DNA of 64,000 nucleotides from Methylobacter luteus IMV-B-3098 (GTDB taxonomy: Bacteria; Pseudomonadota; Gammaproteobacteria; Methylococcales; Methylomonadaceae): assembly GCF_000427625.1 (NCBI RefSeq), contig NZ_KE386569.1:3232674-3296673 (forward strand). Direction: 5' to 3'. Under the pieces are notes generated by a model. That model searched no databases and was not told the origin of the DNA. It saw nothing but the letters and a program-made list of their open reading frames with translations. The translations under genes and the position numbers were made by a program. Below, piece by piece: positions 1-64,000 of this stretch (position 1 is the stretch's first letter; each line of letters starts with the position of its first letter).

Positions 1-1
1 C

Positions 2-736
2 GATCAGCTCGATCCCGAGATGACCGTTGCCGATACGGTCGCCGACGGCAATGATTTTGTCGAGATTGCCGGCAGCAAACGGCATGTCATGTCATATCTG
101 GCCGATTTCCTGTTTGCGCCGGCCAGAGCGCGTTCGCCGGTCAAGAGCCTGTCGGGCGGCGAAAAAAACCGTCTGTTGCTGGCACGCCTGTTCACGAAGC
201 CCGCCAACCTGATCGTCATGGACGAGCCGACCAACGACCTGGATCTGGAAACACTGGAATTGCTGGAGGAAAAGCTGGTCAACTATGATGGCACCCTGCT
301 GTTGGTCAGCCATGACCGGGCGTTTCTCGACAACGTCGTGACCAGCGTGTTTGTACTCGACGGCACAGGCCGCGTCGATGAATTCGTCGGCGGCTATACC
401 GACTGGATGAGCCACTGCCAGCAGGCAAAACAGGCCGAAGTAGCCAGAAAGGCGACGGCCGTCAAGCAGGAAAAACCGGCCACGAATACTGCCGAGCGTA
501 CCGCGACGAAGAAAAAGCTCAGCTTCAAAGAGCAGCAGGAACTGGACAGATTGCCGGATATGATCGACGAGCTGGAAGCAAAGCAGGCGGAATTGAATCA
601 GCAAATCAACGACGCTAATTTTTATAAAAACGACAAGGAAACCATTGCTAAGGCATTGACTGAGCTGGAAAAAACCACGGCACAGCTAGAGCAGGTTTAC
701 GAAAGATGGAATGAACTGGAAGCACTGGCCGGATAA
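2..736 (+). CDS. uup: ABC-F ATPase Uup, 3' part
   Basis: Incomplete at the left edge: the reading frame is already open at base 2, so only the second nucleotide-binding half and the tail are seen. The ABC signature LSGGEKNR, a Walker B run ending DEPTND and the switch-histidine motif LLVSHDR appear in the right order. The last ~70 residues are charged and heptad-like, as in the C-terminal coiled-coil arm of Uup. ABC-F proteins are soluble, lack membrane domains and act on ribosomes; Uup of E. coli also affects precise excision of transposons. Uup rather than EttA is chosen because of the C-terminal coiled coil. It is followed 70 bases later by a tRNA gene, so it is probably the end of its transcript. 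Confidence 0.9.
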   Translation, partial: DQLDPEMTVADTVADGNDFVEIAGSKRHVMSYLADFLFAPARARSPVKSLSGGEKNRLLLARLFTKPANLIVMDEPTNDLDLETLELLEEKLVNYDGTLLLVSHDRAFLDNVVTSVFVLDGTGRVDEFVGGYTDWMSHCQQAKQAEVARKATAVKQEKPATNTAERTATKKKLSFKEQQELDRLPDMIDELEAKQAELNQQINDANFYKNDKETIAKALTELEKTTAQLEQVYERWNELEALAG

Positions 737-742
737 AAGTCA

Positions 743-771
743 TTGCAACAAAATGCAATCTCGATTATCCT
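743..771 (+). promoter_or_regulatory. candidate promoter of tRNA-Ser
   Basis: TTGCAA at 743-748 and TATCCT at 766-771 are separated by 17 bases and followed by a GC-rich stretch, 36 bases before the mature tRNA. Each hexamer matches the sigma-70 consensus at 4 of 6 bases. Inferred from spacing and position only. Confidence 0.4.
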
Positions 772-806
772 TGCCGGCTTCCCAAGCCTCTGGGTAAAAG
801 ATAGCA

Positions 807-894
807 GGAGAGATGGCCGAGCGGTCGAAGGCGCACGCCTGGAAAGTGTGTATACGGCAACGTATCAAGGGTTCGAATCCCTTTCTCTCCGCCA
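807..894 (+). tRNA. tRNA-Ser(GGA)
   Basis: A full class II cloverleaf can be drawn. The 7-bp acceptor stem GGAGAGA pairs with TCTCTCC, there is an encoded G-CCA end, the anticodon loop is CTGGAAA with anticodon GGA at 841-843, a long variable arm follows, and the T-loop is GGTTCGAATCC. The long variable arm identifies a serine tRNA, reading UCC/UCU codons. It lies between uup and a poorly coding stretch, a position where integrated elements often sit, but no repeated tRNA end (att site) was seen downstream. Confidence 0.97.
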
Positions 895-1574
895 ATTATA
901 AGCCTATGATTTATAAAAATATTCTCATCTGGCTCGCTAATTAAGCAGTTTTTGCTACACAAGACTGTTACACAAAAAGAGATGGATGGGGCGAAAATTT
1001 CTTATCTTTGCCAGACGGAAAAAGATTTTTTTCCGCGCGTATTATCCCACTTGAGCATCAAAAATCGTTCGAAGCCAGGGAAGTTATCCATAGTCTGAAA
1101 ACCGTAAATCAAGCCGGCGCTTACCTTTAGCTTTAAAGCCTGCCGCAAATCTCAAGCAACTTCGCTGGATATATGGACAAGCAAAAAAATGCATCACAAG
1201 CCATTCCGAACTGATAGCGTTGCTGAATGGTGCAACAACCCCATAGGTCTCAAAATAGCGTTATAGCGCCTTACCTGTTGCGGCTGTGCCTGTGCCTGCC
1301 CCTACTAATACTCCCTCTCGGCGTCGCAGTAATCAGTCGTTATTGCGGTATGAAGGCACGTAATTTGACCCAGCGCTATGCGATTGAACCGGTTCGGAAT
1401 CAAAATCGCACGTGGCGGTCAATGGTTATTGATTCAATTGCAATGGGTTATGGCTCGTTTATAGAGGATTTTCGGTTAGCGCATAATCTAGAGAATTGTT
1501 TTCCTGGCATGATTTCATGCTTCGTCCAATTCGTTTGGGTAGTGGTTTAATTAATAAAACTGTGAGGGCAACAA
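895..1574. other. intergenic stretch without a supported gene
   Basis: About 680 bases after the tRNA gene. Short open frames exist (for example 1227-1550 on the plus strand, 107 codons) but they have no clear ribosome site and no family resemblance I recognise. Read in different frames, pieces look like a broken protein gene, so this may be decayed coding sequence. Nothing here can be named. Confidence 0.5.
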
Positions 1575-1904
1575 ATGAATTTTCGAGCCAAACTGGTAGT
1601 AGCGGTAATAATGAGCAGCATGGCTGGCGGCGTAAGTGCTTCGTTAATCTCTACCTATCAAGCCAACGAGCCGACTGGTATTGATACGCCTGACATAAAG
1701 ATGGCTGAGGTTGATACGCCTGACGTTGATACGCCCGATACACCCGATATACCTGACGTTGATACGCCCGATACGCCTGATATACCTGACGTTGATACGC
1801 CTGATACACCCGATATAAATGATGTTGATACGCCTGACGTTGATACGCCCGGCGCACCTGATATCACCGACGTAAATACGCCTGATGCTGATACGCCCGA
1901 TTAA
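1575..1904 (+). CDS. secreted DTPD-repeat protein
   Basis: Unknown family, 109 residues. The start is supported by GAGGG about 8 bases upstream of the ATG. The first ~23 residues form a classic Sec signal peptide: an NFRAK positive end, a hydrophobic stretch, then GGVSA as a likely cleavage site. From about residue 36 to the end the mature part is almost wholly built from short acidic units of the type VDTPD, DTPDIPD and INDVDTPD, with about a dozen TPD motifs. There are no cysteines and no aromatic residues after the leader. Such a chain is probably extended, strongly negative and exported; it may bind cations or act as a spacer, but this is only inference. It stands alone beside an insertion-sequence relic. 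Confidence 0.6.
   Translation: MNFRAKLVVAVIMSSMAGGVSASLISTYQANEPTGIDTPDIKMAEVDTPDVDTPDTPDIPDVDTPDTPDIPDVDTPDTPDINDVDTPDVDTPGAPDITDVNTPDADTPD
1683..1903 (+). repeat. tandem GATACGCC(C/T)GA-type units inside the DTPD gene
   Basis: Short imperfect units encoding VDTPD and TPDIPD follow one another. The longest near-identical copies (GACGTTGATACGCCCGATAC and variants) occur three times between about 1716 and 1810. Such arrays expand and contract by slippage in steps of whole codons, so the repeat number may vary among strains. Confidence 0.8.
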
Positions 1905-1957
1905 AAAACTTAATGTTAAGGCGGAAAGCCCGCTCAGTGTACAACCGGGCGCAATAA

Positions 1958-2380
1958 TTTCAGGCATTCGTCGGCATGAACATGATCCGGTAGCGTACCG
2001 ATGATTCGCCGAAGCTTATCGTAAGCGCGCTTGGCCGCCTCGTACAGAAGTCCTTTAAGCTTGGCAAACACCTGTCCGATCGGGTTCAGGTCAGGACTGC
2101 CAGGTATTTAATCGTTGCACTTTGCGCTTCAATAATGTCCTGGACTTGTATTATTTTATAAGGGCGGATTGGCGCCAATGCCAGCCAGCGCGGCATCCAC
2201 ACAATGAGCGCCGTCTAACGCACGTCCATAGCGGCGGATCATGTCGGTGGATAGCCCTGTTTCGTCCAGAAACACCCGTTGAAAAAGATCGCAATGGGCT
2301 TGCCAGGTGTGCCATTGTTCACGCACAGCGGTCTCAAGCTTCATGCCCGAATGTTTCGAATCCCTGAAGTAATAATTCAA
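1958..2380 (-). pseudogene. IS630-family transposase remnant
   Basis: Two separated pieces of an IS630-type DDE transposase on the minus strand. The upstream piece (2380-2156) carries the block FLDETGLSTDMIRRYGRA, which holds the first-half DETG motif of the family. The downstream piece (about 2100-1958) reads PDLNPIGQVFAKLKGLL and ends near DECL, matching the family's PDLNPIE-xxFAxLK end. Between them lie a large deletion and a frame change just before PDLNP, where the other frame reads IIEAQSATIKYLAV. The final catalytic glutamate of NPIE is glycine here. N-terminal helix-turn-helix sequence and element ends were not found, so this is a dead fragment. Confidence 0.8.
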
Positions 2381-2396
2381 AAACAGCCGATAATCA

Positions 2397-2972
2397 TCAG
2401 AGTGATTGTGTTTCGGCGGGCAACATTTTCCTTCGCGCCTGATTAAAACTCAGTCCACTAATTCCGCCTTTTTGCATGGATTGTCCCAGGGAATGGGCCA
2501 GGGCCGAAGCCAGCACGCGCGAATAGAAAGGCAATGTTGCTATATAAACAGGCAGTATGTCGTCGACGTGCCCGGCTGTTTTCAGTTTTTGATCGAAGCG
2601 TTCCCGTTGCCGCGTGATTTCCGCCATGAGTTCCCGGTCGTCCCGGCATTGCTTTGAGAGTTCCAGTGTCCAAGTCAGGTCCGGCCGCAATTCACAGGCG
2701 CCGATAAACTGGCCGTATTTTGAAGAAGACCATTCTTCAGGCGCTATCAGGGAAAGTCCATAAATTCCATTCTTTCGGTAAAGCCAGTAAGTGCGGCCGA
2801 TGATTGGCCTGAATTTGATCTGGCTGTTCAGCACGAAAAGCGAGGTGAACAGTTCGTTGGCTATCTGCAGGATGTCCTTGGCGGGCACGGCTAGGTTTTT
2901 TCTGGTCTGCAGCAGGTTTTCCAGAACGGGAACGAGGCCTTTGCCCTGGGGATTCGGGGATTTAGAAGTCAT
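2397..2972 (-). CDS. DUF2452 protein
   Basis: A 191-residue soluble protein. The opening KSPNPQGKGLVPVL and the overall size fit the DUF2452 family, whose function is not known. It has no signal peptide and no membrane segment, is rich in Arg, Gln and Leu, and looks mostly helical. The ATG at 2972 follows a weak purine stretch and is the only start near the conserved opening. It lies just downstream of the Clp1/RNase Z-like gene on the same strand (96 bases apart), so the two might share a transcript. The family assignment is from recall of the N-terminal motif. Confidence 0.7.
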   Translation of the reverse strand: MTSKSPNPQGKGLVPVLENLLQTRKNLAVPAKDILQIANELFTSLFVLNSQIKFRPIIGRTYWLYRKNGIYGLSLIAPEEWSSSKYGQFIGACELRPDLTWTLELSKQCRDDRELMAEITRQRERFDQKLKTAGHVDDILPVYIATLPFYSRVLASALAHSLGQSMQKGGISGLSFNQARRKMLPAETQSL

Positions 2973-3068
2973 GGGTTATAGAGCAGTTACTCACTGATGT
3001 TAAGCAATAAATTGAGAATTTTTACCATGAAGGTTACGAAGAGCACGAAGAAAAAATATTAAACTTTG

Positions 3069-5123
3069 TCACGTTTCCTTGCGGCAGCCCTGCAGGCTGT
3101 CTTTCGGAGGCATGACGACGCGCGAACAGGCAGCGGTTAATTCCAGGTAAACGGCTTCGGGGCTGGTTTCGTAACGCCTGGAAAAGTGGAACGGCACCAG
3201 TTGCCGGACATCGGCGGCGGTTGCGATCTGGCCGCAGGCCTGTGCCGTCAGATGACCGGTTCTGCGCGCCTGTTCGCTGTCGGCTTCGAGAAAACAGGAT
3301 TCGCAGAAAAAGATATCGGCGTTGCGGGCCAAGGCAGTCAGGGCGTTTCGATTGGCTGCTGTGTCGGCCAGATCGGTCGCATAGACCAGTTTTTCGCCGG
3401 GCGTGACGGTCACGAGCCGGACGCCGAGTTCCGTCGCCCTTCGGCTTGTGTTGTCGGGCAATCGGATCAGCGCTTCCCTGTCGCCTTCGACCAGGCATTG
3501 CTTGAGTTGGTTAAGCCAGGGGCCGGCGCTCAGGCCATGAGCTTTCAGCGCGGTCTGATCCACGTTGAGCTTGGCCCTGCTCTCAAAGGCATAGGCCTGC
3601 ACCGGCGTGCCGTGATCGAGTGTGATCGTGCGGACGCTGAACAGCGGGTCGTTCACGAGCAGACCATCGGTCATGCGGACTTCCGGCAAGTCTTCACGGT
3701 TTTGTAAACCGGCCTGAATGCGAGCCCGTAATAGCCGGTCGCCATGCACTTCGGCGATTTCAAAGCGCGGTCCGGTAATACCGATACGATCCCAAAGGAA
3801 GCCGTTGATCAGCCCTTGGATATGACCGATCAAGCCGGGCGGTCCGAACAGCCGGCAGGCGGGAAAGCCGCCGACGCGGGAACGCAACAGCCAGAGAAAG
3901 CCGCCAATATGGTCGATATGGGCATGACTAATGAATACATCGCTGACTTGATGAGCAATGCGGGCCGGCAATCTGCCCGAATCGCCCAGGTCGAACAGCA
4001 GGCTCCGTTGCTGCTGGCGCAACCGCAGATGCAGCAGCGGATCGTCGAAGACGCCATTGACCAGGGCCGCGAAGGCACCGTTCAGCTTGGCCACCGGGCG
4101 CGGACCGCCGCTGTAGTCGGCCCTCGGATAAGGCATGACGTCGGTCGGAGGCAGATATTGCAGCGCACTGGATGCAAACGGTTCGGCGCTGCCGAGCAGG
4201 CCGTTTTTTTCGGTGCGGGCATCGCGCAACAGCAAAACGTCGGTTGTCTCCGAGGCTGCAGGCAGGCGGGCGCTTAGCTTTCCGCCCTGCAAAGCGATGA
4301 TCTCGCCGATGGACACGGTGCGGCCGGCGTCGATGAAGGCGCATTGACGGCCTGGCCAGGCGTCGGGCACGTCAACAGGCGGCGGCGTGCCGATCAGCCT
4401 GATGTCGGACAGGTTTAACATTACTTCATGCGCGGCGCCGAGATAGGCTTGCCAGCGTTCGGTTCTTTTTCTGGCCCGGGCCTTTTTGCCTGAGCGGCGG
4501 GCCTCGGGATGGGCATGAACGGCCAGGACACGGCTCGGCAGCGCCAGCAGTTCGTTCCGCAACGGCACCGGTTTCGACTGCCGGACCAGCATCAGAACGG
4601 TATCAATATTCAGTAATTCGACCATGCCGGTCAGCAGCTCCGAGCCGGCAATCCCCCGGACCACGCCCGGCGCATCGATCAGCAGCAAACCGGGCGGCGC
4701 TTGACTGATCAGCCTGTTTACGGCCGTTACCAGCGGCAGGCGAAAACGACCGGCATCGAGTGTGCAAAGGGCTTCAAATGCCAGCACTTGCCAGCCGGGC
4801 TCCCGCCACTGTCCCAGCGATACGGTCCCGGGGAGGCCGAAATCGGGCGATCCGGGATCGGCGGTAATGCCGAGACAGGCCCGGCCCCGGGAGAGGATGA
4901 TGCGCGCCAGTTCGGCTGTCAGTGTGGATTTGCCAATGCCCATTTCGCCGCACAGCAAAACCCGCTGTCCGCCAGCCAATAGCCGGCTGGCGAGGTTTGA
5001 AGGCTCATAGGGCAGTAACGGCAATGGATGGGGCATGGCGGCTACCTGGGCACGATCTATCTGAAAATATTGACAGTGGCGAGCGATGTCCGTTCGGGCG
5101 GCAACCTCGACGCCAGTTTTCAT
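3069..5123 (-). CDS. Clp1-like P-loop kinase fused to RNase Z-like metallo-beta-lactamase
   Basis: A 684-residue two-part protein. Residues ~40-280 resemble the Clp1/Grc3 polynucleotide 5'-kinase group: Walker A GEMGIGKST at 59-67, the ADPGSPDFGLPGTVSLG stretch at 88-104 typical of that family, and LLLIDAPG at 146-153 as Walker B. Residues ~345-670 are a metallo-beta-lactamase of the RNase Z type: HAHIDH at 400-405, LDHGTP at 502-507, YATDLAD at 581-587, GHLTAQA at 623-629 and PFHFSRRY at 644-651. Together they suggest an RNA end-processing enzyme that can phosphorylate 5' ends and cut or trim RNA; the true substrate is unknown. The ATG at 5123 is used, though an internal ATG at residue 30 is also possible. 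It diverges from dnaB. Confidence 0.82.
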   Translation of the reverse strand: MKTGVEVAARTDIARHCQYFQIDRAQVAAMPHPLPLLPYEPSNLASRLLAGGQRVLLCGEMGIGKSTLTAELARIILSRGRACLGITADPGSPDFGLPGTVSLGQWREPGWQVLAFEALCTLDAGRFRLPLVTAVNRLISQAPPGLLLIDAPGVVRGIAGSELLTGMVELLNIDTVLMLVRQSKPVPLRNELLALPSRVLAVHAHPEARRSGKKARARKRTERWQAYLGAAHEVMLNLSDIRLIGTPPPVDVPDAWPGRQCAFIDAGRTVSIGEIIALQGGKLSARLPAASETTDVLLLRDARTEKNGLLGSAEPFASSALQYLPPTDVMPYPRADYSGGPRPVAKLNGAFAALVNGVFDDPLLHLRLRQQQRSLLFDLGDSGRLPARIAHQVSDVFISHAHIDHIGGFLWLLRSRVGGFPACRLFGPPGLIGHIQGLINGFLWDRIGITGPRFEIAEVHGDRLLRARIQAGLQNREDLPEVRMTDGLLVNDPLFSVRTITLDHGTPVQAYAFESRAKLNVDQTALKAHGLSAGPWLNQLKQCLVEGDREALIRLPDNTSRRATELGVRLVTVTPGEKLVYATDLADTAANRNALTALARNADIFFCESCFLEADSEQARRTGHLTAQACGQIATAADVRQLVPFHFSRRYETSPEAVYLELTAACSRVVMPPKDSLQGCRKET

Positions 5124-5471
5124 GGTATGACTCTTAATGGATTAAAACTATCTTAAGCAATAGTCCTTAGACTCTGTGCGTTCGTTGGCGAACTGGCTTG
5201 AAGGTCGATGTTGATCACAGGAAACAGGGTGTTGTCTGGAAAGAATTTGGTAAGTGTATGAAGTCAAACTGGTCTATAATGACCCCTCTTCAAAGAAGGA
5301 AATGTCAAAATTTAGTGGTATGGAACTGGTTATTGCGGGCAGTCAGCCCCTCTCGCTACCATGTCCTTATTTTTGCCATTCTTTATATTTTTTCCGCGTT
5401 TTGCCTTAAGTTATTAGACTTGCCTGTCCTTGAGTAAGCACCCTTGATTAACATTTTTAGCGCTGTGGATT
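5124..5471. other. divergent intergenic region upstream of dnaB
   Basis: A 348-base gap between the minus-strand fusion gene and dnaB. A TATAAT at 5275-5280 could be a -10 element toward dnaB, but no good -35 sits at 16-18 bases. The 79-codon open frame at 5198-5437 has no recognisable protein character. Confidence 0.4.
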
Positions 5472-6863
5472 ATGCCAGAAAATTATTCTTATGATCGCGA
5501 TTACGCGCTGGATGCCCTGAAAGTCCCGCCTAATTCCATCCAGGCCGAGCAGTCGGTGCTGGGCGGTTTGATGCTGGACAATCAAACCTGGGATTCAGTC
5601 GCGGATAAAATAGTAGAGACTGATTTTTACAGGAAGGATCACCGGCTGATTTTCAGGGCCATCGCGCAACTGGCCGAAAAACAGATTCCTTTTGACGTTA
5701 TTACACTGTCCGAAGCGCTGGAAGCGATCGGCGAACTGGAGAATGTCGGCGGTCTGGCTTATCTGGGCATGCTGGCCAGGGACACGCCCAGCGCCGCCAA
5801 TATTGTCGCTTACGCCAATATCGTCAGGGACCGGTCGGTACTGCGGCAGTTGATTCATGTCGGTACCAATATTTCCGATTCGGCGTTTAATCCGGAAGGC
5901 CGCGATACGGCCGAACTGCTCGAAAATGCCGAGCGCCAGGTTTTTGAAATCGCCGAGCAAAAACAGCGCGGGCAGGGTGGTTTTATGCCGATCAAATCGT
6001 TGCTGGCGACCGCGGTCGACAAGATTGAAACGCTGTTCGAACAGGAAGGCAACATCACCGGCGCCAGTACCGGGTTTGCCGATTTTGATGAGATGACGTC
6101 GGGCCTTCAGCCGTCCGATCTGATTATCGTGGCCGGCCGGCCATCGATGGGCAAGACCACGATCGCCATGAACATGGCTGAGAACATCGCGATCAAGGGC
6201 GACAAGCCCGTGGCCGTGTTCAGCATGGAAATGCCCGGCGATTCGCTGGCCATGCGTATGATGTCGTCTCTGGGCCGCATCGATCAGCACAAGGTCAGAA
6301 CCGGCAAACTCGATGACGACGAATGGCCGCGCCTGACTTCCGCGATCAACCTGCTGGCCGAAACCAAATTGTTCATCGACGATACGCCGGCCCTGACGCC
6401 AACCGAAGTGCGTTCCCGTGCCAGACGGCTCGTGCGCGAGCATGGCTCCCTGGGACTGATTGTGATCGATTACCTGCAGCTCATGCAATCGCCCGCCAGC
6501 GGCGACAACCGCGTGCAGCAGATTTCCGATATTTCCCGGGGGCTCAAGGCCTTGGCCAAGGAACTGGAGGTGCCGGTTATCGCCTTGTCCCAGCTCAACC
6601 GTAACCTGGAACAGCGCCCGAACAAGCGCCCGGTCATGTCGGATTTACGTGAGTCGGGCGGTATCGAGCAGGACGCCGACTTGATCGTGTTCGTTTACCG
6701 CGATGAAGTCTACAATCCGGACAGCCCGGACAAAGGCATCGCCGAAATCATTATCGGCAAGCAGCGTAACGGGCCTATCGGCACAGTCAGGCTGACCTTC
6801 CTTGGGCAGTACACGCGTTTTGAAAACTTCGCCGGCAATCCGTATGCGGATGATTATGAATAA
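5472..6863 (+). CDS. dnaB: replicative DNA helicase DnaB
   Basis: 463 residues, the normal size for the family. DnaB is the hexameric 5'-3' helicase that unwinds DNA at the replication fork and recruits primase. The N-terminal domain (residues ~18-120) opens with PPNSIQAEQSVLGGLM. The RecA-like motor has Walker A GRPSMGKTT at 222-230 and Walker B LIVIDYLQL at 329-337. SQLNRNLEQRPNKRP and the arginine-containing KQRNGP segment near the C terminus are also family hallmarks. No intein is present. alr follows 33 bases downstream, a common dnaB-alr pairing in gammaproteobacteria, so both probably share one transcript. Confidence 0.97.
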   Translation: MPENYSYDRDYALDALKVPPNSIQAEQSVLGGLMLDNQTWDSVADKIVETDFYRKDHRLIFRAIAQLAEKQIPFDVITLSEALEAIGELENVGGLAYLGMLARDTPSAANIVAYANIVRDRSVLRQLIHVGTNISDSAFNPEGRDTAELLENAERQVFEIAEQKQRGQGGFMPIKSLLATAVDKIETLFEQEGNITGASTGFADFDEMTSGLQPSDLIIVAGRPSMGKTTIAMNMAENIAIKGDKPVAVFSMEMPGDSLAMRMMSSLGRIDQHKVRTGKLDDDEWPRLTSAINLLAETKLFIDDTPALTPTEVRSRARRLVREHGSLGLIVIDYLQLMQSPASGDNRVQQISDISRGLKALAKELEVPVIALSQLNRNLEQRPNKRPVMSDLRESGGIEQDADLIVFVYRDEVYNPDSPDKGIAEIIIGKQRNGPIGTVRLTFLGQYTRFENFAGNPYADDYE

Positions 6864-6896
6864 TTATAAAAATGACTTATGCCCGGGAGGGTGTGA

Positions 6897-7994
6897 ATGA
6901 TAGCGGCAGCCTACGCGGTACTTGATTTGGATGCGTTTCAGCATAATCTGGCGAAAGTGCGTGGCTGCGCGCCAGGCGCCAGAGTCATGGCGGTCGTCAA
7001 GGCGAACGGGTATGGCCATGGCGTGCTGCGTATCGCCGAAGCCCTGCAAGATGCCGATGCCTTTGCCGTGGCGCGTGTCGATGAGGGTATTCGCTTGCGC
7101 AAGGCCGGCATCAGCAACAGGATCGCCGTTCTGGAAGGCTTTACCTGCGCCGAGGAAGTGGATGATCTGCTGGCGTATCAACTGGAGCCATTGCTGCATT
7201 CCTCTTCCCAGCTCGCCATCCTCGAGGACCGGAAAGAGCGGGAAGCGCTGACGGCCTGGCTGAAAATCGATACCGGCATGAACCGACTGGGTTTTAAGGC
7301 TAAGGATTTCAGCGCCGTTTACGAGCGCTTGAAAAATTGCGCCATCGTCAGACAGCCGGTCAACCTGATGACGCATTTGGCCAGTGCCGACGATAAAAAC
7401 GACAACATGACGCTGAAACAGATCAGCCTGTTCAATGAGACCGTGGCAGCCTTTCCCGGCCAGCGCAGCATCGCCAACTCGGCCGGCATATTGAGCTGGC
7501 GGGAATCATTGGCGGACTGGGTGCGGCCGGGTGTCATGCTCTACGGTATTTCACCGTTCCCCGACAGCACGGGGCAGGAGTTGGGGCTCAAGCCGGTCAT
7601 GAGCCTGCATTCGCGGCTGATCGCAGTCAAGCCTGTCCTGGAAGGAGAAACCGTCGGTTATGGCGGCAGCTGGATGTGCAGGAAAAGCACGACACTGGGC
7701 GTGGTGGCGATCGGCTATGGCGACGGTTATCCGCGCTATGCCAAAACCGGAACGCCGGTGCTGGTCAACGGCAAGCGCGTACCGTTGATCGGCCGGGTAT
7801 CCATGGACATGATTACGGTTGATCTGGCCACTCAACCGGACGCAAAACCCGGCGATGCGGTGACTCTGTGGGGCGAGGGGCTGGCCGTTGAGGAAATCGC
7901 CCGATGCGCCGATACCATTCCTTATACGCTGGTGTGCGGCATCACGCCGCGCGTGCAGATTATTGAAGGCGTGCCGGTCCATAAAGATAACTGA
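6897..7994 (+). CDS. alr: alanine racemase
   Basis: 365 residues, full length for the family. This PLP enzyme interconverts L- and D-alanine in the cytoplasm and so supplies D-Ala for peptidoglycan. The PLP-binding lysine is K35 in AVVKANGYGHG, and the second catalytic base is Y255 in ETVGYGGSW. The C-terminal beta domain holds GRVSMDMITVDL. The ATG is preceded by GGGAGGGTG, a strong ribosome site. It follows dnaB closely. Whether it is the biosynthetic Alr or a second DadX-like copy cannot be told from this window; the absence of dadA nearby favours Alr. Confidence 0.96.
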   Translation: MIAAAYAVLDLDAFQHNLAKVRGCAPGARVMAVVKANGYGHGVLRIAEALQDADAFAVARVDEGIRLRKAGISNRIAVLEGFTCAEEVDDLLAYQLEPLLHSSSQLAILEDRKEREALTAWLKIDTGMNRLGFKAKDFSAVYERLKNCAIVRQPVNLMTHLASADDKNDNMTLKQISLFNETVAAFPGQRSIANSAGILSWRESLADWVRPGVMLYGISPFPDSTGQELGLKPVMSLHSRLIAVKPVLEGETVGYGGSWMCRKSTTLGVVAIGYGDGYPRYAKTGTPVLVNGKRVPLIGRVSMDMITVDLATQPDAKPGDAVTLWGEGLAVEEIARCADTIPYTLVCGITPRVQIIEGVPVHKDN

Positions 7995-8201
7995 TGCTGC
8001 TCAGCTTCGGGTCGAATACCCTAAAGGGCACAAGTGAATTCGATCCTACAAGAGCATCATGCGGCCAGGTGGTTTTGAGTTTTGTCATTGAGGTTGCATC
8101 AAGCTGAAGCGTGGCCCGGATTGGAGAAGTTCGCTATATCGCCGAAAAATTGATTCCTGCATAATGTCGCTTCTTAAGATCAAGGACGCGGAAGCCAGCG
8201 C

Positions 8202-9620
8202 ATGAATTCTTCATCCTACCCGTTAATTCTGCATCATGGCGCCGTCACCGGCGTGACGGGCTCCTGTCATGAGTTGCAGATCGACCAGGCCAATTCCGTG
8301 CTGATCGACTGCGGTTTATTCCAGGGCCTGGAAGCTTCGCCGGGCGGTGCCAATTACAACCGATCGGCCATCGATTTTCCGATTGCGTCCGTACGGGCGT
8401 TGCTGGTCACGCATTGCCATGTCGATCATGTCGGGCGAATTCCCTATCTGATGGCGGCGGGCTTTCAAGGGCCGATTTATTGCTCCGAATTGACGGCCGA
8501 GTTATTGCCGCTGGTGATGAAAGATGCCGTGAACGTCGGTTTGTTGCTCGATAAAGAACTGGTGCGCCAGTTTCTGGACGTGCTGAAGACCCAGGTCGTT
8601 GCCGTTCCGTATGAAAGCTGGCAGACGGTTCCGTTAGTGGGGAATGGCAGCGCCAGGCTCCGGGTCAAATTCAAACCGGCCGGGCATATTCTGGGCTCGG
8701 CTTATATTGAATGCGACGTCGAAACGGCATCCGCCCGGCAGCGCCTTGTTTTTTCCGGCGATCTGGGCAACCCTTATACCCCTTTACTGGCAGCGCCGAA
8801 GTCGCCTTATCAGGCCGATGTGCTGGTGTTGGAAAGTACTTATGGCGACAGAAACCTCGTCAATCGCCGCCAGCGAAAAGCCTTGTTGAAGCAGCACATC
8901 AAGCGCTGCCTGAAAAACAGCGGCGTTATCCTGATACCGGCCTTCAGCATCGAGCGCACACAGGAACTGCTGTATGAGCTTGAAGACATCATTCATCACA
9001 GCCGGAATGAGCCTGTGGCGAAGGGATTGGTCTGGAACGAGATCGAAATCATTGTCGATTCGCCGCTGGCCAACAAATTCACGAAGGCTTATAGGAAGCT
9101 GAAATCCTTCTGGGATGCCGAGGCTCGCGTCAAGATCAACGCCGGCCGTCATCCACTGTCATTTGAACAATTAACGACGATCAACAGCCATCAGGACCAT
9201 CTGAGTGCGCTCGCTTATTTAAAGCGCACGGCCAACCCATGCGTCGTATTGGCGGCCAGCGGCATGTGCAGCGGCGGACGCATGGTCAATTATCTGAAAG
9301 CCCTGATTGAAGACCCTCGAACGGATATCCTGTTTGCCGGCTATCAGGCCGAAGGCACGCCCGGCAGAATGATTCAGCAACGCGGGCCGGCGCATGGCCA
9401 GGTCGAGCTGGACGGACGGCTTTATACGATCAATGCCGGCGTTTATACCTTGAATGGCTACTCTGCGCATGCGGACCAGGATTCGCTGGTCCGCTTTGTC
9501 ACGCGCATGCGCAAAAAGCCGCGCGAAATCAGGCTCGTGCATGGTGAGCCAGAGGCCAAGCAAACCTTGCAGCGCCTGTTGCAGCAGAAAGTGCCTGACT
9601 GCCGTGTCATCATCCCTTAA
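8202..9620 (+). CDS. metallo-beta-lactamase/beta-CASP RNA-type nuclease
   Basis: 472 residues of the MBL-fold group with beta-CASP and RMMBL segments, related to CPSF73 and archaeal/bacterial RNA nucleases. The zinc-binding motif HCHVDH is at 71-76, then SGDLG for the next metal ligand, LVLESTYGDR at the beta-CASP boundary, LAASGMCSGGR, and the C-terminal YSAHADQ and HGEPEAK histidine motifs. These are consistent with a two-zinc hydrolase acting on RNA, although few bacterial members of this subgroup have been tested. The soxB-like gene begins nine bases after its stop, so the pair is probably co-transcribed despite having no obvious shared role. Confidence 0.85.
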   Translation: MNSSSYPLILHHGAVTGVTGSCHELQIDQANSVLIDCGLFQGLEASPGGANYNRSAIDFPIASVRALLVTHCHVDHVGRIPYLMAAGFQGPIYCSELTAELLPLVMKDAVNVGLLLDKELVRQFLDVLKTQVVAVPYESWQTVPLVGNGSARLRVKFKPAGHILGSAYIECDVETASARQRLVFSGDLGNPYTPLLAAPKSPYQADVLVLESTYGDRNLVNRRQRKALLKQHIKRCLKNSGVILIPAFSIERTQELLYELEDIIHHSRNEPVAKGLVWNEIEIIVDSPLANKFTKAYRKLKSFWDAEARVKINAGRHPLSFEQLTTINSHQDHLSALAYLKRTANPCVVLAASGMCSGGRMVNYLKALIEDPRTDILFAGYQAEGTPGRMIQQRGPAHGQVELDGRLYTINAGVYTLNGYSAHADQDSLVRFVTRMRKKPREIRLVHGEPEAKQTLQRLLQQKVPDCRVIIP

Positions 9621-9629
9621 CATAAGCGC

Positions 9630-11300
9630 ATGAATCGCCGCCATTTTCTTCAATGCCTGGCCCTGCTTGGATTGTCATCAAGAGCACTGCCGGGCTGCTC
9701 CGGGCGATCTGCCGGGCTGTATGATTTGCCGGAATTCGGCAATGCGACGCTGCTGCACTTTACCGACTGCCATGCTCAACTGCTGCCGGTTTATTTCAGG
9801 GAGCCTGCGGTCAATATCGGCGTCGGTAAAAACAGGGGCAGGCCGCCGTACCTGACCGGCCAGCAATTTCTCGATTTTTACGGTTTCAAGCCCGGCAGCG
9901 CTGAAGCTTATGCCTTCACGCATCTGGGCTTCGCCGAAGCGGCCTCTGTATACGGAAAAATGGGCGGTTTTGCGCATCTGTCGACGTTAATTAAGCAGAT
10001 TCGACAGTCGCGCGGTTATGAAAATACCCTGTTGCTGGATGGCGGCGACAACTGGCAGGGTTCGGCCACGGCCCTATGGACAAAGGGGCAGGATATGCTT
10101 GAAGCCTCAAATTTGCTCGGTGTCGATATCATGACGGGGCATTGGGAATTCACCTACGGCAGCCGGCAGGTGCTGGACAATATTGCCCGGTTCCGGGGCG
10201 AATTTATCGCGCAGAATATCACCCTGACCGAGGAAGCGCAGTTTGCCGGCGATACCGAAACTGATGCTTTATTTAAGCCGTATGTCATCAAGGCTTTCAA
10301 GCAGGGCAGGGTCGCCGTCATCGGCCAGGCTTTTCCTTATACGCCGATCGCCAATCCAATGCGGCTCACGCCGGACTGGCAGTTCGGCATTCAGGAGCAA
10401 AGGCTACAGCAGACCATTGACCACATCAAGACCAGCCATGAGGCCGATGTGATCGTGCTGCTGTCCCATAACGGCACGCCTGTCGATCTGAAACTGGCAT
10501 CACGCGTGTCGGGGCTGGATGTGATTCTCGGTGGCCATACTCATGATGCGCTGCCAAAGCCCATACCGGTCAAGAGTGCAGGAGGGACAACCTGGGTCAC
10601 GAACGCCGGCAGCCACGGCAAATTTCTGGCTGTGCTGGACCTGGACATTGAGCCGGGACGGCTCAGGGAACTGCGCTACCGCCTGCTGCCGGTATTTTCG
10701 AACCTGTTGGCGCCGGATCAGGACATGCAGGCGCTGATCGAGACCATCAGGCAGCCTTATTTGAAACAATTGCAACGGCCGCTGGCAGTCACTGATGAAC
10801 TGCTTTATCGGCGCGACACCTTTAACGGAACGTTCGATCAGCTGATTCTGGATGCCCAGCTAGCCGTCAATGATGCGCAAATCGCCCTATCGCCGGGTTT
10901 TCGCTGGGGCGCATCGCTGCTGCCAGGACAAACCATCACTTTCGAAGATGTCATGAATCAGACCGCGATTACCTATCCTGAAACCTATGTCAGGACCATG
11001 ACAGGACGTGAGTTGAAGGCGGTCATGGAGGATGTCGCCGATAACTTGTTTAATAAAGATCCTTACTATCAACAGGGCGGCGATATGGTCAGGGTGGGCG
11101 GCATGGCCTTCGTCTGCGATCCCGAGGCGGAATTCGGGCGGCGTATCAGTCGCATGCGGTTATCAAACGGAGATAGTTTTGAAGCGGACAAGCCATACAA
11201 GGTTGCCGGCTGGGCCAGCGTAAGGCAGGTTGATACGGGAAGGCCGATCTGGGATGTGGTTGCCGACTATTTGCTCGATAGAAAAACGGTCAGGGTTTGA
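9630..11300 (+). CDS. soxB: thiosulfohydrolase SoxB-like protein
   Basis: 556 residues. The N terminus NRRHFLQCLALLGL is a Tat-type signal (twin arginine plus FL), pointing to folded export to the periplasm. The 5'-nucleotidase-like metallophosphoesterase fold shows FTDCHAQL (metal ligands D46 and H48), LLDGGDNWQGS at 135-145, GHWEFTYG at 170-177 (the SoxB hallmark in place of GNHEFD), LLSHNG at 278-282 and GGHTHD at 301-306. In the Sox pathway, SoxB releases sulfate from thiosulfate carried on SoxYZ, and needs two manganese ions. No soxXA, soxYZ or soxCD gene is near. It could therefore serve a partial Sox route or a related hydrolysis. Confidence 0.88.
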   Translation: MNRRHFLQCLALLGLSSRALPGCSGRSAGLYDLPEFGNATLLHFTDCHAQLLPVYFREPAVNIGVGKNRGRPPYLTGQQFLDFYGFKPGSAEAYAFTHLGFAEAASVYGKMGGFAHLSTLIKQIRQSRGYENTLLLDGGDNWQGSATALWTKGQDMLEASNLLGVDIMTGHWEFTYGSRQVLDNIARFRGEFIAQNITLTEEAQFAGDTETDALFKPYVIKAFKQGRVAVIGQAFPYTPIANPMRLTPDWQFGIQEQRLQQTIDHIKTSHEADVIVLLSHNGTPVDLKLASRVSGLDVILGGHTHDALPKPIPVKSAGGTTWVTNAGSHGKFLAVLDLDIEPGRLRELRYRLLPVFSNLLAPDQDMQALIETIRQPYLKQLQRPLAVTDELLYRRDTFNGTFDQLILDAQLAVNDAQIALSPGFRWGASLLPGQTITFEDVMNQTAITYPETYVRTMTGRELKAVMEDVADNLFNKDPYYQQGGDMVRVGGMAFVCDPEAEFGRRISRMRLSNGDSFEADKPYKVAGWASVRQVDTGRPIWDVVADYLLDRKTVRV

Positions 11301-11399
11301 TTGGGATGGCTTTAGGGGCGTTATCTTAGGAATGAGCTAAAGAAGATCCCGCGGAATAAAAGCGCCGTACAAACTTATCCGGCGCTGTAATTGATAATC

Positions 11400-12197
11400 T
11401 CAGGTCCTGTTCAGGATCAGTTCCAAAACCAGTTTGCTGCCGAAATAAGCCAGAAGCAGCGATACAAAACCGATCAATGTCCACTTTATCGCGGTCCGGC
11501 CCCGCCAGCCATAACGGCTACGGCCGATTAGCAGGCCTGAAAAGATAACCCATGCCAGTATCGATAGCACGGTTTTATGCACCAGATGCTGTGCAAATAA
11601 ATCCTCTATGAATATAAAGCCGCTGATCAATGAAATCGTCAGGAAGCCAACTCCGGTGCCGAGCATTTGAAATAGCAGCGATTCCATCGTCTGTAGCGGC
11701 GGCAATGACAGAATAAAGCGTTTGGGCGGATGGCTTTTGAGCTGCTGGTCTTGAACCGCCAGTAATATGGATTGGAGGGCCGCGATGTTTAAGAGACTGA
11801 AGGCAATGATGGAAGTCAAAACGTGAATGCTCATCTGCCAGTTGTGGTTGTGAAGAGGGCGTAGTTGCTCCGGAAAGCTCAGTTCCAGTCCAAGCATGAT
11901 GGCGGCAACGGGAAATATCGCGATACCCAGCTTTTCGATAGGTTTGCTGAGGATTGCTATTAATAACAACAAGACGACAATCAGCGAAATCAGGGAGGCG
12001 GTACTGACAAAGCTGAAATTAAAGCCATTCTCATTATGGAAGTTAATGGCGATATAGGCGAAATGAGCGCATGCGGCGGCCCAAGCCAGATAAAGCGGGG
12101 CTCGATTGTCATCGCCGCGATGAAATTTACGGATAATAAGCAGGGCGCTCCCTAAATAGGCGCAGATTGAAAGAGCGGCAAAGATAGTGGCGTTCAT
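11400..12197 (-). CDS. CcsA/YpjD-type inner membrane protein
   Basis: 265 residues with about eight hydrophobic segments, matching the cytochrome c assembly (CcsA/HemX/YpjD) family. Conserved histidines in membrane loops, such as HVLTSIIAFSLL and HKTVLSILAWVIF, are those used in the family to handle haem. In gammaproteobacteria a gene of this kind (ypjD, also called corE) commonly lies divergent from ffh, as here. No other cytochrome c maturation genes are present, so the exact role (haem handling or a membrane stress function as proposed for YpjD) is open. The ATG at 12197 directly precedes the first membrane span. Confidence 0.82.
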   Translation of the reverse strand: MNATIFAALSICAYLGSALLIIRKFHRGDDNRAPLYLAWAAACAHFAYIAINFHNENGFNFSFVSTASLISLIVVLLLLIAILSKPIEKLGIAIFPVAAIMLGLELSFPEQLRPLHNHNWQMSIHVLTSIIAFSLLNIAALQSILLAVQDQQLKSHPPKRFILSLPPLQTMESLLFQMLGTGVGFLTISLISGFIFIEDLFAQHLVHKTVLSILAWVIFSGLLIGRSRYGWRGRTAIKWTLIGFVSLLLAYFGSKLVLELILNRT

Positions 12198-12600
12198 TTG
12201 GCTGTGTTTTCTTTTATTGAGTAGGGCCTTGTTATCATTGTCACGGCTAAAGCGTTCCTGGCCAAATTAAAATTTATGGCTATTGGTTTGAGATCGGTCA
12301 ATTAAATGAAATTGAATTGCTAATGTTTAATTTAATCAATACATTAAAAGCCAATGATCGTGGTTTTATTGTGTCGTCCGCGACATGACAGCGGGTGGTG
12401 CAAAGGTCTCAATGGGTATGTTAATATAACCGGCTAAATAGTTCTAACGCATTTGCGTTAGATGGTGGTTTCCATGTAAATATTCAGCCCCGGCATAATT
12501 TTGATCTGACGGGATGGGCTTCGGCTACGGTTGAAGATCTTCCTGCGCATAGAGAATCTGAATAATTACGTTTCCTTGATTACAGAATAAAGACGCAGAT
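12198..12600. other. divergent intergenic region between ypjD-like gene and ffh
   Basis: 403 bases, AT-rich near 12250-12360. It holds one clear palindrome at 12443-12462 (listed separately) and presumably the promoters of both genes. No small gene was seen. Confidence 0.5.
12443..12462. promoter_or_regulatory. perfect 9+2+9 palindrome upstream of ffh
   Basis: TCTAACGCA and TGCGTTAGA flank a two-base centre. The symmetry and short spacer fit a binding site for a dimeric regulator better than an RNA hairpin, as the loop would be too short. It lies ~140 bases before ffh and ~245 bases upstream of the divergent gene. No known operator was recognised. Confidence 0.45.
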
Positions 12601-13956
12601 ATGTTTGATAATTTAACCGATCGATTAAGTAATACTCTTAAGAAAGTTAGAGGCCAGGGGCGGCTGACTGAAAGCAATATCAAGGAAACAATGCGCGAAG
12701 TGCGCATGGCATTGCTTGAGGCGGACGTGGCTTTGCCGGTTGTTACGGATTTTATTGAACGCGTTAAAGAAGGCGCGTTGGGTCAGGAAGTGCAGACCAG
12801 TCTTTCGCCGGGACAGTCACTGGTTAAACTGGTTCAGGCTGAACTGGTCAAGGTGATGGGTGAGGCGAATGAGGAGCTTAATCTGAAAGCCGTCCCGCCG
12901 GCCATTATTTTGATGGCAGGTCTCCAGGGTGCTGGTAAAACCACGACGGTTGCCAAATTAGGCCGCTGGCTGAAAGAAAATCAGAAGAAAAAAGTCGGCG
13001 TCGTCAGTGCCGACGTCTATCGTCCTGCCGCTATTAAACAGCTGCAGACGCTGGCCGATGACCTTTCCCTGGATTTCTTTGAAAGTGATATTTCCCAGAA
13101 ACCGGTGGATATCGCAAAAAATGCGATCGAAGCGGCGAAGAAAAAATTCCTTGATGTCATTATCATCGATACCGCTGGTCGTCTGCATATCGATGACGAG
13201 ATGATGGGTGAGATTAAAGAATTGCATGCCGCAATCAATCCTGTCGAAACCTTGTTTGTTGTCGACAGCATGACTGGCCAGGACGCGGCAAACACGGCCA
13301 AAGCCTTTAATGATGCATTGCCGCTGACTGGTGTGATTCTGACCAAAGCCGATGGCGATGCGCGCGGTGGTGCGGCATTGTCCATACGCCATATTACCGG
13401 CAAGCCTATTAAGTTTATCGGCGTAGGCGAAAAAACCAGCGCTTTAGAACCGTTTTATCCCGATCGTTTGGCTTCCCGCATTTTAGGCATGGGCGACATG
13501 CTGGGCTTGATTGAAGAGATCGAGCAGAAGGTTGACAAGGAAAAAGCTGAAAAACTGGTCAGGAAGATACAGAAGGGCAAGGGCTTTGACCTGGAAGATT
13601 TTCGCGAGCAGCTGCAACAGATGCACAGCATGGGTGGGGTAGGTTCCATGCTGGACAAATTGCCCGGCATGAGCAGTGTTCCACAGGAAATGAAAGATAA
13701 GGTCAATGATAAGGAATTGGCACGCCAGATCGCCGTAATTAGTTCCATGACGATGCAGGAGCGCCGTTTCCCTGATTTGATTAAAGGCAATCGGAAAAAA
13801 CGTATTGCAGAGGGCTGCGGACAACAGTTACACGACGTTAATCGGATTCTGAAGCAATTCAAGTTGATGGAAAAAATGATGAAGCGTTTCAAGAAAGGCA
13901 ATATGGCCAATATGATACGCGGCATGAAAAGCAATCTTCGCGGTATGAGAATGTAA
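12601..13956 (+). CDS. ffh: signal recognition particle protein Ffh
   Basis: 451 residues, the usual length. Ffh binds the 4.5S RNA and delivers ribosomes making membrane proteins to FtsY. The N domain (residues 1-95) is helical; the G domain has the P-loop GLQGAGKTT at 107-115, DTAGR and TKADGDARGG. The M domain from about residue 300 is rich in methionine (MHSMGG, MSSVPQEM, MEKMMKRF) and ends in the basic MIRGMKSNLRGMRM. It is followed by rpsP-rimM-trmD-rplS, the conserved gammaproteobacterial arrangement. A 185-base gap separates it from rpsP, where that operon probably has its own promoter. Confidence 0.98.
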   Translation: MFDNLTDRLSNTLKKVRGQGRLTESNIKETMREVRMALLEADVALPVVTDFIERVKEGALGQEVQTSLSPGQSLVKLVQAELVKVMGEANEELNLKAVPPAIILMAGLQGAGKTTTVAKLGRWLKENQKKKVGVVSADVYRPAAIKQLQTLADDLSLDFFESDISQKPVDIAKNAIEAAKKKFLDVIIIDTAGRLHIDDEMMGEIKELHAAINPVETLFVVDSMTGQDAANTAKAFNDALPLTGVILTKADGDARGGAALSIRHITGKPIKFIGVGEKTSALEPFYPDRLASRILGMGDMLGLIEEIEQKVDKEKAEKLVRKIQKGKGFDLEDFREQLQQMHSMGGVGSMLDKLPGMSSVPQEMKDKVNDKELARQIAVISSMTMQERRFPDLIKGNRKKRIAEGCGQQLHDVNRILKQFKLMEKMMKRFKKGNMANMIRGMKSNLRGMRM

Positions 13957-14141
13957 TTTATGCTAGCCATCGGTACTTGAAATGACTGTATTTTTGTCGT
14001 TGATAGCCATGGCTTGCTGTATATTTTTATAGCCTTTTAAGCGATATCGAAAACAATGGATGAATTTATTCTTCACTTATATGGAAAATCGCGTAAAATA
14101 GGCAGATTAAATTTTGACTAAATGTTTTTTGAGGAACTTAA

Positions 14142-14393
14142 ATGGTAACCATTCGTCTTGCTAGAAGCGGCGCAAAAAATCGTCCTTTTTATCATGTGAT
14201 TGTGACTGACAGCAGAAACAGCCGTGATGGCCGTTATATTGAGCGTCTTGGTTTTTTCAATCCGATAGCTCGCGGCAATGAAGAAAAATTACGTCTGGAT
14301 TGCGCTCGTGTTGAATATTGGACAGCCAATGGCGCACAGCCTTCTGACCGCGTTGCAAAATTAATTAAAGACGCACAGAAATCGGCTGCGTAA
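14142..14393 (+). CDS. rpsP: 30S ribosomal protein S16
   Basis: 83 residues, typical size. The opening [20 protein letters not shown] and the later [11 protein letters not shown] are the family's conserved blocks. S16 binds 16S rRNA early in 30S assembly. The ATG is preceded by TGAGGAAC, a good ribosome site. First gene of rpsP-rimM-trmD-rplS, with rimM beginning five bases after its stop. Confidence 0.98.
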
Positions 14394-14398
14394 TCTGT

Positions 14399-14905
14399 TT
14401 GTCAGCGCAGAAAGATATAAACGTTGGCAGGATTTCCGGCGTTTTTGGTGTAAAAGGGTGGCTTAAGGTCTTTTCTTTTACCGATCCGAGAGAGAATATT
14501 TTAAGTTATTCTCCATGGCTGCTGAAAAAAGGTAGTGAAGCCAGGCAACTTGATGTCATTGACGGAAGCCTTCATGGTAAGGCCGTAATCGCTCTGCTTG
14601 ATGGTGTCAATGATAGAGACCAGGCTGCCGGACTAATTGGATGGGATATTTTTATAACCCATGCCCAGTTGCCGGAAACGACCGAAGGTGAATATTACTG
14701 GTCCGATCTGATCGGATTGAAAGTTGAAACCGTTGAGGGTGTCCAGTTAGGTGTGGTCGATAGCCTGCTGGAGACCGGAGCAAATGATGTGCTAGTCGTT
14801 CAGGGTGGACGAGAGCGGGCGATTCCGTTTTTACAGGGACAGACCATAATTAATATTGATTTGGATGCCGGCAGTATTATTGTCGATTGGGATCCAGAAT
14901 TTTAA
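14399..14905 (+). CDS. rimM: ribosome maturation factor RimM
   Basis: 168 residues. RimM helps mature the 30S head and binds S19. The N-terminal block INVGRISGVFGVKGWLKV is the diagnostic RimM beta-barrel start, and the C-terminal PRC-barrel has YYWSDLIGLKVET and AIPFL. The only start compatible with the conserved opening is TTG at 14399, five bases after rpsP stops, so translation is probably coupled to rpsP. A rare TTG start for a housekeeping gene would limit its level relative to the ribosomal proteins around it. Confidence 0.95.
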   Translation: MSAQKDINVGRISGVFGVKGWLKVFSFTDPRENILSYSPWLLKKGSEARQLDVIDGSLHGKAVIALLDGVNDRDQAAGLIGWDIFITHAQLPETTEGEYYWSDLIGLKVETVEGVQLGVVDSLLETGANDVLVVQGGRERAIPFLQGQTIINIDLDAGSIIVDWDPEF

Positions 14906-14914
14906 TTATGTAGT

Positions 14915-15658
14915 ATGCGATTTGATGTCGTAACGTTATTTCCGGACATGGTGACAGCGGCTGCCGGTTATGGTGTGACAGGTCGGGCTATTGATCGCGG
15001 CATAGTTGATCTATTTGTATGGAATCCGCGCGATTACACGCACGACAGGCACAAAACGGTCGATGACCGGCCTTATGGTGGCGGTCCCGGCATGGTCATG
15101 AAATACCAGCCGCTGCATGATGCTGTTTGTAATGCTAAACAGGCAGGCGGTGGGACTACCAAGGTAGTTTATTTGAGCCCGCAAGGCAAACCGATTACAC
15201 AGGCTTTGCTGTCAGAAGCTTGCCATGTTTCTCAATTGATTTTAGTGGCAGGGCGCTATGAGGGAATTGATGAGCGCTTTGTCGAGCTGGATTGCGATGA
15301 TGAATGGTCTATTGGAGACTATGTCATCAGCGGCGGTGAACTGGCGGCACTGATAGTGGTAGATGCAGTGACCCGTTTATTGCCCGGTGTGCTCGGGGAC
15401 GAGGACTCCGCCCTGCAGGACTCCCATATGAACGGCTTGCTTGATTATCCGCATTTTACGCGGCCGGAGCAGCTTGAGGGACATTCGGTGCCGGAGGTTT
15501 TATTGGGCGGCAATCACGCGGACATAAACCGCTGGCGTATGAAGCAGGCTTTAGGAAGAACCTGGCTGAGACGGCCGGATTTATTGAAAAAAAAGAATTT
15601 AAATGCAGAGCAGGAAAAACTGCTGAACGAGTTTAAAATTGAAGTTGATGTTAAATAG
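14915..15658 (+). CDS. trmD: tRNA (guanine-N1)-methyltransferase TrmD
   Basis: 247 residues. TrmD methylates G37 next to the anticodon in tRNAs reading CNN codons, using SAM bound in a trefoil knot. [10 protein letters not shown] opens the protein; [23 protein letters not shown] and the knot sequence [17 protein letters not shown] are all present, as is the flexible linker with the catalytic Asp near [11 protein letters not shown]. It follows rimM by nine bases and precedes rplS in the canonical operon. Confidence 0.98.
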
Positions 15659-15667
15659 GGTGTGGCA

Positions 15668-16009
15668 ATGAGCAATATTATTGATGTATTGGAAGCAGAA
15701 CAGCTGAAACAGATTCCTGACTTTGGTCCAGGCGACACAGTTGTTGTACAGGTTAAAGTAAAAGAAGGCGAACGTGAAAGAATTCAGGCTTTTGAAGGCA
15801 TAGTGATTGCGAAACGTAATCGCGGTTTAAACTCTGCTTTCACAGTAAGAAAGATTTCTCACGGTACAGGCGTTGAGCGTGTTTTTCAAACTCACAGTCC
15901 TATGATCAGCGAAATCAATGTTAAACGTCGCGGTGATGTTCGTCGTGCCAAATTGTATTATCTGCGTGATCTGACCGGTAAAGCGGCTCGTATCAAAGAA
16001 AAACTGTAA
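15668..16009 (+). CDS. rplS: 50S ribosomal protein L19
   Basis: 113 residues from the ATG at 15668. A GTG two codons earlier is also in frame, but [14 protein letters not shown] is the family's usual start and AGGG lies upstream. The blocks [30 protein letters not shown] and TFTVRKIS-like [16 protein letters not shown] identify L19, which sits at the 30S-50S interface. It is the last gene of its operon, closed by an intrinsic terminator just downstream. Confidence 0.98.
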
Positions 16010-16031
16010 TCGGTTTTTTAGTGCACATTAT

Positions 16032-16060
16032 AAAAAAGGCAGCTTTGGGCTGCCTTTTTT
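16032..16060 (+). terminator. intrinsic terminator after rplS
   Basis: Arms AAAAAAGGCAGC (16032-16043) and GCTGCCTTTTTT (16049-16060) pair perfectly over 12 bp with a five-base loop and end in a T run, 23 bases after the rplS stop. The A/T flanks make it able to work in both directions. Confidence 0.92.
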
Positions 16061-16143
16061 ATGCCTGAGATATCAAGCTTCTACCCATGTGTAGGGCCGA
16101 ATTCATTCGGCCTAAGCACCATTTAACCAATGTAGGTTTCACT

Positions 16144-16653
16144 ATGTCATTCGTCATTCACTGGGTTGAAACCGGTTCAGGACCTGAGGAGGTGTTAAAC
16201 GTTCAAACACCTGTCGGCAATCTGATTTTATTTGTTCATGGCGATGTGTTGTTTCAGGCTGACTGGGAATTTGCGAGTAGTCCGGCTCAAACTATTCAAG
16301 TCGCTGGTGAACATGACATACAGCGACAATTAGGTGAGTATTGGTTAACTCCGGAAAAGCCCATTCACCTGAAGCTGTTAAAGCAGGGTAGTGATTTTAG
16401 AAATAAAGTCTGGGCTGAACTGTGCCGCATACCGTTCGGAGAAACGATTACTTATTCGGCGCTGGCCCGCAGAATAGGATCGGCTGCGCGGGCTGTCGGT
16501 AATGCCTGTCGGGATAACCCTTTTCCGCTAATCATTCCTTGCCACCGGGTGGTGTCCGTTTCTGGTATGGGTGGTTACTCCGGTCAGACAGAAGGGGATT
16601 TCATGGCGATAAAATCCAAGTTGCTGGCATTTGAAGCCGCCCATAAGAAATGA
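16144..16653 (+). CDS. ogt: methylated-DNA--protein-cysteine methyltransferase
   Basis: 169 residues from the ATG at 16144; the frame is open further up, but MSFVIHWVET fits the family start and TAGGT precedes it. The enzyme removes O6-alkyl groups from guanine by transferring them to its own cysteine, in a one-use reaction. The active site is IIPCHRVV, with the helix-turn-helix block TITYSALARRIGSAARAVGNACRDNP before it and GMGGYSG after it. No Ada regulatory domain is present, so this is an Ogt-type stand-alone protein. Its last bases overlap the xerD start (ATGA), implying coupling. Confidence 0.93.
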   Translation: MSFVIHWVETGSGPEEVLNVQTPVGNLILFVHGDVLFQADWEFASSPAQTIQVAGEHDIQRQLGEYWLTPEKPIHLKLLKQGSDFRNKVWAELCRIPFGETITYSALARRIGSAARAVGNACRDNPFPLIIPCHRVVSVSGMGGYSGQTEGDFMAIKSKLLAFEAAHKK

Positions 16654-17534
16654 ATTCAACGGGTTTCATAGATCAATTTCTGGATGCGGCCTGGGTAGAA
16701 CAGGGCTTGAGCGAAAATACGCTGTCGGCCTATGGCAGTGATTTGCGGATTTTTGCCCAATGGCTGGCCGGGAAATCCATGCTGGACGTCGACGGTAGCG
16801 ATATATCAAGGTTTCTGGCGAGTCGTTTTAAAGACGGCATAGGCAATAGATCGTCGGCGCGTATTCTGTCCAGCTTGCGGCGATTTTATGGTTATTATCT
16901 CAGAGAAAATAGTATAACGATTGACCCGACTGCGCTGATTGAATCGCCGCATATCGGTCGACCATTGCCGGTATCCCTGTCCGAAAACGATGTTGAATTA
17001 TTGCTAGGTGCGCCCGAAATAACGCATGCGCTCGGATTCAGGGATAAAACCATGCTGGAAATGCTTTATGCTACAGGACTTAGGGTATCGGAGCTGGTCG
17101 GTTTGAAGTTTGAGCAGGTCAGTTTCAGACAGGGCGTGGTCAGAATCACCGGCAAAGGTAATAAGGAGCGGCTGGTGCCGGTCGGCGAAGAAGCGATGAG
17201 CTGGCTGGAAAACTACATGAGTGAGGCCCGGAAGACCCTTCTGGGTGAACGGCAATGCGATTATCTGTTCGTGACCAATCGCGCCACCGGTATGACGCGG
17301 CAGGCCTTCTGGCATATTATCAAGCGCCATGCCAAAAAAGCCGGCATTAAAAAAGAGCTGTCACCGCATACGCTCAGGCACGCCTTCGCAACGCATCTGC
17401 TGAATCATGGCGCGGATTTACGCGTAGTGCAATTATTGCTGGGGCATTCCGATTTATCCACTACGCAGATCTACACGCATATAGCCCGCGAAAGACTAAA
17501 AGATTTACATTCAAAATATCATCCTAGAGGATAA
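16650..17534 (+). CDS. xerD: site-specific tyrosine recombinase XerD
   Basis: 294 residues. XerD, with XerC and FtsK, resolves chromosome dimers at dif. The N-terminal SAM-like DNA-binding domain (1-100) begins IDQFLDAAWVEQGLSENTL, typical of XerD rather than XerC. All catalytic residues are seen: R145 (ATGLRVSEL), K169 (TGKGNKER), H240 and R243 (SPHTLRHAFATHLL), H266 (LLGHSDLSTTQIYTH) and Y275. Its ATG overlaps the ogt stop codon. Chromosomal location next to housekeeping genes and no nearby att sites argue against a phage integrase. Confidence 0.95.
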   Translation: MNSTGFIDQFLDAAWVEQGLSENTLSAYGSDLRIFAQWLAGKSMLDVDGSDISRFLASRFKDGIGNRSSARILSSLRRFYGYYLRENSITIDPTALIESPHIGRPLPVSLSENDVELLLGAPEITHALGFRDKTMLEMLYATGLRVSELVGLKFEQVSFRQGVVRITGKGNKERLVPVGEEAMSWLENYMSEARKTLLGERQCDYLFVTNRATGMTRQAFWHIIKRHAKKAGIKKELSPHTLRHAFATHLLNHGADLRVVQLLLGHSDLSTTQIYTHIARERLKDLHSKYHPRG

Positions 17535-17540
17535 CTAAAC

Positions 17541-18314
17541 ATGGCACAAAATATTCACCCGACTGCCTATATAGCACCGGATGTATCATTACCAGAAGAC
17601 GTGACGATAGGCCCTTTTGCCGTTATTGAATCGGGTGTTGAGATGGGGCGGGCATGTCAGATTGGCGCCCATGCCGTCGTGCAGCAGTATGTGAAAATGG
17701 GTGACGGCAATATTTTACATCCCCATGCCGTTCTGGGCGGATTGCCGCAGGATGTCAGCTTTAAACCCGAAACGGTTTCCTGGCTTAAAATCGGCGACAA
17801 CAATGTGTTCAGGGAAGGCTTTACGGCGCATCGCGCTTCGAAGGAAAACGGCGAAACGCGCATAGGCTCGGGTTGTTTCTTTATGAATAACAGCCATGTC
17901 GCGCACGATTGCAAGATCGGCAACAATACGATTTTCGCTAACAATGTTGCCATTGGCGGCCATGTTGAAGTCGGTGACCGGGTTTTCATGGGTGGGGCCG
18001 TAGTTGCGCACCAGTTCTGCCGGATCGGTTCGTACGCGATTGTGCAGGGCACAACGGGACTTAATATGGATGTCATGCCTTTTATGCTGATCGGCGGACG
18101 TCCTGCCCGGCATTATAAATTGAACACGGTGGGTTTACGGCGAGCCGGTATTACCGGCGACCGCTATAACGTACTTTCAGCGGCATTCCGCCTGTTAAAA
18201 AACAAGCAAAGCCTGGATTCGTTGGAAGAAACCGAAGAACTGAAGCAACTGAAGGAATGGCTGGCGGTTAAATCCAAACGCGGCGTGCATGGGTTTGTCG
18301 ATATTTCGATTTAA
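17541..18314 (+). CDS. lpxA: LpxA-type UDP-GlcNAc acyltransferase
   Basis: 257 residues made of left-handed beta-helix hexapeptides from about residue 1 to 190, with a helical C-terminal part. LpxA moves a 3-hydroxyacyl chain from ACP to the 3-OH of UDP-GlcNAc, the first step of lipid A. The catalytic histidine lies in NNSHVAHDCKIG, and VAHQFCRIG and GLRRAGIT are further family blocks. It is not beside lpxD, fabZ or lpxB, the usual partners, and the loop before the catalytic segment (HRASKENGETRIG) differs from E. coli. It may be the sole LpxA or a paralogue with another acyl chain or sugar. It begins six bases after xerD. Confidence 0.8.
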   Translation: MAQNIHPTAYIAPDVSLPEDVTIGPFAVIESGVEMGRACQIGAHAVVQQYVKMGDGNILHPHAVLGGLPQDVSFKPETVSWLKIGDNNVFREGFTAHRASKENGETRIGSGCFFMNNSHVAHDCKIGNNTIFANNVAIGGHVEVGDRVFMGGAVVAHQFCRIGSYAIVQGTTGLNMDVMPFMLIGGRPARHYKLNTVGLRRAGITGDRYNVLSAAFRLLKNKQSLDSLEETEELKQLKEWLAVKSKRGVHGFVDISI

Positions 18315-18563
18315 TTGAATTAGCCTCATTAAGATCGGCTCCGTAAGTTGGTCTATCAACAGCAGATAATTCTGCGCCGTTATATTGGACGGGATGGTAT
18401 TTTTCAAGTCAGATGAATGCCTTCCCGCCCAGTAACAATAAGGCGCATTTGAGTTATTTCAAAGCACATAACTAACCTTATCAGGTCTGGCATCCTCGGA
18501 TCTGTTACCATAGTCAATTCAATGGCGGCATTTCCGTCGTCATTCGCGTTATAAAGAGTCCTT

Positions 18564-19946
18564 GTGAACACTGCCGAATTTTCAGCTTTACCCTTAAAAC
18601 CCGCCTTACTTGATAATATCGAATCCCTAGGCTACAGCAAATTGACACCCATCCAGGCCGAAAGCCTGCCGCATATTCTCGAAGGCAAGGACGTCATCGC
18701 GCAGGCTAAGACAGGCAGCGGCAAGACTGCTGCCTTTGGCATTGGCCTGTTATCTCGATTGGATTTGAGCAGTTTCAGGGTTCAAGCCTTGGTTGTTTGC
18801 CCTACCCGGGAACTGGCCGATCAGGTTTGCAAGGAAATTCGCAGGCTGGCTCGCTTTACCCAAAATATCAAGGTGCAAGCCTTGTGCGGCGGTGTGCCGT
18901 TTGGTCCTCAAGTCGGTTCGTTGGAGCATGGTGTGCATATTGTTGTCGGCACGCCCGGACGATTACAGGAACATCTGCGCAAAGGCAGTTTGCGCTTGAG
19001 CAATCTCAAGGTACTGGTGCTGGATGAGGCGGACCGGATGCTGGACATGGGCTTTGAAGACGCCATATCCGATGTGATCTCGTATGCGCCGAATCATCGG
19101 CAAACCTTGTTGTTTTCCGCAACTTATTCCGACCCGATACGGGAAATGAGCCGGCATTATCAGTATAAGCCGGTTACAGTCAGCATCGAGGCCCATCATC
19201 ATGACAGCGATATCGAGCAACGCTTTTATCAGATAGAGAAAGCGGGCAGAGCCAATGCGCTGGGCTATCTTTTGGCCTACCATCGGCCTGAATCGACAGT
19301 GGTTTTCTGCAATACCAAAAAAGACTGCCAAAATCTGGCGAACGAACTTGAATCAAGCGGTTTTTCCGTTCAGTGCCTTCATGGCGATTTGGAACAAAAG
19401 GATCGGGACAAGGTGTTGGTGCGCTTTGCCAATAAAAGCTGCTCGATTCTGGTGGCCACTGACGTGGCCGCCCGAGGCCTGGATATTAAGGATCTGCAAG
19501 CGGTGATCAATTATGAATTGCCCTGGGACCCTGAAGTGTATGTGCACCGGATCGGCCGAACGGGGCGCGCCGGGAAAAAAGGTTTGGCGCTCAGTTTATG
19601 CGCGCAGCAGGAAACCAGTCGGGTAAAAGCCATTGAAGACTATCAAAATAAGCCCGCGATTTGGGATGAAGTAGCGCCTTTTCAGATGAAGCATGAACAT
19701 CGGTTCGCGCCGCCTATGGTGACTTTGCATATTGACGGTGGACGTAAGCATAAAGTGCGCCCGGGCGATATTCTGGGGGCATTAACCGGCGAAGCAGGTC
19801 TGGCCGGCAGCGAAGTGGGAAAGATTGATATTTTTGATCTGCAATCTTTCGTTGCTGTCCAGCGTGGCAGTGTTGAAAGAGCGCTGGCGAGATTAAAGGC
19901 GGGAAAGATAAAAGGGCGCAGCTTTAAAGTGCGCAAAGCCAGCTAA
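18564..19946 (+). CDS. dbpA: ATP-dependent RNA helicase DbpA
   Basis: 460 residues, GTG start, as no ATG fits before ALPLKPALLDNIESLGYSKLTPIQ. The DEAD-box core shows AKTGSGKTAAF (motif I), [48 protein letters not shown] and [10 protein letters not shown]. The C-terminal ~75 residues, containing VRPGDILGAL and FVAVQRG, form the DbpA RNA-binding domain that recognises hairpin 92 of 23S rRNA. It acts in late 50S assembly. It converges on the rhlE-type gene, with only ~50 bases between them. Confidence 0.95.
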   Translation: MNTAEFSALPLKPALLDNIESLGYSKLTPIQAESLPHILEGKDVIAQAKTGSGKTAAFGIGLLSRLDLSSFRVQALVVCPTRELADQVCKEIRRLARFTQNIKVQALCGGVPFGPQVGSLEHGVHIVVGTPGRLQEHLRKGSLRLSNLKVLVLDEADRMLDMGFEDAISDVISYAPNHRQTLLFSATYSDPIREMSRHYQYKPVTVSIEAHHHDSDIEQRFYQIEKAGRANALGYLLAYHRPESTVVFCNTKKDCQNLANELESSGFSVQCLHGDLEQKDRDKVLVRFANKSCSILVATDVAARGLDIKDLQAVINYELPWDPEVYVHRIGRTGRAGKKGLALSLCAQQETSRVKAIEDYQNKPAIWDEVAPFQMKHEHRFAPPMVTLHIDGGRKHKVRPGDILGALTGEAGLAGSEVGKIDIFDLQSFVAVQRGSVERALARLKAGKIKGRSFKVRKAS

Positions 19947-19954
19947 ACGTACGG

Positions 19955-19975
19955 GCGCCTACCCAAAGTAGGCGC
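19955..19975. terminator. possible two-way terminator between dbpA and rhlE
   Basis: GCGCCTA and TAGGCGC pair over seven bases around a seven-base loop in the short gap between two converging genes. There is no strong T run on either side, so this is a guess from place and stem alone. Confidence 0.35.
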
Positions 19976-19995
19976 TTCGACCACCGCATTTTTAA

Positions 19996-21279
19996 TCAGG
20001 CATAGCTTCTGGCCCGGGATGGACTTTTTGGCTGAGCGCCTGAAGGTCTGCGGGGCTGGCTTGAGTTTCTGCGCGGCTGGTTTGAATTTCTGCCGGGACG
20101 CGGTCCGCGTGGTTGGGCAGGTGGTTCTGGCGGCGCGACTTCAGACGCTTCAAAGCCATTGATCTGCTCGCGTTTAATGGACTTACCGATCAACTTCTCA
20201 ATGAGTCGCAGAGCGCTGTATTCGTCATGCGAGACTAATGATATGGCTTGTCCTTCTTCGCCGGCGCGCCCGGTACGGCCGATTCTGTGAACATAATCGG
20301 CCGGCGAGCGGGGCAGTTCAAAATTGATTACATGCGGCAGCTGCGCGATATCGATGCCGCGCGCCGCTACATCGGTCGCAACCAGTACGCGCAGTTCACC
20401 GGCTTTAAAGCCTGCGAGGGCGCTGGTTCTGGCTCCCTGGCTCTTGTTGCCATGAATAGCGGCGGCCTTGATATCAACTTTGTTGAGTTTTTCAGTGAGC
20501 CGGTTGGCGCCATGCTTGGTGCTGGTAAACACCAATACCTGCCGCCAGTCATTTTCCTTTACCAGGTGGCAAAGCAGTTCGGCTTTCTGGGTTTTGTTGA
20601 CGGTGTAGACAATCTGCTCAACCAGTTCGGCGGCGGTATTGCGCGGGGCCACTTCGATTTTCACGGGATTGACCAGCAGGCCGGTCGTGAGTTTGCGAAT
20701 GTCGTCGGAAAAGGTCGCCGAAAACAGCAGATTTTGCCGCTTTTTCGGCAGCAGGGCGATAACTTTACGGATGTCGCGGATAAAGCCCATGTCCAGCATG
20801 CGGTCGGCTTCATCGAGTACCAGTGTTTCCACTTTGTCGAGCTTAACCGCATTCTGGCTGACCAGGTCCAGCAGGCGGCCCGGCGTTGCCACCAGCACAT
20901 CCACTCCGCCTCTTAAGCGCATCATTTGCGGATTGATTTTGACACCGCCAAAAACGACTTCCGACTTTAGGCGCGGATGCAGGTGCGCACCGTATTTGGT
21001 AACCGATTCGCCGACCTGGGCGGCAAGCTCACGGGTGGGGGTCAGTATTAATACTCTTATCGGGCGATTGGTACTGTAAGACTTTTGTGACAGGCGATGC
21101 AGGATGGGTAACGTAAATCCTGCGGTTTTTCCGGTGCCGGTTTGTGCGGCGGCCAGAAGATCGCGGCCTTCCAGCACGGCAGGAATAGCCTGCGACTGAA
21201 TCGGCGAGGGCTTGGTATAGCCTGCATCGGCAATGGCGCGCAAGAGTGGGTCGGATAAACCGAGAGTGGAGAATGGCAT
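19996..21279 (-). CDS. rhlE: RhlE-type DEAD-box RNA helicase
   Basis: 427 residues. It opens [26 protein letters not shown] and carries [53 protein letters not shown] and [10 protein letters not shown]. The last ~40 residues are a basic Pro/Arg/Gln/Ser tail with repeated [12 protein letters not shown] units, typical of RhlE proteins, which bind RNA loosely and act in ribosome assembly and cold response. A related gene at 27476-28780 shares the same layout. Downstream is dbpA in the opposite direction. Confidence 0.93.
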
Positions 21280-21449
21280 AATAAAGGTCTCAATAAAAGC
21301 TGATGTCGACGTAAGTCTTACAGCGCTGGGTAAAGAAATAATTTTAATAAAAACGCGTCAAGAAAATGATGATTACAGTCAGGTGTTTATCGACGTTTTT
21401 AGTGATGGGGTTAGTGGAGTATCGCTACGACGATAGTTATTGGAGTTAA

Positions 21450-21526
21450 TGGCGCCCCGAGGCGGATTTGAACCACCGGCCTGTCCCTTAGGAGGGGACC
21501 GCTCTATCCTGCTGAGCTATCGGGGC
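21450..21526 (-). tRNA. tRNA-Arg(CCT)
   Basis: Read on the minus strand, the acceptor GCCCCGA pairs with TCGGGGC, followed by an encoded discriminator and CCA. The D arm is AGCTCAGCAGGATAGAGC. The anticodon stem GTCCC/GGGAC encloses the loop CTCCTAA with anticodon CCT, and the T arm has GGTTCAAATCC. It reads the rare arginine codon AGG. A candidate -10, TAAAAT, lies about 13 bases upstream. Confidence 0.97.
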
Positions 21527-21875
21527 ATAATAAAAACAATTTTACCATAAGCCGGGGATTTAATTCTTTTTTGTTTTCTTTTCGAGCGGAAATGTGACTC
21601 TTCAGTCCTTACCGGCGACAGGCTGGCAGAATTCCCGCAAGCGCATTTATAAAGATGATACTGAAATCACGGAACGGATAAAATTGTCGCTCCAGTTTGA
21701 ACTATCGGGCTATAGGACATAGAAATCCGGGACCTGCTCTTCAAAATATGCAACGAATATTTTATATGGCGGGCCAAGAGGTCGGTGCTGGCGTCGATTT
21801 GTTCGTTCGGTAAGTGGCTTTGACAGGCGGAGATATCAGTCAGGTTCAGTTGCCGGTTAGTCCGGCGCCTGATAA
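21527..21875. other. intergenic stretch, no gene seen
   Basis: About 350 bases between the tRNA-Arg gene and a strong hairpin. No open frame with a convincing start or family was found on either strand. Confidence 0.5.
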
Positions 21876-21925
21876 AGCCGGGGTTTGATCAGGATTGATA
21901 AAACAATCCTGATCAAACCCCGGCT
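21876..21925 (-). terminator. 22-bp perfect hairpin downstream of the YPAANF peptide gene
   Basis: Arms 21876-21897 and 21904-21925 are exact reverse complements over 22 bases around the loop ATAAAA. It begins 12 bases after the stop of the small minus-strand gene. There is no long T run after it on the minus strand, so it may act as an mRNA-stabilising stem as well as, or instead of, a terminator. Its length is well beyond that of the other terminators in this window (12-16 bp). Confidence 0.75.
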
Positions 21926-21937
21926 GTCCGGGAAAGC

Positions 21938-22201
21938 TTATTCTGCTGCTGGAGCGGGGAATATGACTTTGGGTTCGAAATTCGCCGCCGGGTATTTAGG
22001 GTCGAACTCGGCTTTCTTTCTTTCAGGTTTCGCTGATGGTTTCTCGCAGGGCTCTTTCTTGGCAGCCTCTTTATCGAGATAGATAACCTTAGGCTGGAAA
22101 TTGGCGGCAGGGTATTGCTCGTCGCCGCTGGTTGCCGATGCGGTTAATGGACTTAAGGCAATTGCAGCAATTGCCCATCCCAGGATAATTTTTTTGTTCA
22201 T
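21938..22201 (-). CDS. small exported protein with two YPAANF-x-PKVI motifs
   Basis: Unknown family, 87 residues. A Sec signal peptide (NKKIILGWAIAAIALSPLTASA) is followed by a short mature part of about 64 residues. It contains two near-identical blocks, QYPAANFQPKVIY and KYPAANFEPKVIF, joined by a Lys/Glu/Pro-rich linker with a single cysteine (KKEPCEKPSAKPERKK). The start ATG has GGGAG 11 bases upstream. The doubled motif suggests a repeated binding or structural unit; no function is known to me. It stands alone, with its own strong hairpin at the 3' end, so it may be highly expressed or long-lived as mRNA. Confidence 0.75.
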   Translation of the reverse strand: MNKKIILGWAIAAIALSPLTASATSGDEQYPAANFQPKVIYLDKEAAKKEPCEKPSAKPERKKAEFDPKYPAANFEPKVIFPAPAAE

Positions 22202-22298
22202 GCTTCGTTAGCTCCCATTGGGTATATGGCAAGCCCGGCTAAGGCTTAAAAAACCTAAGTATCGGATATTTGACCGTTGATTTCAAGGTTGATGCCAA

Positions 22299-23039
22299 CT
22301 ACAAAAGCTGTCTTATTTCAGGGTAATCCTTCATCAATGCCTGTCTGTAGGATTCGATCAGCGTCTCATTATGGCGTTCTTCCCTGGCAATGGGTACGGT
22401 GATTTCACTCAGCACGTGCATGGGGGATGCGGACAGGAAAATCAGCCGGTCTGCCAGCGTAATGGCCTCGCGCAGATCGTGCGTGACAAACAAAACCGTA
22501 TGCGGACGTTGCCGCCACAGTTTCAGCAACAGATCCCGGACCTGCCTGGCCGTCGGCGCATCGAGCGAGACAAAAGGCTCGTCCATCAACAACACGTCAG
22601 GATCAACGGCAAACGCGCGAATGATGGCTGCGCGGCGGCTCATTCCCAGCGACAGGCGTTCAGGATAAACATGCTGCGCCCGGGTCAGCTGCATGGATTC
22701 CAGCAGCGGATCGATCAGCTCCGGAGATTGATGGCTGTCCAGAGCCAGCTCAATGTTTTCCCTGACCGTCCGCCATGGCAGGAGGCGCGGATTCTGGAAT
22801 ACATAGCCGATCCTGGGATGCATGTGCTGCGAGCCCAGCAGAATCTCGCCATCGTAATCATGGTCCAGGTCGGCAATAATGTTTAACAGCGTGGTCTTGC
22901 CGCAGCCGGAAGGACCGACCAGGCAGACGAACTCGCCGGCTTTCAGTGACAGATCGAGATTGGCGATGGCCTGATACTGGCCCGCCTGGCCTATGGCCGG
23001 ATAGGTCTTGCTGTCGATGCGGATTCGAATGTCGGTCAT
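22299..23039 (-). CDS. NitT/TauT-type ABC transporter, ATP-binding protein
   Basis: 246 residues from the ATG at 23039, whose ATGA overlaps the stop of the permease gene; an ATG three codons upstream is less likely. Walker A is GPSGCGKTT, the Q-loop is FQNPRLLPWRTV, Walker B is LLMDEPF and the H-loop is FVTHDLREA, all typical of SsuB/TauB/NrtD-like ATPases. The signature is LSLGMSRR rather than the usual LSGGMRQR: the first glycine is replaced by leucine and the Q by R. It powers the permease and binding protein encoded just upstream. The substrate (sulfonate, nitrate, thiamine precursor or other) cannot be fixed from the sequence. Confidence 0.88.
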   Translation of the reverse strand: MTDIRIRIDSKTYPAIGQAGQYQAIANLDLSLKAGEFVCLVGPSGCGKTTLLNIIADLDHDYDGEILLGSQHMHPRIGYVFQNPRLLPWRTVRENIELALDSHQSPELIDPLLESMQLTRAQHVYPERLSLGMSRRAAIIRAFAVDPDVLLMDEPFVSLDAPTARQVRDLLLKLWRQRPHTVLFVTHDLREAITLADRLIFLSASPMHVLSEITVPIAREERHNETLIESYRQALMKDYPEIRQLL

Positions 23040-23782
23040 CGGCGCCACCGCTGCGATTTTCTATCCAGAGGTTTCAGGATCATCAGTTCTATCAGTTGGA
23101 TGACGGCCACGAAGGCAATCGTATAAGCCAGAATGCCGGCCACATCGAACAGCTGGAAAAACAAATGCAGCTGATAACCCATGCCGTTGCCGCGGCCCAG
23201 TAATTCGACCACCAGAATGATTTTCCAGATCAATGCCAGACCCGAGCGCGTCGCGCTCATGATGAACGGGTGCAATTGCGGCCAGATCACATGCGCCAGC
23301 GTTTTGCGCCGGCCGAAATGATAGCAGCGGGCCATTTCCAGCAAATCCTGATCCAGCGCCCGCGTGCCTTCGCGGATCGTCACGACGACGTTAGGCAGCT
23401 TGTTGATGACTACAGCCAGTATCGCGGCCGATTCGATCAGGCCGAACCAGACATAGCACAGGATAATCGTGACCAGTGCCGGAATGTTCAGAAAAATGAC
23501 CAGCCAGTTGTCGAAGAATGCATCAAGCTTTTTATGCCTGCCCAGAACGATGCCAATCGCGCAGCCGAGCAGCATGGCGATGGCAAAGCTGACTACGAGT
23601 CGGAGCAAGGTAACGCCCAGGTGATAGGGCAGTTGTCCCGATATGGTTTCGCGCCAGAAAACATGGGCCACCATTTCGGGCGTCGGCAGCGCACTGCTGC
23701 TTAAATAAACGGCCAGGCCCTGCCAGAGCGCCAGAAAGGCGAGCAGTGACAAGGCGGGCAAAAGTTTTTGACGACTACTCAA
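23036..23782 (-). CDS. NitT/TauT-type ABC transporter, permease
   Basis: 248 residues with about six membrane helices. The conserved inner-loop EAA-type motif is seen around EMARCYHFGRRKTLAHVIWPQLHPFIMSATRSGLALIWKII, placing it in the SsuC/TauC family. The start is at 23782, 12 bases after the binding-protein stop. The order of genes on this strand is binding protein, permease, ATPase, with overlap or near-overlap at each joint, so they form one operon. Confidence 0.9.
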   Translation of the reverse strand: MSSRQKLLPALSLLAFLALWQGLAVYLSSSALPTPEMVAHVFWRETISGQLPYHLGVTLLRLVVSFAIAMLLGCAIGIVLGRHKKLDAFFDNWLVIFLNIPALVTIILCYVWFGLIESAAILAVVINKLPNVVVTIREGTRALDQDLLEMARCYHFGRRKTLAHVIWPQLHPFIMSATRSGLALIWKIILVVELLGRGNGMGYQLHLFFQLFDVAGILAYTIAFVAVIQLIELMILKPLDRKSQRWRR

Positions 23783-23794
23783 ATGCTCGGACCT

Positions 23795-24763
23795 TTATTG
23801 CTCAATCGACCAGAAGGTGCCGGGCTGCAGGGTTTCCGAATCACCTGTCAGTTGTTTGTTGCTCAGCGTGCGCAGCATGGCATAAATACGGCCGGCCGCC
23901 TGCTGTTCCTGCTCGCCCCAATGCTTGATTTGCCCTTCACAATAGCGCTGCCGCAGTTTGTTTTGGGTTGATGTATCTTTCGTCTGAGTCAGCGGGATGA
24001 CTTGTTGCCAGACCGCATCGGACGTGCAAATTTGGTCTTTGGCGTGCTGGCTGGCCTTCAGGAAAGCGTTGACGGCGTTTTTATGGTTCATAGCCCAGCT
24101 GTGCTTGAACACGTAGCCGAGGGTGGGCACGTCTTCATTAATACCCAGCGCGTTGACGATGCCTTTGCCATCGATGATCTGCCGGTAGCCCTCCGCTTCC
24201 AACCGGGCCGCGAAATGCCAGTAATTGAGCACGGCATCGATGCGGTTTTGCCTGATCTGCTCGTTCAGCAGAGGAGGCGCGCCGAAGACCTTGTCTACAT
24301 CCGAATTCAGATCAAGCTGATCCTTTTTGGCCAGGGCCTGCAGCAACAGCCAGTTTTTGTCCAGTTCGCCGCCGGCAATGCCCAGGCGTTTGCCTTTCAG
24401 ATCCTTCAGTGTACGGATAGGGCTCGCATCAGCTACGACCAGCGCGCCAGACGTTGTTGAATAAGGGTAGAATGTGAAATCGGAGCCCGTTGCGCGCAGT
24501 TTCGACACCCAGATCCAGTCGGAGACGATCATATCGACGGAGCCCGATTGCAGCGCGATCTTGCCGGCTTCGGGATTGGCCAGGCGCTGGATGTCCAGTT
24601 GAAAATCCGCCGATGCGGTTGCCGGGTCATTTTGTATAGCCGACAATTCCCAGTCGACAGTGCCAAACGCAAGCACGCCGATGCGAATCTTGGTTTTTTC
24701 CGCAGCGAATCCGTTGCAGGATACCAACATGCACAGGCCGATAAACAAGGCTTTGAATTTCAT
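23795..24763 (-). CDS. NitT/TauT-type ABC transporter, substrate-binding protein
   Basis: 322 residues from the ATG at 24763; the frame extends nine codons further, but MKFKALFIGLCMLVSCNGFAAE is a clear signal peptide. The mature part is a type II periplasmic binding protein of the NMT1/THI5/SsuA type: KIRIGVLAFGTVDWEL, GSVDMIVSDWIWVSKLRATG, LKDLKGKRLGIAGG and INALGINEDVP. A Cys in the leader (VSCNG) gives a possible but poor lipobox. The ligand is unknown. It heads the three-gene operon and is divergent from the PepSY gene, 170 bases away. Confidence 0.88.
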   Translation of the reverse strand: MKFKALFIGLCMLVSCNGFAAEKTKIRIGVLAFGTVDWELSAIQNDPATASADFQLDIQRLANPEAGKIALQSGSVDMIVSDWIWVSKLRATGSDFTFYPYSTTSGALVVADASPIRTLKDLKGKRLGIAGGELDKNWLLLQALAKKDQLDLNSDVDKVFGAPPLLNEQIRQNRIDAVLNYWHFAARLEAEGYRQIIDGKGIVNALGINEDVPTLGYVFKHSWAMNHKNAVNAFLKASQHAKDQICTSDAVWQQVIPLTQTKDTSTQNKLRQRYCEGQIKHWGEQEQQAAGRIYAMLRTLSNKQLTGDSETLQPGTFWSIEQ

Positions 24764-24933
24764 GGCGTCTCTCCCGATATGAGTTTGCAAAGCCTTATAT
24801 TCTATCTGTATGCGGATTTTCGTGCGAGGATTTAGCGCGGCGAGCGAATTTAGTTGGCCCGCCTAACCTGCCGGGACAATACCTGGCGCCTGTGGGATAA
24901 TGCCCTTATTTCTTCCATGGCCATTATCATCCC

Positions 24934-26262
24934 ATGCAACGCACACTGACTCGGCAAACCTGGCTTAAAATTCATCTTTATCTGGCGCTGATCGCAGGAT
25001 TTTTTTTCGCCCTGATGGGCCTGACCGGCAGCATCAGCGTATACCGTGAAGAACTGGACGAACTGCTGAATCCGCAACTGGTCATCGAGCTGCCCCAGGG
25101 TAAGTATCAGTCGCTGGACCGGATCATGGCCTCGGTGCGGCAGGCGCACCCGGACCGGCACGGGGCCTGGACGCTGGAAATGCCAAGGTCGCCGTACGGC
25201 ATGGCGACGGCCTGGTACGATAAACCGAGGGAGACGTTCTTCGAGTTGCATGCACCGCTGATGGTGTCGGTCAATCCCTATACGGCGGAAGTCGTCGGCA
25301 GCCGTTTCTGGGGGCAGACCGTGACGACCTGGCTGCTGGATCTGCATACCCAGCTTCGGCTCGATCGTTTCGGCTGGAATACGGTGGGTATTATGGGGTT
25401 GCTGCTGATGGTTTCGATCGGCACCGGACTGTATTTATGGTGGCCGGATACGCGGCAGCTTCGGCAAGCGTTTACGATTCGCCATGATGCCGGCATGGTC
25501 CGACTGGCTTTCGATCTGCACCGCTTTATTGGACTGTTTAGTGCTGCTGCCTTGCTGGTGCTGGCATTCACGGGCATTCTGCTGAGTTATCCGGCGGTGC
25601 TGGAATCCCTGGCCGGCGCATCGGGCATGGCGCATGGCGAAACTGGCCGCAATATCATCAGCACGGCGGTTCCCAACAATCACCCCACCGGTCTGGCGGC
25701 GGCGACATTCATGGCCCAGGGGCCGTTTCCGCACGCCGAACTCAGGCGTATCACGACGCCGGTCGGCGATAGCGGCATCTACCGCGTCAATTTGCGCCAG
25801 CCCGGCGAAATCAATCAGCGGCATCCGTATACCACAGTCTGGGTAGACCGCTGGAGCGGCCAGATCAAAGAAGTGCGCAATCCCGCTGATTTTTCAGCAG
25901 GCGAGACATTGGCGAGCTGGGTATGGCCGCTACACACCGGCGAGGCATTGAATGGCACAGGCCGGTTCCTCTGGTTCCTGGCCGGCCAGAGCCTTTTCGT
26001 TCTCTATGTCAGCGGCCTGCTGCACTGGTTGTATCGGCGCGGCAAGATCCGTGACAGAAAGGTTGATTTTGCTACGCTGCGACCGTTTCTTGACCGGCTG
26101 GCCCATAATAGTCATCGCATCGGCTTGATGCTTTTCCGCTACCTTGTCTTGTTGGCGCAGAAGGCCAGGCCATTCGTTGCAATCGGAGTTGCCCTGCTAT
26201 TGCAGCAGTTTGACAGATTGCGCGCCGCCATGGCGAATCGGCAGAGGCGCATAGGCCATTAA
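24934..26262 (+). CDS. PepSY-associated transmembrane protein
   Basis: 442 residues. The opening LTRQTWLKIHLYLALIAGFFFALMGLTGS is the family signature: a membrane helix followed by a large periplasmic part with VYREELDELLNP. Further helices occur near residues 145-170 (GWNTVGIMGLLLMVSIGTG), 185-210 (HRFIGLFSAAALLVLAFTG) and 340-365. Membrane histidines in WLDLHTQL, DLHRFIG and WPLHTGEAL probably bind haem. Relatives act as ferric-siderophore or flavin-linked reductases in the inner membrane (FsrB/PiuB type), but the substrate here is unknown. Divergent from the ABC operon; shared regulation is possible. Confidence 0.85.
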   Translation: MQRTLTRQTWLKIHLYLALIAGFFFALMGLTGSISVYREELDELLNPQLVIELPQGKYQSLDRIMASVRQAHPDRHGAWTLEMPRSPYGMATAWYDKPRETFFELHAPLMVSVNPYTAEVVGSRFWGQTVTTWLLDLHTQLRLDRFGWNTVGIMGLLLMVSIGTGLYLWWPDTRQLRQAFTIRHDAGMVRLAFDLHRFIGLFSAAALLVLAFTGILLSYPAVLESLAGASGMAHGETGRNIISTAVPNNHPTGLAAATFMAQGPFPHAELRRITTPVGDSGIYRVNLRQPGEINQRHPYTTVWVDRWSGQIKEVRNPADFSAGETLASWVWPLHTGEALNGTGRFLWFLAGQSLFVLYVSGLLHWLYRRGKIRDRKVDFATLRPFLDRLAHNSHRIGLMLFRYLVLLAQKARPFVAIGVALLLQQFDRLRAAMANRQRRIGH

Positions 26263-26404
26263 AATTCGCGTAAATGCACAGATAACTGGATAGACCGGCT
26301 GCATGTTGGCTCTAATGTAGCGTTGTTTTTTATAAAACGGCCGGCAACGTTTGCAGAGACAATATGGTAATATAGTCGCCTTGGATTTGCTTACCCTAAG
26401 TTAT

Positions 26405-27412
26405 ATGAGTCAATCGTCTGATTCCACTCAATTGATCGATCGCTTCGGCAGAAAAGTCGATTACCTGAGAATTTCCATTACCGACCGCTGTGATTTCCGC
26501 TGCGTCTATTGCATGGCGGAAGACATGACGTTTTTGCCGCGCGCGCAGATTCTGACGCTGGAAGAGATTTATACCCTGGCCAAGGCGTTTGCCGAACTGG
26601 GCGTCAGGAAAATCCGCGTGACGGGCGGCGAGCCGCTGGTCAGAAACGGCGTGCTGGGCTTACTGGAGGATATCGGTAAAATTGAAAGCCTGGATGAGCT
26701 GGTCATCACGACTAACGGTTCTCATTTGGCGTCGATGGCGGCCCCGTTGAAGAAGGCCGGCGTAAAGCGCATCAATATCAGCCTCGATACGCTCAATGCC
26801 GACAAGTTCAAGGCCATAACGCGGACCGGTGATCTTCAGCAAGTTCTGAAAGGCATTCAGGCCGCCAAGGCGGCAGGGTTTGAGCGACTGAAGATCAATG
26901 CGGTCATCCTGAAAAACCGGAATCATCTGGAAGTCTGCGATCTGGTGCGGTTTGCCGTCGATAACGACATCGACATCAGCTTTATCGAGGAAATGCCGCT
27001 GGGCGTCATCAGTCAGCATGACCGCTCGGAAGCCTATTATGCCAGCGATCTGATCAAGACCGATCTGGCGCGCGAGTTTTCATTGATCGCCTCGACCGAG
27101 AAAACCGGCGGTCCCTCACGTTATTTCAAGGTGGCCGGCAGCCGAACCCGTGTCGGTTTCATTTCGCCGCACAGTGAGAACTTTTGCAGCACTTGCAACC
27201 GCGTGCGTTTGACTGTGGAAGGCCGCTTGCTGCTGTGTCTTGGCAATGAGCATTCGGTCGATTTGAAAAAAGTCCTCCGGGCGCATCCCGGCGATAGCAA
27301 AGTTCTGAAACAGGCTATTATCGATGCGATGTCGATCAAGCCAGAAAAGCACGAATTCAATATTCACGAGCAGCCGATCATCTTGCGGCACATGAGCGTA
27401 ACGGGCGGATAA
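26405..27412 (+). CDS. moaA: GTP 3',8-cyclase MoaA
   Basis: 335 residues from the ATG at 26405; a TTG 18 codons upstream is possible but adds no conserved sequence. MoaA is the radical SAM enzyme that starts molybdenum cofactor synthesis by cyclising GTP. The SAM cluster motif is [15 protein letters not shown], and TGGEPLVR follows. The second 4Fe-4S site uses the cysteines in FCSTCNRVR and LLLCLG. The protein ends in VTGG, the double glycine needed for activity. No other moa genes are beside it; a helicase gene follows 63 bases later. Confidence 0.96.
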
Positions 27413-27475
27413 CGGTCCCCCGTTACGCATCTTCCTTTTCTTTTCTAAACGATTTCTCTTGTCAGAGGTTTTTCC

Positions 27476-28780
27476 ATGTCTTTTGAACAGCTCGGTTTAA
27501 CCGAGGAACTCCTTAAAGCTGTTGCCGATCAAGGCTATACCACGCCTACCCCTGTTCAGCAGCAGGCCATTCCCCTGATTCTGGAAGGCCGCGATGTGCT
27601 GGCCGGCGCTCAGACCGGCACCGGAAAAACGGCCGGTTTTACCCTGCCTTTGCTACAGCGCTTGGCAGCCAATTCGACGCGGCCGCAAAAACCGCGTCCC
27701 GTGCGAGCGCTGATTCTGGCGCCGACGCGCGAACTGGCCGTTCAGGTCCATGAGAGCGTCAAAACCTACGGCAAATATTTGCCGCTTTATGCCGAAGCGA
27801 TATACGGCGGCGTCAATATCAATGCGCAGATACGCAATTTGCGCAAGGGTTGCGATATCATCATCGCTACGCCGGGCCGCCTGATCGATCATGTACTGCA
27901 GAAAAACGTCGACCTGTCCAAAGTGGAGATACTGGTGCTCGACGAGGCCGATCGCATGCTCGATATGGGGTTCATGCCCGATATCCGCAAGATCATTTCG
28001 TGGATGCCCGCAGAGCGTCAGAATCTCCTGTTTTCGGCCACGTATTCGAGCGAAATCAGGGCGCTGGCTACGTCCGTGCTGCGTGATCCTGTCGAAGTTG
28101 AAGTCGCGAGGCAGAATGCGACGGCGGACACCATAACTGAGCGAGTTTACGGCATCAATCGCGAGTACAAGCGAGAATTGCTGTCTTATCTGATCGGCAG
28201 CGGCAACTGGAAGCAGGTTCTGGTTTTTGTGCGGACCAAGCATGGCGCGGACCGGCTGGAAAAACAGCTGCAGCAGGACGGCATTCGGGCCGGCGCCTTG
28301 CATGGCGATAAGACGCAAGGCGCACGCAACAAGGTGCTGGAGTATTTTAAAACCGGCAAAATCGCTGTGCTGGTCGCGACCGACATTGCCGCACGAGGCC
28401 TGGATATCGACCAGTTGCCGCATGTGGTTAATTACGATTTGCCGCAGGTGGCCGAGGATTACGTGCACCGCATCGGCCGCACAGGTCGTGCCGGTTCAAG
28501 CGGCGAGGCGCTATCGCTGGTCTGCCCCGAAGAAGCCTATCTGCTGGCGGAAATAGAAAAATTCCTGAAACGCCAGATCCCGCGCGTTGCCGACACCGGT
28601 TATGAGCCTGTGTCGCTAAAGGTCGTGGATATGCCTAAAAAGAGCGCGCCGAATACAAATACCGGCAAAAAGGATTATCGGCATAAGAAAAGCACCGACA
28701 GGCGCCGGGCTAAACCCGGCAGCAGCGCAGGCAAAGAAGTCAAAACAGGCTCAAGAGGCAGGACCCGAGGCGCACGATAA
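27476..28780 (+). CDS. RhlE-type DEAD-box RNA helicase (second copy)
   Basis: 434 residues with the full DEAD-box set: [65 protein letters not shown] and [10 protein letters not shown]. The C terminus is basic and Lys/Arg/Ser/Gly-rich ([26 protein letters not shown]), as in RhlE-like proteins. It shares the opening [26 protein letters not shown] layout with the minus-strand gene at 19996-21279, so the two look like paralogues. The ATG follows AGAGG. The DUF2288 gene converges on it with a three-base gap. Confidence 0.92.
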
Positions 28781-28783
28781 GCG

Positions 28784-29080
28784 CTAGCCCTGTACCAGTA
28801 TCCAGGGCTTGACCACTACGGCCCAGACCTGGGCGTCCGCTTCAAGCCAGCTGATGGCCTGCTGATCCGATACCAGGCCCAGTTGGCCGTTTTGCATCCA
28901 TTGCTCGACCTGGGGCTTGTTGTCGATCGAAAACTGATAGGCGACTTCAACCAGATCCAGGTCAGGCGCCACATAGACGGCCGTACCGTTGGCGAAGAAG
29001 CGTTGCAGCTCTTTCCAGGCTATTTGCGAGGTTTCCAGGTTGACTTTCTCCCGGGTCAGATCGATTTCAGCGTGATTCAT
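28784..29080 (-). CDS. DUF2288 protein
   Basis: 98 residues, no signal peptide or membrane segment. The spacing and sequence of WKELQRFFANGTAVYV, DLDLVEVAYQFSIDN and WLEADAQVWAVVVKPWILVQG are characteristic of the DUF2288 family, small proteins found in proteobacteria and cyanobacteria with no known role. The start ATG lies within a short divergent region shared with the TPR gene. Family naming is from recall. Confidence 0.85.
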   Translation of the reverse strand: MNHAEIDLTREKVNLETSQIAWKELQRFFANGTAVYVAPDLDLVEVAYQFSIDNKPQVEQWMQNGQLGLVSDQQAISWLEADAQVWAVVVKPWILVQG

Positions 29081-29202
29081 TAAAGCGTTCTCTTGGTTGT
29101 CTTTCGGTCATGTGTTTATTGACACATTGAATCGGAGCATTAGAATGCGAGGTTGCTGTATCAACAACATAATTATAACCCACAAGATGAGGAGATAGGC
29201 GC

Positions 29203-29982
29203 ATGTCGTTATTCGGGGCGTTTGCAAAAAGAGCTAAACTGAATTCAGCCATTAAACAAACAGCTGAGGCGCGTAAAAGCGAAGCCGGTAAGGCTGATCA
29301 ATTGTTTAAAAGAGTCTATCAAGGTTATGCCGAAGTCGTAAGCGATCATCCCATGCTTGCCGAGGCCTTGTATAACTGGGGATTTGCTTTATTGCACCAT
29401 GCGAAACTGAAGTCCGGCGAAGAAGCTGTGGCTCTTTATCAGGAAGCCATCTCGAAATTCGCTTTTTGCCTGACGCTTGAGCCCCATTATCTGGGCGCGG
29501 CCATAGACGGTGGCGTGGCTTATATGGATCTGGCCCGGGTTAAAGGCGTCAAGCCCGAGGATCACTTGTATGACATGGCCGAGGAGCAGTTTGAAAAAGC
29601 CAATGCCATTCAGGCTGGGTCGGCTGCCTATAATCTGGCCTGCATTTATGCCTTGCGCGGCGATGAAACCGCTTGCCTGAGCGCGCTGGAGGATTCCAGG
29701 GACAGGGGCAGTTTGCCTAATGCCGAGGATGTTACGAATGATCCGGACATGGCGGCAGTCAGAGGGCAGGGCTGGTTTGTTGAGTTTATGGAAGCGGTGA
29801 AGGCGAAAAAAGAAGCCGTGCCTGAAGAACCCGCTACGCCTGAAACTAAAGCTAGCGAAGAGCCTCCGGTTGAAGAAGAGGTTCGCATGGAGGGCCATGA
29901 GCCTCCTGCCAAGGAAGAGACGCCTGCCGAAGAGGAAGCAAGCAAGGAAGAATCTCCTTCTACTGGCGAAGAAGCCAAATAA
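29203..29982 (+). CDS. TPR protein with acidic tail
   Basis: 259 residues. There is no signal peptide; it starts MSLFGAFAKRAKLN after a GAGGAGAT ribosome site. Residues ~35-190 show TPR-like helices (LFKRVYQGYAEVVSDHP, LAEALYNWGFALLHHAKLK, YNLACIYALRGDETACLSALE), the last like the TPR end-of-group motif. The last ~55 residues are rich in Glu, Pro, Ala and Lys with repeats such as EEPA and PAEEE, probably unfolded. TPR proteins bind other proteins; the partner is unknown. In organisation it resembles scaffold proteins of gammaproteobacteria, but I do not recognise a named family. Confidence 0.8.
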   Translation: MSLFGAFAKRAKLNSAIKQTAEARKSEAGKADQLFKRVYQGYAEVVSDHPMLAEALYNWGFALLHHAKLKSGEEAVALYQEAISKFAFCLTLEPHYLGAAIDGGVAYMDLARVKGVKPEDHLYDMAEEQFEKANAIQAGSAAYNLACIYALRGDETACLSALEDSRDRGSLPNAEDVTNDPDMAAVRGQGWFVEFMEAVKAKKEAVPEEPATPETKASEEPPVEEEVRMEGHEPPAKEETPAEEEASKEESPSTGEEAK

Positions 29983-30058
29983 TCGTTCCAGATCCGGCAT
30001 AAGGTGTAAGGTATCGCTTACACCTTATGCGCAGCCTTTTATTGGCCTGCTGCTTGTG

Positions 30059-30625
30059 CTACTGATCCGTCTGATAACAAGCTGACAATAAGGCCTGCAT
30101 TTTGGCCAGGCCTAAACGTCGCGTCAGTTCAATATTGCGCTCGGGGATATTTTCAGGATGCGGGTAGGCGGCCACGGCCCGCTCAATGCTCTCTTCCCGT
30201 ATCAGGTGGAGCAGCGGATACGGCGAGCGGTTTGTATAATTGGCTGGGTCATCCGACGCCGCGCCTTCAAAACAGTAGCCGGGATGGAAGCTCGCCAGTT
30301 GATAAATGCCTTCATAGCCCTGCTCGATCAACAGACGCTCGGCGATATCCAGGTAATCCAGGTAATCAGCGAAAGCTGTAAAAGCATCCGGGTAAATCAG
30401 CAGTGTGGTTTCAATGCCGTCATCGCTATCCAGCCGTTCGCATTCCTGTATCAGATGCTCCAAAAAATACTCAATATCCGCAGTGCGGTTGACGGTGTAA
30501 TAAATGCTGCCGCGGTCCCGTTCGCGTTTTGCGAAAGGGCAAATGTTGTAGCCGATGATGAACGAGTCTATCCAGGCTTGTGTGGCGCTGATGATTTGTT
30601 GATCGGTAAGTTGCTGCATGGACAT
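30059..30625 (-). CDS. DUF1415 protein
   Basis: 188 residues. The family signature is seen at the N terminus: TQAWIDSFIIGYNICPFAKRER, followed by YPDAFTAFADYLDYLDIAERLL, FHPGYCFEG and NRSPYPLLHLIREESIERA. The two Cys positions (NICPF and GYCF) may be functional. DUF1415 proteins are common in gammaproteobacteria and of unknown function. The start ATG overlaps the stop of the CBS gene (TAATG), so the two are co-translated. Confidence 0.88.
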   Translation of the reverse strand: MSMQQLTDQQIISATQAWIDSFIIGYNICPFAKRERDRGSIYYTVNRTADIEYFLEHLIQECERLDSDDGIETTLLIYPDAFTAFADYLDYLDIAERLLIEQGYEGIYQLASFHPGYCFEGAASDDPANYTNRSPYPLLHLIREESIERAVAAYPHPENIPERNIELTRRLGLAKMQALLSACYQTDQ

Positions 30626-31071
30626 TATTCATTGCCGCTCATGGTTTTTTCGCGGTTTTTCTCGATTTTTGAGAAAAACCGCAGAACGTCGGTAGCGGAC
30701 AGTATGCCTACCAGTTTATTGTCCTTATTGACGACAGGCAGCGCGCCAACTTTGTTATCGGCCATTATAGCGGCGGCTTCCGAAGCATAGGTGTCCGGGT
30801 TAACGGTCAGTACGCCGCGGCGCATGATGTTTTGTATTTTCTTCGGAATCACATGCAACTCGGTGGCCCCTGCTTCAATGGCGTTGGAGTTGTTTTTGGG
30901 GCCGAGTGCCTTGTACAGGTCCCGGTCGGAGACGATGCCGATCACTTTGCCTTTTTTAACGACCGGCAAGTGGCGAATTTTTTCGTAGTGAATCAAGAAA
31001 AAAGCCCGGTCAATCAGGTCCTGTTGTTCGACGGTAAATACTTTTGAGGTCATCAATTCTTCAACACGCAT
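30625..31071 (-). CDS. CBS-domain pair protein
   Basis: 148 residues formed almost wholly of two CBS motifs: MTSKVFTVEQQDLIDRAFFLI...HLPVVKKGKVIGIVSDRDLYKAL and MRRGVLTVNPDTYASEAAAIMADNKVGALPVVNKDNKLVGILSATDVLRFF. Such stand-alone pairs (Bateman modules) bind adenine nucleotides or SAM and tune a partner's activity. The partner is not clear; DUF1415 follows in the same operon. The ATG is preceded by CAGGGAGAA. Confidence 0.9.
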   Translation of the reverse strand: MRVEELMTSKVFTVEQQDLIDRAFFLIHYEKIRHLPVVKKGKVIGIVSDRDLYKALGPKNNSNAIEAGATELHVIPKKIQNIMRRGVLTVNPDTYASEAAAIMADNKVGALPVVNKDNKLVGILSATDVLRFFSKIEKNREKTMSGNE

Positions 31072-31172
31072 CGAATTTCTCCCTGAAGTTAAGGATTACG
31101 GCCAAGAATAGGGATTCAGCCGCATTTTTACAAGAGATTTAGTAGGTTGTGTTATAAAATAGGCGGTTCTAA

Positions 31173-31868
<696 letters not shown>

Positions 31869-31929
31869 ACAATCAGGACAATTCACATTAATGTAGCCGC
31901 CCGGGGCGGCTTAACCCTACCAGAGAGCT

Positions 31930-33342
31930 ATGTCAGGTAAAACTTTATATGACAAATTATGGGAAGACCACGTCGTTTATACCGAAGATGACGGTTCTTC
32001 GCTGATCTATATCGATCGCCATTTAGTGCATGAGGTCACCTCGCCTCAGGCTTTTGAAGGTTTGCGGTTGGCAGGCAGAAAGCCTTGGCGGCAATCCCGC
32101 AATCTCGCCGTGGCCGACCATAACGTGCCGACGACCGACCGCGATCAAGGCATCGCCGATCCGGTTTCGCGTCTGCAAGTGGAAACACTGGATCAAAACT
32201 GCGCCGAGTTCGGCATCACCGAATTTGATATGGCTGATGTACGTCAGGGTATCGTGCATGTGGTCGGTCCCGAGCAGGGCGCGACTTTGCCCGGCATGAC
32301 GGTCGTTTGCGGCGATTCGCACACCTCTACGCATGGCGCCTCCGGCGCGCTGGCTTTCGGCATCGGCACATCCGAGGTCGAGCATGTGTTGGCCACGCAA
32401 TGCCTGATGCAGAAAAAAGCCAAAAACATGCTGATCAACGTGAATGGTCAAACCGGCCTCGGCGTGACGGCCAAAGATATCGTACTGGCGATTATCGGCA
32501 AGATCGGCACGGCCGGCGGCACCGGTTATACGATCGAATTCGCAGGCAGTGCCATACGGGCGCTGTCGATGGAAGGCCGCATGACGGTCTGCAATATGGC
32601 GATAGAAGCCGGCGCCCGCGCCGGTCTGATTGCCGTCGATGATGTCACGATCGATTACTACCGCGGGCGGCCTTATTCGCCCAAAGGCTCGGATTGGTTC
32701 ATGGCCCAGCGCATGTGGCAGCGACTGCATTCCGATACCGATGCCGTGTTCGACAAAGTGGTCGACATCGATGCAACTACTATCAAGCCGCAAGTGACCT
32801 GGGGCACTTCGCCGGAACTGGTCGTCGCCGTCGACGAAAACATTCCCGATCCGGCGCTGGAAACCGATCCGGTCAAGCAGCAGAGCATGACCCGCGCGCT
32901 CGAATACATGGACCTGAAGGCCGGCCAGGCAATTACCGATATCAGGCTCGACAAGGTCTTTATCGGCTCCTGCACCAACTCGCGCATTGAAGACCTGCGC
33001 GCCGCCGCGGCCATCGCCAAAGGCAGAAAAGTCGCGGGCAACATCAAGCAGGCGTTGGTGGTGCCGGGTTCCGGCCTGATAAAAAGTCAGGCGGAATCGG
33101 AGGGTCTGGACAAAATCTTTATCGAGGCCGGCTTCGAATGGCGCGATCCGGGCTGTTCCATGTGCCTGGCCATGAATGCCGACCGGTTGGAACCGGGCGA
33201 GCGTTGCGCGTCGACTTCGAACCGCAATTTTGAAGGCAGGCAGGGCTATGGCGGCCGCACGCATCTGGTCAGCCCCGCGATGGCCGCCGCGGCAGCGATT
33301 GCCGGCCATTTTGTCGATGTCAGCACCTGGGAGGGTCAGTAA
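31930..33342 (+). CDS. leuC: 3-isopropylmalate dehydratase large subunit
   Basis: 470 residues. LeuC carries the 4Fe-4S cluster of isopropylmalate isomerase in leucine synthesis. [28 protein letters not shown], the cysteine in FIGSCTNSR, and the pair in [11 protein letters not shown] are the cluster and active-site blocks. It opens the leuC-leuD-leuB-asd series; leuD begins two bases after its stop. A GC-rich stem (AGCCGCC/GGGCGGCT, 31893-31910) precedes it but no leader peptide with leucine codons was seen. Confidence 0.97.
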
Positions 33343-33343
33343 T

Positions 33344-33979
33344 ATGAAAGCCTTTACTAAAATCACGGCTTTAGTCGCGCCGCTGGATCGTGCCAATGTC
33401 GATACTGATGCGATTATTCCGAAACAATTCCTGAAATCAATACGCCGCGCCGGCTTCGGCCCGTATCTGTTCGATGAATGGCGCTATCTGGATCACGGCG
33501 AGCCGGACATGGACTGCTCGCATCGTCCGCTTAACAAGGATTTCATCCTGAACAAACCCGAATACCAGGGTGCCGAGATTTTGCTGACGCGCGAGAATTT
33601 CGGCTGCGGCTCCTCGCGCGAGCATGCGCCCTGGGCGCTGGAGGATTTCGGTTTCAGAGCCATCATCGCGCCCAGCTTCGCCGATATCTTCTATAACAAC
33701 TGCTTCAAGAACGGCTTGCTGCCGATTGCCTTGCCGGCCGACGTGGTCGACAGTCTGTTTAAGGAATTGACGGAAGGCTATCAATTGACCATTGATCTGG
33801 CCGCGCAAAAAATCACCACGCCATCCGGCCGGGAAATCGGGTTTGACGTCGATGAAAACCGCAAATACCGCTTGTTGAACGGCCTCGATGACATCGGCTT
33901 AACGTTACAGCATGCTGATGAGATTAAAGCCTACGAAGCGGTGCGTGCGAAAAGGGCGCCCTGGCTGTTTGCCGAATAA
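33344..33979 (+). CDS. leuD: 3-isopropylmalate dehydratase small subunit
   Basis: 211 residues from the ATG at 33344, at the conserved opening [29 protein letters not shown]. LeuD forms the swivelling domain that completes the isomerase site with Leu[16 protein letters not shown] and [17 protein letters not shown] are diagnostic. A longer open frame upstream overlaps leuC and is not used. leuB follows 50 bases later. Confidence 0.97.
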
Positions 33980-34029
33980 TGCCGGCAATTTAAACGTATT
34001 CATAATCTAAAAAGAAGGTTTTAAAGTTA

Positions 34030-35115
34030 ATGACAAAGAAAATTGCAGTGTTGCCCGGTGACGGCATCGGTCCTGAGATTGTCGCGGAAGCGATTAAAGT
34101 GCTGGAGTGCCTGAACGCCGAGATGAATCTGGGTCTGGTTTTTGAAAATGGTCTGATCGGCGGCGCCGCTTATGATGTGCATGGCACGCCGTTCCCGCAA
34201 CAGACGCTCGGTCTGGCCAAACAGGCTGATGCCGTGCTGCTCGGCGCGGTCGGCGGCCCGAAATGGGAGTCGCTGGATATTTCGGTGCGCCCCGAGAAAG
34301 GCCTGCTCGGATTGCGTTCGGAACTGGAACTGTTCTCGAACCTGCGTCCGGCCATTCTGTATCCGCAGCTGGCCGATGCCTCCACCTTGAAGCCGGAAGT
34401 TGTGGCGGGTCTCGATATCATGATTGTGCGCGAGCTGACCGGCGGCATTTATTTCGGCCAGCCGCGCGGCATCAGAATCCTTGAAAACGGCGAACGGCAG
34501 GGTTTTAACACGCTGGTCTATAGCGAGTCCGAAATCCGTCGTATTGCCCATTCCGCGTTCCGTATCGCGCAAAAACGCAACCGTCGTCTGTGCTCGGTCG
34601 ATAAGGCCAACGTGCTCGAGTGCACCGAGTTATGGCGCGAAGTCGTGATCGAGGTCGGCAAGCAATACCCGGATGTCGAGCTCAGCCATATGTATGTCGA
34701 TAACGCGGCCATGCAACTGGTGCGCGCGCCCAAGCAGTTCGACGTGCTTGTGACGACCAACATGTTCGGCGATATCCTGTCCGATGCGGCATCCATGCTG
34801 ACTGGTTCAATTGGCATGCTGCCATCCGCTTCGCTCGATGCCAACGGCAAAGGCATGTACGAGCCGATTCACGGGTCGGCGCCTGATATCGCCGGCAAAG
34901 GCATCGCCAATCCGCTGGCGACCATTTTGTCGGCAGGCATGATGTTGCGTTACACCTTCAATCAGGCCGAAGCGGCCGACCGCATCGAAAAAGCGGTCAA
35001 TGCGGCGCTGGATGCCAGGGTTCGTACCGCCGATATCTATTCCGACGGTATGAACAAAGTCAGCACGGCGCAGATGGGCGATGCCGTGGTTTCAGCTTTA
35101 AGAGCGGGGGTATAA
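34030..35115 (+). CDS. leuB: 3-isopropylmalate dehydrogenase
   Basis: 361 residues. LeuB oxidises and decarboxylates 3-isopropylmalate with NAD+. [14 protein letters not shown], the [10 protein letters not shown] segment, DKANVLE, the metal ligands in [20 protein letters not shown], and [17 protein letters not shown] are all present. An AAGGT ribosome site precedes the ATG. The asd gene starts directly after the stop codon, so asd translation is probably coupled to leuB. Confidence 0.97.
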
Positions 35116-36138
35116 ATGAGCAAGCTTTATAACGTGGCAGTCGTCGGCGCGACCGGTGCGGTCGGTGAGGCGATGCTGTCCATTCTGGAAGAACGCAATT
35201 TTCCGGTCGGCGAGGTATATGCCTTGGCAAGCAGCAATTCAGTCGGCAAGCGCATTCCATTCAAAGGCGGCACTTTGAAAGTGCAGGATCTGGCCGAGTT
35301 TGATTTCTCCAAGGCGCAGATCGGCCTGTTTTCGCCTGGCGCCTCGGTATCGGCCGAATATGCGCCGAAAGCGGCGGCTGCCGGCTGTATCGTGATCGAT
35401 AACACATCGCAGTTCCGTTACGACGACGATATTCCGCTGGTCGTGCCCGAAGTCAACCCTGAAAAAATCGCCGAGTACAAGAACCGCGGCATCATCGCGA
35501 ACCCGAACTGCTCGACGATCCAGATGCTGGTGGCGTTGAAGCCGATTTATGATGCAGCCGGCATCGACCGGATCAACGTCTGCACTTACCAGGCCGTTTC
35601 CGGTACCGGCAAGGACGCTATCGAGGAACTGGCCAGGCAGACAGCGCAACTGTTGAATGGCAAGCCTGCTGAATCCAGCGTTTATCCGAAACAGATCGCT
35701 TTCAATGTATTGCCGCAAATCGATGTCTTCCAGGACAATGGCTACACCAAGGAAGAGATGAAAATGGTGTGGGAAACGCGCAAGATCCTCGGTGATGACA
35801 GTGTCAAAGTTAACGCCACGGCGGTACGGGTACCGGTTTTCTACGGTCATTCCGAGGCCGTGCATATTGAAACGCACAAGAAAATCGATATCGCGACAGT
35901 CAGGGCGCTGCTTGAAAAAGCGCCAGGCGTCAAAGTGATCGATGAGCGCAAGGATGGCGGCTATCCGACGGCCGTGACCGAATCATCTGGCCACGATGAT
36001 GTCTTCGTCGGGCGCATCAGAGAAGACATCTCACACCCTCAAGGAATCGATTTATGGGTCGTTGGCGACAATGTCCGCAAAGGTGCCGCATTAAATAGCG
36101 TACAAATAGCCGAAGTGCTGGTAAAAAATTACATCTAG
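35116..36138 (+). CDS. asd: aspartate-semialdehyde dehydrogenase
   Basis: 340 residues. Asd reduces aspartyl phosphate, feeding lysine, threonine, methionine and diaminopimelate synthesis. VAVVGATGAVGEAML is the NADPH site; the catalytic cysteine is in NPNCSTIQ, and VSGTGKDAIEEL and the histidine in YGHSEAVHIET complete the site. It is of the Pseudomonas-type short group. The arrangement leuCDB-asd-fimV is that of Pseudomonas, supporting a gammaproteobacterial origin. Confidence 0.97.
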   Translation: MSKLYNVAVVGATGAVGEAMLSILEERNFPVGEVYALASSNSVGKRIPFKGGTLKVQDLAEFDFSKAQIGLFSPGASVSAEYAPKAAAAGCIVIDNTSQFRYDDDIPLVVPEVNPEKIAEYKNRGIIANPNCSTIQMLVALKPIYDAAGIDRINVCTYQAVSGTGKDAIEELARQTAQLLNGKPAESSVYPKQIAFNVLPQIDVFQDNGYTKEEMKMVWETRKILGDDSVKVNATAVRVPVFYGHSEAVHIETHKKIDIATVRALLEKAPGVKVIDERKDGGYPTAVTESSGHDDVFVGRIREDISHPQGIDLWVVGDNVRKGAALNSVQIAEVLVKNYI

Positions 36139-36206
36139 ACTAAGCTTATCTGTAATTTGACTGTTCACGGTAAGAGACTGTGGTAAATATTTGTGGAGGA
36201 GGCAAT

Positions 36207-38843
36207 GTGCGCAATTTAACTAGAACTTTAGCGGTTGTATCGTTACTGGCACCAGCTAGTGCTCATCCGTTGGGGATTGGCGATATTAAATTGCACTCAG
36301 CCCTTAATCAGAATCTGAATGCTGAGATTCCCTTGGTTGTTTCGGCAGGCGAAAATGCTGCTGATATCAAAGTAAATTTGGCGCCACCTGACAAATTTGA
36401 CGAAGCGGGCGTGCCGTGGTCGTATTTCCTGTCGAAAATCAAGTTTGAACCGACTGTTGGCCCTAACGGTTCGGTTGTTATCAAGCTCAGTTCAAGAGAA
36501 GCATTAAAAGAACCCGTTCTGGATCTGCTGCTCGAAGTAAGCTGGCCTAAAGGCAATCTATACCGGGAATTTACCGTTCTGGTGGATCCTCCTGCCGCAT
36601 ATAGCCAAGCCACGATCCCTGTTTCTACCCGCGTCGAAAGCTACGAGCCTTACGAGCCGGAGCAGGAGCAGGATTTTACCCCTCAACGTCAACAGGCGCC
36701 GAGGCCGCAGGCAAGTCCCCGGCGTGCTGCGGGCGTTGAGAGAGGGTATGTCATTGTCAATAGAAATGACTCGCTCTGGAATGTGGCCAAGCGCGTGAAC
36801 AGTCATCGCGGTGTGTCTATGGAACAGATGATGATGGCAATGTATCAACAAAATCCTGATGCATTCTATAAACAGAATGTAAATGCTCTGATCGCCGGAA
36901 AGAAGCTGAAAATTCCGGAAAAAGAGGCCATTCTGAAATTATCCAAAAAAGAGGCATTGGCTGAATTCAATCAGCAAAAAGAGGCCTGGAAAAATCGCGC
37001 CGATGCGCCAGCTCCTGTCGAGAAGGTCGCTTCTGTTGAGAAGCCTGCACCTGTTGAAAAACCTGCACCTGTGGAGAAGGCTGCTTCTGTTGAGAAGCCA
37101 GCTCCTGTCGCGGCAGAAGTTGCTAAGGAAACCGCTGGCGATAATCACTTAAAACTGGTTGCGCCGACCGAGGCAACAGTGACTGAAAATGTGGCAATAG
37201 CTGCAAAGAGCGATCAACCCACAGCTGATAAGCCATCAACCGATGCACAGCAGACAAAGGTTGAAGCAGCGGCTGCTCCTGCAGGTACGGATGATGCGGG
37301 AGCTGCGGATGCGGCGACGCAACAAAGATTGGCGGAGCTTGAAAATAAGCTGGCTACAATGGAAAGACTGCTGGCTCTAAAAGATGAGCAGCTGGCCTCC
37401 TTGCAGAATCAGCCAGCCAGCCCGATTGCACAGCAACAGCCCGCGCAGCCACCAGCGGCCGCTGAGACGGCCAAAGCATCGCCTAAGCCTAATCCAGTTG
37501 CTCAAACGGAATCTGAGTCCGATGATTTATATTACCTGGGTGTCGGTGGCGCGGGTGCTGGCATTTTATCCTTGCTGGGCTGGCTATGGTGGCGCAAACG
37601 CAAGGCTGATGAGGAATTGAATGCGGAGAGTATGTTCGCGTCGTCCAGTTGGAGGAACAGAACGGAGGCTGTTGAAAATCTCGCTGTGCCGGTTGTTGAC
37701 GAAAGCACGTCCTATAATGTCGGCACAGTCGGCGAAAGTTCTTTCTTAAGTGAATTTACCCCTAGCGATTTTGGAGCATTCGACACAGATCAGAGTGAAA
37801 TTGATCCGATTTCCGAAGCCGATGTTTATCTGGCCTATGGCAGATACCAACAAGCGGAAGAGCTCATGCGGCATGCTATTAAAGATCAGCCGGACCGTGA
37901 TGAATGCATGCTGAAATTGCTGGAAATTTTCTACGCTAATGAAAACAAACAGGCTTTTGAGACTTATGCCGGTGAATTAGCCGCGGCAGGCAAAAAAGAC
38001 GAGCCTGATTTCTGGGCAAAAGTTGTTGAGATGGGTAGTGAAATCTGTCCTGATTCCGCGCTATTTTCTTCCGAATCTGCTTCAAATGAAAGCACAGCCG
38101 TTGAAAAAAATAGTCATGTCGATTTAACACATGATGACAATACTGTCGTGGAAGCGGACAATGCTGGTGCGATGGATTTTGACACGTTTGCGTTTGAGTC
38201 AGCATCAGCCCAGGAAGCTGCCGAGCCGGAAGAAAACGTATCGAACTTTGATATAGCGGCTTTTGAAGCCTCCTCTGATCAGGAAATGGCCGAGCCCAAG
38301 GATGCTGTACTGGATTTTGATTTGGTCGCTTACGAAACATCGTCGGATCAGAAAGCGGAAGAACCCAAGGATGCTGTACTGGATTTTGATTTGACCGCTT
38401 TTGAAACATCGTCGGATCAGAAAACGGAAGACCTCAAGGATTCCAGGTCTGATTTTGACATGATCGCTTTTGAAGTTGAAGACGATCAGAAGAATAATGA
38501 CAGTCTTGAATTTGATCTAAGCGCTTTGGACGATGCGACGGGAAATTTTGAAGATTTTGACCTTTCTGCCAGTAATTTATCAGGTTCGGACAAAGAGGCC
38601 TTTAGTGATGAATTTGAGTTTAATTTCGATCTGGACATACCCTCCTCAGAAGAGCGGGAGGCCGACGCTGGTGTCTCTGATCTGATGGATATGGATGAAT
38701 GGGAAACGAAGTTGGATCTGGCAAAAGCTTATATTGATATGGGCGATGCCGAGGCAGCCAAGGATATTGCCGATGAAGTATACGAAAAAGGCTCATCGGA
38801 GCAGAGGAAAGTGGCCTTGGAATTACTTGATGAACTGAAGTAA
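36207..38843 (+). CDS. fimV: FimV-type pole/pilus assembly protein
   Basis: 878 residues from the GTG at 36207, which has GGAGGAGG seven bases upstream; a GTG nine codons earlier lacks this. A short signal-like stretch (NLTRTLAVVSLLAPASA) is followed by the FimV N-terminal domain (HPLGIGDIKLHSALNQNLNAEIPL), a LysM-like peptidoglycan-binding part near residue 175-225 (GYVIVNRNDSLWNVAKRVN), Lys/Pro/Val repeats, a coiled coil, one membrane helix (LYYLGVGGAGAGILSLLGWLWWRKR) and a long acidic cytoplasmic part. The last ~50 residues form the FimV C-terminal TPR motif (WETKLDLAKAYIDMGDAEAAKDIADEV). FimV organises type IV pili and cell poles in Pseudomonas. truA, its usual next gene, is missing. Confidence 0.92.
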   Translation: MRNLTRTLAVVSLLAPASAHPLGIGDIKLHSALNQNLNAEIPLVVSAGENAADIKVNLAPPDKFDEAGVPWSYFLSKIKFEPTVGPNGSVVIKLSSREALKEPVLDLLLEVSWPKGNLYREFTVLVDPPAAYSQATIPVSTRVESYEPYEPEQEQDFTPQRQQAPRPQASPRRAAGVERGYVIVNRNDSLWNVAKRVNSHRGVSMEQMMMAMYQQNPDAFYKQNVNALIAGKKLKIPEKEAILKLSKKEALAEFNQQKEAWKNRADAPAPVEKVASVEKPAPVEKPAPVEKAASVEKPAPVAAEVAKETAGDNHLKLVAPTEATVTENVAIAAKSDQPTADKPSTDAQQTKVEAAAAPAGTDDAGAADAATQQRLAELENKLATMERLLALKDEQLASLQNQPASPIAQQQPAQPPAAAETAKASPKPNPVAQTESESDDLYYLGVGGAGAGILSLLGWLWWRKRKADEELNAESMFASSSWRNRTEAVENLAVPVVDESTSYNVGTVGESSFLSEFTPSDFGAFDTDQSEIDPISEADVYLAYGRYQQAEELMRHAIKDQPDRDECMLKLLEIFYANENKQAFETYAGELAAAGKKDEPDFWAKVVEMGSEICPDSALFSSESASNESTAVEKNSHVDLTHDDNTVVEADNAGAMDFDTFAFESASAQEAAEPEENVSNFDIAAFEASSDQEMAEPKDAVLDFDLVAYETSSDQKAEEPKDAVLDFDLTAFETSSDQKTEDLKDSRSDFDMIAFEVEDDQKNNDSLEFDLSALDDATGNFEDFDLSASNLSGSDKEAFSDEFEFNFDLDIPSSEEREADAGVSDLMDMDEWETKLDLAKAYIDMGDAEAAKDIADEVYEKGSSEQRKVALELLDELK
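38295..38500 (+). repeat. 69-base in-frame repeats in fimV
   Basis: Three to four units of 69 bases (23 codons) repeat the pattern PKDAVLDFDL-x-A-(Y/F)-ETSSDQK. Copies starting at 38295 and 38364 are nearly identical at DNA level; a third at about 38433 and an earlier one near 38226 are more diverged. This indicates recent expansion within the acidic cytoplasmic region. Confidence 0.85.
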
Positions 38844-38863
38844 CCAACTATCCAACTCTTTCA

Positions 38864-38896
38864 CAATAAAAAAGCCCGCGAAGGGCTTTTTTATTG
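38864..38896. terminator. bidirectional terminator between fimV and HPt gene
   Basis: Arms 38864-38877 and 38883-38896 are perfectly complementary over 14 bp, with a GC core (AGCCC/GGGCT), A-run on one side, T-run on the other and a five-base loop. It serves fimV on the plus strand and, read on the other strand, contains the stop codon of the converging HPt gene. Confidence 0.93.
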
Positions 38897-39268
38897 TCCT
38901 GAATTATCAGCAAGATCGGCGAGTATAGCGGTTTGGTAGCGGGTAAAGTTCAGAATACATTGTTGCAATATCAGAAAGTGCTGATTAGCTGCCTTGTAGT
39001 CATGATTCAATAAGCTGCTCTCCAAGGCGCATGCCGGTTTCTGTATATCGGTCAGGCCGCAAAAGCTTACCGATCCATGCAATTTATGGGTGATTTGCTG
39101 GGCAAGTGTGTATTGCCGGCTTTCCAGTGCATCCTTGATAGTATCAATTTGCTCAGGAAGCTCTTCAAAAAGCTTCTTAAAAATGGTTAAAGTAAGCGGG
39201 CGATTGCCGCGCGTCTTGTCTAGCAGGATCTCAATGTAATTAGTGGCGTGCTTTGTCGGTAAAGTCAT
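38891..39268 (-). CDS. stand-alone HPt domain protein
   Basis: 125 residues, all in one histidine phosphotransfer domain. The phospho-accepting histidine is in AQQITHKLHGSVSFCG, the common HKLxGS motif, within a four-helix pattern. HPt proteins pass phosphate between hybrid kinases and response regulators. No kinase or regulator gene lies beside it, so its partners are encoded elsewhere. In related bacteria similar small HPt proteins work with BarA/GacS-type hybrid kinases; that is inference. The gene's stop lies inside the shared terminator. Confidence 0.85.
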   Translation of the reverse strand: MTLPTKHATNYIEILLDKTRGNRPLTLTIFKKLFEELPEQIDTIKDALESRQYTLAQQITHKLHGSVSFCGLTDIQKPACALESSLLNHDYKAANQHFLILQQCILNFTRYQTAILADLADNSGQ

Positions 39269-40274
39269 AATGGATTTGGACGGATTAGATTAAAAATAAG
39301 GCGGCGGTTTTCTGACGCTAAGCATCTCTTAAATTCCCGATTTCTTATAGCTATGATTGTCTTTGAATGAGCGCTGATCACTATTTCAGCCTGTTTTTAA
39401 ATTAAGCAATCACGTTTTTAACTTTTCTATCATATTTTTTTAATACGGATTTTTCGATGCTCAAATATCTCTTTACAGGATTATTTGTCAGCGTTATCGC
39501 CAGTAGTTGCCAGCGAGTAATTAAGCATAGGTTATGTTTTGTTTCTATCGATTTTGTTCTGTCATAGGCTGTAAATTGCTTGTTGATGTAAAAAAGCAAA
39601 TGTTTTAACGGGCTCAAATTGAACAAAAACAGCGGGCAAGGGAATCATTCAAAACACCGATATTCATTATTGCTGCTGCGTTTATTTTATTAACATGCTG
39701 AGAGCGAAGCAGCTACTATCTTTTTCATGAAAGGAATTTTAGCTGAAGGTTGAAAAATGAGCAGGCAGTTTTCGATGTTATTTCTGGCTGAAGGCAAAGA
39801 ATCCATTACAGCCTGAAAAAGCATGAGCCGATACTGTACTAAAGAAGATGGCAGGGAAGAGCCAGAACAAGGAGGTCTTTTTTATCTGACTCATCATGCA
39901 ATAGTCTGACTACGGTCGACCCTCCTTGTTATTGCGTTAACTTGGCTGGCGGAGGGGGCATCTGAAGCTTGAGCGCGAGTATAATATCCTGGTGAATACC
40001 GTGCACGGCAATATCCACGATATTGCCGGATTATGCGCTGCCGCGTTGAGCGTAGATAGCCATATATTGACCAAATGATATGCAGTTAATCGATGTATTG
40101 GATCAACTGCTGATCCTCAGCAAAGCGGTCAGACGGGTGTTCTTATAGCGGAGTCTTGCCATAAGGTGCGCTGTGGCGCCAGTGTGAATGAATTAATCAG
40201 AGACCGCGGCTTGAGCCATGATGAGGCAGTTTTACTGATATGCCTGCATGGCTCTGATGTAATAGGTATCGAGA
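39269..40274. other. one-kilobase gene-poor region
   Basis: A region of mixed composition with many stops in all frames. Short frames at 39402-39626 (minus) and 40166-40426 (plus) lack ribosome sites and recognisable family. Part of it, about 39960-40270, can be read as broken protein-like sequence across frames, so this may be a decayed gene. In Pseudomonas truA would follow fimV, so the region may mark a rearrangement. Confidence 0.5.
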
Positions 40275-40847
40275 CTAAATCGTACCGGGATAGGGCGATT
40301 GTTTGTCTGGAGGACTGGATTTTTCCAATTGGCGCCCGAATTCATCCAGTTGCTTTTTCAGTTCCTGGCCGAAGGACTCAATTTGCTTTTCAATTAATGG
40401 AAGCTGTTGTTCCAGTTGTTTATTGAAGATATCGCCAAGAGACTTCAGGCTTCTGATAATACCGTTGAGCGGCTGACTCGAAATATTAAGCAAAGTTTGC
40501 CGGTAGTCAACAAGCCAGTGATCGTGCTCTTTTGCCAAGACAGTGTTAAAGGATAAGGTTTTTCCGGCTTCTTCGTTAGTTGTCAGTGTGATGATGGTTT
40601 CTACCGATGCAGCAGGGTCATTGATGACAATTTGGCCGGTTTCCACTGATGCGTTCTCGAGATTCGGCTCTTTTTTGACTAGGTCACGGCTTGCCGGCGT
40701 GGCATAGGCTTTGGCTATTTCAAGCTTGTCTTCTATTAATGCTTCCCAGAATGCTGCCGTTACCTCATCGGGCGTTTTTGCGGTCTGGCATCCTGTAAGC
40801 ATAAATAACAAAACAAAAAGTCCGGCTAGACAAGCCGGACTTTTCAC
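40275..40847 (-). CDS. lipoprotein with NTF2-like fold
   Basis: About 190 residues from the GTG at 40847, giving KSPACLAGLFVLLFMLTGC: a lipoprotein signal with lipobox LTGC. An in-frame GTG at 40901 is also possible and would overlap the yccA end. The mature part starts QTAKTPDEVTAAFWEALIEDKLEIAKAYATP, resembling DUF4878/NTF2-like lipoproteins, then a C-terminal amphipathic helix region rich in Gln, Leu and Lys (FNKQLEQQLPLIEKQIESFGQEL) that probably forms a coiled coil. It is likely to be anchored in the membrane facing the periplasm. The function is unknown. The signal-peptide codons overlap the terminator hairpin of yccA. Confidence 0.7.
   Translation of the reverse strand: MKSPACLAGLFVLLFMLTGCQTAKTPDEVTAAFWEALIEDKLEIAKAYATPASRDLVKKEPNLENASVETGQIVINDPAASVETIITLTTNEEAGKTLSFNTVLAKEHDHWLVDYRQTLLNISSQPLNGIIRSLKSLGDIFNKQLEQQLPLIEKQIESFGQELKKQLDEFGRQLEKSSPPDKQSPYPGTI
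40816..40844 (-). terminator. terminator of yccA gene embedded in lipoprotein signal-peptide codons
   Basis: Arms 40816-40827 and 40833-40844 (AAAAGTCCGGCT / AGCCGGACTTTT) pair over 12 bp with a five-base loop. On the minus strand the stem is followed by TTTTTGTTTTG, a good T run, about 35 bases after the yccA stop. Confidence 0.8.
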
Positions 40848-40878
40848 AGTGCATGGGATAAAAATGGAAAAAAACTGT

Positions 40879-41547
40879 TTAGTCGTCGCCACTGAAGACA
40901 CCCAGCAATTGCAACAAGCTCAGGAACAGATTGTAAATAGAAACGTACAGCGATACGGTGGCCGAAATATAGTTGGTTTCGCCGCCGTGTATGATGGCGC
41001 TGGTTTGAAACAGGATCATGCCGGACATCAGCAGGATAAACATCGCCGATACGGCAAGAGATAGGCCAGGCATGGAGAAGAGCGCTGCGCCGATACCGGC
41101 CAGAAACGCTACGAGTATGCCGACCATCAGGAATCCACCCAGGAAGCTGAAATCCTTGCGCGTGGTCAATGCATAACCCGAAAGACCGAGAAAGATAACG
41201 CCGGTACCGCCTAATGCGGTCATGATCAATTCATGGCCGTTGCTGAAAGCATGAAGGTACATGTTCAAAATAGGGCCCAGCGTTAAGCCCATGAAGCCGG
41301 TTAATGCAAAGACAAAAACCAGACCCAGACCGCTGTTTCTGAATTTTTCAGTCAGGAACAACAGGCCGAAATAGCCCACTAAAGTGATGATCATGCCGGG
41401 GTGCGGCAAATTCATAAACATGGACACACCGGCAGTCAGTGCACTGAAAAGCAATGTCATCGACAGTAGAAGATAGGTGTTTTTCAGCATTTTATTGGTC
41501 GCCAGAATACTGGCTTCCGGACGAGAAACAGCGGTATTTAATCTCAT
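40879..41547 (-). CDS. Bax inhibitor-1/YccA family membrane protein
   Basis: 222 residues from the ATG at 41547, which has GAGGAA upstream; the frame is open six codons further to a TTG. About seven membrane helices start at NTYLLLSMTLLFSALTAGVSM. The family marker FALTGFMGLTLGPI and a C-terminal pair of helices ending with SLYVSIYNLFLSLLQLLG are seen. E. coli YccA interacts with the membrane protease FtsH and can protect SecY; BI-1 relatives conduct calcium. Which role applies here is not known. Confidence 0.92.
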   Translation of the reverse strand: MRLNTAVSRPEASILATNKMLKNTYLLLSMTLLFSALTAGVSMFMNLPHPGMIITLVGYFGLLFLTEKFRNSGLGLVFVFALTGFMGLTLGPILNMYLHAFSNGHELIMTALGGTGVIFLGLSGYALTTRKDFSFLGGFLMVGILVAFLAGIGAALFSMPGLSLAVSAMFILLMSGMILFQTSAIIHGGETNYISATVSLYVSIYNLFLSLLQLLGVFSGDD

Positions 41548-41677
41548 TTTATTCAGATTCCTCAAACAAAGGGTTAACGAAACAGAAAGACCTTTAAATC
41601 TTACAAGAGTTTCGCGATATTGGTAACAAAAATTGAGTTAAGATAACAAGTTATAAGCGTAGTAATTTTAGAGTTAA

Positions 41678-42076
41678 ATGATGACAGAAATTATACAGAA
41701 AACTCCCTATGAGCTTATCGGTGGTGAAAAAGCACTATTAAGTTTAGTCGATCGTTTTTATTTTTTCATGGATACTTTGCCGGAAGCAGCAGGTATTAGG
41801 GCTATGCATGCAAAGAGTCTGTCAGGAGCCCGCGATAAGTTGTTCAAGTTTCTATCGGGGTGGCTGGGCGGTCCCGATTTGTTTATTCAGCAGTATGGGC
41901 ATCCGCGTTTGCGGCAGCGGCATTTTCCTTTTGCCATAGGCCCTTCTGAAAGGGATCAATGGATGTTGTGTATGAATAAGGCTTTAAACGAAATGCCCAT
42001 GGACGCTGATTTCAGAGACAATTTAAGCCAGGTTTTACAGCAATTGGCCACGCATATGATTAATCAGGATGATTAA
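41678..42076 (+). CDS. group II truncated haemoglobin
   Basis: 132 residues of the 2-over-2 globin fold, group II (trHbO). The pattern PYELIGGEKALLSLVDRFYFFMD is the usual start; FLSGWLGGPDLFIQQYGHPRLRQRHFPFAIG contains the tryptophan and the proximal-histidine region (RHFPF); the WMLCMNKAL helix has the G8 tryptophan of groups II and III. It may bind oxygen or nitric oxide. No reductase gene is near. Together with hemerythrin and protoglobin genes, the window has three oxygen-binding folds. Confidence 0.92.
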   Translation: MMTEIIQKTPYELIGGEKALLSLVDRFYFFMDTLPEAAGIRAMHAKSLSGARDKLFKFLSGWLGGPDLFIQQYGHPRLRQRHFPFAIGPSERDQWMLCMNKALNEMPMDADFRDNLSQVLQQLATHMINQDD

Positions 42077-42315
42077 AGTTAACTGATAAATGCAGTTCGC
42101 ACAAGGGGTTATGCCCATGGCCTTATCTGAATAACTATTTGTTTGATAAAAACAAATGTAGTGAAGATGCACCGCTGCGTATCAGCCAGTGGCAAAGCCG
42201 ATATAGATGGCAAAAGACTTGCCGGCTCAGGAAAAATTACAATGTGGCAATGATTTTTTAATCAGAATGTGGCGTTCGTCGATGATATGATACATTGATT
42301 GTTGATGATTAATGG

Positions 42316-42618
42316 ATGACACTGGTCGAATTTCTGGCGATCGATGCTGGTGATTGCGAAGACTATTTTATCGCCCTATACTTCATGCTGAAAGGGTTCG
42401 GTATTGATGAGGATAAAATGTGTATCACCCATGTAAAAGCGCATAAGTCGAGTCAGGCGCATAGGGTGCTGAGCTATTTTGCCATGCCCATAGTCGTGTT
42501 CAGCGGTATTTGGTAATTTGATTTCGATGATTAAACCGTCAACAAAAAGAGCAGATTTACTGCCTGTCTACAGTTTTAACAGTCCTGGCTATCGCTGGCT
42601 AAATCCGGTGCGTTGGTA
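42316..42618 (+). pseudogene. decayed LapG-type transglutaminase-like cysteine protease fragment
   Basis: The first piece (42316-42516) reads VEFLAIDAGDCEDYFIALYFMLKGFGIDEDKMCITHVKA and SQAHRVLSYFA, matching the middle of the BTLCP family, with the DCED and AH active-site blocks. After a frame change at about 42510 a second piece reads GNLISMIKPSTKRADLLPVYSFN, the family's C-terminal end, and stops at 42618. The N-terminal part and the catalytic Cys region are missing and the joint between the pieces lost several residues. LapG cleaves the adhesin LapA in biofilm dispersal; this copy is broken. Confidence 0.82.
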
Positions 42619-42798
42619 AGCGTGTTAGCGGTTCAGAGCGGTCAGATTCTTGAACCGGGCTTAGATAAAGAATAACTTGCTGTAATTTAGAGAACTATTA
42701 TTTTTAATCTACCTTTTTCTTATCACATTCGTCACAGCCAGCGCGCGACCCGAGTACGCATCGTTGTAACGCCCGGCAAGGTTGAAGTCGTCGCGCCT

Positions 42799-43419
42799 GT
42801 GAAAGCCTCTCCACTGCGCATTGAACAATTTGTTCTGGAAAAGCAGCAGTGGATTATGCAGACCCTGGCAAACATGGAAGCTAAAAGCCATCTGTATGGT
42901 CGCCGCATGCCGTCTGATTATAAGCATGGCGTCGATGTCCCTTTTCAAGGGAAACAGTATCAATTGGCGGTCAGGCCTTCAACATTAAAAAGAGTCAAAA
43001 TAGAGTTTTCAGATGCATTCGTTGCCCATGTCCCTGATGCATTGGTTGCTAGAGAACATGGTGATGACATCAGAAAAGCCTTGATACGCTGGATGAAGAC
43101 GACATCAAAACTGCATGTGGAACAATTCGTTAATATTCATGCCGATAAAAGGCAGTTGTTTCCGCGGTCCATCAAAATCAAGACTCAAAAGAGCCGCTGG
43201 GGCAGTTGCGGCATTTATAACGATATCAATATCAATTGGGTATTAATCATGGCGCCGCCCGAAGTGCTGGAATATGTTGTTGTTCACGAACTGTGTCATA
43301 TTCAGGTTAAAAATCACTCCCGACATTTCTGGGCATTGGTAGCCGAACATTTGCCAAGCTATCAGCAACAGAGGCATTGGCTGAAAAAGCATGGTAGCCA
43401 TCTGATGATGGGCTTGTAG
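42799..43419 (+). CDS. YgjP-type zinc metallopeptidase (DUF45/M48-like)
   Basis: 206 residues from the GTG at 42799. The HELCHIQVKNHSRHFW block is a zinc-binding HExxH with a third ligand, and SRWGSC before it is the second family signature. YgjP/WSS1-like proteins are putative proteases. Homology extends upstream of the GTG in the same frame (YHIRHSQRATRVRIVVTPGKVEVVAP, to about 42721), but no ATG, GTG or TTG exists there before the stop codon at 42688. Either an ATT near 42697-42700 is used, or the first ~30 codons have lost their start. Confidence 0.8.
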   Translation: MKASPLRIEQFVLEKQQWIMQTLANMEAKSHLYGRRMPSDYKHGVDVPFQGKQYQLAVRPSTLKRVKIEFSDAFVAHVPDALVAREHGDDIRKALIRWMKTTSKLHVEQFVNIHADKRQLFPRSIKIKTQKSRWGSCGIYNDININWVLIMAPPEVLEYVVVHELCHIQVKNHSRHFWALVAEHLPSYQQQRHWLKKHGSHLMMGL

Positions 43420-43538
43420 CGCCCAAATGAAAGTATTCTTGAGATAAAGATGCTAATAGCGCAACCGGTTGCAATTACTAAGTAATTTGATAAGCGAGGG
43501 TGACAATATTTTAGTTTTCAAGTGTCTTATTAATTAAT

Positions 43539-44915
43539 ATGAGCAAGAAAAACAAAACGGCATTCGTTTGCGATCAATGTGGAGCGGATTTTCCTCGTTG
43601 GGCAGGGCAATGCACGAGCTGCGGAGCCTGGAATACGATTAAAGAAGTCAGGCTAGGCTCAGCAGTGTCTGATCGCCACAGCCGCACGGCGGGCTATGCC
43701 GGCAGTCGGTCAGAAGTTAAATTGTTGTCCGACATCAATCTTTCGCAAGCCGAGCGGATTTCCACGCGGATTTCAGAATTTGATCGCGTACTAGGCGGCG
43801 GCATTGTCAGAGGCAGCGTGGTCTTGATTGGTGGTGCGCCGGGCGCCGGCAAGAGCACTATCTTGCTACAAGCCATTGCCAATATTGCTGAGAATGGCAT
43901 TAGCGTGCTTTATGTCTCCGGCGAGGAATCACTGCAACAGATCGCCGAGAGAGCACACAGGCTCAAACTGCCAGTCGATAACATCATGATGCTGGCCGAA
44001 ACTTCGGTTCAGAGTATCTGCGATGTATTGGACGAAGTGCATCCGCAAATTTTGGTGATTGATTCGATTCAGGTCATGCACACGCTGGATACGGATTCAG
44101 CACCCGGATCGGTCTCTCAGGTCCGGGAATCGGCCAGCTACCTGACTCAATACGCCAAAAAACACAATGTCTCCATTTTCATGGTCGGTCATGTGACCAA
44201 GGATCAGTCGCTGGCAGGTCCTATGACATTGAGCCACATTGTCGATACGCAGGTGATTCTGGCTTCGACGGATGATGCCCGGTTCAGGGTTTTGAGGGCC
44301 GATAAAAACCGGTTTGGCAGTGTCGGTGAGCTGGGTTTTTTTGCCATGGACAGTTCGGGGCTTAAAGAAGTCAAGAATCCGTCGGCCATGTTTTTGAACC
44401 GTGCCGAAAAACCGTCTTCAGGCAGTGTCGTAACCGTGCTCTGGGAAGGTACACGGCCTTTGCTGGTGGAAATTCAGGCATTGGTTATTGAATGCCAATA
44501 TGGTAATCCGCGGCGTCTGGCCGTCGGCTTCGACCAGAATCGTCTTGCCATGCTGCTGGCGGTGCTGGCGCGGCACGGCGGCATTTTAACAGGCAATGAT
44601 GAGATTTATGCCAATGTGGTCGGCGGTATCAAGGTCACGGAAACAAGCTCTGATTTGGCTATTGTCGTGGGGATCGTATCCAGTCTTAGGGATAAGGTGA
44701 TTCCGCATGATGCATTCTTTTTTGGCGAGATTGGCCTTAATGGCGAGATCAGGCCGGTCGCTAACGGACATGCGCGTCTTAATGACGCGGCAAAACATGG
44801 CTTCAAAAAGGCAGTTATCCCGAAAGCCAATGCGCCGAGAAAACCGATTGAAGGACTGGAAATCCATGCCGTTTCCCATCTTTCCGAAGCACTGGAAATT
44901 TTTTCAGATCTTTAA
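43539..44915 (+). CDS. radA: DNA repair protein RadA
   Basis: 458 residues, the normal size. RadA is a RecA-like helicase that helps branch migration in recombination. It opens with a C4 zinc finger CDQCGADFPRWAGQCTSCGAW; the P-loop is GAPGAGKST; the family's KNRFG motif is in RADKNRFGSV; and a Lon-like C-terminal domain follows (DLAIVVGIVSSLRDK, FFGEIGLNGEIRPV). All key residues are present. No operon partner is evident. Confidence 0.97.
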   Translation: MSKKNKTAFVCDQCGADFPRWAGQCTSCGAWNTIKEVRLGSAVSDRHSRTAGYAGSRSEVKLLSDINLSQAERISTRISEFDRVLGGGIVRGSVVLIGGAPGAGKSTILLQAIANIAENGISVLYVSGEESLQQIAERAHRLKLPVDNIMMLAETSVQSICDVLDEVHPQILVIDSIQVMHTLDTDSAPGSVSQVRESASYLTQYAKKHNVSIFMVGHVTKDQSLAGPMTLSHIVDTQVILASTDDARFRVLRADKNRFGSVGELGFFAMDSSGLKEVKNPSAMFLNRAEKPSSGSVVTVLWEGTRPLLVEIQALVIECQYGNPRRLAVGFDQNRLAMLLAVLARHGGILTGNDEIYANVVGGIKVTETSSDLAIVVGIVSSLRDKVIPHDAFFFGEIGLNGEIRPVANGHARLNDAAKHGFKKAVIPKANAPRKPIEGLEIHAVSHLSEALEIFSDL

Positions 44916-44975
44916 AGGAGGGAAATAGGCGGATAGTGGTGTTTGTTGCTTTGTGCTACTCAGTCTACCGGCTCA

Positions 44976-45602
44976 TCAGGCCAGAAAAAATTGCAGAGTC
45001 GTATTGTCAATAACGATCACATCATGATTGTTCAGTCTGAGGGAGCTATCGTCCAAAGGCTTGTTATTGACTGTGATCTGGTCTTTATTTTCCAAGGCGG
45101 CAATGAAGTAGCCTTCTTTTCTTTTGGATATGACGGCCATGCCTCTACCGCTTTGACCCAGTCGCGTCATCGCATTTTTCAAGAGCAGGATTTTGCCTAT
45201 ATTCTGACCGTCCATGACCTGCAGATTAGCGACAGGCATAGGCGCATGGACGCCGCTTATTGGCTTGGCGTCTTTGTCGGTGGTGTCGATATGCCGAATC
45301 TGCTCTGCCGCTGATTCAGTCGTATTGTAGATGATGTCATGCTTGCCGATAGAAATCGTGTCATTATTATTAAGATGACATTCCTTAACTTTTACATGGT
45401 TGACGATTAATGGAAAATCTTCGCTCAACTGCTTGATGACACAGCTATCGTTGCGAATGACAAGAACCGCATGAACCGGAGCTACTGCGAGACTATCGAT
45501 AGTTAAATCGTTGGTTTTATCGCGACCAATATGCACAATGCATTCTTCAAACAGGTCTGAATGGATCGCTTTATCTTTAAAAAAAACAGTGAGTCTGGCC
45601 AT
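44976..45602 (-). CDS. FHA-domain protein
   Basis: 208 residues from the ATG at 45602; a TTG seven codons upstream is possible. Two FHA-like folds are visible: the first in HIGRDKTNDLTIDSLAVAPVHAVLVI with the GR...S..H pattern, the second near RLGQSGRGMAVISKRKEGYFIAALENKDQITVNNKPLDDSSLRLNNHDVIVI, which is degenerate. FHA domains bind phosphothreonine. No kinase or phosphatase gene is adjacent. There is no signal peptide, so it is cytoplasmic. It converges on radA. Confidence 0.8.
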   Translation of the reverse strand: MARLTVFFKDKAIHSDLFEECIVHIGRDKTNDLTIDSLAVAPVHAVLVIRNDSCVIKQLSEDFPLIVNHVKVKECHLNNNDTISIGKHDIIYNTTESAAEQIRHIDTTDKDAKPISGVHAPMPVANLQVMDGQNIGKILLLKNAMTRLGQSGRGMAVISKRKEGYFIAALENKDQITVNNKPLDDSSLRLNNHDVIVIDNTTLQFFLA

Positions 45603-45729
45603 TGCGTCGTAAAGTAATCCCAAGCAAATTTTAATTAGCGAATTTTAATTATAGACGGATTATCTTGGTTAGACAAAACACACAAATTTTTTAATGGAAC
45701 TTATTGACATTCATGTAATTTCTAACTAT

Positions 45730-46971
45730 CTATTTTTGCGGCAGAAACTTAACCAATTTAACGGTGTTTTCATCGCGCTTTAGAATTTCCAGCGGGTAGC
45801 CGTGTAATTTTATACTGGTCCCCGGTTCCGGGATGGTCTCCATGAATTCAAGGATAAGCCCGTTCAGTGTCTTAGGACCTTCCGTTGGTAAGGACCATTG
45901 AGTGACACGGTTTAATTCTCTTACAGTAATATTGGCATCCACCAAAAAGCTGCCGTCGTTTTGTTTTCTGACGGTGACATCGTCGGTAATCAGTTCCCCT
46001 ACTATTTCCTGCAGCAAATCGTCCAGGGTGACAAGACCTTCTACATCACCGTATTCGTCAACAACCAGGCCGATGCGTATTTTCTCGGTTTTAAACCGGT
46101 GAATCTGTTTATGTACGGGCGTGCTTTCCGGGATGAAAGAAGGCTTGATCAGTTGATTGATAATGGTTTGCTTGTCAAAATCCTCATTGTTGACCACCAT
46201 GAGGATTTTTCTTAAATGCAGGAAACCGATTACTCTATCGATGCTTTTTTTATAAACAGGCAGGCGGGTATGCGGGCTGGTCTTGATTTGCCTGATAATC
46301 TCTTCAATGGGCAATTCGAGATCAATGCCGACAATTTCATTGCGAGGCGTCATGATGTCTTCAACGGTCGCCGACTCAAGATCAAGAATGCCCAACAACA
46401 TTTTCTGATAGCGCGAAGGCATTAGGCTTTCCGCTTCAGCCACGATACTTTTCAATTCTTCTTTATTGAGTATATCGTGGCTGTGTTTTTTGACATTAAT
46501 GCCAACCAGTTTTAGCAACAGGCCGATAATTAAGTTAATGGCCCATACAATCGGATAGAAGAGCTTTAGTAAAGGGATGAAGACCCATGCCGCAGGAAAG
46601 GCGAGTATCTCAGGTTTAATAGCCGCCAGTGTTTTCGGAGCCACCTCGGAAAAAATAAGAATAACGATAGTTAAGATTCCGGCGGCGATAGCGATGCTGG
46701 ATTCGCTTTCACCATAGAGACGAATGGCAATAACCGTCGTTAATGATGAAGCGGCAACATTAACAAAATTATTTCCCAGTAAAATCAGGCTGATTAAATG
46801 ATCGGGTCTTTGCAGTAAGTTATGGGCTTTTATGGCACCGGAATGCTTGAGCTTAACTAAATGTTTTAAACGATAACGGTTCAGTGTCATCAGAGACGTT
46901 TCGGAACCGGAAAAAAAAGCCGAAAGAATAAGCATTAATGCAAGTATGCCAAAGAGCATACTAAGGGGCAT
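45730..46971 (-). CDS. DUF21/CBS/CorC-HlyC membrane protein
   Basis: About 413 residues from the ATG at 46971; a TTG at 46980 is the alternative. The N-terminal DUF21 part (1-190) has four membrane helices, beginning LALMLILSAFFSGSETSLMTLNRYRL. Two CBS motifs follow (VEDIMTPRNEIVGID, GLVVDEYGDVEGLVTLDDLLQEIVGEL), then the C-terminal CorC/HlyC domain. Relatives (CorB/CNNM) export magnesium with the aid of ATP-binding CBS domains. The stop lies in a convergent region with no partner genes. Confidence 0.92.
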   Translation of the reverse strand: MPLSMLFGILALMLILSAFFSGSETSLMTLNRYRLKHLVKLKHSGAIKAHNLLQRPDHLISLILLGNNFVNVAASSLTTVIAIRLYGESESSIAIAAGILTIVILIFSEVAPKTLAAIKPEILAFPAAWVFIPLLKLFYPIVWAINLIIGLLLKLVGINVKKHSHDILNKEELKSIVAEAESLMPSRYQKMLLGILDLESATVEDIMTPRNEIVGIDLELPIEEIIRQIKTSPHTRLPVYKKSIDRVIGFLHLRKILMVVNNEDFDKQTIINQLIKPSFIPESTPVHKQIHRFKTEKIRIGLVVDEYGDVEGLVTLDDLLQEIVGELITDDVTVRKQNDGSFLVDANITVRELNRVTQWSLPTEGPKTLNGLILEFMETIPEPGTSIKLHGYPLEILKRDENTVKLVKFLPQK

Positions 46972-47815
46972 GTCGTTCAAAGAAGGATTACTCTGAGTAT
47001 TGAAAACCCCTCTAGTGTCTACAGTGAGAAATTTTTGTCAAGCCTGAATGTAACCTGAATGTGATCTTTAAGCTTGCATTTGTATTTGAGTTACTTTAAA
47101 AAAGTTGTAGAACATTCTGAAAAGAAGAATATTTTTGAATCTGTATGATTCAATGACTAATTTTGTCAGCGGTAGCTAAAATCAAGATAGATTATATTTA
47201 ATGCCTTGATAGAAATATCTGATCTTATAGGCAGGGGTGTTTTTTTGAGGTCTACATCGAAATCGAATTTACAGGGTGACAGACGATCTCTTTCAGAAGG
47301 TTGGCATGGCGCTCGGACGGGATTGGCTCTTGAAATTAGTGGCTGTGATTCTGGTCCGCTAGACTTTAAATGCCGTCCTCGTTCACCTGCATTATCTAGC
47401 GGACCGATCGAAATGGTGCCGATCTTCGATTGAGGCTCTGTATGCCGGCGCAACATAGTTTTCGAACTGTTTGATGATTTTTCCAGCTTTCTCAGCGTCA
47501 CTGATAGGCGAACAGATCGTCAAAAGGATAATGTCAATCATTATTATACCTTATGTTGTGTTTTTTCACCCGGCGGTCTTTAATTGCCGCGAGAGCTTAC
47601 TGTAAACTTAATGGTATGATTCTATAGGGTAAAAACTTCAGTGTCGCTGATTTCTAAATTAATTTAGATGCGCTTGCCTTGATGTTTTGTGTTTAACCTT
47701 TCCAACGCCTGCAAAAGCCCCTATAATAGTTGGTTCTTTGGGGCATTTGCCTCTCCTTGCTTTACCATCTTTAAATAAAACAGAGATGGAAGGCTTAAAA
47801 CCGAAAGGAAAAATT
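46972..47815. other. 844-base intergenic region upstream of rpsF
   Basis: AT-rich near 47000-47200. At 47353-47362 and 47396-47405 lies a 10-base inverted repeat, GGTCCGCTAG/CTAGCGGACC. A small minus-strand open frame is noted separately. The last ~100 bases form the leader of the rpsF operon, including a stem made by CCATCT/AGATGG and the ACCGAAAGG run just before the ATG; S6-S18 autoregulation through such leaders is known in bacteria, but this one cannot be confirmed by eye. Confidence 0.5.
47392..47541 (-). CDS. possible small ORF, 49 codons
   Basis: Too short for ordinary gene calling. It opens MIDIILLTICSPISDAEKAGKIIKQF and goes on ENYVAPAYRASIEDRHH, a sensible amphipathic sequence with an orderly composition. 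It may equally be the C-terminal shred of a decayed larger gene; no family was recognised. An inverted repeat (GGTCCGCTAG/CTAGCGGACC) spans its stop codon. Confidence 0.25.
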   Translation of the reverse strand: MIDIILLTICSPISDAEKAGKIIKQFENYVAPAYRASIEDRHHFDRSAR

Positions 47816-48265
47816 ATGCGACATTATGAAATTGTCTTTTTAGTCCACCCTGACCAAAGTTCTCAGGTTCCGGCGATGATCGATCGTTACAAAGCGACTA
47901 TCGAAACGGCAGCCGGAAAAATTCATCGTTTGGAAGACTGGGGTCGTAGACATCTGGCTTATCCCATCAATAAAATTCATAAAGCCCATTATGTGTTAAT
48001 GAATGTTGAGTGCGATCAGCCTACTTTGGAAGAGTTGGAAAGTGGCTTCCGTTTCAACGACGCTATCCTGCGCAGCATGACTTTACTGCAAAAAGAAGCT
48101 ATTACTACGCCATCCCCAATTGCCACGGCAACAGCTGAAGAAGGCAAAGCGGCTGAATCCAGAGCTAGAGAAGCGGCAGCTAGAGAAGCGGCAGCGGGAG
48201 ACGCCGACGAAGATGTCAGTCTGGACGATGAAGATTTCGACATTGACGAAATCGCTTCTGAATAA
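47816..48265 (+). CDS. rpsF: 30S ribosomal protein S6
   Basis: 149 residues from the ATG at 47816 (AAAGGA upstream); a longer frame to 47687 is not used. [25 protein letters not shown] and [20 protein letters not shown] are the S6 blocks. The C-terminal ~45 residues are Ala/Glu/Arg repeats and an acidic end ([16 protein letters not shown]), longer than in E. coli. S6 pairs with S18, encoded next. The operon is rpsF-rpsR-DUF2232-rplI. Confidence 0.97.
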
Positions 48266-48294
48266 AACCTTTAACACTTGGACAAGAGATTATT

Positions 48295-48522
48295 ATGGCA
48301 CGCAACGTAAGACGTAAAAAATTCTGCCGATTCAGTGCGGACGGTGGTACACAGATCGATTATAAAGATCTGGATCTATTAAGCGATTATATTACTGAAA
48401 CCGGCAAAATTGTTCCTAGCCGTATTACAGGTACCAGCGCTAAATATCAAAGACAGTTGGGTGTGGCAATTAAACGTGCGCGTTTTATTGCATTATTGCC
48501 TTTCTGCGACGCTCACAAATAA
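48295..48522 (+). CDS. rpsR: 30S ribosomal protein S18
   Basis: 75 residues. [43 protein letters not shown] and [19 protein letters not shown] are the family blocks. S18 sits with S6 on the 30S platform. The single cysteine in KKFCRF is typical of the zinc-free or partial form in gammaproteobacteria. Follows rpsF by 29 bases. Confidence 0.98.
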
Positions 48523-48543
48523 TCAGTACCGGAGGAGCAGTCA

Positions 48544-49437
48544 GTGAGCTTTCTAGCGGCTTACATCATGCGAGGACGGCTGCAAGCCATGCTTGTGGCT
48601 TCCAGTCTCGCATTGCTATCACTGATTATGCCTCCGGTAAGTATAGTAAGTTCAGCCTCCGTTGCTCTCGTCACATTAAGGCGAGGGGCTTTTGAGGGCC
48701 TATATGTTTTAGTCTGTTCAAGTGCCGCAGCCTCATTATTGGGGCTCTTTCTGTTGGGCAACTACCAGTTCGCATTGCTTTACAGCATGGTGTTGTGGCT
48801 GCCTGTCTGGTTGATTTCAATCGTTTTAAGAGAAGGAAGACATTTATCTCTGGCGGTTGAATTTGCGGTGTTGATAGGCGTGCTCGGGGTTGTCGGCTTC
48901 TATCTCTATGAGGCAGAGCCTGCAGTCATGTGGAAAGAGGTTCTATCGCAGATGGTGCCGCCCAATGCGCCTGTTGATGAAATTCAGCGCACTTTGGATG
49001 TTCTGTCTCATTACATGACCGGCGTGGTTGCAGCGGGAACCGTATTCGGCTTGCTGTTCGGCCTGTTTCTGGGGAGATGGTGGCAATCGGTGCTCTATAA
49101 CCCCGGCGGTTTCAAGCAAGAGTTTTTGTCGTTGAATACGAAACCTCGGCTGGCAATGGGCAGTTTGGCTATTGTAGCTATTGCCTGGGCCAGTTCCGGA
49201 ACGCTCTCCGAGGTCGCCTGGAACATGACTATTTTGCTGTTTGTGTTATACACCTGTATCGGAACAGCCGTACTGCATGCGGTTTTTGCTTCGATGAAAC
49301 TCGGTCGCTATCTGGTGCCGATGTTTTATCTGACATTGTTTTTGATACCCCATGTCATCTTGCCTGTGGCTTTAGTAGGCATAAGCGACGCATGGATGAA
49401 CTTACGAAATAAAATTTCAAATCAAACTAACGCCTGA
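48544..49437 (+). CDS. DUF2232 membrane protein
   Basis: 297 residues, GTG start with GGAGGAGCAG upstream. About eight membrane helices, starting MRGRLQAMLVASSLALLSLIMPPVSIVSSASVALVTLRRG. The family lies between rpsR and rplI in many gammaproteobacteria, as here. Function unknown; the fold is thought to resemble small-molecule transporters of the ECF S-component kind, which is inference. It is translated in line with the ribosomal genes. Confidence 0.88.
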   Translation: MSFLAAYIMRGRLQAMLVASSLALLSLIMPPVSIVSSASVALVTLRRGAFEGLYVLVCSSAAASLLGLFLLGNYQFALLYSMVLWLPVWLISIVLREGRHLSLAVEFAVLIGVLGVVGFYLYEAEPAVMWKEVLSQMVPPNAPVDEIQRTLDVLSHYMTGVVAAGTVFGLLFGLFLGRWWQSVLYNPGGFKQEFLSLNTKPRLAMGSLAIVAIAWASSGTLSEVAWNMTILLFVLYTCIGTAVLHAVFASMKLGRYLVPMFYLTLFLIPHVILPVALVGISDAWMNLRNKISNQTNA

Positions 49438-49482
49438 CGGCGCGAAATAATTAGCTAAAACCGAAAGGTGAGGTATTAAAAG

Positions 49483-49932
49483 ATGGAAGTTATTCTTCTT
49501 GAAAAGATAGCAAACTTGGGTAACCTGGGTGATAAGGTCACGGTTAAACCTGGCTATGGCAGAAACTATCTGGTTCCACAGGGTAAAGCTGTTGCTGCAA
49601 CGGCTAGAAAAATTGCGGAATTCGAAGCACGCCGCGCAGAACTTGAAAAAGTTGCCGCTGAAAAGCTGGCTGCTGCTCAAGCACGTGCGAATGCACTGAG
49701 CAAACTTGAAGTTGTTATCACGCACAAAGCAGGTGATGAAGGCAAGTTGTTCGGCTCTATCGGTACACACAATATCGCTGATGCGATTACTGCGGCAGGT
49801 GTTGCTGTTGAAAAGCATGAAGTGCGTATGCCGAAAGGCGTCATTCGTCAAGTTGGCGAATACGACATCGACATCAACCTGCATACAGATGTTGTTGTAA
49901 CGATGCCTATCAAAATTGCTGCTGAAGCATAA
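49483..49932 (+). CDS. rplI: 50S ribosomal protein L9
   Basis: 149 residues. The N-terminal globular part [36 protein letters not shown] is diagnostic; then comes the long connecting helix and the C-terminal domain with [15 protein letters not shown]9 helps maintain reading frame. GAAAGGTGAGG precedes the ATG. In many relatives dnaB follows rplI; here dnaB is 43 kb away and waaA follows instead. Confidence 0.98.
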
Positions 49933-49937
49933 TAGTT

Positions 49938-50012
49938 AAAGGCAAAAGGTAACAAGGCAAAAGGTAAAGCGACGGCTTTTCAACCTTGAGCCTTGCGCCT
50001 TGCGCCTTTTTA
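49938..50012. repeat. AAGGCAAAAGGT / GCCTTGCGCCTT repeat
   Basis: Purine-rich units AAGGCAAAAGGTAAC and AAGGCAAAAGGTAAAG face GCCTTGAG-like units GAGCCTTGCGCCTTGCGCC in opposite orientation, with CTTTTTAAC at the end. Together they could form an irregular hairpin after rplI and serve as a terminator. Simple repeats of this kind recur in many bacterial genomes. Confidence 0.55.
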
Positions 50013-50014
50013 AC

Positions 50015-51289
50015 ATGCGTGCTTTATATTCATTCCTTTTTTACCTGCTCGTCCCCTTTATACTGTGCCGCCTGCTCTGGCGGAGTATCAAAGCGCCGGC
50101 CTATCGCCATCGATGGCACGAACGGCTTGCCTACTACCCTAAACAACATGCTCAAGGCGTTATCTGGTTTCATGCCGTTTCAGTCGGCGAGGCTGAAGCC
50201 TTATTTCCATTAATCCGGAAAATACAAATTCTGCATCCTGATGCGCGACTTTTAATTACGACCACGACGCCGACCGGATCCGCGCGCGTCAAGGCAGTGC
50301 TGCAGGGAGCTGTTGAGCATGTTTATCTGCCCTATGACACGCCTGGCGCCGTCAGTCGTTTTATGCGCTGCTTTAAACCGAGCATCGCCGTGATCGTGGA
50401 GACGGAAATCTGGCCCAATCTGTTCGCCTGTTGCGGCAGAAACGGTGTTCCGCTTTATATAATCAATGCCCGATTATCGGAAAAATCGGCGCGCGGTTAT
50501 CAAAAAATTCCTTCACTGGTTCGTCCGGCCTTGGGGCAGGTTAAATTGATCGCTGCGCAAACGCAGGATGATGCGGACAGGTTCATCGCTATCGGCGCTG
50601 AAAAACAGCAAGTGGTTGTCGCCGGCAATATCAAATTTGACATTGATATTGCCGATGAAACGGTAGAGCAGGGGCTGCAATTAAAACGGAATTTGTTCAA
50701 GAGTCGGTTCGTATGGATTATTGCCAGTACGCATAAAGATGAAGAAGCGATATTTCTCGATATTTATAAACAGGCAAAACAGCAAATTCCCGAGTTGTTG
50801 CTGGTGCTGGTGCCGAGACATCCCGAACGCTTCGGCGAAGTCGAGAGATTATGCAAACTGCAACAATTATCAGTAGTGACCCGCACATCCGGTAATGATT
50901 GTCAACAGGATAACGATGTTTATCTGGCTGATACCATGGGCGAGTTGAAGATGCTGTATGCGAGCGCTGATGTCGCATTTGTCGGCGGCAGCATGGTTCC
51001 TGTGGGCGGTCATAATGTGCTTGAGCCTGCTGCGGTAGGCGTGCCGGTATTGTTTGGACCCTTTATGGCTAATTTTAAAGAGATAGCCGGTGGGATTCTA
51101 CGACATGAGGCAGCCATACAATGCCAAAATAAAGACGATATTGCCAGAGCCGTCTATGCAATATATGGAGATGCCGCCTACAGAGCGTCGTTAATTGAAA
51201 AAGCCAAGGTATTTGTTTACCAGAACCGAGGGGCGAAAGCCAGGCTCTCGGAAATGCTTGATCAAACCATTGCCCAAATAGCGCGGTGA
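50015..51289 (+). CDS. waaA: 3-deoxy-D-manno-octulosonic acid (Kdo) transferase
   Basis: 424 residues from the ATG at 50015; a TTG five codons upstream is less likely. WaaA adds Kdo to lipid IVA on the inner membrane's cytoplasmic side. An N-terminal membrane anchor (RALYSFLFYLLVPFILCRLLW) precedes RHRWHERL, FHAVSVGEAEA, VETEIWPNLFA and INARLSEKSARGY, all family blocks; the C-terminal nucleotide-sugar part has STHKDEEAIF, RHPERF, FVGGSMVPVGGHNVLEPA and FGPFMANF. It converges on comF. Number of Kdo units added cannot be told. Confidence 0.96.
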   Translation: MRALYSFLFYLLVPFILCRLLWRSIKAPAYRHRWHERLAYYPKQHAQGVIWFHAVSVGEAEALFPLIRKIQILHPDARLLITTTTPTGSARVKAVLQGAVEHVYLPYDTPGAVSRFMRCFKPSIAVIVETEIWPNLFACCGRNGVPLYIINARLSEKSARGYQKIPSLVRPALGQVKLIAAQTQDDADRFIAIGAEKQQVVVAGNIKFDIDIADETVEQGLQLKRNLFKSRFVWIIASTHKDEEAIFLDIYKQAKQQIPELLLVLVPRHPERFGEVERLCKLQQLSVVTRTSGNDCQQDNDVYLADTMGELKMLYASADVAFVGGSMVPVGGHNVLEPAAVGVPVLFGPFMANFKEIAGGILRHEAAIQCQNKDDIARAVYAIYGDAAYRASLIEKAKVFVYQNRGAKARLSEMLDQTIAQIAR

Positions 51290-51305
51290 ATGGGTTCAAC
51301 GCAAT

Positions 51306-52013
51306 TCAGGCCCGGGCACATGCCCAGACATCAACCCGGCTGGCTCCGGCCTTTTTTAATAGCGCGGCGAGTTCATCGACGGTAGAACCGGTCGTCATGA
51401 CATCATCGATAATGGCTATGTGTTTAGCCTGAATCGGTTTAACCAGCGAGAAGGCATTTTTCAGGTTTTTACGCCGCTGCTTGGCCGGCAGATTGGTTTG
51501 GTGCGGTGTATTGCGATGTCTCCGGCAGGACGAAAGATCGATAGGCAGTTGTAATTCACGGGAGACAGTTCTGGCGATTTCGATGGACTGGTTAAATCCG
51601 CGCTGGCGGTAGCGGGTTTTATGCAGCGGTACAGGCATGACGCAATCCGGTCTTTCTGCTGTCTCGCTGATATGCTCTGCCAGTAACTGGCCCAGCAGGC
51701 GTGCATTCTTATAGTGGGCGCGGAATTTTAGCGATGCAATCAAATGCCGCATGGCGCCTTGATGTATGAATGGCGCATAAGTCCGGTCATAGGCCGGCGC
51801 CCGGTTTTGACAGCGGCCACACAGAACCGTTATTGCAGTTGGCATTTCAAAAGGTTCGGCACAGCAATAACAGCACGGATTGTTTCTGTGTAAATGTCGA
51901 TAACAGGAATAGCAGATGTCGCGCGAACCAGATCCGGCGTTTCCGCACAAGATGCAGATAGGCGGAAGCAGGTAATCCTGTATAATATTGATCCAGTTGT
52001 AATCTATTTTCAT
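51306..52013 (-). CDS. comF: ComF family protein
   Basis: 235 residues from the ATG at 52013; the longer open frame overlaps bioB and is not used. An N-terminal zinc region has CILCGNAGSG, CYSCYRHLH, CYCC and CGRC, then comes a phosphoribosyltransferase-like domain with IAIIDDVMTTGST, the PRPP loop. ComF helps take up DNA in naturally competent bacteria; some relatives (GntX) act in gluconate metabolism. A candidate BirA operator overlaps its start codon. Confidence 0.9.
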   Translation of the reverse strand: MKIDYNWINIIQDYLLPPICILCGNAGSGSRDICYSCYRHLHRNNPCCYCCAEPFEMPTAITVLCGRCQNRAPAYDRTYAPFIHQGAMRHLIASLKFRAHYKNARLLGQLLAEHISETAERPDCVMPVPLHKTRYRQRGFNQSIEIARTVSRELQLPIDLSSCRRHRNTPHQTNLPAKQRRKNLKNAFSLVKPIQAKHIAIIDDVMTTGSTVDELAALLKKAGASRVDVWACARA

Positions 52014-52029
52014 TTGAACAGGTTGACAA
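51997..52029. promoter_or_regulatory. candidate BirA (biotin) operator
   Basis: TTGTAATCT at 51997-52005 and GGTTGACAA at 52021-52029 are separated by 15 bases. The BirA consensus is TTGTAAACC-N(14-16)-GGTTTACAA; the matches are 7/9 and 8/9. It lies between comF and bioB, and covers the comF start codon at 52011-52013. TATAAT at 51981-51986 is a possible bioB -10 just upstream, so bound BirA could block both genes. Confidence 0.72.
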
Positions 52030-52079
52030 GTATCATGGCTGTCTTCCTTAAAAAAATACTGTAGCCGGAGATTAACAGA

Positions 52080-53075
52080 ATGTCTGCAAACCCTGCAATA
52101 AGCCCGATTCAACAGTCGACGGCCATTCGTCATGACTGGCAATTGGATGAAGTCCAAGCGCTCTATGCGTTGCCGTTTAACGAGCTGATTTTTAAAGCAC
52201 AAATCATCCATAGAGAGAACTTCGATCCGAACGAGATTCAGGTGAGCAGTCTGTTGAGCATTAAAACCGGTTCCTGCTCGGAGGATTGCGGTTATTGTCC
52301 GCAAAGCGCGCGTTATGATTCGGATTTGACGCCCGAAGCACTAATGCCTATCGACGCCGTTCTGAAAGCCGCTCAGCAAGCCAGGGACCAAGGCGCATCG
52401 CGGTTCTGCATGGGCGCGGCCTGGCGCCAACCCAAAGACCGGGACATCGAACGCGTCGTCGAAATGGTGCAGGGCGTCAAGGCGCTCGGAATGGAAACCT
52501 GCGTCACACTGGGCATGTTGACCGATGAGCAGACGGCAAGGCTGAAGGACGGCGGGCTCGACTACTACAACCACAATCTGGATACGTCGGAAGATTATTA
52601 TTCCGAAATTATCACGACGCGCACTTATCAGGACCGCCTTGATACCTTGGCACGCGTCAGGGACGCCGGTATTAACGTCTGTTGCGGCGGCATCGTCGGT
52701 ATGGGCGAAAGCGATATCGACCGCTCCAAGCTGTTGATAGAACTGGCCAATATGCCCAAGCATCCTGAAAGCGTGCCGGTTAATATGCTGGTTCAGGTCG
52801 AAGGAACGCCGCTGATGGGCACCGAAGCGCTGGACCCGCTTATTTTCATCAGAACTATTGCCGTGGCGCGCATCATGATGCCTAATTCGCGTGTGCGTCT
52901 ATCGGCAGGTCGCAACAATATGAGCGATGAAATGCAGGCTTTGTGTTTTCTGGCTGGCGCCAACTCAATCTTTTACGGCGATAAATTATTGACGACTGAC
53001 AACCCGATGACCAACCATGACCGCCGGTTATTCGAACGTCTGGGCCTGCATTCAGGCGGTTCCAGCTACGCATAA
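52080..53075 (+). CDS. bioB: biotin synthase
   Basis: 331 residues. BioB is the radical SAM enzyme that inserts sulfur into dethiobiotin. The cluster motif is [12 protein letters not shown], with the third cysteine in [45 protein letters not shown] and [12 protein letters not shown] are the other blocks, the last carrying the arginine ligand of the 2Fe-2S sulfur source. First of bioB-F-H-C-D. The gene ends TAATG, overlapping bioF by one base. Confidence 0.98.
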
Positions 53076-54235
53076 TGGCAGGCGCATTCTCGACGCTCGC
53101 CGGCGATATCGAAGCCATTGCCGGGCAGGGGCTGTACCGTTCGCGGCGTGTTATAGAGTCACCTCAAGGCATCCATCTGCGGATCGGCGGCAAGGAACTG
53201 CTGAATTTCTGCAGTAACGATTACCTGGGCCTGGCCAATCATCCATCTGTCGTGCAGGCGTTTAAAGCCGGGGTCGATCGTTACGGCGTCGGCAGCGGTT
53301 CGGCGCATCTGATTTGCGGACACAGTGCCGCGCATCACGCTCTGGAGGAAGAACTGGCAGCCTTTGCCGGTCGCGACAGGGCTTTGCTGTTCTCGACCGG
53401 TTATATGGCGAACATGGGCCTCGTCTCTGCTCTGGTTGGTCGCGGCGATACGGTGTTCGAAGACCGCTTGAACCACGCCTCTTTACTCGACGGTGGCCTG
53501 CTGTCCGGCGCCAGGTTCAAGCGTTATGGCCATGGGGATGTCGAACATCTGAATGCCAATCTTGAAACAGCAACAGGACGCAAGCTGATTTTGACAGATG
53601 GCGTTTTCAGCATGGACGGTGATTTTGCTCAGTTGCAGGCGTTGTCGGAAACGGCCAAAAATCATGAGGCCTGGTTGATGGTCGACGATGCCCATGGTTT
53701 GGGTGTGATTGGCGAGCAGGGACGGGGTATTGTTGACTATTACGGCCTCGGCCAGGACGATGTGCCGATACTGATGGGTACGTTGGGCAAGGCCTTCGGC
53801 ACGTTCGGCGCCTTTGTGGCCGGTTCCGATGTGTTGATCGAAACGCTGATCCAGAAAGCGCGAACTTATATTTACACGACGGCGTTGCCGGCGGCCATTG
53901 CCGAAGCCACAAGGGTCAGCTTAAAAATAGTTATGGCCGAAAGCTGGCGCCGGGATAAGCTCAAAATGTTGTCCGAGCGTTTCCAGCAAGGCGCACAGCA
54001 GCTAGGTCTACAGGTGATGCCGTCTTTTTCTGCTATCCAGCCTATCGTGATCGGTGGTAGTCAGCGCGCTGTAGACATCAGCAATGCCTTGCTGAACAAC
54101 GGTCTGCTGGTCAGCGCGATACGCCCGCCTACCGTGCCGCAAGGTAGCGCCAGGTTGCGCGTGACTTTTTCGGCGCAACATGAAGAGTGGCATGTCGACC
54201 GCCTGCTTGCCGCACTGGATCAATTGCATCTATGA
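53075..54235 (+). CDS. bioF: 8-amino-7-oxononanoate synthase
   Basis: 386 residues. BioF condenses pimeloyl-ACP with L-alanine, using [53 protein letters not shown] and the PLP lysine in [10 protein letters not shown] are the hallmarks; [21 protein letters not shown] closes the protein. The stop overlaps the bioH start (ATGA), so the two are coupled. Confidence 0.97.
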
Positions 54236-54996
54236 CAAAACTCCACAGTGAAACATTAGGCCAAGGCAAGCCGATTGTGCTGGTGCACGGTTGGGCCATG
54301 CATTCAGGCGTCTGGCGTGATTTTGCCGAGGCTCTGGCGCAACATTACCAAGTTACTTGCATCGATTTGCCGGGGCATGGGCGTAGCGACAAAATCAGTC
54401 CGTTTACGCTGGAACAAATCAGTGCGGCTCTGGCGAGTTCGCTGCCGGAGCAGCCTTGCTGCTGGCTGGGGTGGTCCTTAGGCGCAACGGTCGTGCTCGA
54501 CATCGCCGAGCGCTTTCCTGAACGCGTTAATTCGTTGATATTGTTGGCCGGCAATCCGCTGTTCGCACAGGCGGAAACCTGGCCCGGCATGGACGCGCGT
54601 CTATTGGCTATGTTTGCCGATGGCTTGGGTAAAAACTGTCAGGCGACCTTGTCGCGTTTTCTGGCGCTGCAGGTAAGCGGTCTGGCGGATTATAAAGTTT
54701 TATTGAAAGAACTGAAAGAATCCGTGTTCGAACGCGATGCGCCGGACACGCTGATATTGCAGGGTGGTCTGGATATCTTAACGCAATCGGACTTAAGACC
54801 GGCTATGTCGAGACTAAAATGCCCTGTATCGGTCATATTGGGTGGAAAGGATACGCTGATTCCCGTCTCTGTCGGAAAGCAACTGTTACAGCTGAATGCC
54901 GGTTGTGAGGTCAATATTCTTGATAAGGCCGGGCACGTGCCGTTTTTGTCGCATCAGCAAGAGGTCTTGACTATTATTTCCCGTTTTTTAGTTTAA
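54232..54996 (+). CDS. bioH: pimeloyl-ACP methyl ester esterase BioH
   Basis: 254 residues from the ATG at 54232, overlapping bioF; the frame upstream of that lies inside bioF. BioH removes the methyl group from pimeloyl-ACP methyl ester. It is an alpha/beta hydrolase with [13 protein letters not shown], the nucleophile in LGWSLGA, the acid in LGGKDTLIP and histidine in [10 protein letters not shown]. It works with BioC, encoded next (16 bases apart). Confidence 0.95.
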
Positions 54997-55012
54997 GGAT
55001 GAGCGTTGTTTC

Positions 55013-55792
55013 GTGTTAGATAAAAGCAAAGTCAGACAATCTTTTTCAGTGGCCTGTCTGTCCTATGACGCTGTCGCTGAACTGCAGCGCACGGTAGGCA
55101 GGGAGTTGCTGGGCCGTATAGCCGCAGATAAGCTGACCGGTACGGTCCTGGATATAGGTTGCGGCACCGGTTTTTTGACGGCCGAGCTATTGGCCTGGAC
55201 TGGTAGCAAATACATGCTGGCGCTGGACATTGCACTGCCTATGCTGCAAACCACACGTAGCAAGCTGGTTGATGCCAGTAATGTTACGTATTTATGCGCC
55301 GATGCGGAATTATTACCACTAGCCAATCATGCTGTCGATCACGTGTTTTCGAATCTGGCCTTGCAATGGTGCGAAAATCTGAAAGCGGTTTTCACCGATA
55401 TCAGACGCATACTAAAGCCCGGGGGGCAGCTGGTTTTCTCGACATTTGGCCCGCATACCCTGCATGAACTGAAAGGCGCATGGGCTACGGTTGACGATTA
55501 CAGTCATGTTAACGAATTTTATAGTCAGGAGCAGCTCGATTGTTTCCTTAAGAAAGCCGGTTTTCGTCAGATAAAGATAGAAAGCACACTTCATAGGCCG
55601 GTTTATGGCTCTGTTCAGGCATTGATGAGAGAGCTAAAGCATATCGGAGCGCATAACGTGACGGCTGGGCGTAACAGACGCATCACTACCAAAACCCAGA
55701 TGCAGAGCATGATTACAGCTTATGATGCCTATAGCATCCAAGGGCGGATTCCTGCTACTTTTGAGGTCATAATGATTACAGCACAGGCATAG
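55013..55792 (+). CDS. bioC: malonyl-ACP O-methyltransferase BioC
   Basis: 259 residues, GTG start: the sequence DKSKVRQSFSVACLSYDAVAELQ needs it and no ATG fits, though the ribosome site AAGGATGAG is a little far. BioC methylates malonyl-ACP with SAM to begin pimelate synthesis on the fatty-acid machinery. The SAM fold shows LDIGCGTGFLTAEL, DAELLPLANHAVDHVFSNLALQWC and KPGGQLVFSTFGPHTLHEL. bioD follows five bases after the stop. Confidence 0.95.
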   Translation: MLDKSKVRQSFSVACLSYDAVAELQRTVGRELLGRIAADKLTGTVLDIGCGTGFLTAELLAWTGSKYMLALDIALPMLQTTRSKLVDASNVTYLCADAELLPLANHAVDHVFSNLALQWCENLKAVFTDIRRILKPGGQLVFSTFGPHTLHELKGAWATVDDYSHVNEFYSQEQLDCFLKKAGFRQIKIESTLHRPVYGSVQALMRELKHIGAHNVTAGRNRRITTKTQMQSMITAYDAYSIQGRIPATFEVIMITAQA

Positions 55793-55796
55793 CAGT

Positions 55797-56471
55797 ATGG
55801 AGAAAGGCTACTTTATTACCGGCACCGATACCAATGTCGGAAAAACCTGGGCTACGATTGCGCTGATGCGCTATTTCAAGAGGCAGGGAAAATCCGTCAT
55901 CGGCATGAAACCTGTAGCGTCCGGGGGCCTGATGCAAAACGGGGCTTTAAAAAATGAAGACGCGTTGCTGATCCAGGAAAATGCCTCATTATTGGTTGAT
56001 TATGAGCTGATCAACCCTTATGCCTATGAAGCGCCCGTCTCACCTCATATTGCCGGTGCCGATAATCCGGTGGAACTGTGTAAAATCGTTGCCAACTTTA
56101 ATATTCTGAAACAATCGGCTGACATAATGCTGGTTGAAGGGGCTGGCGGGTGGATGTCGCCAATTAATGCCACTGAAGATATCTCCGATCTTGCAAAAAC
56201 ACTGGACCTGCCGGTCATTATCGTTGTAGCGATCAGGCTGGGCTGCATTAATCATGCAAAATTAACCTATCAAGCCATTTACTCTTCAGGTATCTCCTGT
56301 GCGGGCTGGATCGCCATGTGTACCGAACCAGGTCTATTGAATCTGGACGAGAACATTCAAACCGTTAAAACCTCTCTGGAGACGCCTCTTCTGGGGGCGT
56401 TACCTTATTTTGCTCAAGTTGATTTTGATGCGCTGTCATTAAATCTCTCGGTTGATATGAACAAAAATTGA
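55797..56471 (+). CDS. bioD: dethiobiotin synthetase
   Basis: 224 residues. BioD closes the ureido ring of dethiobiotin with ATP and CO2. ITGTDTNVGKTWA is the P-loop, KPVASGG and VEGAGGWMSPI further active-site blocks. It ends bioBFHCD; bioA is not in this window. Its last codons run into the FNR-type box of the next gene, with the stop at 56469-56471 inside the box. Confidence 0.96.
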   Translation: MEKGYFITGTDTNVGKTWATIALMRYFKRQGKSVIGMKPVASGGLMQNGALKNEDALLIQENASLLVDYELINPYAYEAPVSPHIAGADNPVELCKIVANFNILKQSADIMLVEGAGGWMSPINATEDISDLAKTLDLPVIIVVAIRLGCINHAKLTYQAIYSSGISCAGWIAMCTEPGLLNLDENIQTVKTSLETPLLGALPYFAQVDFDALSLNLSVDMNKN

Positions 56472-56508
56472 TTTAGGTCAATATTTGGGCAAGCGTAAAA
56501 ACTATAAT
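56468..56508 (+). promoter_or_regulatory. FNR/ANR-type box and promoter of the hemerythrin gene
   Basis: TTGATTTAGGTCAA at 56468-56481 matches the FNR consensus TTGATnnnnATCAA at 9 of 10 positions. TATAAT lies at 56503-56508. A start of transcription near 56515 places the box centre at about -41, the class II activator position. Induction at low oxygen is inferred. Confidence 0.75.
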
Positions 56509-56547
56509 TTTTGTGCGGTTATTATAACAATTATGAGGAGAACATTT

Positions 56548-56946
56548 ATGGCTTTAATCACTTGGACAGCTGGTCAATTTGGCACTAATGTAGGGTTTGC
56601 CGATGATGAGCACAAAATTTTATTTGATAAACTGAATAACTTATATGATCTGGCAACCGGTGGCGCAGATCGTTCCGCTGTCGGTAATCAGCTGGATGAC
56701 TTGATCTCTTATGTTGTAGGACATTTCGCTCATGAAGAAAGAGAAATGCTGGCGAAAGACTTCAATGGCTATACGGCTCACAAGGCTGAGCATGAAGCTT
56801 TAATCGGTATTTGTGCCGGACTGCAAACAAAATTTCATGCCGGTGAGGCTGAAGTTACCGAAGAAGTCGGTCAAATGGTGAAAGGTTGGCTGGACCATCA
56901 TATTCCTACATTTGATATGGCTTATGCCGATGCATTGAATAGCTAA
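56548..56946 (+). CDS. bacteriohemerythrin
   Basis: 132 residues from the ATG at 56548, with GAGGAGAAC upstream; earlier in-frame codons are not needed. The non-haem di-iron oxygen site is complete: DDEHKILFDKLN, HFAHEEREML, HKAEHEALI and HHIPTFDMAYAD supply the His, Glu and Asp ligands. Single-domain hemerythrins of this kind bind O2 and are known in methanotrophs, where they can aid oxygen supply to membrane methane monooxygenase. It is flanked by an FNR-type box and a terminator, so it forms its own transcript. Confidence 0.94.
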   Translation: MALITWTAGQFGTNVGFADDEHKILFDKLNNLYDLATGGADRSAVGNQLDDLISYVVGHFAHEEREMLAKDFNGYTAHKAEHEALIGICAGLQTKFHAGEAEVTEEVGQMVKGWLDHHIPTFDMAYADALNS

Positions 56947-56966
56947 GAAATAGTAATTCAATGATC

Positions 56967-57005
56967 AAAAAAGGCTTGTGAAGCAATGTTTCACAAGCCT
57001 TTTTT
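56967..57005 (+). terminator. intrinsic terminator after hemerythrin gene
   Basis: Arms 56967-56982 and 56990-57005 pair perfectly over 16 bp around a seven-base loop, ending in a run of T. It begins 21 bases after the stop. Confidence 0.94.
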
Positions 57006-57193
57006 ATTTAAAAGCAAAAGATTGTTCAGCACATTTTGTGTGAAAGACATAGTTAATCTGTTTACTCCAATAAAATAAAGTTCAATTGAATGAATTATAT
57101 TTTTAATTTTGTGCCCTTTCTCCCTGTTTTTTTGAAGGAATGCAGCTAAAATTCATATTGAAGATCTTTCGCATGAATTTTGAGAGTTAATGC

Positions 57194-57934
57194 ATGACTA
57201 GTTTCCAGAAATTGATTACTTGTAGTGAGGGACAAAAGGACGCTCATGGATTTCCTGCATGGAATAATATTTTTTTGCCATCAGATTCAAACGCTTTTTA
57301 TTTTGTCGATAACAGATTACCCGAGCATGTCCTAAGAAATCTTGTTTTTCATATATCTAGAAAGCCTAGACAATTAATTACTCATATTCAGCGTATTTAC
57401 CATTGTTACTACGCAAATTTATCGGAACAACTTTTTGCAGCACTTGTTGATTTTCTGGTTGTTTTAGATCGGCGCGGTACGAAAATCAGTCGGCGCATGA
57501 TAATCGGAACAAGATCAAAGTTGTCCCGGGAGCAGTATAAGTCGTTGCAGGCATTTATGGTGAATGAAATGGATATCTCAGCACTAGCCGGAAATCAATA
57601 TTCCATTTTTACAAAAGGATTGATTGGCACTCAAGACCTAGTGCAACAGGCGGCGAGTGCTTCAACTAAACAAGCGTATGACCCGCTAAATTTGGCGCGC
57701 GATTATATTGAATACAGTCAGCTTGCTGAAGCAAGAGATGTGCTGGAAAAAGCTATCGTAAACGAACCGCACAGGCTGGAATTGCATCAGAGCTTGCTAG
57801 AGCTTTATAAATCAACACAGGATGTTTCAGGATTAAAAAAAATGGTCGATATTTTTGCTGACTTGAATATAGCAATGCCCGACGACTGGAATGAATTAAT
57901 GACGCTTTTTATGAGCAGCAGCAATGAACAATAA
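57194..57934 (+). CDS. FimV-like TPR protein of the GTPase locus
   Basis: 246 residues, no signal peptide. The N-terminal ~130 residues are unfamiliar, with basic segments (HVLRNLVFHISRKPRQLITHIQRIYHCYY). The C-terminal part (residues ~160-235) has two TPR-like helices, LNLARDYIEYSQLAEARDVLEKAI and HRLELHQSLLELYKSTQDV, resembling the C-terminal domain of FimV (LAKAYIDMGDAEAAKDI). It overlaps the next gene by 11 bases, the tight linkage of partners. It may be the protein-binding platform of the GTPase module. Unknown family; the comparison with FimV is by eye. Confidence 0.75.
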   Translation: MTSFQKLITCSEGQKDAHGFPAWNNIFLPSDSNAFYFVDNRLPEHVLRNLVFHISRKPRQLITHIQRIYHCYYANLSEQLFAALVDFLVVLDRRGTKISRRMIIGTRSKLSREQYKSLQAFMVNEMDISALAGNQYSIFTKGLIGTQDLVQQAASASTKQAYDPLNLARDYIEYSQLAEARDVLEKAIVNEPHRLELHQSLLELYKSTQDVSGLKKMVDIFADLNIAMPDDWNELMTLFMSSSNEQ

Positions 57935-59069
57935 ACGCAAAAGCTCTTTAAGAGTCGCGCTTCACGGCATGGATGGTCGCACTTATAAAACGATGGTGAT
58001 GTATCTTCAAGGGCCTTGTAAAGGCGCGGCCACTGTTGTTGAAGATTTGGACGCTGAAGTTGATATGATTGATGCCGATTCAGTCAATGCCAAAGCACTG
58101 CTTGAACAGAGGCAGACCGAAAACTCCGTTCGGCCTATTATCGTATTATCCTTGCAAGAGCTGAACCTGGATAATGTGTTGTATGTAAAAAAGCCGGTAA
58201 AAACAGCTGATATGCTAGACGCTTTGAGTAAAGCCGAAGCGATATTGACTGCAAAACAAAATCCGAGCGATGAGGTTCTGTTTAACAAGAAGCTGTTTAT
58301 AAATAAGGATGAGCACAAAAAGACATCTAAACATCAAACGGCGATGCATCTTGATGAAGGAAATTTCAATGCGTTTATAGGTTCCATTCCTGGTCTGGAT
58401 GTGAATGATCCGAAACAATTTCCTAATGCTTCTTATAATCCTAAGGAATATTTTCAAGGATATTTTCAATCCGCATGCCTTATAGCGCAGACAAAAAAAC
58501 AAGTATTACATCTTAACTCAGGCTGGAAGTCGCTGATTATTTTTCCTCATAATCATGAAATTTGGCTTGATGCGGATGACAAACAGCTGCGGGCGTTCGC
58601 CGGTTTGCCAATCAGTAGCCTGTCTGGCCCAGGCATGTCACTTACTCCGGCTAGCGCACATACGTTATCTGTCAAGAAAGAGCTGGATAAATTTCATAAT
58701 GTGGACGCCTTTCTGTGGAAGTTGGCTGTATGGACGTCTAAAGGACGCTATCCTGTTGCCCTGGATATTCATAAGCCGGTTTTTTTAAAACACTGGCCGA
58801 ACTTTACTCGCCTTGTTGTTACTCCTCATGCATTAAGAATTTCAGCATTGCTTATAGCGAGCCCGAAAACCTTACCCGATATCGCTGAAACTTTAAAAAT
58901 CAAACCACAATATGTATTTGCTTTTATCAGCGCAGCGCATGCACTTGGCTTGGTTAAACAAGCCAAACGTCAAGCCGATGAAATCGTTCAGCCTCCAGTT
59001 ATGAAAAATAATGAACGGCAGGGATTATTAACTCGCATTATCAGCAAATTACGCGGACACAAGTCATAA
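57924..59069 (+). CDS. pseudo-receiver protein with C-terminal winged-helix-like part
   Basis: 381 residues. Residues 1-115 look like a degenerate response-regulator receiver: a first strand RVALHGMD, EVDMIDADS, PIIVLSLQ, and VLYVKKPVKTADMLDAL, the Lys-Pro of the last loop being kept, while the usual phospho-Asp setting is not clear. The middle (~150-290) is unknown, with a Trp-rich segment (GWKSLIIFPHNHEIWLD). Residues ~295-350 (TPHALRISALLIASPKTLPDIAETLKIKPQYVFAFISAAHALGLV) resemble a winged helix. It begins inside the preceding gene and the GTPase gene follows 13 bases on, so it is probably a part of that module. Confidence 0.7.
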   Translation: MNNKRKSSLRVALHGMDGRTYKTMVMYLQGPCKGAATVVEDLDAEVDMIDADSVNAKALLEQRQTENSVRPIIVLSLQELNLDNVLYVKKPVKTADMLDALSKAEAILTAKQNPSDEVLFNKKLFINKDEHKKTSKHQTAMHLDEGNFNAFIGSIPGLDVNDPKQFPNASYNPKEYFQGYFQSACLIAQTKKQVLHLNSGWKSLIIFPHNHEIWLDADDKQLRAFAGLPISSLSGPGMSLTPASAHTLSVKKELDKFHNVDAFLWKLAVWTSKGRYPVALDIHKPVFLKHWPNFTRLVVTPHALRISALLIASPKTLPDIAETLKIKPQYVFAFISAAHALGLVKQAKRQADEIVQPPVMKNNERQGLLTRIISKLRGHKS

Positions 59070-59082
59070 AGTTGGGAACAAT

Positions 59083-59619
59083 ATGAGCCAATACAAAATT
59101 ATCTTTACCGGTCCGGTTGGTGCAGGTAAAACAACAGCTATCGAATCAATAAGCGATGTGCCGCCGGTTAAAACGGATGCGACTGCCAGCGACATGACAA
59201 AGAACAGGAAATCATCAACCACTGTAGCCATGGACTATGGGATTATGAACCTTGCCGGTGGCGAGAAGATTCATCTTTACGGCACACCCGGACAAGAACG
59301 CTTTGACTTTATGTGGGATATTTTGACCACAGGCGGTATAGGCCTGATTTTACTGCTTGATAATACCAGAGCGGATCCTTTCCAGGATATGAAGTTTTTT
59401 TTGGATACGTTTCAGTCATTCATAGCAAAAACGAATGTGGCTATCGGTGTAACGCAGATGGATTTGAGCGATAAACCGGCTATTAATGATTATCATGTTC
59501 AGCTGCAAGGAATGGGGCTTAAACCACCAGTGTTCTCTGTAGATGCCCGCATTAAAAGTGATGTGTCTCTTTTAGTGCAGTCGCTACTATATTCCTTGGA
59601 TCCTGAACTCGAGGAATAA
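59083..59619 (+). CDS. MglA/CvnD-like small GTPase
   Basis: 178 residues. Motifs: P-loop GPVGAGKTT at 10-18, switch I threonines in SSTTVAMDYG at 44-53, switch II LYGTPGQERFDFMWDIL at 65-81, and TQMD at 125-128 in place of NKxD. The sequence matches the predicted GTPases of COG2229, relatives of MglA (polarity switch in Myxococcus) and CvnD of Streptomyces conservons. Such GTPases are turned off by roadblock proteins; two such genes follow. Cytoplasmic; cycling between GTP and GDP forms is expected. Confidence 0.9.
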   Translation: MSQYKIIFTGPVGAGKTTAIESISDVPPVKTDATASDMTKNRKSSTTVAMDYGIMNLAGGEKIHLYGTPGQERFDFMWDILTTGGIGLILLLDNTRADPFQDMKFFLDTFQSFIAKTNVAIGVTQMDLSDKPAINDYHVQLQGMGLKPPVFSVDARIKSDVSLLVQSLLYSLDPELEE

Positions 59620-59622
59620 CGC

Positions 59623-60261
59623 ATGAGCAATTATGCCTTGAAGAAAGGGTTGTATTTGTATCCAACGCCTGCGGGGGCTTATTATGCCGTCTGTTCTGTC
59701 AATAAGGACAGGCCTCGGCAGTTTTTGAGAGCCCTGTTAGCCCAGGAACAAACCCCTGAGCTTAACATGATCAATTTGCAGAAGTTAATGAGCCAGCATG
59801 AAGAAGCAAAATGTCTGGAATTGCTGCATCATTGCCAAAAATTAGGCTGGGTTCAGGGGCTTGATACCGTACATTATTATTCGCACGATGCATTAGAAGA
59901 CATTTTGCCTGATCTATTAAGTAAAATTTCGGAAAATGGCAAGGTGCTCCTGGCGGACAGCCAAGGTTTCTATCTGTCCAGTCATGGGTTTCCGCATGAA
60001 GTTGCTGAAGAGCTATCAGCATTAAGCGCGGAAATAGCTACCATTCACGAGCGTCGATCAGGTTTATTGATGAACAATATGGGACTGGCTAGCAACGCGT
60101 GGGCGGTCATTGATGCGTACGGTAATAGTCAGCTTGGATTTTGGCCATTATTTATTGGTAATAATCGCTTTGTTATTGCTATTTCGGGTATTCCCCATTT
60201 TAATCATCCAGAATTCGTTTCTCTGGTTTGGGCATTGAGTATGCGTTATGCCACTAAATAA
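59623..60261 (+). CDS. roadblock-like protein with N-terminal extension
   Basis: 212 residues, ATG four bases after the GTPase stop. Residues ~105-210 resemble a roadblock/LC7 fold: VLLADSQGFYLSSHGFPHEVAEELSALSAEI, then ASNAWAVIDAYGNSQLGFWPLF and RFVIAISGI, the usual five-strand, two-helix order. Residues 1-100 are different, with strand-like YPTPAGAYYAVCSVN and helical PRQFLRALLAQEQT-like parts, probably another binding domain. It may bind the GTPase as a partner or GAP of a mixed pair with the next roadblock protein. Confidence 0.7.
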   Translation: MSNYALKKGLYLYPTPAGAYYAVCSVNKDRPRQFLRALLAQEQTPELNMINLQKLMSQHEEAKCLELLHHCQKLGWVQGLDTVHYYSHDALEDILPDLLSKISENGKVLLADSQGFYLSSHGFPHEVAEELSALSAEIATIHERRSGLLMNNMGLASNAWAVIDAYGNSQLGFWPLFIGNNRFVIAISGIPHFNHPEFVSLVWALSMRYATK

Positions 60262-60311
60262 CGCTTAATTAATAATTTATCATTTAATAATCAAAAATAA
60301 GAGACAGAAAT

Positions 60312-60674
60312 ATGCGCGCAGATATGCTGGCTTCAGTGTTAACAGAACTTAATGGTACTTCAGCAGATATTGAGGCATCGGGTGTAATATCGACAGATGG
60401 CTTAATGATGGCTTCTGTGTTGCCTGCCGGACTGGATGAAGATCGGGTGGGTGCTATGAGCGCCGCTATGCTTTCGCTGGGTGATCGCACCGCTCAGGAA
60501 CTGACAAGAGGGACATTGGAACAGGTTTTAATTAAAGGTGCCAAAGGCTATGTCCTGATGGTTTATGCCGGTAATGAATCCGTATTAACCGTTCTGGCAA
60601 AACCTAATGCTAAGTTGGGCTTGATTTTTCTTGATGTGAAACGGGCAGCGAACAGTATCTCTGAATTGCTGTAG
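60312..60674 (+). CDS. roadblock/LC7 domain protein (MglB/CvnB-like)
   Basis: 120 residues, all in one roadblock domain: LASVLTELNGTSADIEASGVISTDGLMMASVLP is the first strand-helix block, then DRVGAMSAAMLSLGDRTAQELTRGTLEQVLIKG, and VLMVYAGNESVLTVLAKPNAKLGLIFLDVKRAA. MglB is a GTPase-activating partner of MglA; the same pairing is in conservons. It lies 50 bases after the preceding gene and appears to end the first part of the locus. Confidence 0.9.
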   Translation: MRADMLASVLTELNGTSADIEASGVISTDGLMMASVLPAGLDEDRVGAMSAAMLSLGDRTAQELTRGTLEQVLIKGAKGYVLMVYAGNESVLTVLAKPNAKLGLIFLDVKRAANSISELL

Positions 60675-60808
60675 GGACCTTTGGAAGGAAGTAATTGGTT
60701 ATAAAATAACCATGAAATTTATATAATAAAAAATGAATAGATATTGAAATATTACTTATAAATGTTGTGAAGTAATAAGTTCGATATATTCAATACCGGG
60801 GAAAATAA

Positions 60809-61366
60809 ATGTCACCGAATTTCAACGAATTAATTGAATATGCCAAAGCATTTTCCGGTTTGACACCTGAGCTTGAATTATGTCTAAAAGACATCGGACC
60901 GGAAATTATGCCGCATCTACAAGCCGTTACCGACTCTTTTTATGATCAATTAACTACGATACCTTCAACCGGCAAATATTTGGAAGGACGAGTGGAAACT
61001 TTAAAAATAGCTCATTTAAGATGGATGACAGGGTTATTTGCCAATAATATCGATGCTGAATTTGCTCGAAACATGTATCAGGTAGGCGATATCCATGTCA
61101 AAGTTAATTTGCCTGTTGAATTTATGGCAGGTGCTATGACCTTAATTAACAATGAACTCACCCGCATTGTTATCGAGATATTCGGACATAGCGGTGAAAA
61201 ATGCTCGAAAGCGTTGCAGGCGATCGGTTCAGTTACAGGGCTTGCGTTAATGATAATGCAACAGTCTTATCAGAAATCGACAATTGCCGAAGAGTTGGAA
61301 AAGTTTCTCAGCATCTCTGGCATGAGCAGAACGTTGTTTGCTAACCTTGCCAAAGCTTATAAATAA
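60809..61366 (+). CDS. stand-alone protoglobin
   Basis: 185 residues of the sensor-globin/protoglobin type. A likely proximal haem histidine is H96 in MYQVGDIHVKVNLPVEFMAGAM, in the usual setting for globin-coupled sensors such as HemAT. The N-terminal ITELIEYAKAFSGLTPE-like opening and the long helices up to SGMSRTLFANLAKAYK complete the fold. No signalling domain is attached, so it probably works by binding another protein of the locus. Its own upstream region holds TATAAT at 60722-60727. Confidence 0.82.
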   Translation: MSPNFNELIEYAKAFSGLTPELELCLKDIGPEIMPHLQAVTDSFYDQLTTIPSTGKYLEGRVETLKIAHLRWMTGLFANNIDAEFARNMYQVGDIHVKVNLPVEFMAGAMTLINNELTRIVIEIFGHSGEKCSKALQAIGSVTGLALMIMQQSYQKSTIAEELEKFLSISGMSRTLFANLAKAYK

Positions 61367-61576
61367 TCAAAAATTAACTTCGTGAAATAAATACTCCGCC
61401 ATTTTCAAAATGATTGAGTATTGATTTCACTTATTTCACTGTGTAATCACAGCATTCTTGACTTAGATCACAAGAAACAGCAACGGCTCAATTATTCTAA
61501 GTATTTATATTAAATAATCAGCCCCATAAAAATTAATGATCAGTTTATCGGGATGTTACCAGAATGGAGATATATA
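61367..61576. other. 210-base gap with FNR-like site before the PAS gene
   Basis: Contains the FNR-like box noted separately and the leader of the PAS gene. No small gene was seen. Confidence 0.5.
61458..61498 (+). promoter_or_regulatory. FNR/ANR-like box and promoter of PAS operon
   Basis: TTGACTTAGATCAC at 61458-61471 matches TTGATnnnnATCAA at 8 of 10 positions and has the same TTAG spacer as the hemerythrin box. TATTCT at 61493-61498 is a likely -10; a start of transcription near 61505 again puts the box centre at about -41. Confidence 0.6.
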
Positions 61577-62053
61577 ATGCTTTATGATATGAAACCTGAG
61601 GATATAATTGGTGATTATCAGGAGGTTACTCTGAATTTATACGGCGGTATAAAACGCAAGGTTTTATATACCCAAATTGAGACACCCTATCCTGACGGTA
61701 AACTGATCGTATCAACAACAGATCCGGACGGTGTCATTACGCATGTCAATCAATCTTTTATTGAAATGTCTGGCTATACCGAAGATGAGCTGATCAATAC
61801 TCCACATTCAATTTTGAGACATCCGGATATGCCATCGGCAGCGTTCAAGGACTTGTGGGATACTGTACAAAAAGGCAATAAATGGCAGGGATTTGTTAAA
61901 AACTTGCGTAAAGACGGCGGTTATTACTGGGTTAAGGCTACCGTTATTCCTAATGTAAGGCAGGGCAAGGTAGTAGGTTATACCTCCGTGCGCCGCAAGC
62001 CTTCCCGTACTAAAGTGGAAGAATGCATTAAGCTTTATCCGACTTTGTTTTAA
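61577..62053 (+). CDS. soluble Aer-like PAS protein
   Basis: 158 residues from the ATG at 61577 (TGGAGA upstream); eight more in-frame codons exist. A PAS domain occupies ~40-145: DPDGVITHVNQSFIEMSGYTEDELINTPHSILRHPDMPSAAFKDLWDTVQKGNKWQGFVKNLRKDGGYYWVKATVIP, abridged here by its blocks HPDMP, WQGFVKN and YYWVKA. These are the blocks of the FAD-binding PAS of the aerotaxis sensor Aer. There is no membrane segment and no signalling domain, so it would need a partner. The next gene begins 18 bases after its stop. Confidence 0.88.
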   Translation: MLYDMKPEDIIGDYQEVTLNLYGGIKRKVLYTQIETPYPDGKLIVSTTDPDGVITHVNQSFIEMSGYTEDELINTPHSILRHPDMPSAAFKDLWDTVQKGNKWQGFVKNLRKDGGYYWVKATVIPNVRQGKVVGYTSVRRKPSRTKVEECIKLYPTLF

Positions 62054-62071
62054 CCCATACGGAGCCTAATC

Positions 62072-62818
62072 ATGTCGAACATGTTCACAGTCAGCCCAGA
62101 TTTCTCCCCCGATCATATTTCCGGCTGGTATATCTTTAATACCTGGCTTCAAAAACAGAGTGGGGAAGCTATTCATTTGCAAATGTATGACAATTTTCCT
62201 ACGCAGAGAGAAGCTATTAATCTGGATAAAATTGATTTGATTTATGCTAATCCATTTGATGCTGCTATGTTGGTGCGTGAAAAGGGTTTTTTGCCTTTGG
62301 TAAAGCCAACTGGCGTTGCTGATGAGGCTGTTATTGCCATTAATGCCAAAAACACCGTAGAAGATGTGTCACATTTGTCGCCAGGCATTCGAGTCGCTGT
62401 CACTGAGGATCCTGATGTCCACTTGATGGGCATGATTATGCTGGAGCCTGGGGATTTGGATGATAGCAATGTAGAGACAATGGTGTGTGATTCATATGTG
62501 CTAATTGCAAAACAGTTGCTGCGCGAAAATGCAGATGTCGGTATTTTTTTGGCTGAAGCTTATGACAATTTATCGAATATCATTAAAAATCAGTTAAAAG
62601 TGCTAGTTCGCAGCCAGATTAGTGTTGTCCATCATTCACTGATGATCGGGCCGAAGCTGGCTGATAAAAGAGACGTCTTTCAAGAGTTGTTGGTTGATAT
62701 GAATAATGATGAGAAAGGACGGGGGGTCTTGGAAAGTTTGGGCTTTGATGCCTGGATGCGTGTTGATGATGAGGAAATGGAATTCATGATTGATCTGATG
62801 GATACTTTAAATACATAA
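62072..62818 (+). CDS. PhnD-like binding protein lacking a signal peptide
   Basis: 248 residues of the phosphate/phosphite/phosphonate-binding fold: FTVSPDFSPDHISGWYIFNTWLQKQSG, then DLIYANPFDAAMLVREKGFLPLV, and an ending like the family's second lobe. Family members are normally exported; here the protein begins MSNMFTV with no leader, so it is cytoplasmic. Paired with the PAS gene, it may be a ligand-sensing part of the module. No permease or ATPase genes are near. Confidence 0.82.
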   Translation: MSNMFTVSPDFSPDHISGWYIFNTWLQKQSGEAIHLQMYDNFPTQREAINLDKIDLIYANPFDAAMLVREKGFLPLVKPTGVADEAVIAINAKNTVEDVSHLSPGIRVAVTEDPDVHLMGMIMLEPGDLDDSNVETMVCDSYVLIAKQLLRENADVGIFLAEAYDNLSNIIKNQLKVLVRSQISVVHHSLMIGPKLADKRDVFQELLVDMNNDEKGRGVLESLGFDAWMRVDDEEMEFMIDLMDTLNT

Positions 62819-62859
62819 ATATAAAATGGACTAAGGTTACATATTTTCCTAAGGTTATT

Positions 62860-63612
62860 TCCATATCTGCTTTCTCTGCTGTGCTTGAGAAAGTGGCCCG
62901 TGAAGCTGGATCTGTCGCTTTGAATCATTTCAGAAATCTGAAGTATTTGGAAGTCTATAAAAAAACTGCGTGATTTTGTGATTGAGGCCAATGTTGCTGG
63001 GGAGGCTTTTTAAAAGAGGCATTGGTTAAAGGGTATCCGCAACTCGGTTTTGGGGAGAATAGAGCGGTCAGACTGAAAGCCAGTCCAGTTGTTGGGTTGT
63101 CGATCCGGTAGACGGCACGCATTCGTTCTCGCACGACAGTATTTTTAGGCATTCAGCATGGCGCTGGAAATTGATCGGGAATTGATGGTCAATGCAGTCT
63201 ATGCGCTTGGCGATTATTGTTGCGTCGAGAAGGCTAGAGGGCATGGAAAATGGTCAGCCCATCACTGCTTTCATCGGAAATCGAATTGGCTACCGTGATA
63301 GTATTCACGGGATTTGCCTGTTTGCGCAATAATCCGGAACAAAATCTCTCGAACGCTCTTGTCGCATTGCACAGGCTACTACAGGGCAGCGTCGTTCGGT
63401 TCCGTCGCACTCGAAGTGGGTCTGGTTGCGTCGGTCAAGTCGATGCACTCTGGGAACAGGAATTGAATCTGTATGATATTGCGGCTGGTGCGTTGATTGC
63501 CAGGCAGGTGCGACCGTGACGGGTTTTCAGGGTAACGAGGGTATTTTTCCGAAGCAGATTTTAGTCACAAACGGGAAGATTCCTGATCAAATCCTCCCGC
63601 TTATGAAAGGGT
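62860..63612 (+). pseudogene. decayed inositol monophosphatase-family gene
   Basis: Pieces of one protein are in several frames: SAVLEKVAREAGSVALNHFRNL near 62870, RDFVIEANVAGEAF near 62968, WVVDPVDGTHSFSHD (the metal-binding block) near 63094, then SNALVALHRLL and WEQELNLYDIAAGALIARQ near 63340-63510, and VTGFQGNEGIFPKQILVTNGKIPDQIL up to 63600. At least three frame changes and stops separate them. The order and content match an SuhB/IMPase protein of ~265 residues. Confidence 0.85.
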
Positions 63613-63620
63613 TTAAACGC

Positions 63621-64000
63621 TTATTCCGCTTTAGCCAATTCAGAACGCATCGCGTCGATCACGGCTTTATAGTCAGGCTGGCTGAAAATAGCCGAGCCGG
63701 CCACGAAGGTGTCGGCGCCGGCGGCTTTGATTTCGCGAATATTGTCGACTTTAACGCCGCCGTCGATTTCCAGTCGTATATTCAGGCCGCTGTCATCGAT
63801 GCGTTTTCTGACTTCGCGCAGTTTGGGCAATGCGGATGGGATGAAAGATTGGCCTCCAAACCCCGGATTGACCGACATCAATAAAATCATATCGATTTTA
63901 TCCATCACGTAGTCCAGATAATGCAATGGCGTAGATGGGTTGAATACCAGACCGGCTTTGCAGCCGCAGTCGTGAATTAGTTGCAGGGTTCTGTCGACAT
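63621..64000 (-). CDS. rpe: ribulose-phosphate 3-epimerase, 3' part
   Basis: The gene runs off the right edge; ~126 C-terminal codons are seen. [60 protein letters not shown] and [11 protein letters not shown] are the family blocks, including the second active-site aspartate in EIDGG. Rpe interconverts ribulose 5-phosphate and xylulose 5-phosphate; in RuMP-pathway methylotrophs it is part of the rearrangement phase. It converges on the decayed IMPase gene. Confidence 0.96.

Follow-up and report, generated by a model that had tools for sequence, protein, structure and literature searches.

Group 3 MglA systems are found in beta- and gammaproteobacteria (Wuichet and Sogaard-Andersen, PMC4316618). 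As laid out in the sections of that paper considered here, the GTPase of these systems is accompanied by an adjacent protein with a receiver fold and a C-terminal winged helix and by one or two MglB-type roadblock proteins; the same sections assign the G3 motif GTPGQ to Groups 2 to 5 and a G4 motif without Lys, together with the G5 motif DAR, to Groups 2 and 3. Mutation of a Group 3 orphan mglB altered colony spreading in Snodgrassella (PMC11112851), and the portions of these two papers used here name no input signal for Group 3 systems. Separately, a globin-roadblock fusion, HGbRL, has been described from Methylacidiphilum infernorum (PMC4476040).

This work examines a locus from Methylobacter luteus IMV-B-3098 (GCF_000427625.1, contig NZ_KE386569.1). 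The window, i.e., the whole stretch of DNA that was analyzed, comprises 64,000 nt, and its open reading frame list places eight genes (A to H) at 57194-62818, all on the + strand, as the initial annotation had claimed. The open reading frame coordinates give an 11-nt overlap between A and B, followed by gaps of 13 nt (B-C), 3 nt (C-D), 50 nt (D-E), 134 nt (E-F), 186 nt (F-G), and 18 nt (G-H). The E-F and F-G spacing would allow separate transcripts; a scan for promoters and terminators gave counts under the shuffle means and was uninformative. On balance, and with modest confidence, we read the locus as one operon-like module, in which a Group 3-type MglA switch has its own stand-alone cytosolic sensors and roadblock protein E serves as the sensor adaptor. 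Bacteriohemerythrin and bioD were considered as members and rejected, as they were seen in the fetched flanks of just 2 of 80 loci.

The GTPase core compared with Group 3

Protein C (59083..59619) is a small Ras-like GTPase of the MglA family, with Pfam/NCBIfam matches to ATP_bind_1, Ras, and small_GTP, and is the single match of its kind in its own genome. Its P-loop reads GPVGAGKT. Across 25 aligned rows, the G3 motif is invariably GTPGQ, G4 is always without Lys, and G5 is DAR in 24 rows (DPR in the remaining one); the Group 1 motif TVPGQ is absent from C. Assignment to Group 3 is based on these motifs and on gene layout, the GTPase tree having been built only from sequences fetched in this analysis. 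Outside the 25-row alignment, some relatives of C carry Lys in G4 (two loci).

Protein B (57924..59069) consists of a receiver-like N-terminal domain and a C-terminal region that, by analogy only, is a putative winged helix. In its alignment, D50, K90, and P91 are invariant, S76 is kept in at least 90%, and no acidic pair is present. The B HMM also matches the gene adjoining the GTPase in nine simpler loci (30 to 104 bits). Judged by its sequence, B fits the Group 3 partner protein as presented in PMC4316618.

For protein D (59623..60261), no Pfam match above cut-off was obtained, and an hhalign alignment of D with E gave no match; D was therefore assigned by fold prediction. Its AlphaFold model (pLDDT 89.5, pTM 0.85) has a C-terminal roadblock fold, for which the top Foldseek matches are roadblock, MglB, and Ragulator proteins (probability 1.0, E values of 1.6e-4 to 1e-3), and an N-terminal part that can be read as winged-helix-like from the secondary structure. 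Protein E (60312..60674) is a roadblock/LC7 protein by Pfam (Robl_LC7, 57 bits), with an Asp-Gly pair at D29-G30 and additional matches to solved structures. Given the C-terminal fold of D, the claim of two roadblock-type proteins holds.

Protein A (57194..57934) is all-helical in its AlphaFold model, with a confidently predicted, TPR-like C-terminal half (residue blocks 161-240, pLDDT 91 to 97). Its Foldseek matches are mostly TPR proteins (best E value 0.0047, none at or below 0.001), and it is the least conserved member, with a mean column identity of 44%. The label "FimV-like" proved weak, as FimV_Cterm (TIGR03504) scored 14.9 bits against a curated cut-off of 30.65; A was accordingly rejected as a member of FimV/HubP.

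The core B-C-D-E fits the described, little-studied Group 3 class (PMC4316618) in having a receiver-like protein, an MglA protein with GTPGQ, no G4 Lys, and DAR, and one or two roadblocks. The initial remark that no described equivalent was known is thus wrong for the GTPase core. Unlike Group 3 as covered in those sections, which mention no TPR, PAS, PhnD-like, or globin genes, this locus encodes all four, and its D protein carries an extra N-terminal part. A search of open-licence PMC full text found no description of such a sensor extension of the Group 3 core.

Two further groups share part of this composition. The Myxococcus MglA/MglB/RomR set (Group 1) likewise combines a GTPase, a roadblock, and a receiver protein. 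To our knowledge, that operon contains no stand-alone gas or redox sensors. Group 1 MglA has TVPGQ and an intrinsic Arg finger (PMC4316618, same sections), in contrast to the GTPGQ of C. Actinobacterial conservons (Cvn, Group 2) also wire a roadblock and a small GTPase to a sensor; there, sensing falls to a histidine kinase in the membrane (PMC4316618, same sections), whereas Pfam/NCBIfam detected no CvnA-type histidine kinase among A to H.

Linkage of the PAS and PhnD-like genes

Protein G (61553..62053) is a stand-alone protein of 166 aa that matches only PAS models in Pfam. Comparison with the Aer PAS structure 8dik gave an E value of 3e-39, and the positions aligned with Aer R57, W70, N85, and R115 are invariant in 25 of 25 rows; Aer M69 is Leu in G, and Aer T27 could not be placed. 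These shared FAD-contact positions bear out the description of G as an Aer-like PAS protein, and G is predicted from sequence to be a FAD-binding redox sensor. Unlike Escherichia coli Aer, G has no hydrophobic segment (maximum KD19 of 0.93 over the 25 rows) and no chemoreceptor (MCP) signaling domain.

Protein H (62072..62818) had been called a cytosolic PhnD-like binding protein. It does match Phosphonate-bd in Pfam (122 bits), and crude hydropathy revealed neither a signal peptide nor a hydrophobic segment, N terminus included. The part of the comparison that did not stand concerns the ligand site: in the alignment, the DDPDV region of H takes the place of the S-T-S stretch through which PtxB, a solved relative, binds its anion. 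With this Ser/Thr stretch missing, the reading of H as a phosphonate sensor was dropped.

Of 80 related loci, 62 preserve the gene order A-B-C-D-E-G-H, which is more than chance would give, although many loci are close kin and their counts are therefore not independent events. Median gaps, taken from alignment ends, are 9 nt (C-D), 29.5 nt (E-G), and 18 nt (G-H). Among the 18 loci scored as incomplete, eight are truncated where their contig stops, one has every member but carries G-H in duplicate, and nine miss members despite room. In a second sample of 274 evenly drawn class genomes, all 11 full-strength G orthologues lie between E and H, 10 of them with C in the operon, and these orthologues span eight family labels. 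In two genomes, G146 and G289, E-G-H is kept with no recognizable GTPase, and in two others relatives of H are unlinked. The initial annotation had proposed that the single-system reading would fail if sensor and GTPase/roadblock genes were never linked in relatives. The two sets are strongly linked, and because this linkage extends across eight family labels, it does not refute that reading.

Scattered copies of roadblock E and the protoglobin

E is proposed to be a docking adaptor for stand-alone sensors that are interchangeable. Alternatively, E and the sensors could form a separate device, acting on another NTPase, kinase, or partner switch and merely sharing the Group 3 neighborhood; we regard this account as rather unlikely, and the distribution of E bears on it in both directions. 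Among 201 genomes of the order, E and C occur together in 91, with E alone in 5 and C alone in 1 (C being counted as absent at a threshold of 1e-30, and the sole C match in two of the 91 being distant, at ~1e-39). This co-occurrence argues against a separate device, as does the placement of 89 of the 133 E copies from these 96 E-bearing genomes at ≤6 kb from C. Pointing the other way are the E-G-H sets without C in G146 and G289, ODP-linked E copies in genomes without C at 1e-30, and one E copy of the own genome, whose neighbors, a PAS-SpoIIE phosphatase together with a STAS-PhnD fusion, form a partner-switching arrangement. All four Robl_LC7 matches in that genome belong to the E family: this copy, the operon copy with F, G, and H, and one copy each beside a protoglobin and a V4R protein.

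For the 133 copies, 60 regions were fetched in addition to the three of the own genome. Excluding three operon remnants and one unfetched copy from the 44 copies that lie farther than 6 kb left 40 orphans, all scoring at least 100 bits. A sensor-type gene adjoins 27 of them, in support of the adaptor role, although the distance of such pairs from C again favors a separate device; the neighbors are 19 protoglobin (by HMM or Pfam), 4 V4R (all by Pfam), 3 ODP (1 by Pfam, 2 by eye from near-identical sequence), and 1 PAS-SpoIIE/STAS-PhnD. The other 13, which count against the adaptor role, have no identified sensor neighbor; 4 have a CysM-like gene nearby (3 by eye, 1 by size and place), 2 adjoin a response regulator (1 by Pfam, 1 by eye), and for the remaining 7, two of them at contig ends, no partner was identified. 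All 18 genomes in which a protoglobin is paired with an orphan E copy also have C, which weighs against a separate device. In a tree of E copies, 12 of the 19 protoglobin-linked orphans form one loosely supported set (92/73) and the other 7 are scattered; with few columns, long branches, and a bootstrap that has not settled, we claim no single origin.

In the class sample, 28 E copies outside the own genome scored at least 150 bits, of which 27 were mapped (one was lost to an overlapping frame). A sensor-type neighbor (G, F, FIST, CZB, or GAF-kinase) was present for 16; the other 11 have none identified and likewise count against the adaptor role, one of them adjoining a 158-aa protein with no Pfam match. 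In other operons and remnants, E adjoins FIST, CZB, or a bacterial (truncated) globin. These data also address the view that the locus is an ordinary Group 3 system for type IV pili or surface behavior, with PAS, PhnD-like, and globin proteins unrelated in role. We consider this improbable: the core does match the published layout (PMC4316618), the Snodgrassella phenotype (PMC11112851) and those 11 copies would suit it, but each of the 11 genomes with a full-strength G orthologue has it placed between E and H, and globin, V4R, ODP, FIST, and CZB neighbors of E recur.

Protein F (60809..61366) is a stand-alone protoglobin (Pfam Protoglobin, 89 bits) with its proximal His, H96, in 34 of 34 aligned rows (at least one duplicate among them) and a tail beyond the globin domain that is conserved in 31 of 34. 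As a mark of E-linked protoglobins, this tail is only suggestive, since it also occurs at four loci with no E within ~3 kb. Present in only 6 of 80 related loci, F was rejected as a core member and is optional, so the inclusion of a protoglobin in the system stands for the recurrent pairing with a roadblock and not for constant membership. The locus of Methylotuvimicrobium buryatense 5G, for example, comprises A-B-C-D-E-G-H and lacks F. Stand-alone protoglobin frames lie ≤600 bp from an E copy in 26 of 38 cases, longer frames in 0 of 78; two further stand-alone protoglobins adjoin divergent E-like genes. Another reading, which concerns F only and is compatible with the others, gives F a role in gas scavenging or detoxification and puts its arrival in the operon down to chance. 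It would agree with the six loci and the longer flanking gaps but is most improbable given this pairing and the conserved tail.

No paper joining a protoglobin with a roadblock was found in open-licence PMC full text, the only globin-roadblock paper retrieved being that on HGbRL (PMC4476040). As here, HGbRL brings together a globin and a roadblock, and its methanotroph host likewise encodes an MglB-MglA-like pair; whereas HGbRL is a single fusion protein whose globin is of a different type, the present locus has separate genes, a protoglobin, and further sensors. HGbRL is a precedent for globin-roadblock coupling.

Proposed working and meaning

The single-module reading that we favor draws on gene linkage, conservation, cofactor residues, and the folds of D and A; we infer the physical contacts, direction of regulation, ligands, and output. 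C would cycle between GDP and GTP, with D and E as a platform setting its nucleotide state. E would dock G (FAD-PAS, redox), H (small ligand), and, in this lineage, F, which may sense a haem gas, probably O2. Sensor state would alter how E engages D and C, and the state of C would be read out by B, the receiver-like protein, and A, a TPR-like scaffold, with transcription or type IV pilus/surface behavior as the possible output. Of the multi-input system first suggested, the linkage of sensors to the GTPase has stood, while the protoglobin has turned out to be an optional input.

More tentatively, E-type roadblocks may be general plug-in adaptors, with scattered sensor-adaptor pairs reporting to a single MglA-type GTPase hub; the sensor partners of E copies comprise FAD-PAS plus PhnD-like proteins, protoglobin, V4R, the ODP di-iron protein, FIST, CZB, and truncated globin. 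In the own genome, one GTPase C would serve the four E-family proteins described above. If true, this would constitute a bacterial many-sensors-to-one-GTPase network whose components are separate proteins, a layout that differs from those of two-component systems and chemoreceptors. The cluster suggests a modular wiring of sensors onto a cell switch. Its conserved sensor genes offer concrete candidate inputs to Group 3 MglA, namely redox, haem gas, and small ligand, and hint at a possible way in which signals reach roadblock proteins, a family also present in archaea and eukaryotes. In methanotrophs, the locus points to an uncharacterized route of O2/redox control.

Gene content and conserved order

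The eight same-strand open reading frames (A to H; plus strand, window 57194-62818) in which the initial annotation saw a single oxygen- or redox-responsive small-GTPase system are present in the ORF listing exactly where it placed them. Pfam/NCBIfam matches identify C as an MglA-family GTPase, E (window 60312-60674) as a roadblock/LC7 protein, F as a protoglobin, and H as a PhnD-like binding protein; G is an Aer-type PAS protein by domain match and by alignment to the PAS domain of Aer (E=3e-39). D gave no roadblock match at the sequence level; the C-terminal end of its predicted model has a roadblock fold, and its N-terminal part can be read as winged-helix-like from the secondary structure of that model. 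A is helical, with a TPR-like C-terminal half (predicted model and fold search), and the alignment of B retains receiver landmarks and lacks the acidic pair. Upstream in the window lie biotin genes, named by eye from sequence, and, directly before the module, a bacteriohemerythrin (window 56545-56946; 123.6 bits), another O2-binding protein. bioD and bacteriohemerythrin adjoin the module in only 2/80 related loci (bacteriohemerythrin in L005 and L006).

These loci are the best 80 of 502 stretches encoding a GTPase relative, retrieved from a species-level genome collection with C as the query. The order A-B-C-D-E-G-H is kept on one strand in 62, with median gaps between module members of 9 to 56 nt, measured between alignment ends. 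Among the remaining 18, a contig end cuts into 8, L077 has all members and carries the G-H pair twice, and 9 are short of members despite enough flank (L028, L036, L050, L054, L063, L064, L068, L074, and L080). Loci L054, L064, L074, and L080 contain B and C, with D, E, G, and H not found in the fetched flanks (only 1.6 kb downstream for L074); in L074, B matches flank the GTPase on both sides. F was found in 6/80 loci, and the comparatively long gaps around it in the window count against a single-module reading.

A second sample comprised 274 evenly drawn Gammaproteobacteria genomes, own genome included. It shares at least M. buryatense with the first sample, the GTPase rows L048 and L136 being identical. 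C occurs in 47 genomes (E-value ≤1e-15), E in 36 (E-value ≤1e-10), and H in 13, in two of which (G026 and G172) the H relative is distant from E and C. The PAS search showed a clear break, with 11 matches at E-values ≤6e-73 and the next only at 4e-49. All 11 strong matches, under eight family labels, sit between E and H, and C is in the operon in 10 of these genomes; genome G146 (L183) reads A-B-D-H'-E-G-H, with C absent. Linkage and conservation are established, and the module is real and conserved; close relatives are among the counted loci and E copies, which should not be read as independent events.

The GTPase core

Group 3 MglA systems, in the relevant passages of PMC4316618, are almost exclusive to beta- and gamma-Proteobacteria and comprise a protein with a receiver-like N terminus and winged-helix-like C terminus, MglA, and one or two MglB. 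C agrees with the Group 3 motifs in those passages: GTPGQ (25/25 rows), G4 without Lys (25/25), and DAR (24/25). The B HMM also matches the GTPase-adjoining gene in simpler loci (L162, L164, L167-L172, and L174; 30 to 104 bits). Motifs and matches together suggest that the GTPase core fits the known Group 3 kind. The single-module interpretation is partly supported: the genes form a conserved unit, its GTPase core fits a known kind, and its protoglobin is rarely included. On the C tree, whose bootstrap is far from settled, it takes 13 changes to account for the loci that carry G and H, a pattern that would fit sensor genes having been gained or lost repeatedly. Beside a related GTPase (L156:6623-7975 and L159:6650-7969), one protein combines an ABC-type ATPase half with a PTP-like HCKAGxGRTG motif, as identified by eye.

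Sensor proteins and the neighbors of E

Positions aligned with Aer R57, W70, N85, and R115, with the Aer numbering assigned by counting, are invariant in 25/25 G proteins; G has Leu at the M69 position, and the T27 equivalent could not be placed in the alignment. A passage of PMC9668731 names the former four residues around FAD and includes M69 and T27. F has the proximal-position His in 34/34 aligned rows (at least one a duplicate) and a conserved tail beyond the globin domain. The cofactor residues are conserved. In H, a crude hydropathy check found no hydrophobic N terminus, and alignment with phosphite-binding PtxB showed that the S-T-S stretch of PtxB is not conserved.

The nearest solved structures to E are Asgard archaeal roadblocks (7f8m, 1.3e-31; 9jue, 1e-24), ahead of CvnB5 (3.9e-12) and Myxococcus MglB (2.5e-4). 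V4R, ODP, FIST, and CZB are sensory domains. Of 27 mapped class-sample E copies (150 bits or more, own genome left out), 16 have a sensor-type neighbor, namely G or F, FIST (L151), CZB (L188), or a GAF-histidine kinase (L187), and 11 have none identified. A weaker copy adjoins a bacterial globin (L159), and protoglobin adjoins E at GTPase loci L138, L141, L144, and L161.

Across 201 genomes of the order, 133 E copies occur in 96 genomes (E-value ≤1e-30). C is found in 92; both occur in 91 (the C match being distant in G434 and G467), E only in 5, and C only in 1 (C at 1e-30). Within 6 kb of C lie 89/133 E copies. Of 38 stand-alone protoglobin frames (≤240 aa), 26 have an E copy no more than 600 bp away, against 0/78 longer frames; 37/38 belong to E-carrying genomes, and two of the 12 exceptions (L256 and L262) adjoin divergent E-like genes. 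Forty orphan copies have no C within 6 kb, operon remnants left out. These adjoin protoglobin (19/40), V4R (4/40), the ODP di-iron family (3/40), response regulators (2/40), or a PAS-SpoIIE phosphatase and STAS-PhnD fusion (1/40), or lie near a CysM-like gene (4/40); 7/40 have no partner found, two of them at contig ends. Pfam checks of E neighbors covered 20 proteins, a subset of copies. Partner labels change 37 times on the E tree against a shuffled mean of 64.9, which suggests that partner type is clustered without a single origin.

In the own genome (L089:7605-12025; G000:C1 about 1678605-1683025), a PAS-SpoIIE phosphatase-HATPase protein and a STAS-PhnD fusion come after an E-type roadblock; here the roadblock/PhnD pairing takes a partner-switching form. 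An ODP-family protein adjoins a divergent E-type roadblock in L229-L231, from genomes without C at 1e-30 (PF19583, 232.6 bits in L230; L229 and L231 assigned by eye). A V4R-domain protein adjoins a roadblock in L088:5601-6646, L202, L213, and L236; V4R and roadblock appear together in part of an Asgard archaea paper (PMC10933270).

Proposed working

The simplest account is that E would dock stand-alone sensors and hand their state to a D/E/C switch; we infer the binding, the direction of regulation, and the output, which could be pili or transcription. Two precedents come from passages of published work: the Methylacidiphilum globin-roadblock fusion, for which a signal relay from globin to roadblock domain is proposed (PMC4476040), and the Snodgrassella Group 3 orphan mglB, whose mutation gives motile flares on soft agar (PMC11112851). 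Against this account stand G146 and G289, where E-G-H persists with no recognizable C, the five genomes that have E but no C match at the threshold, the orphan copies that are partnerless or near a CysM-like gene, and the class-sample copies lacking a sensor neighbor. Such a sensor arrangement would add a new variation to a GTPase core that fits a known kind.
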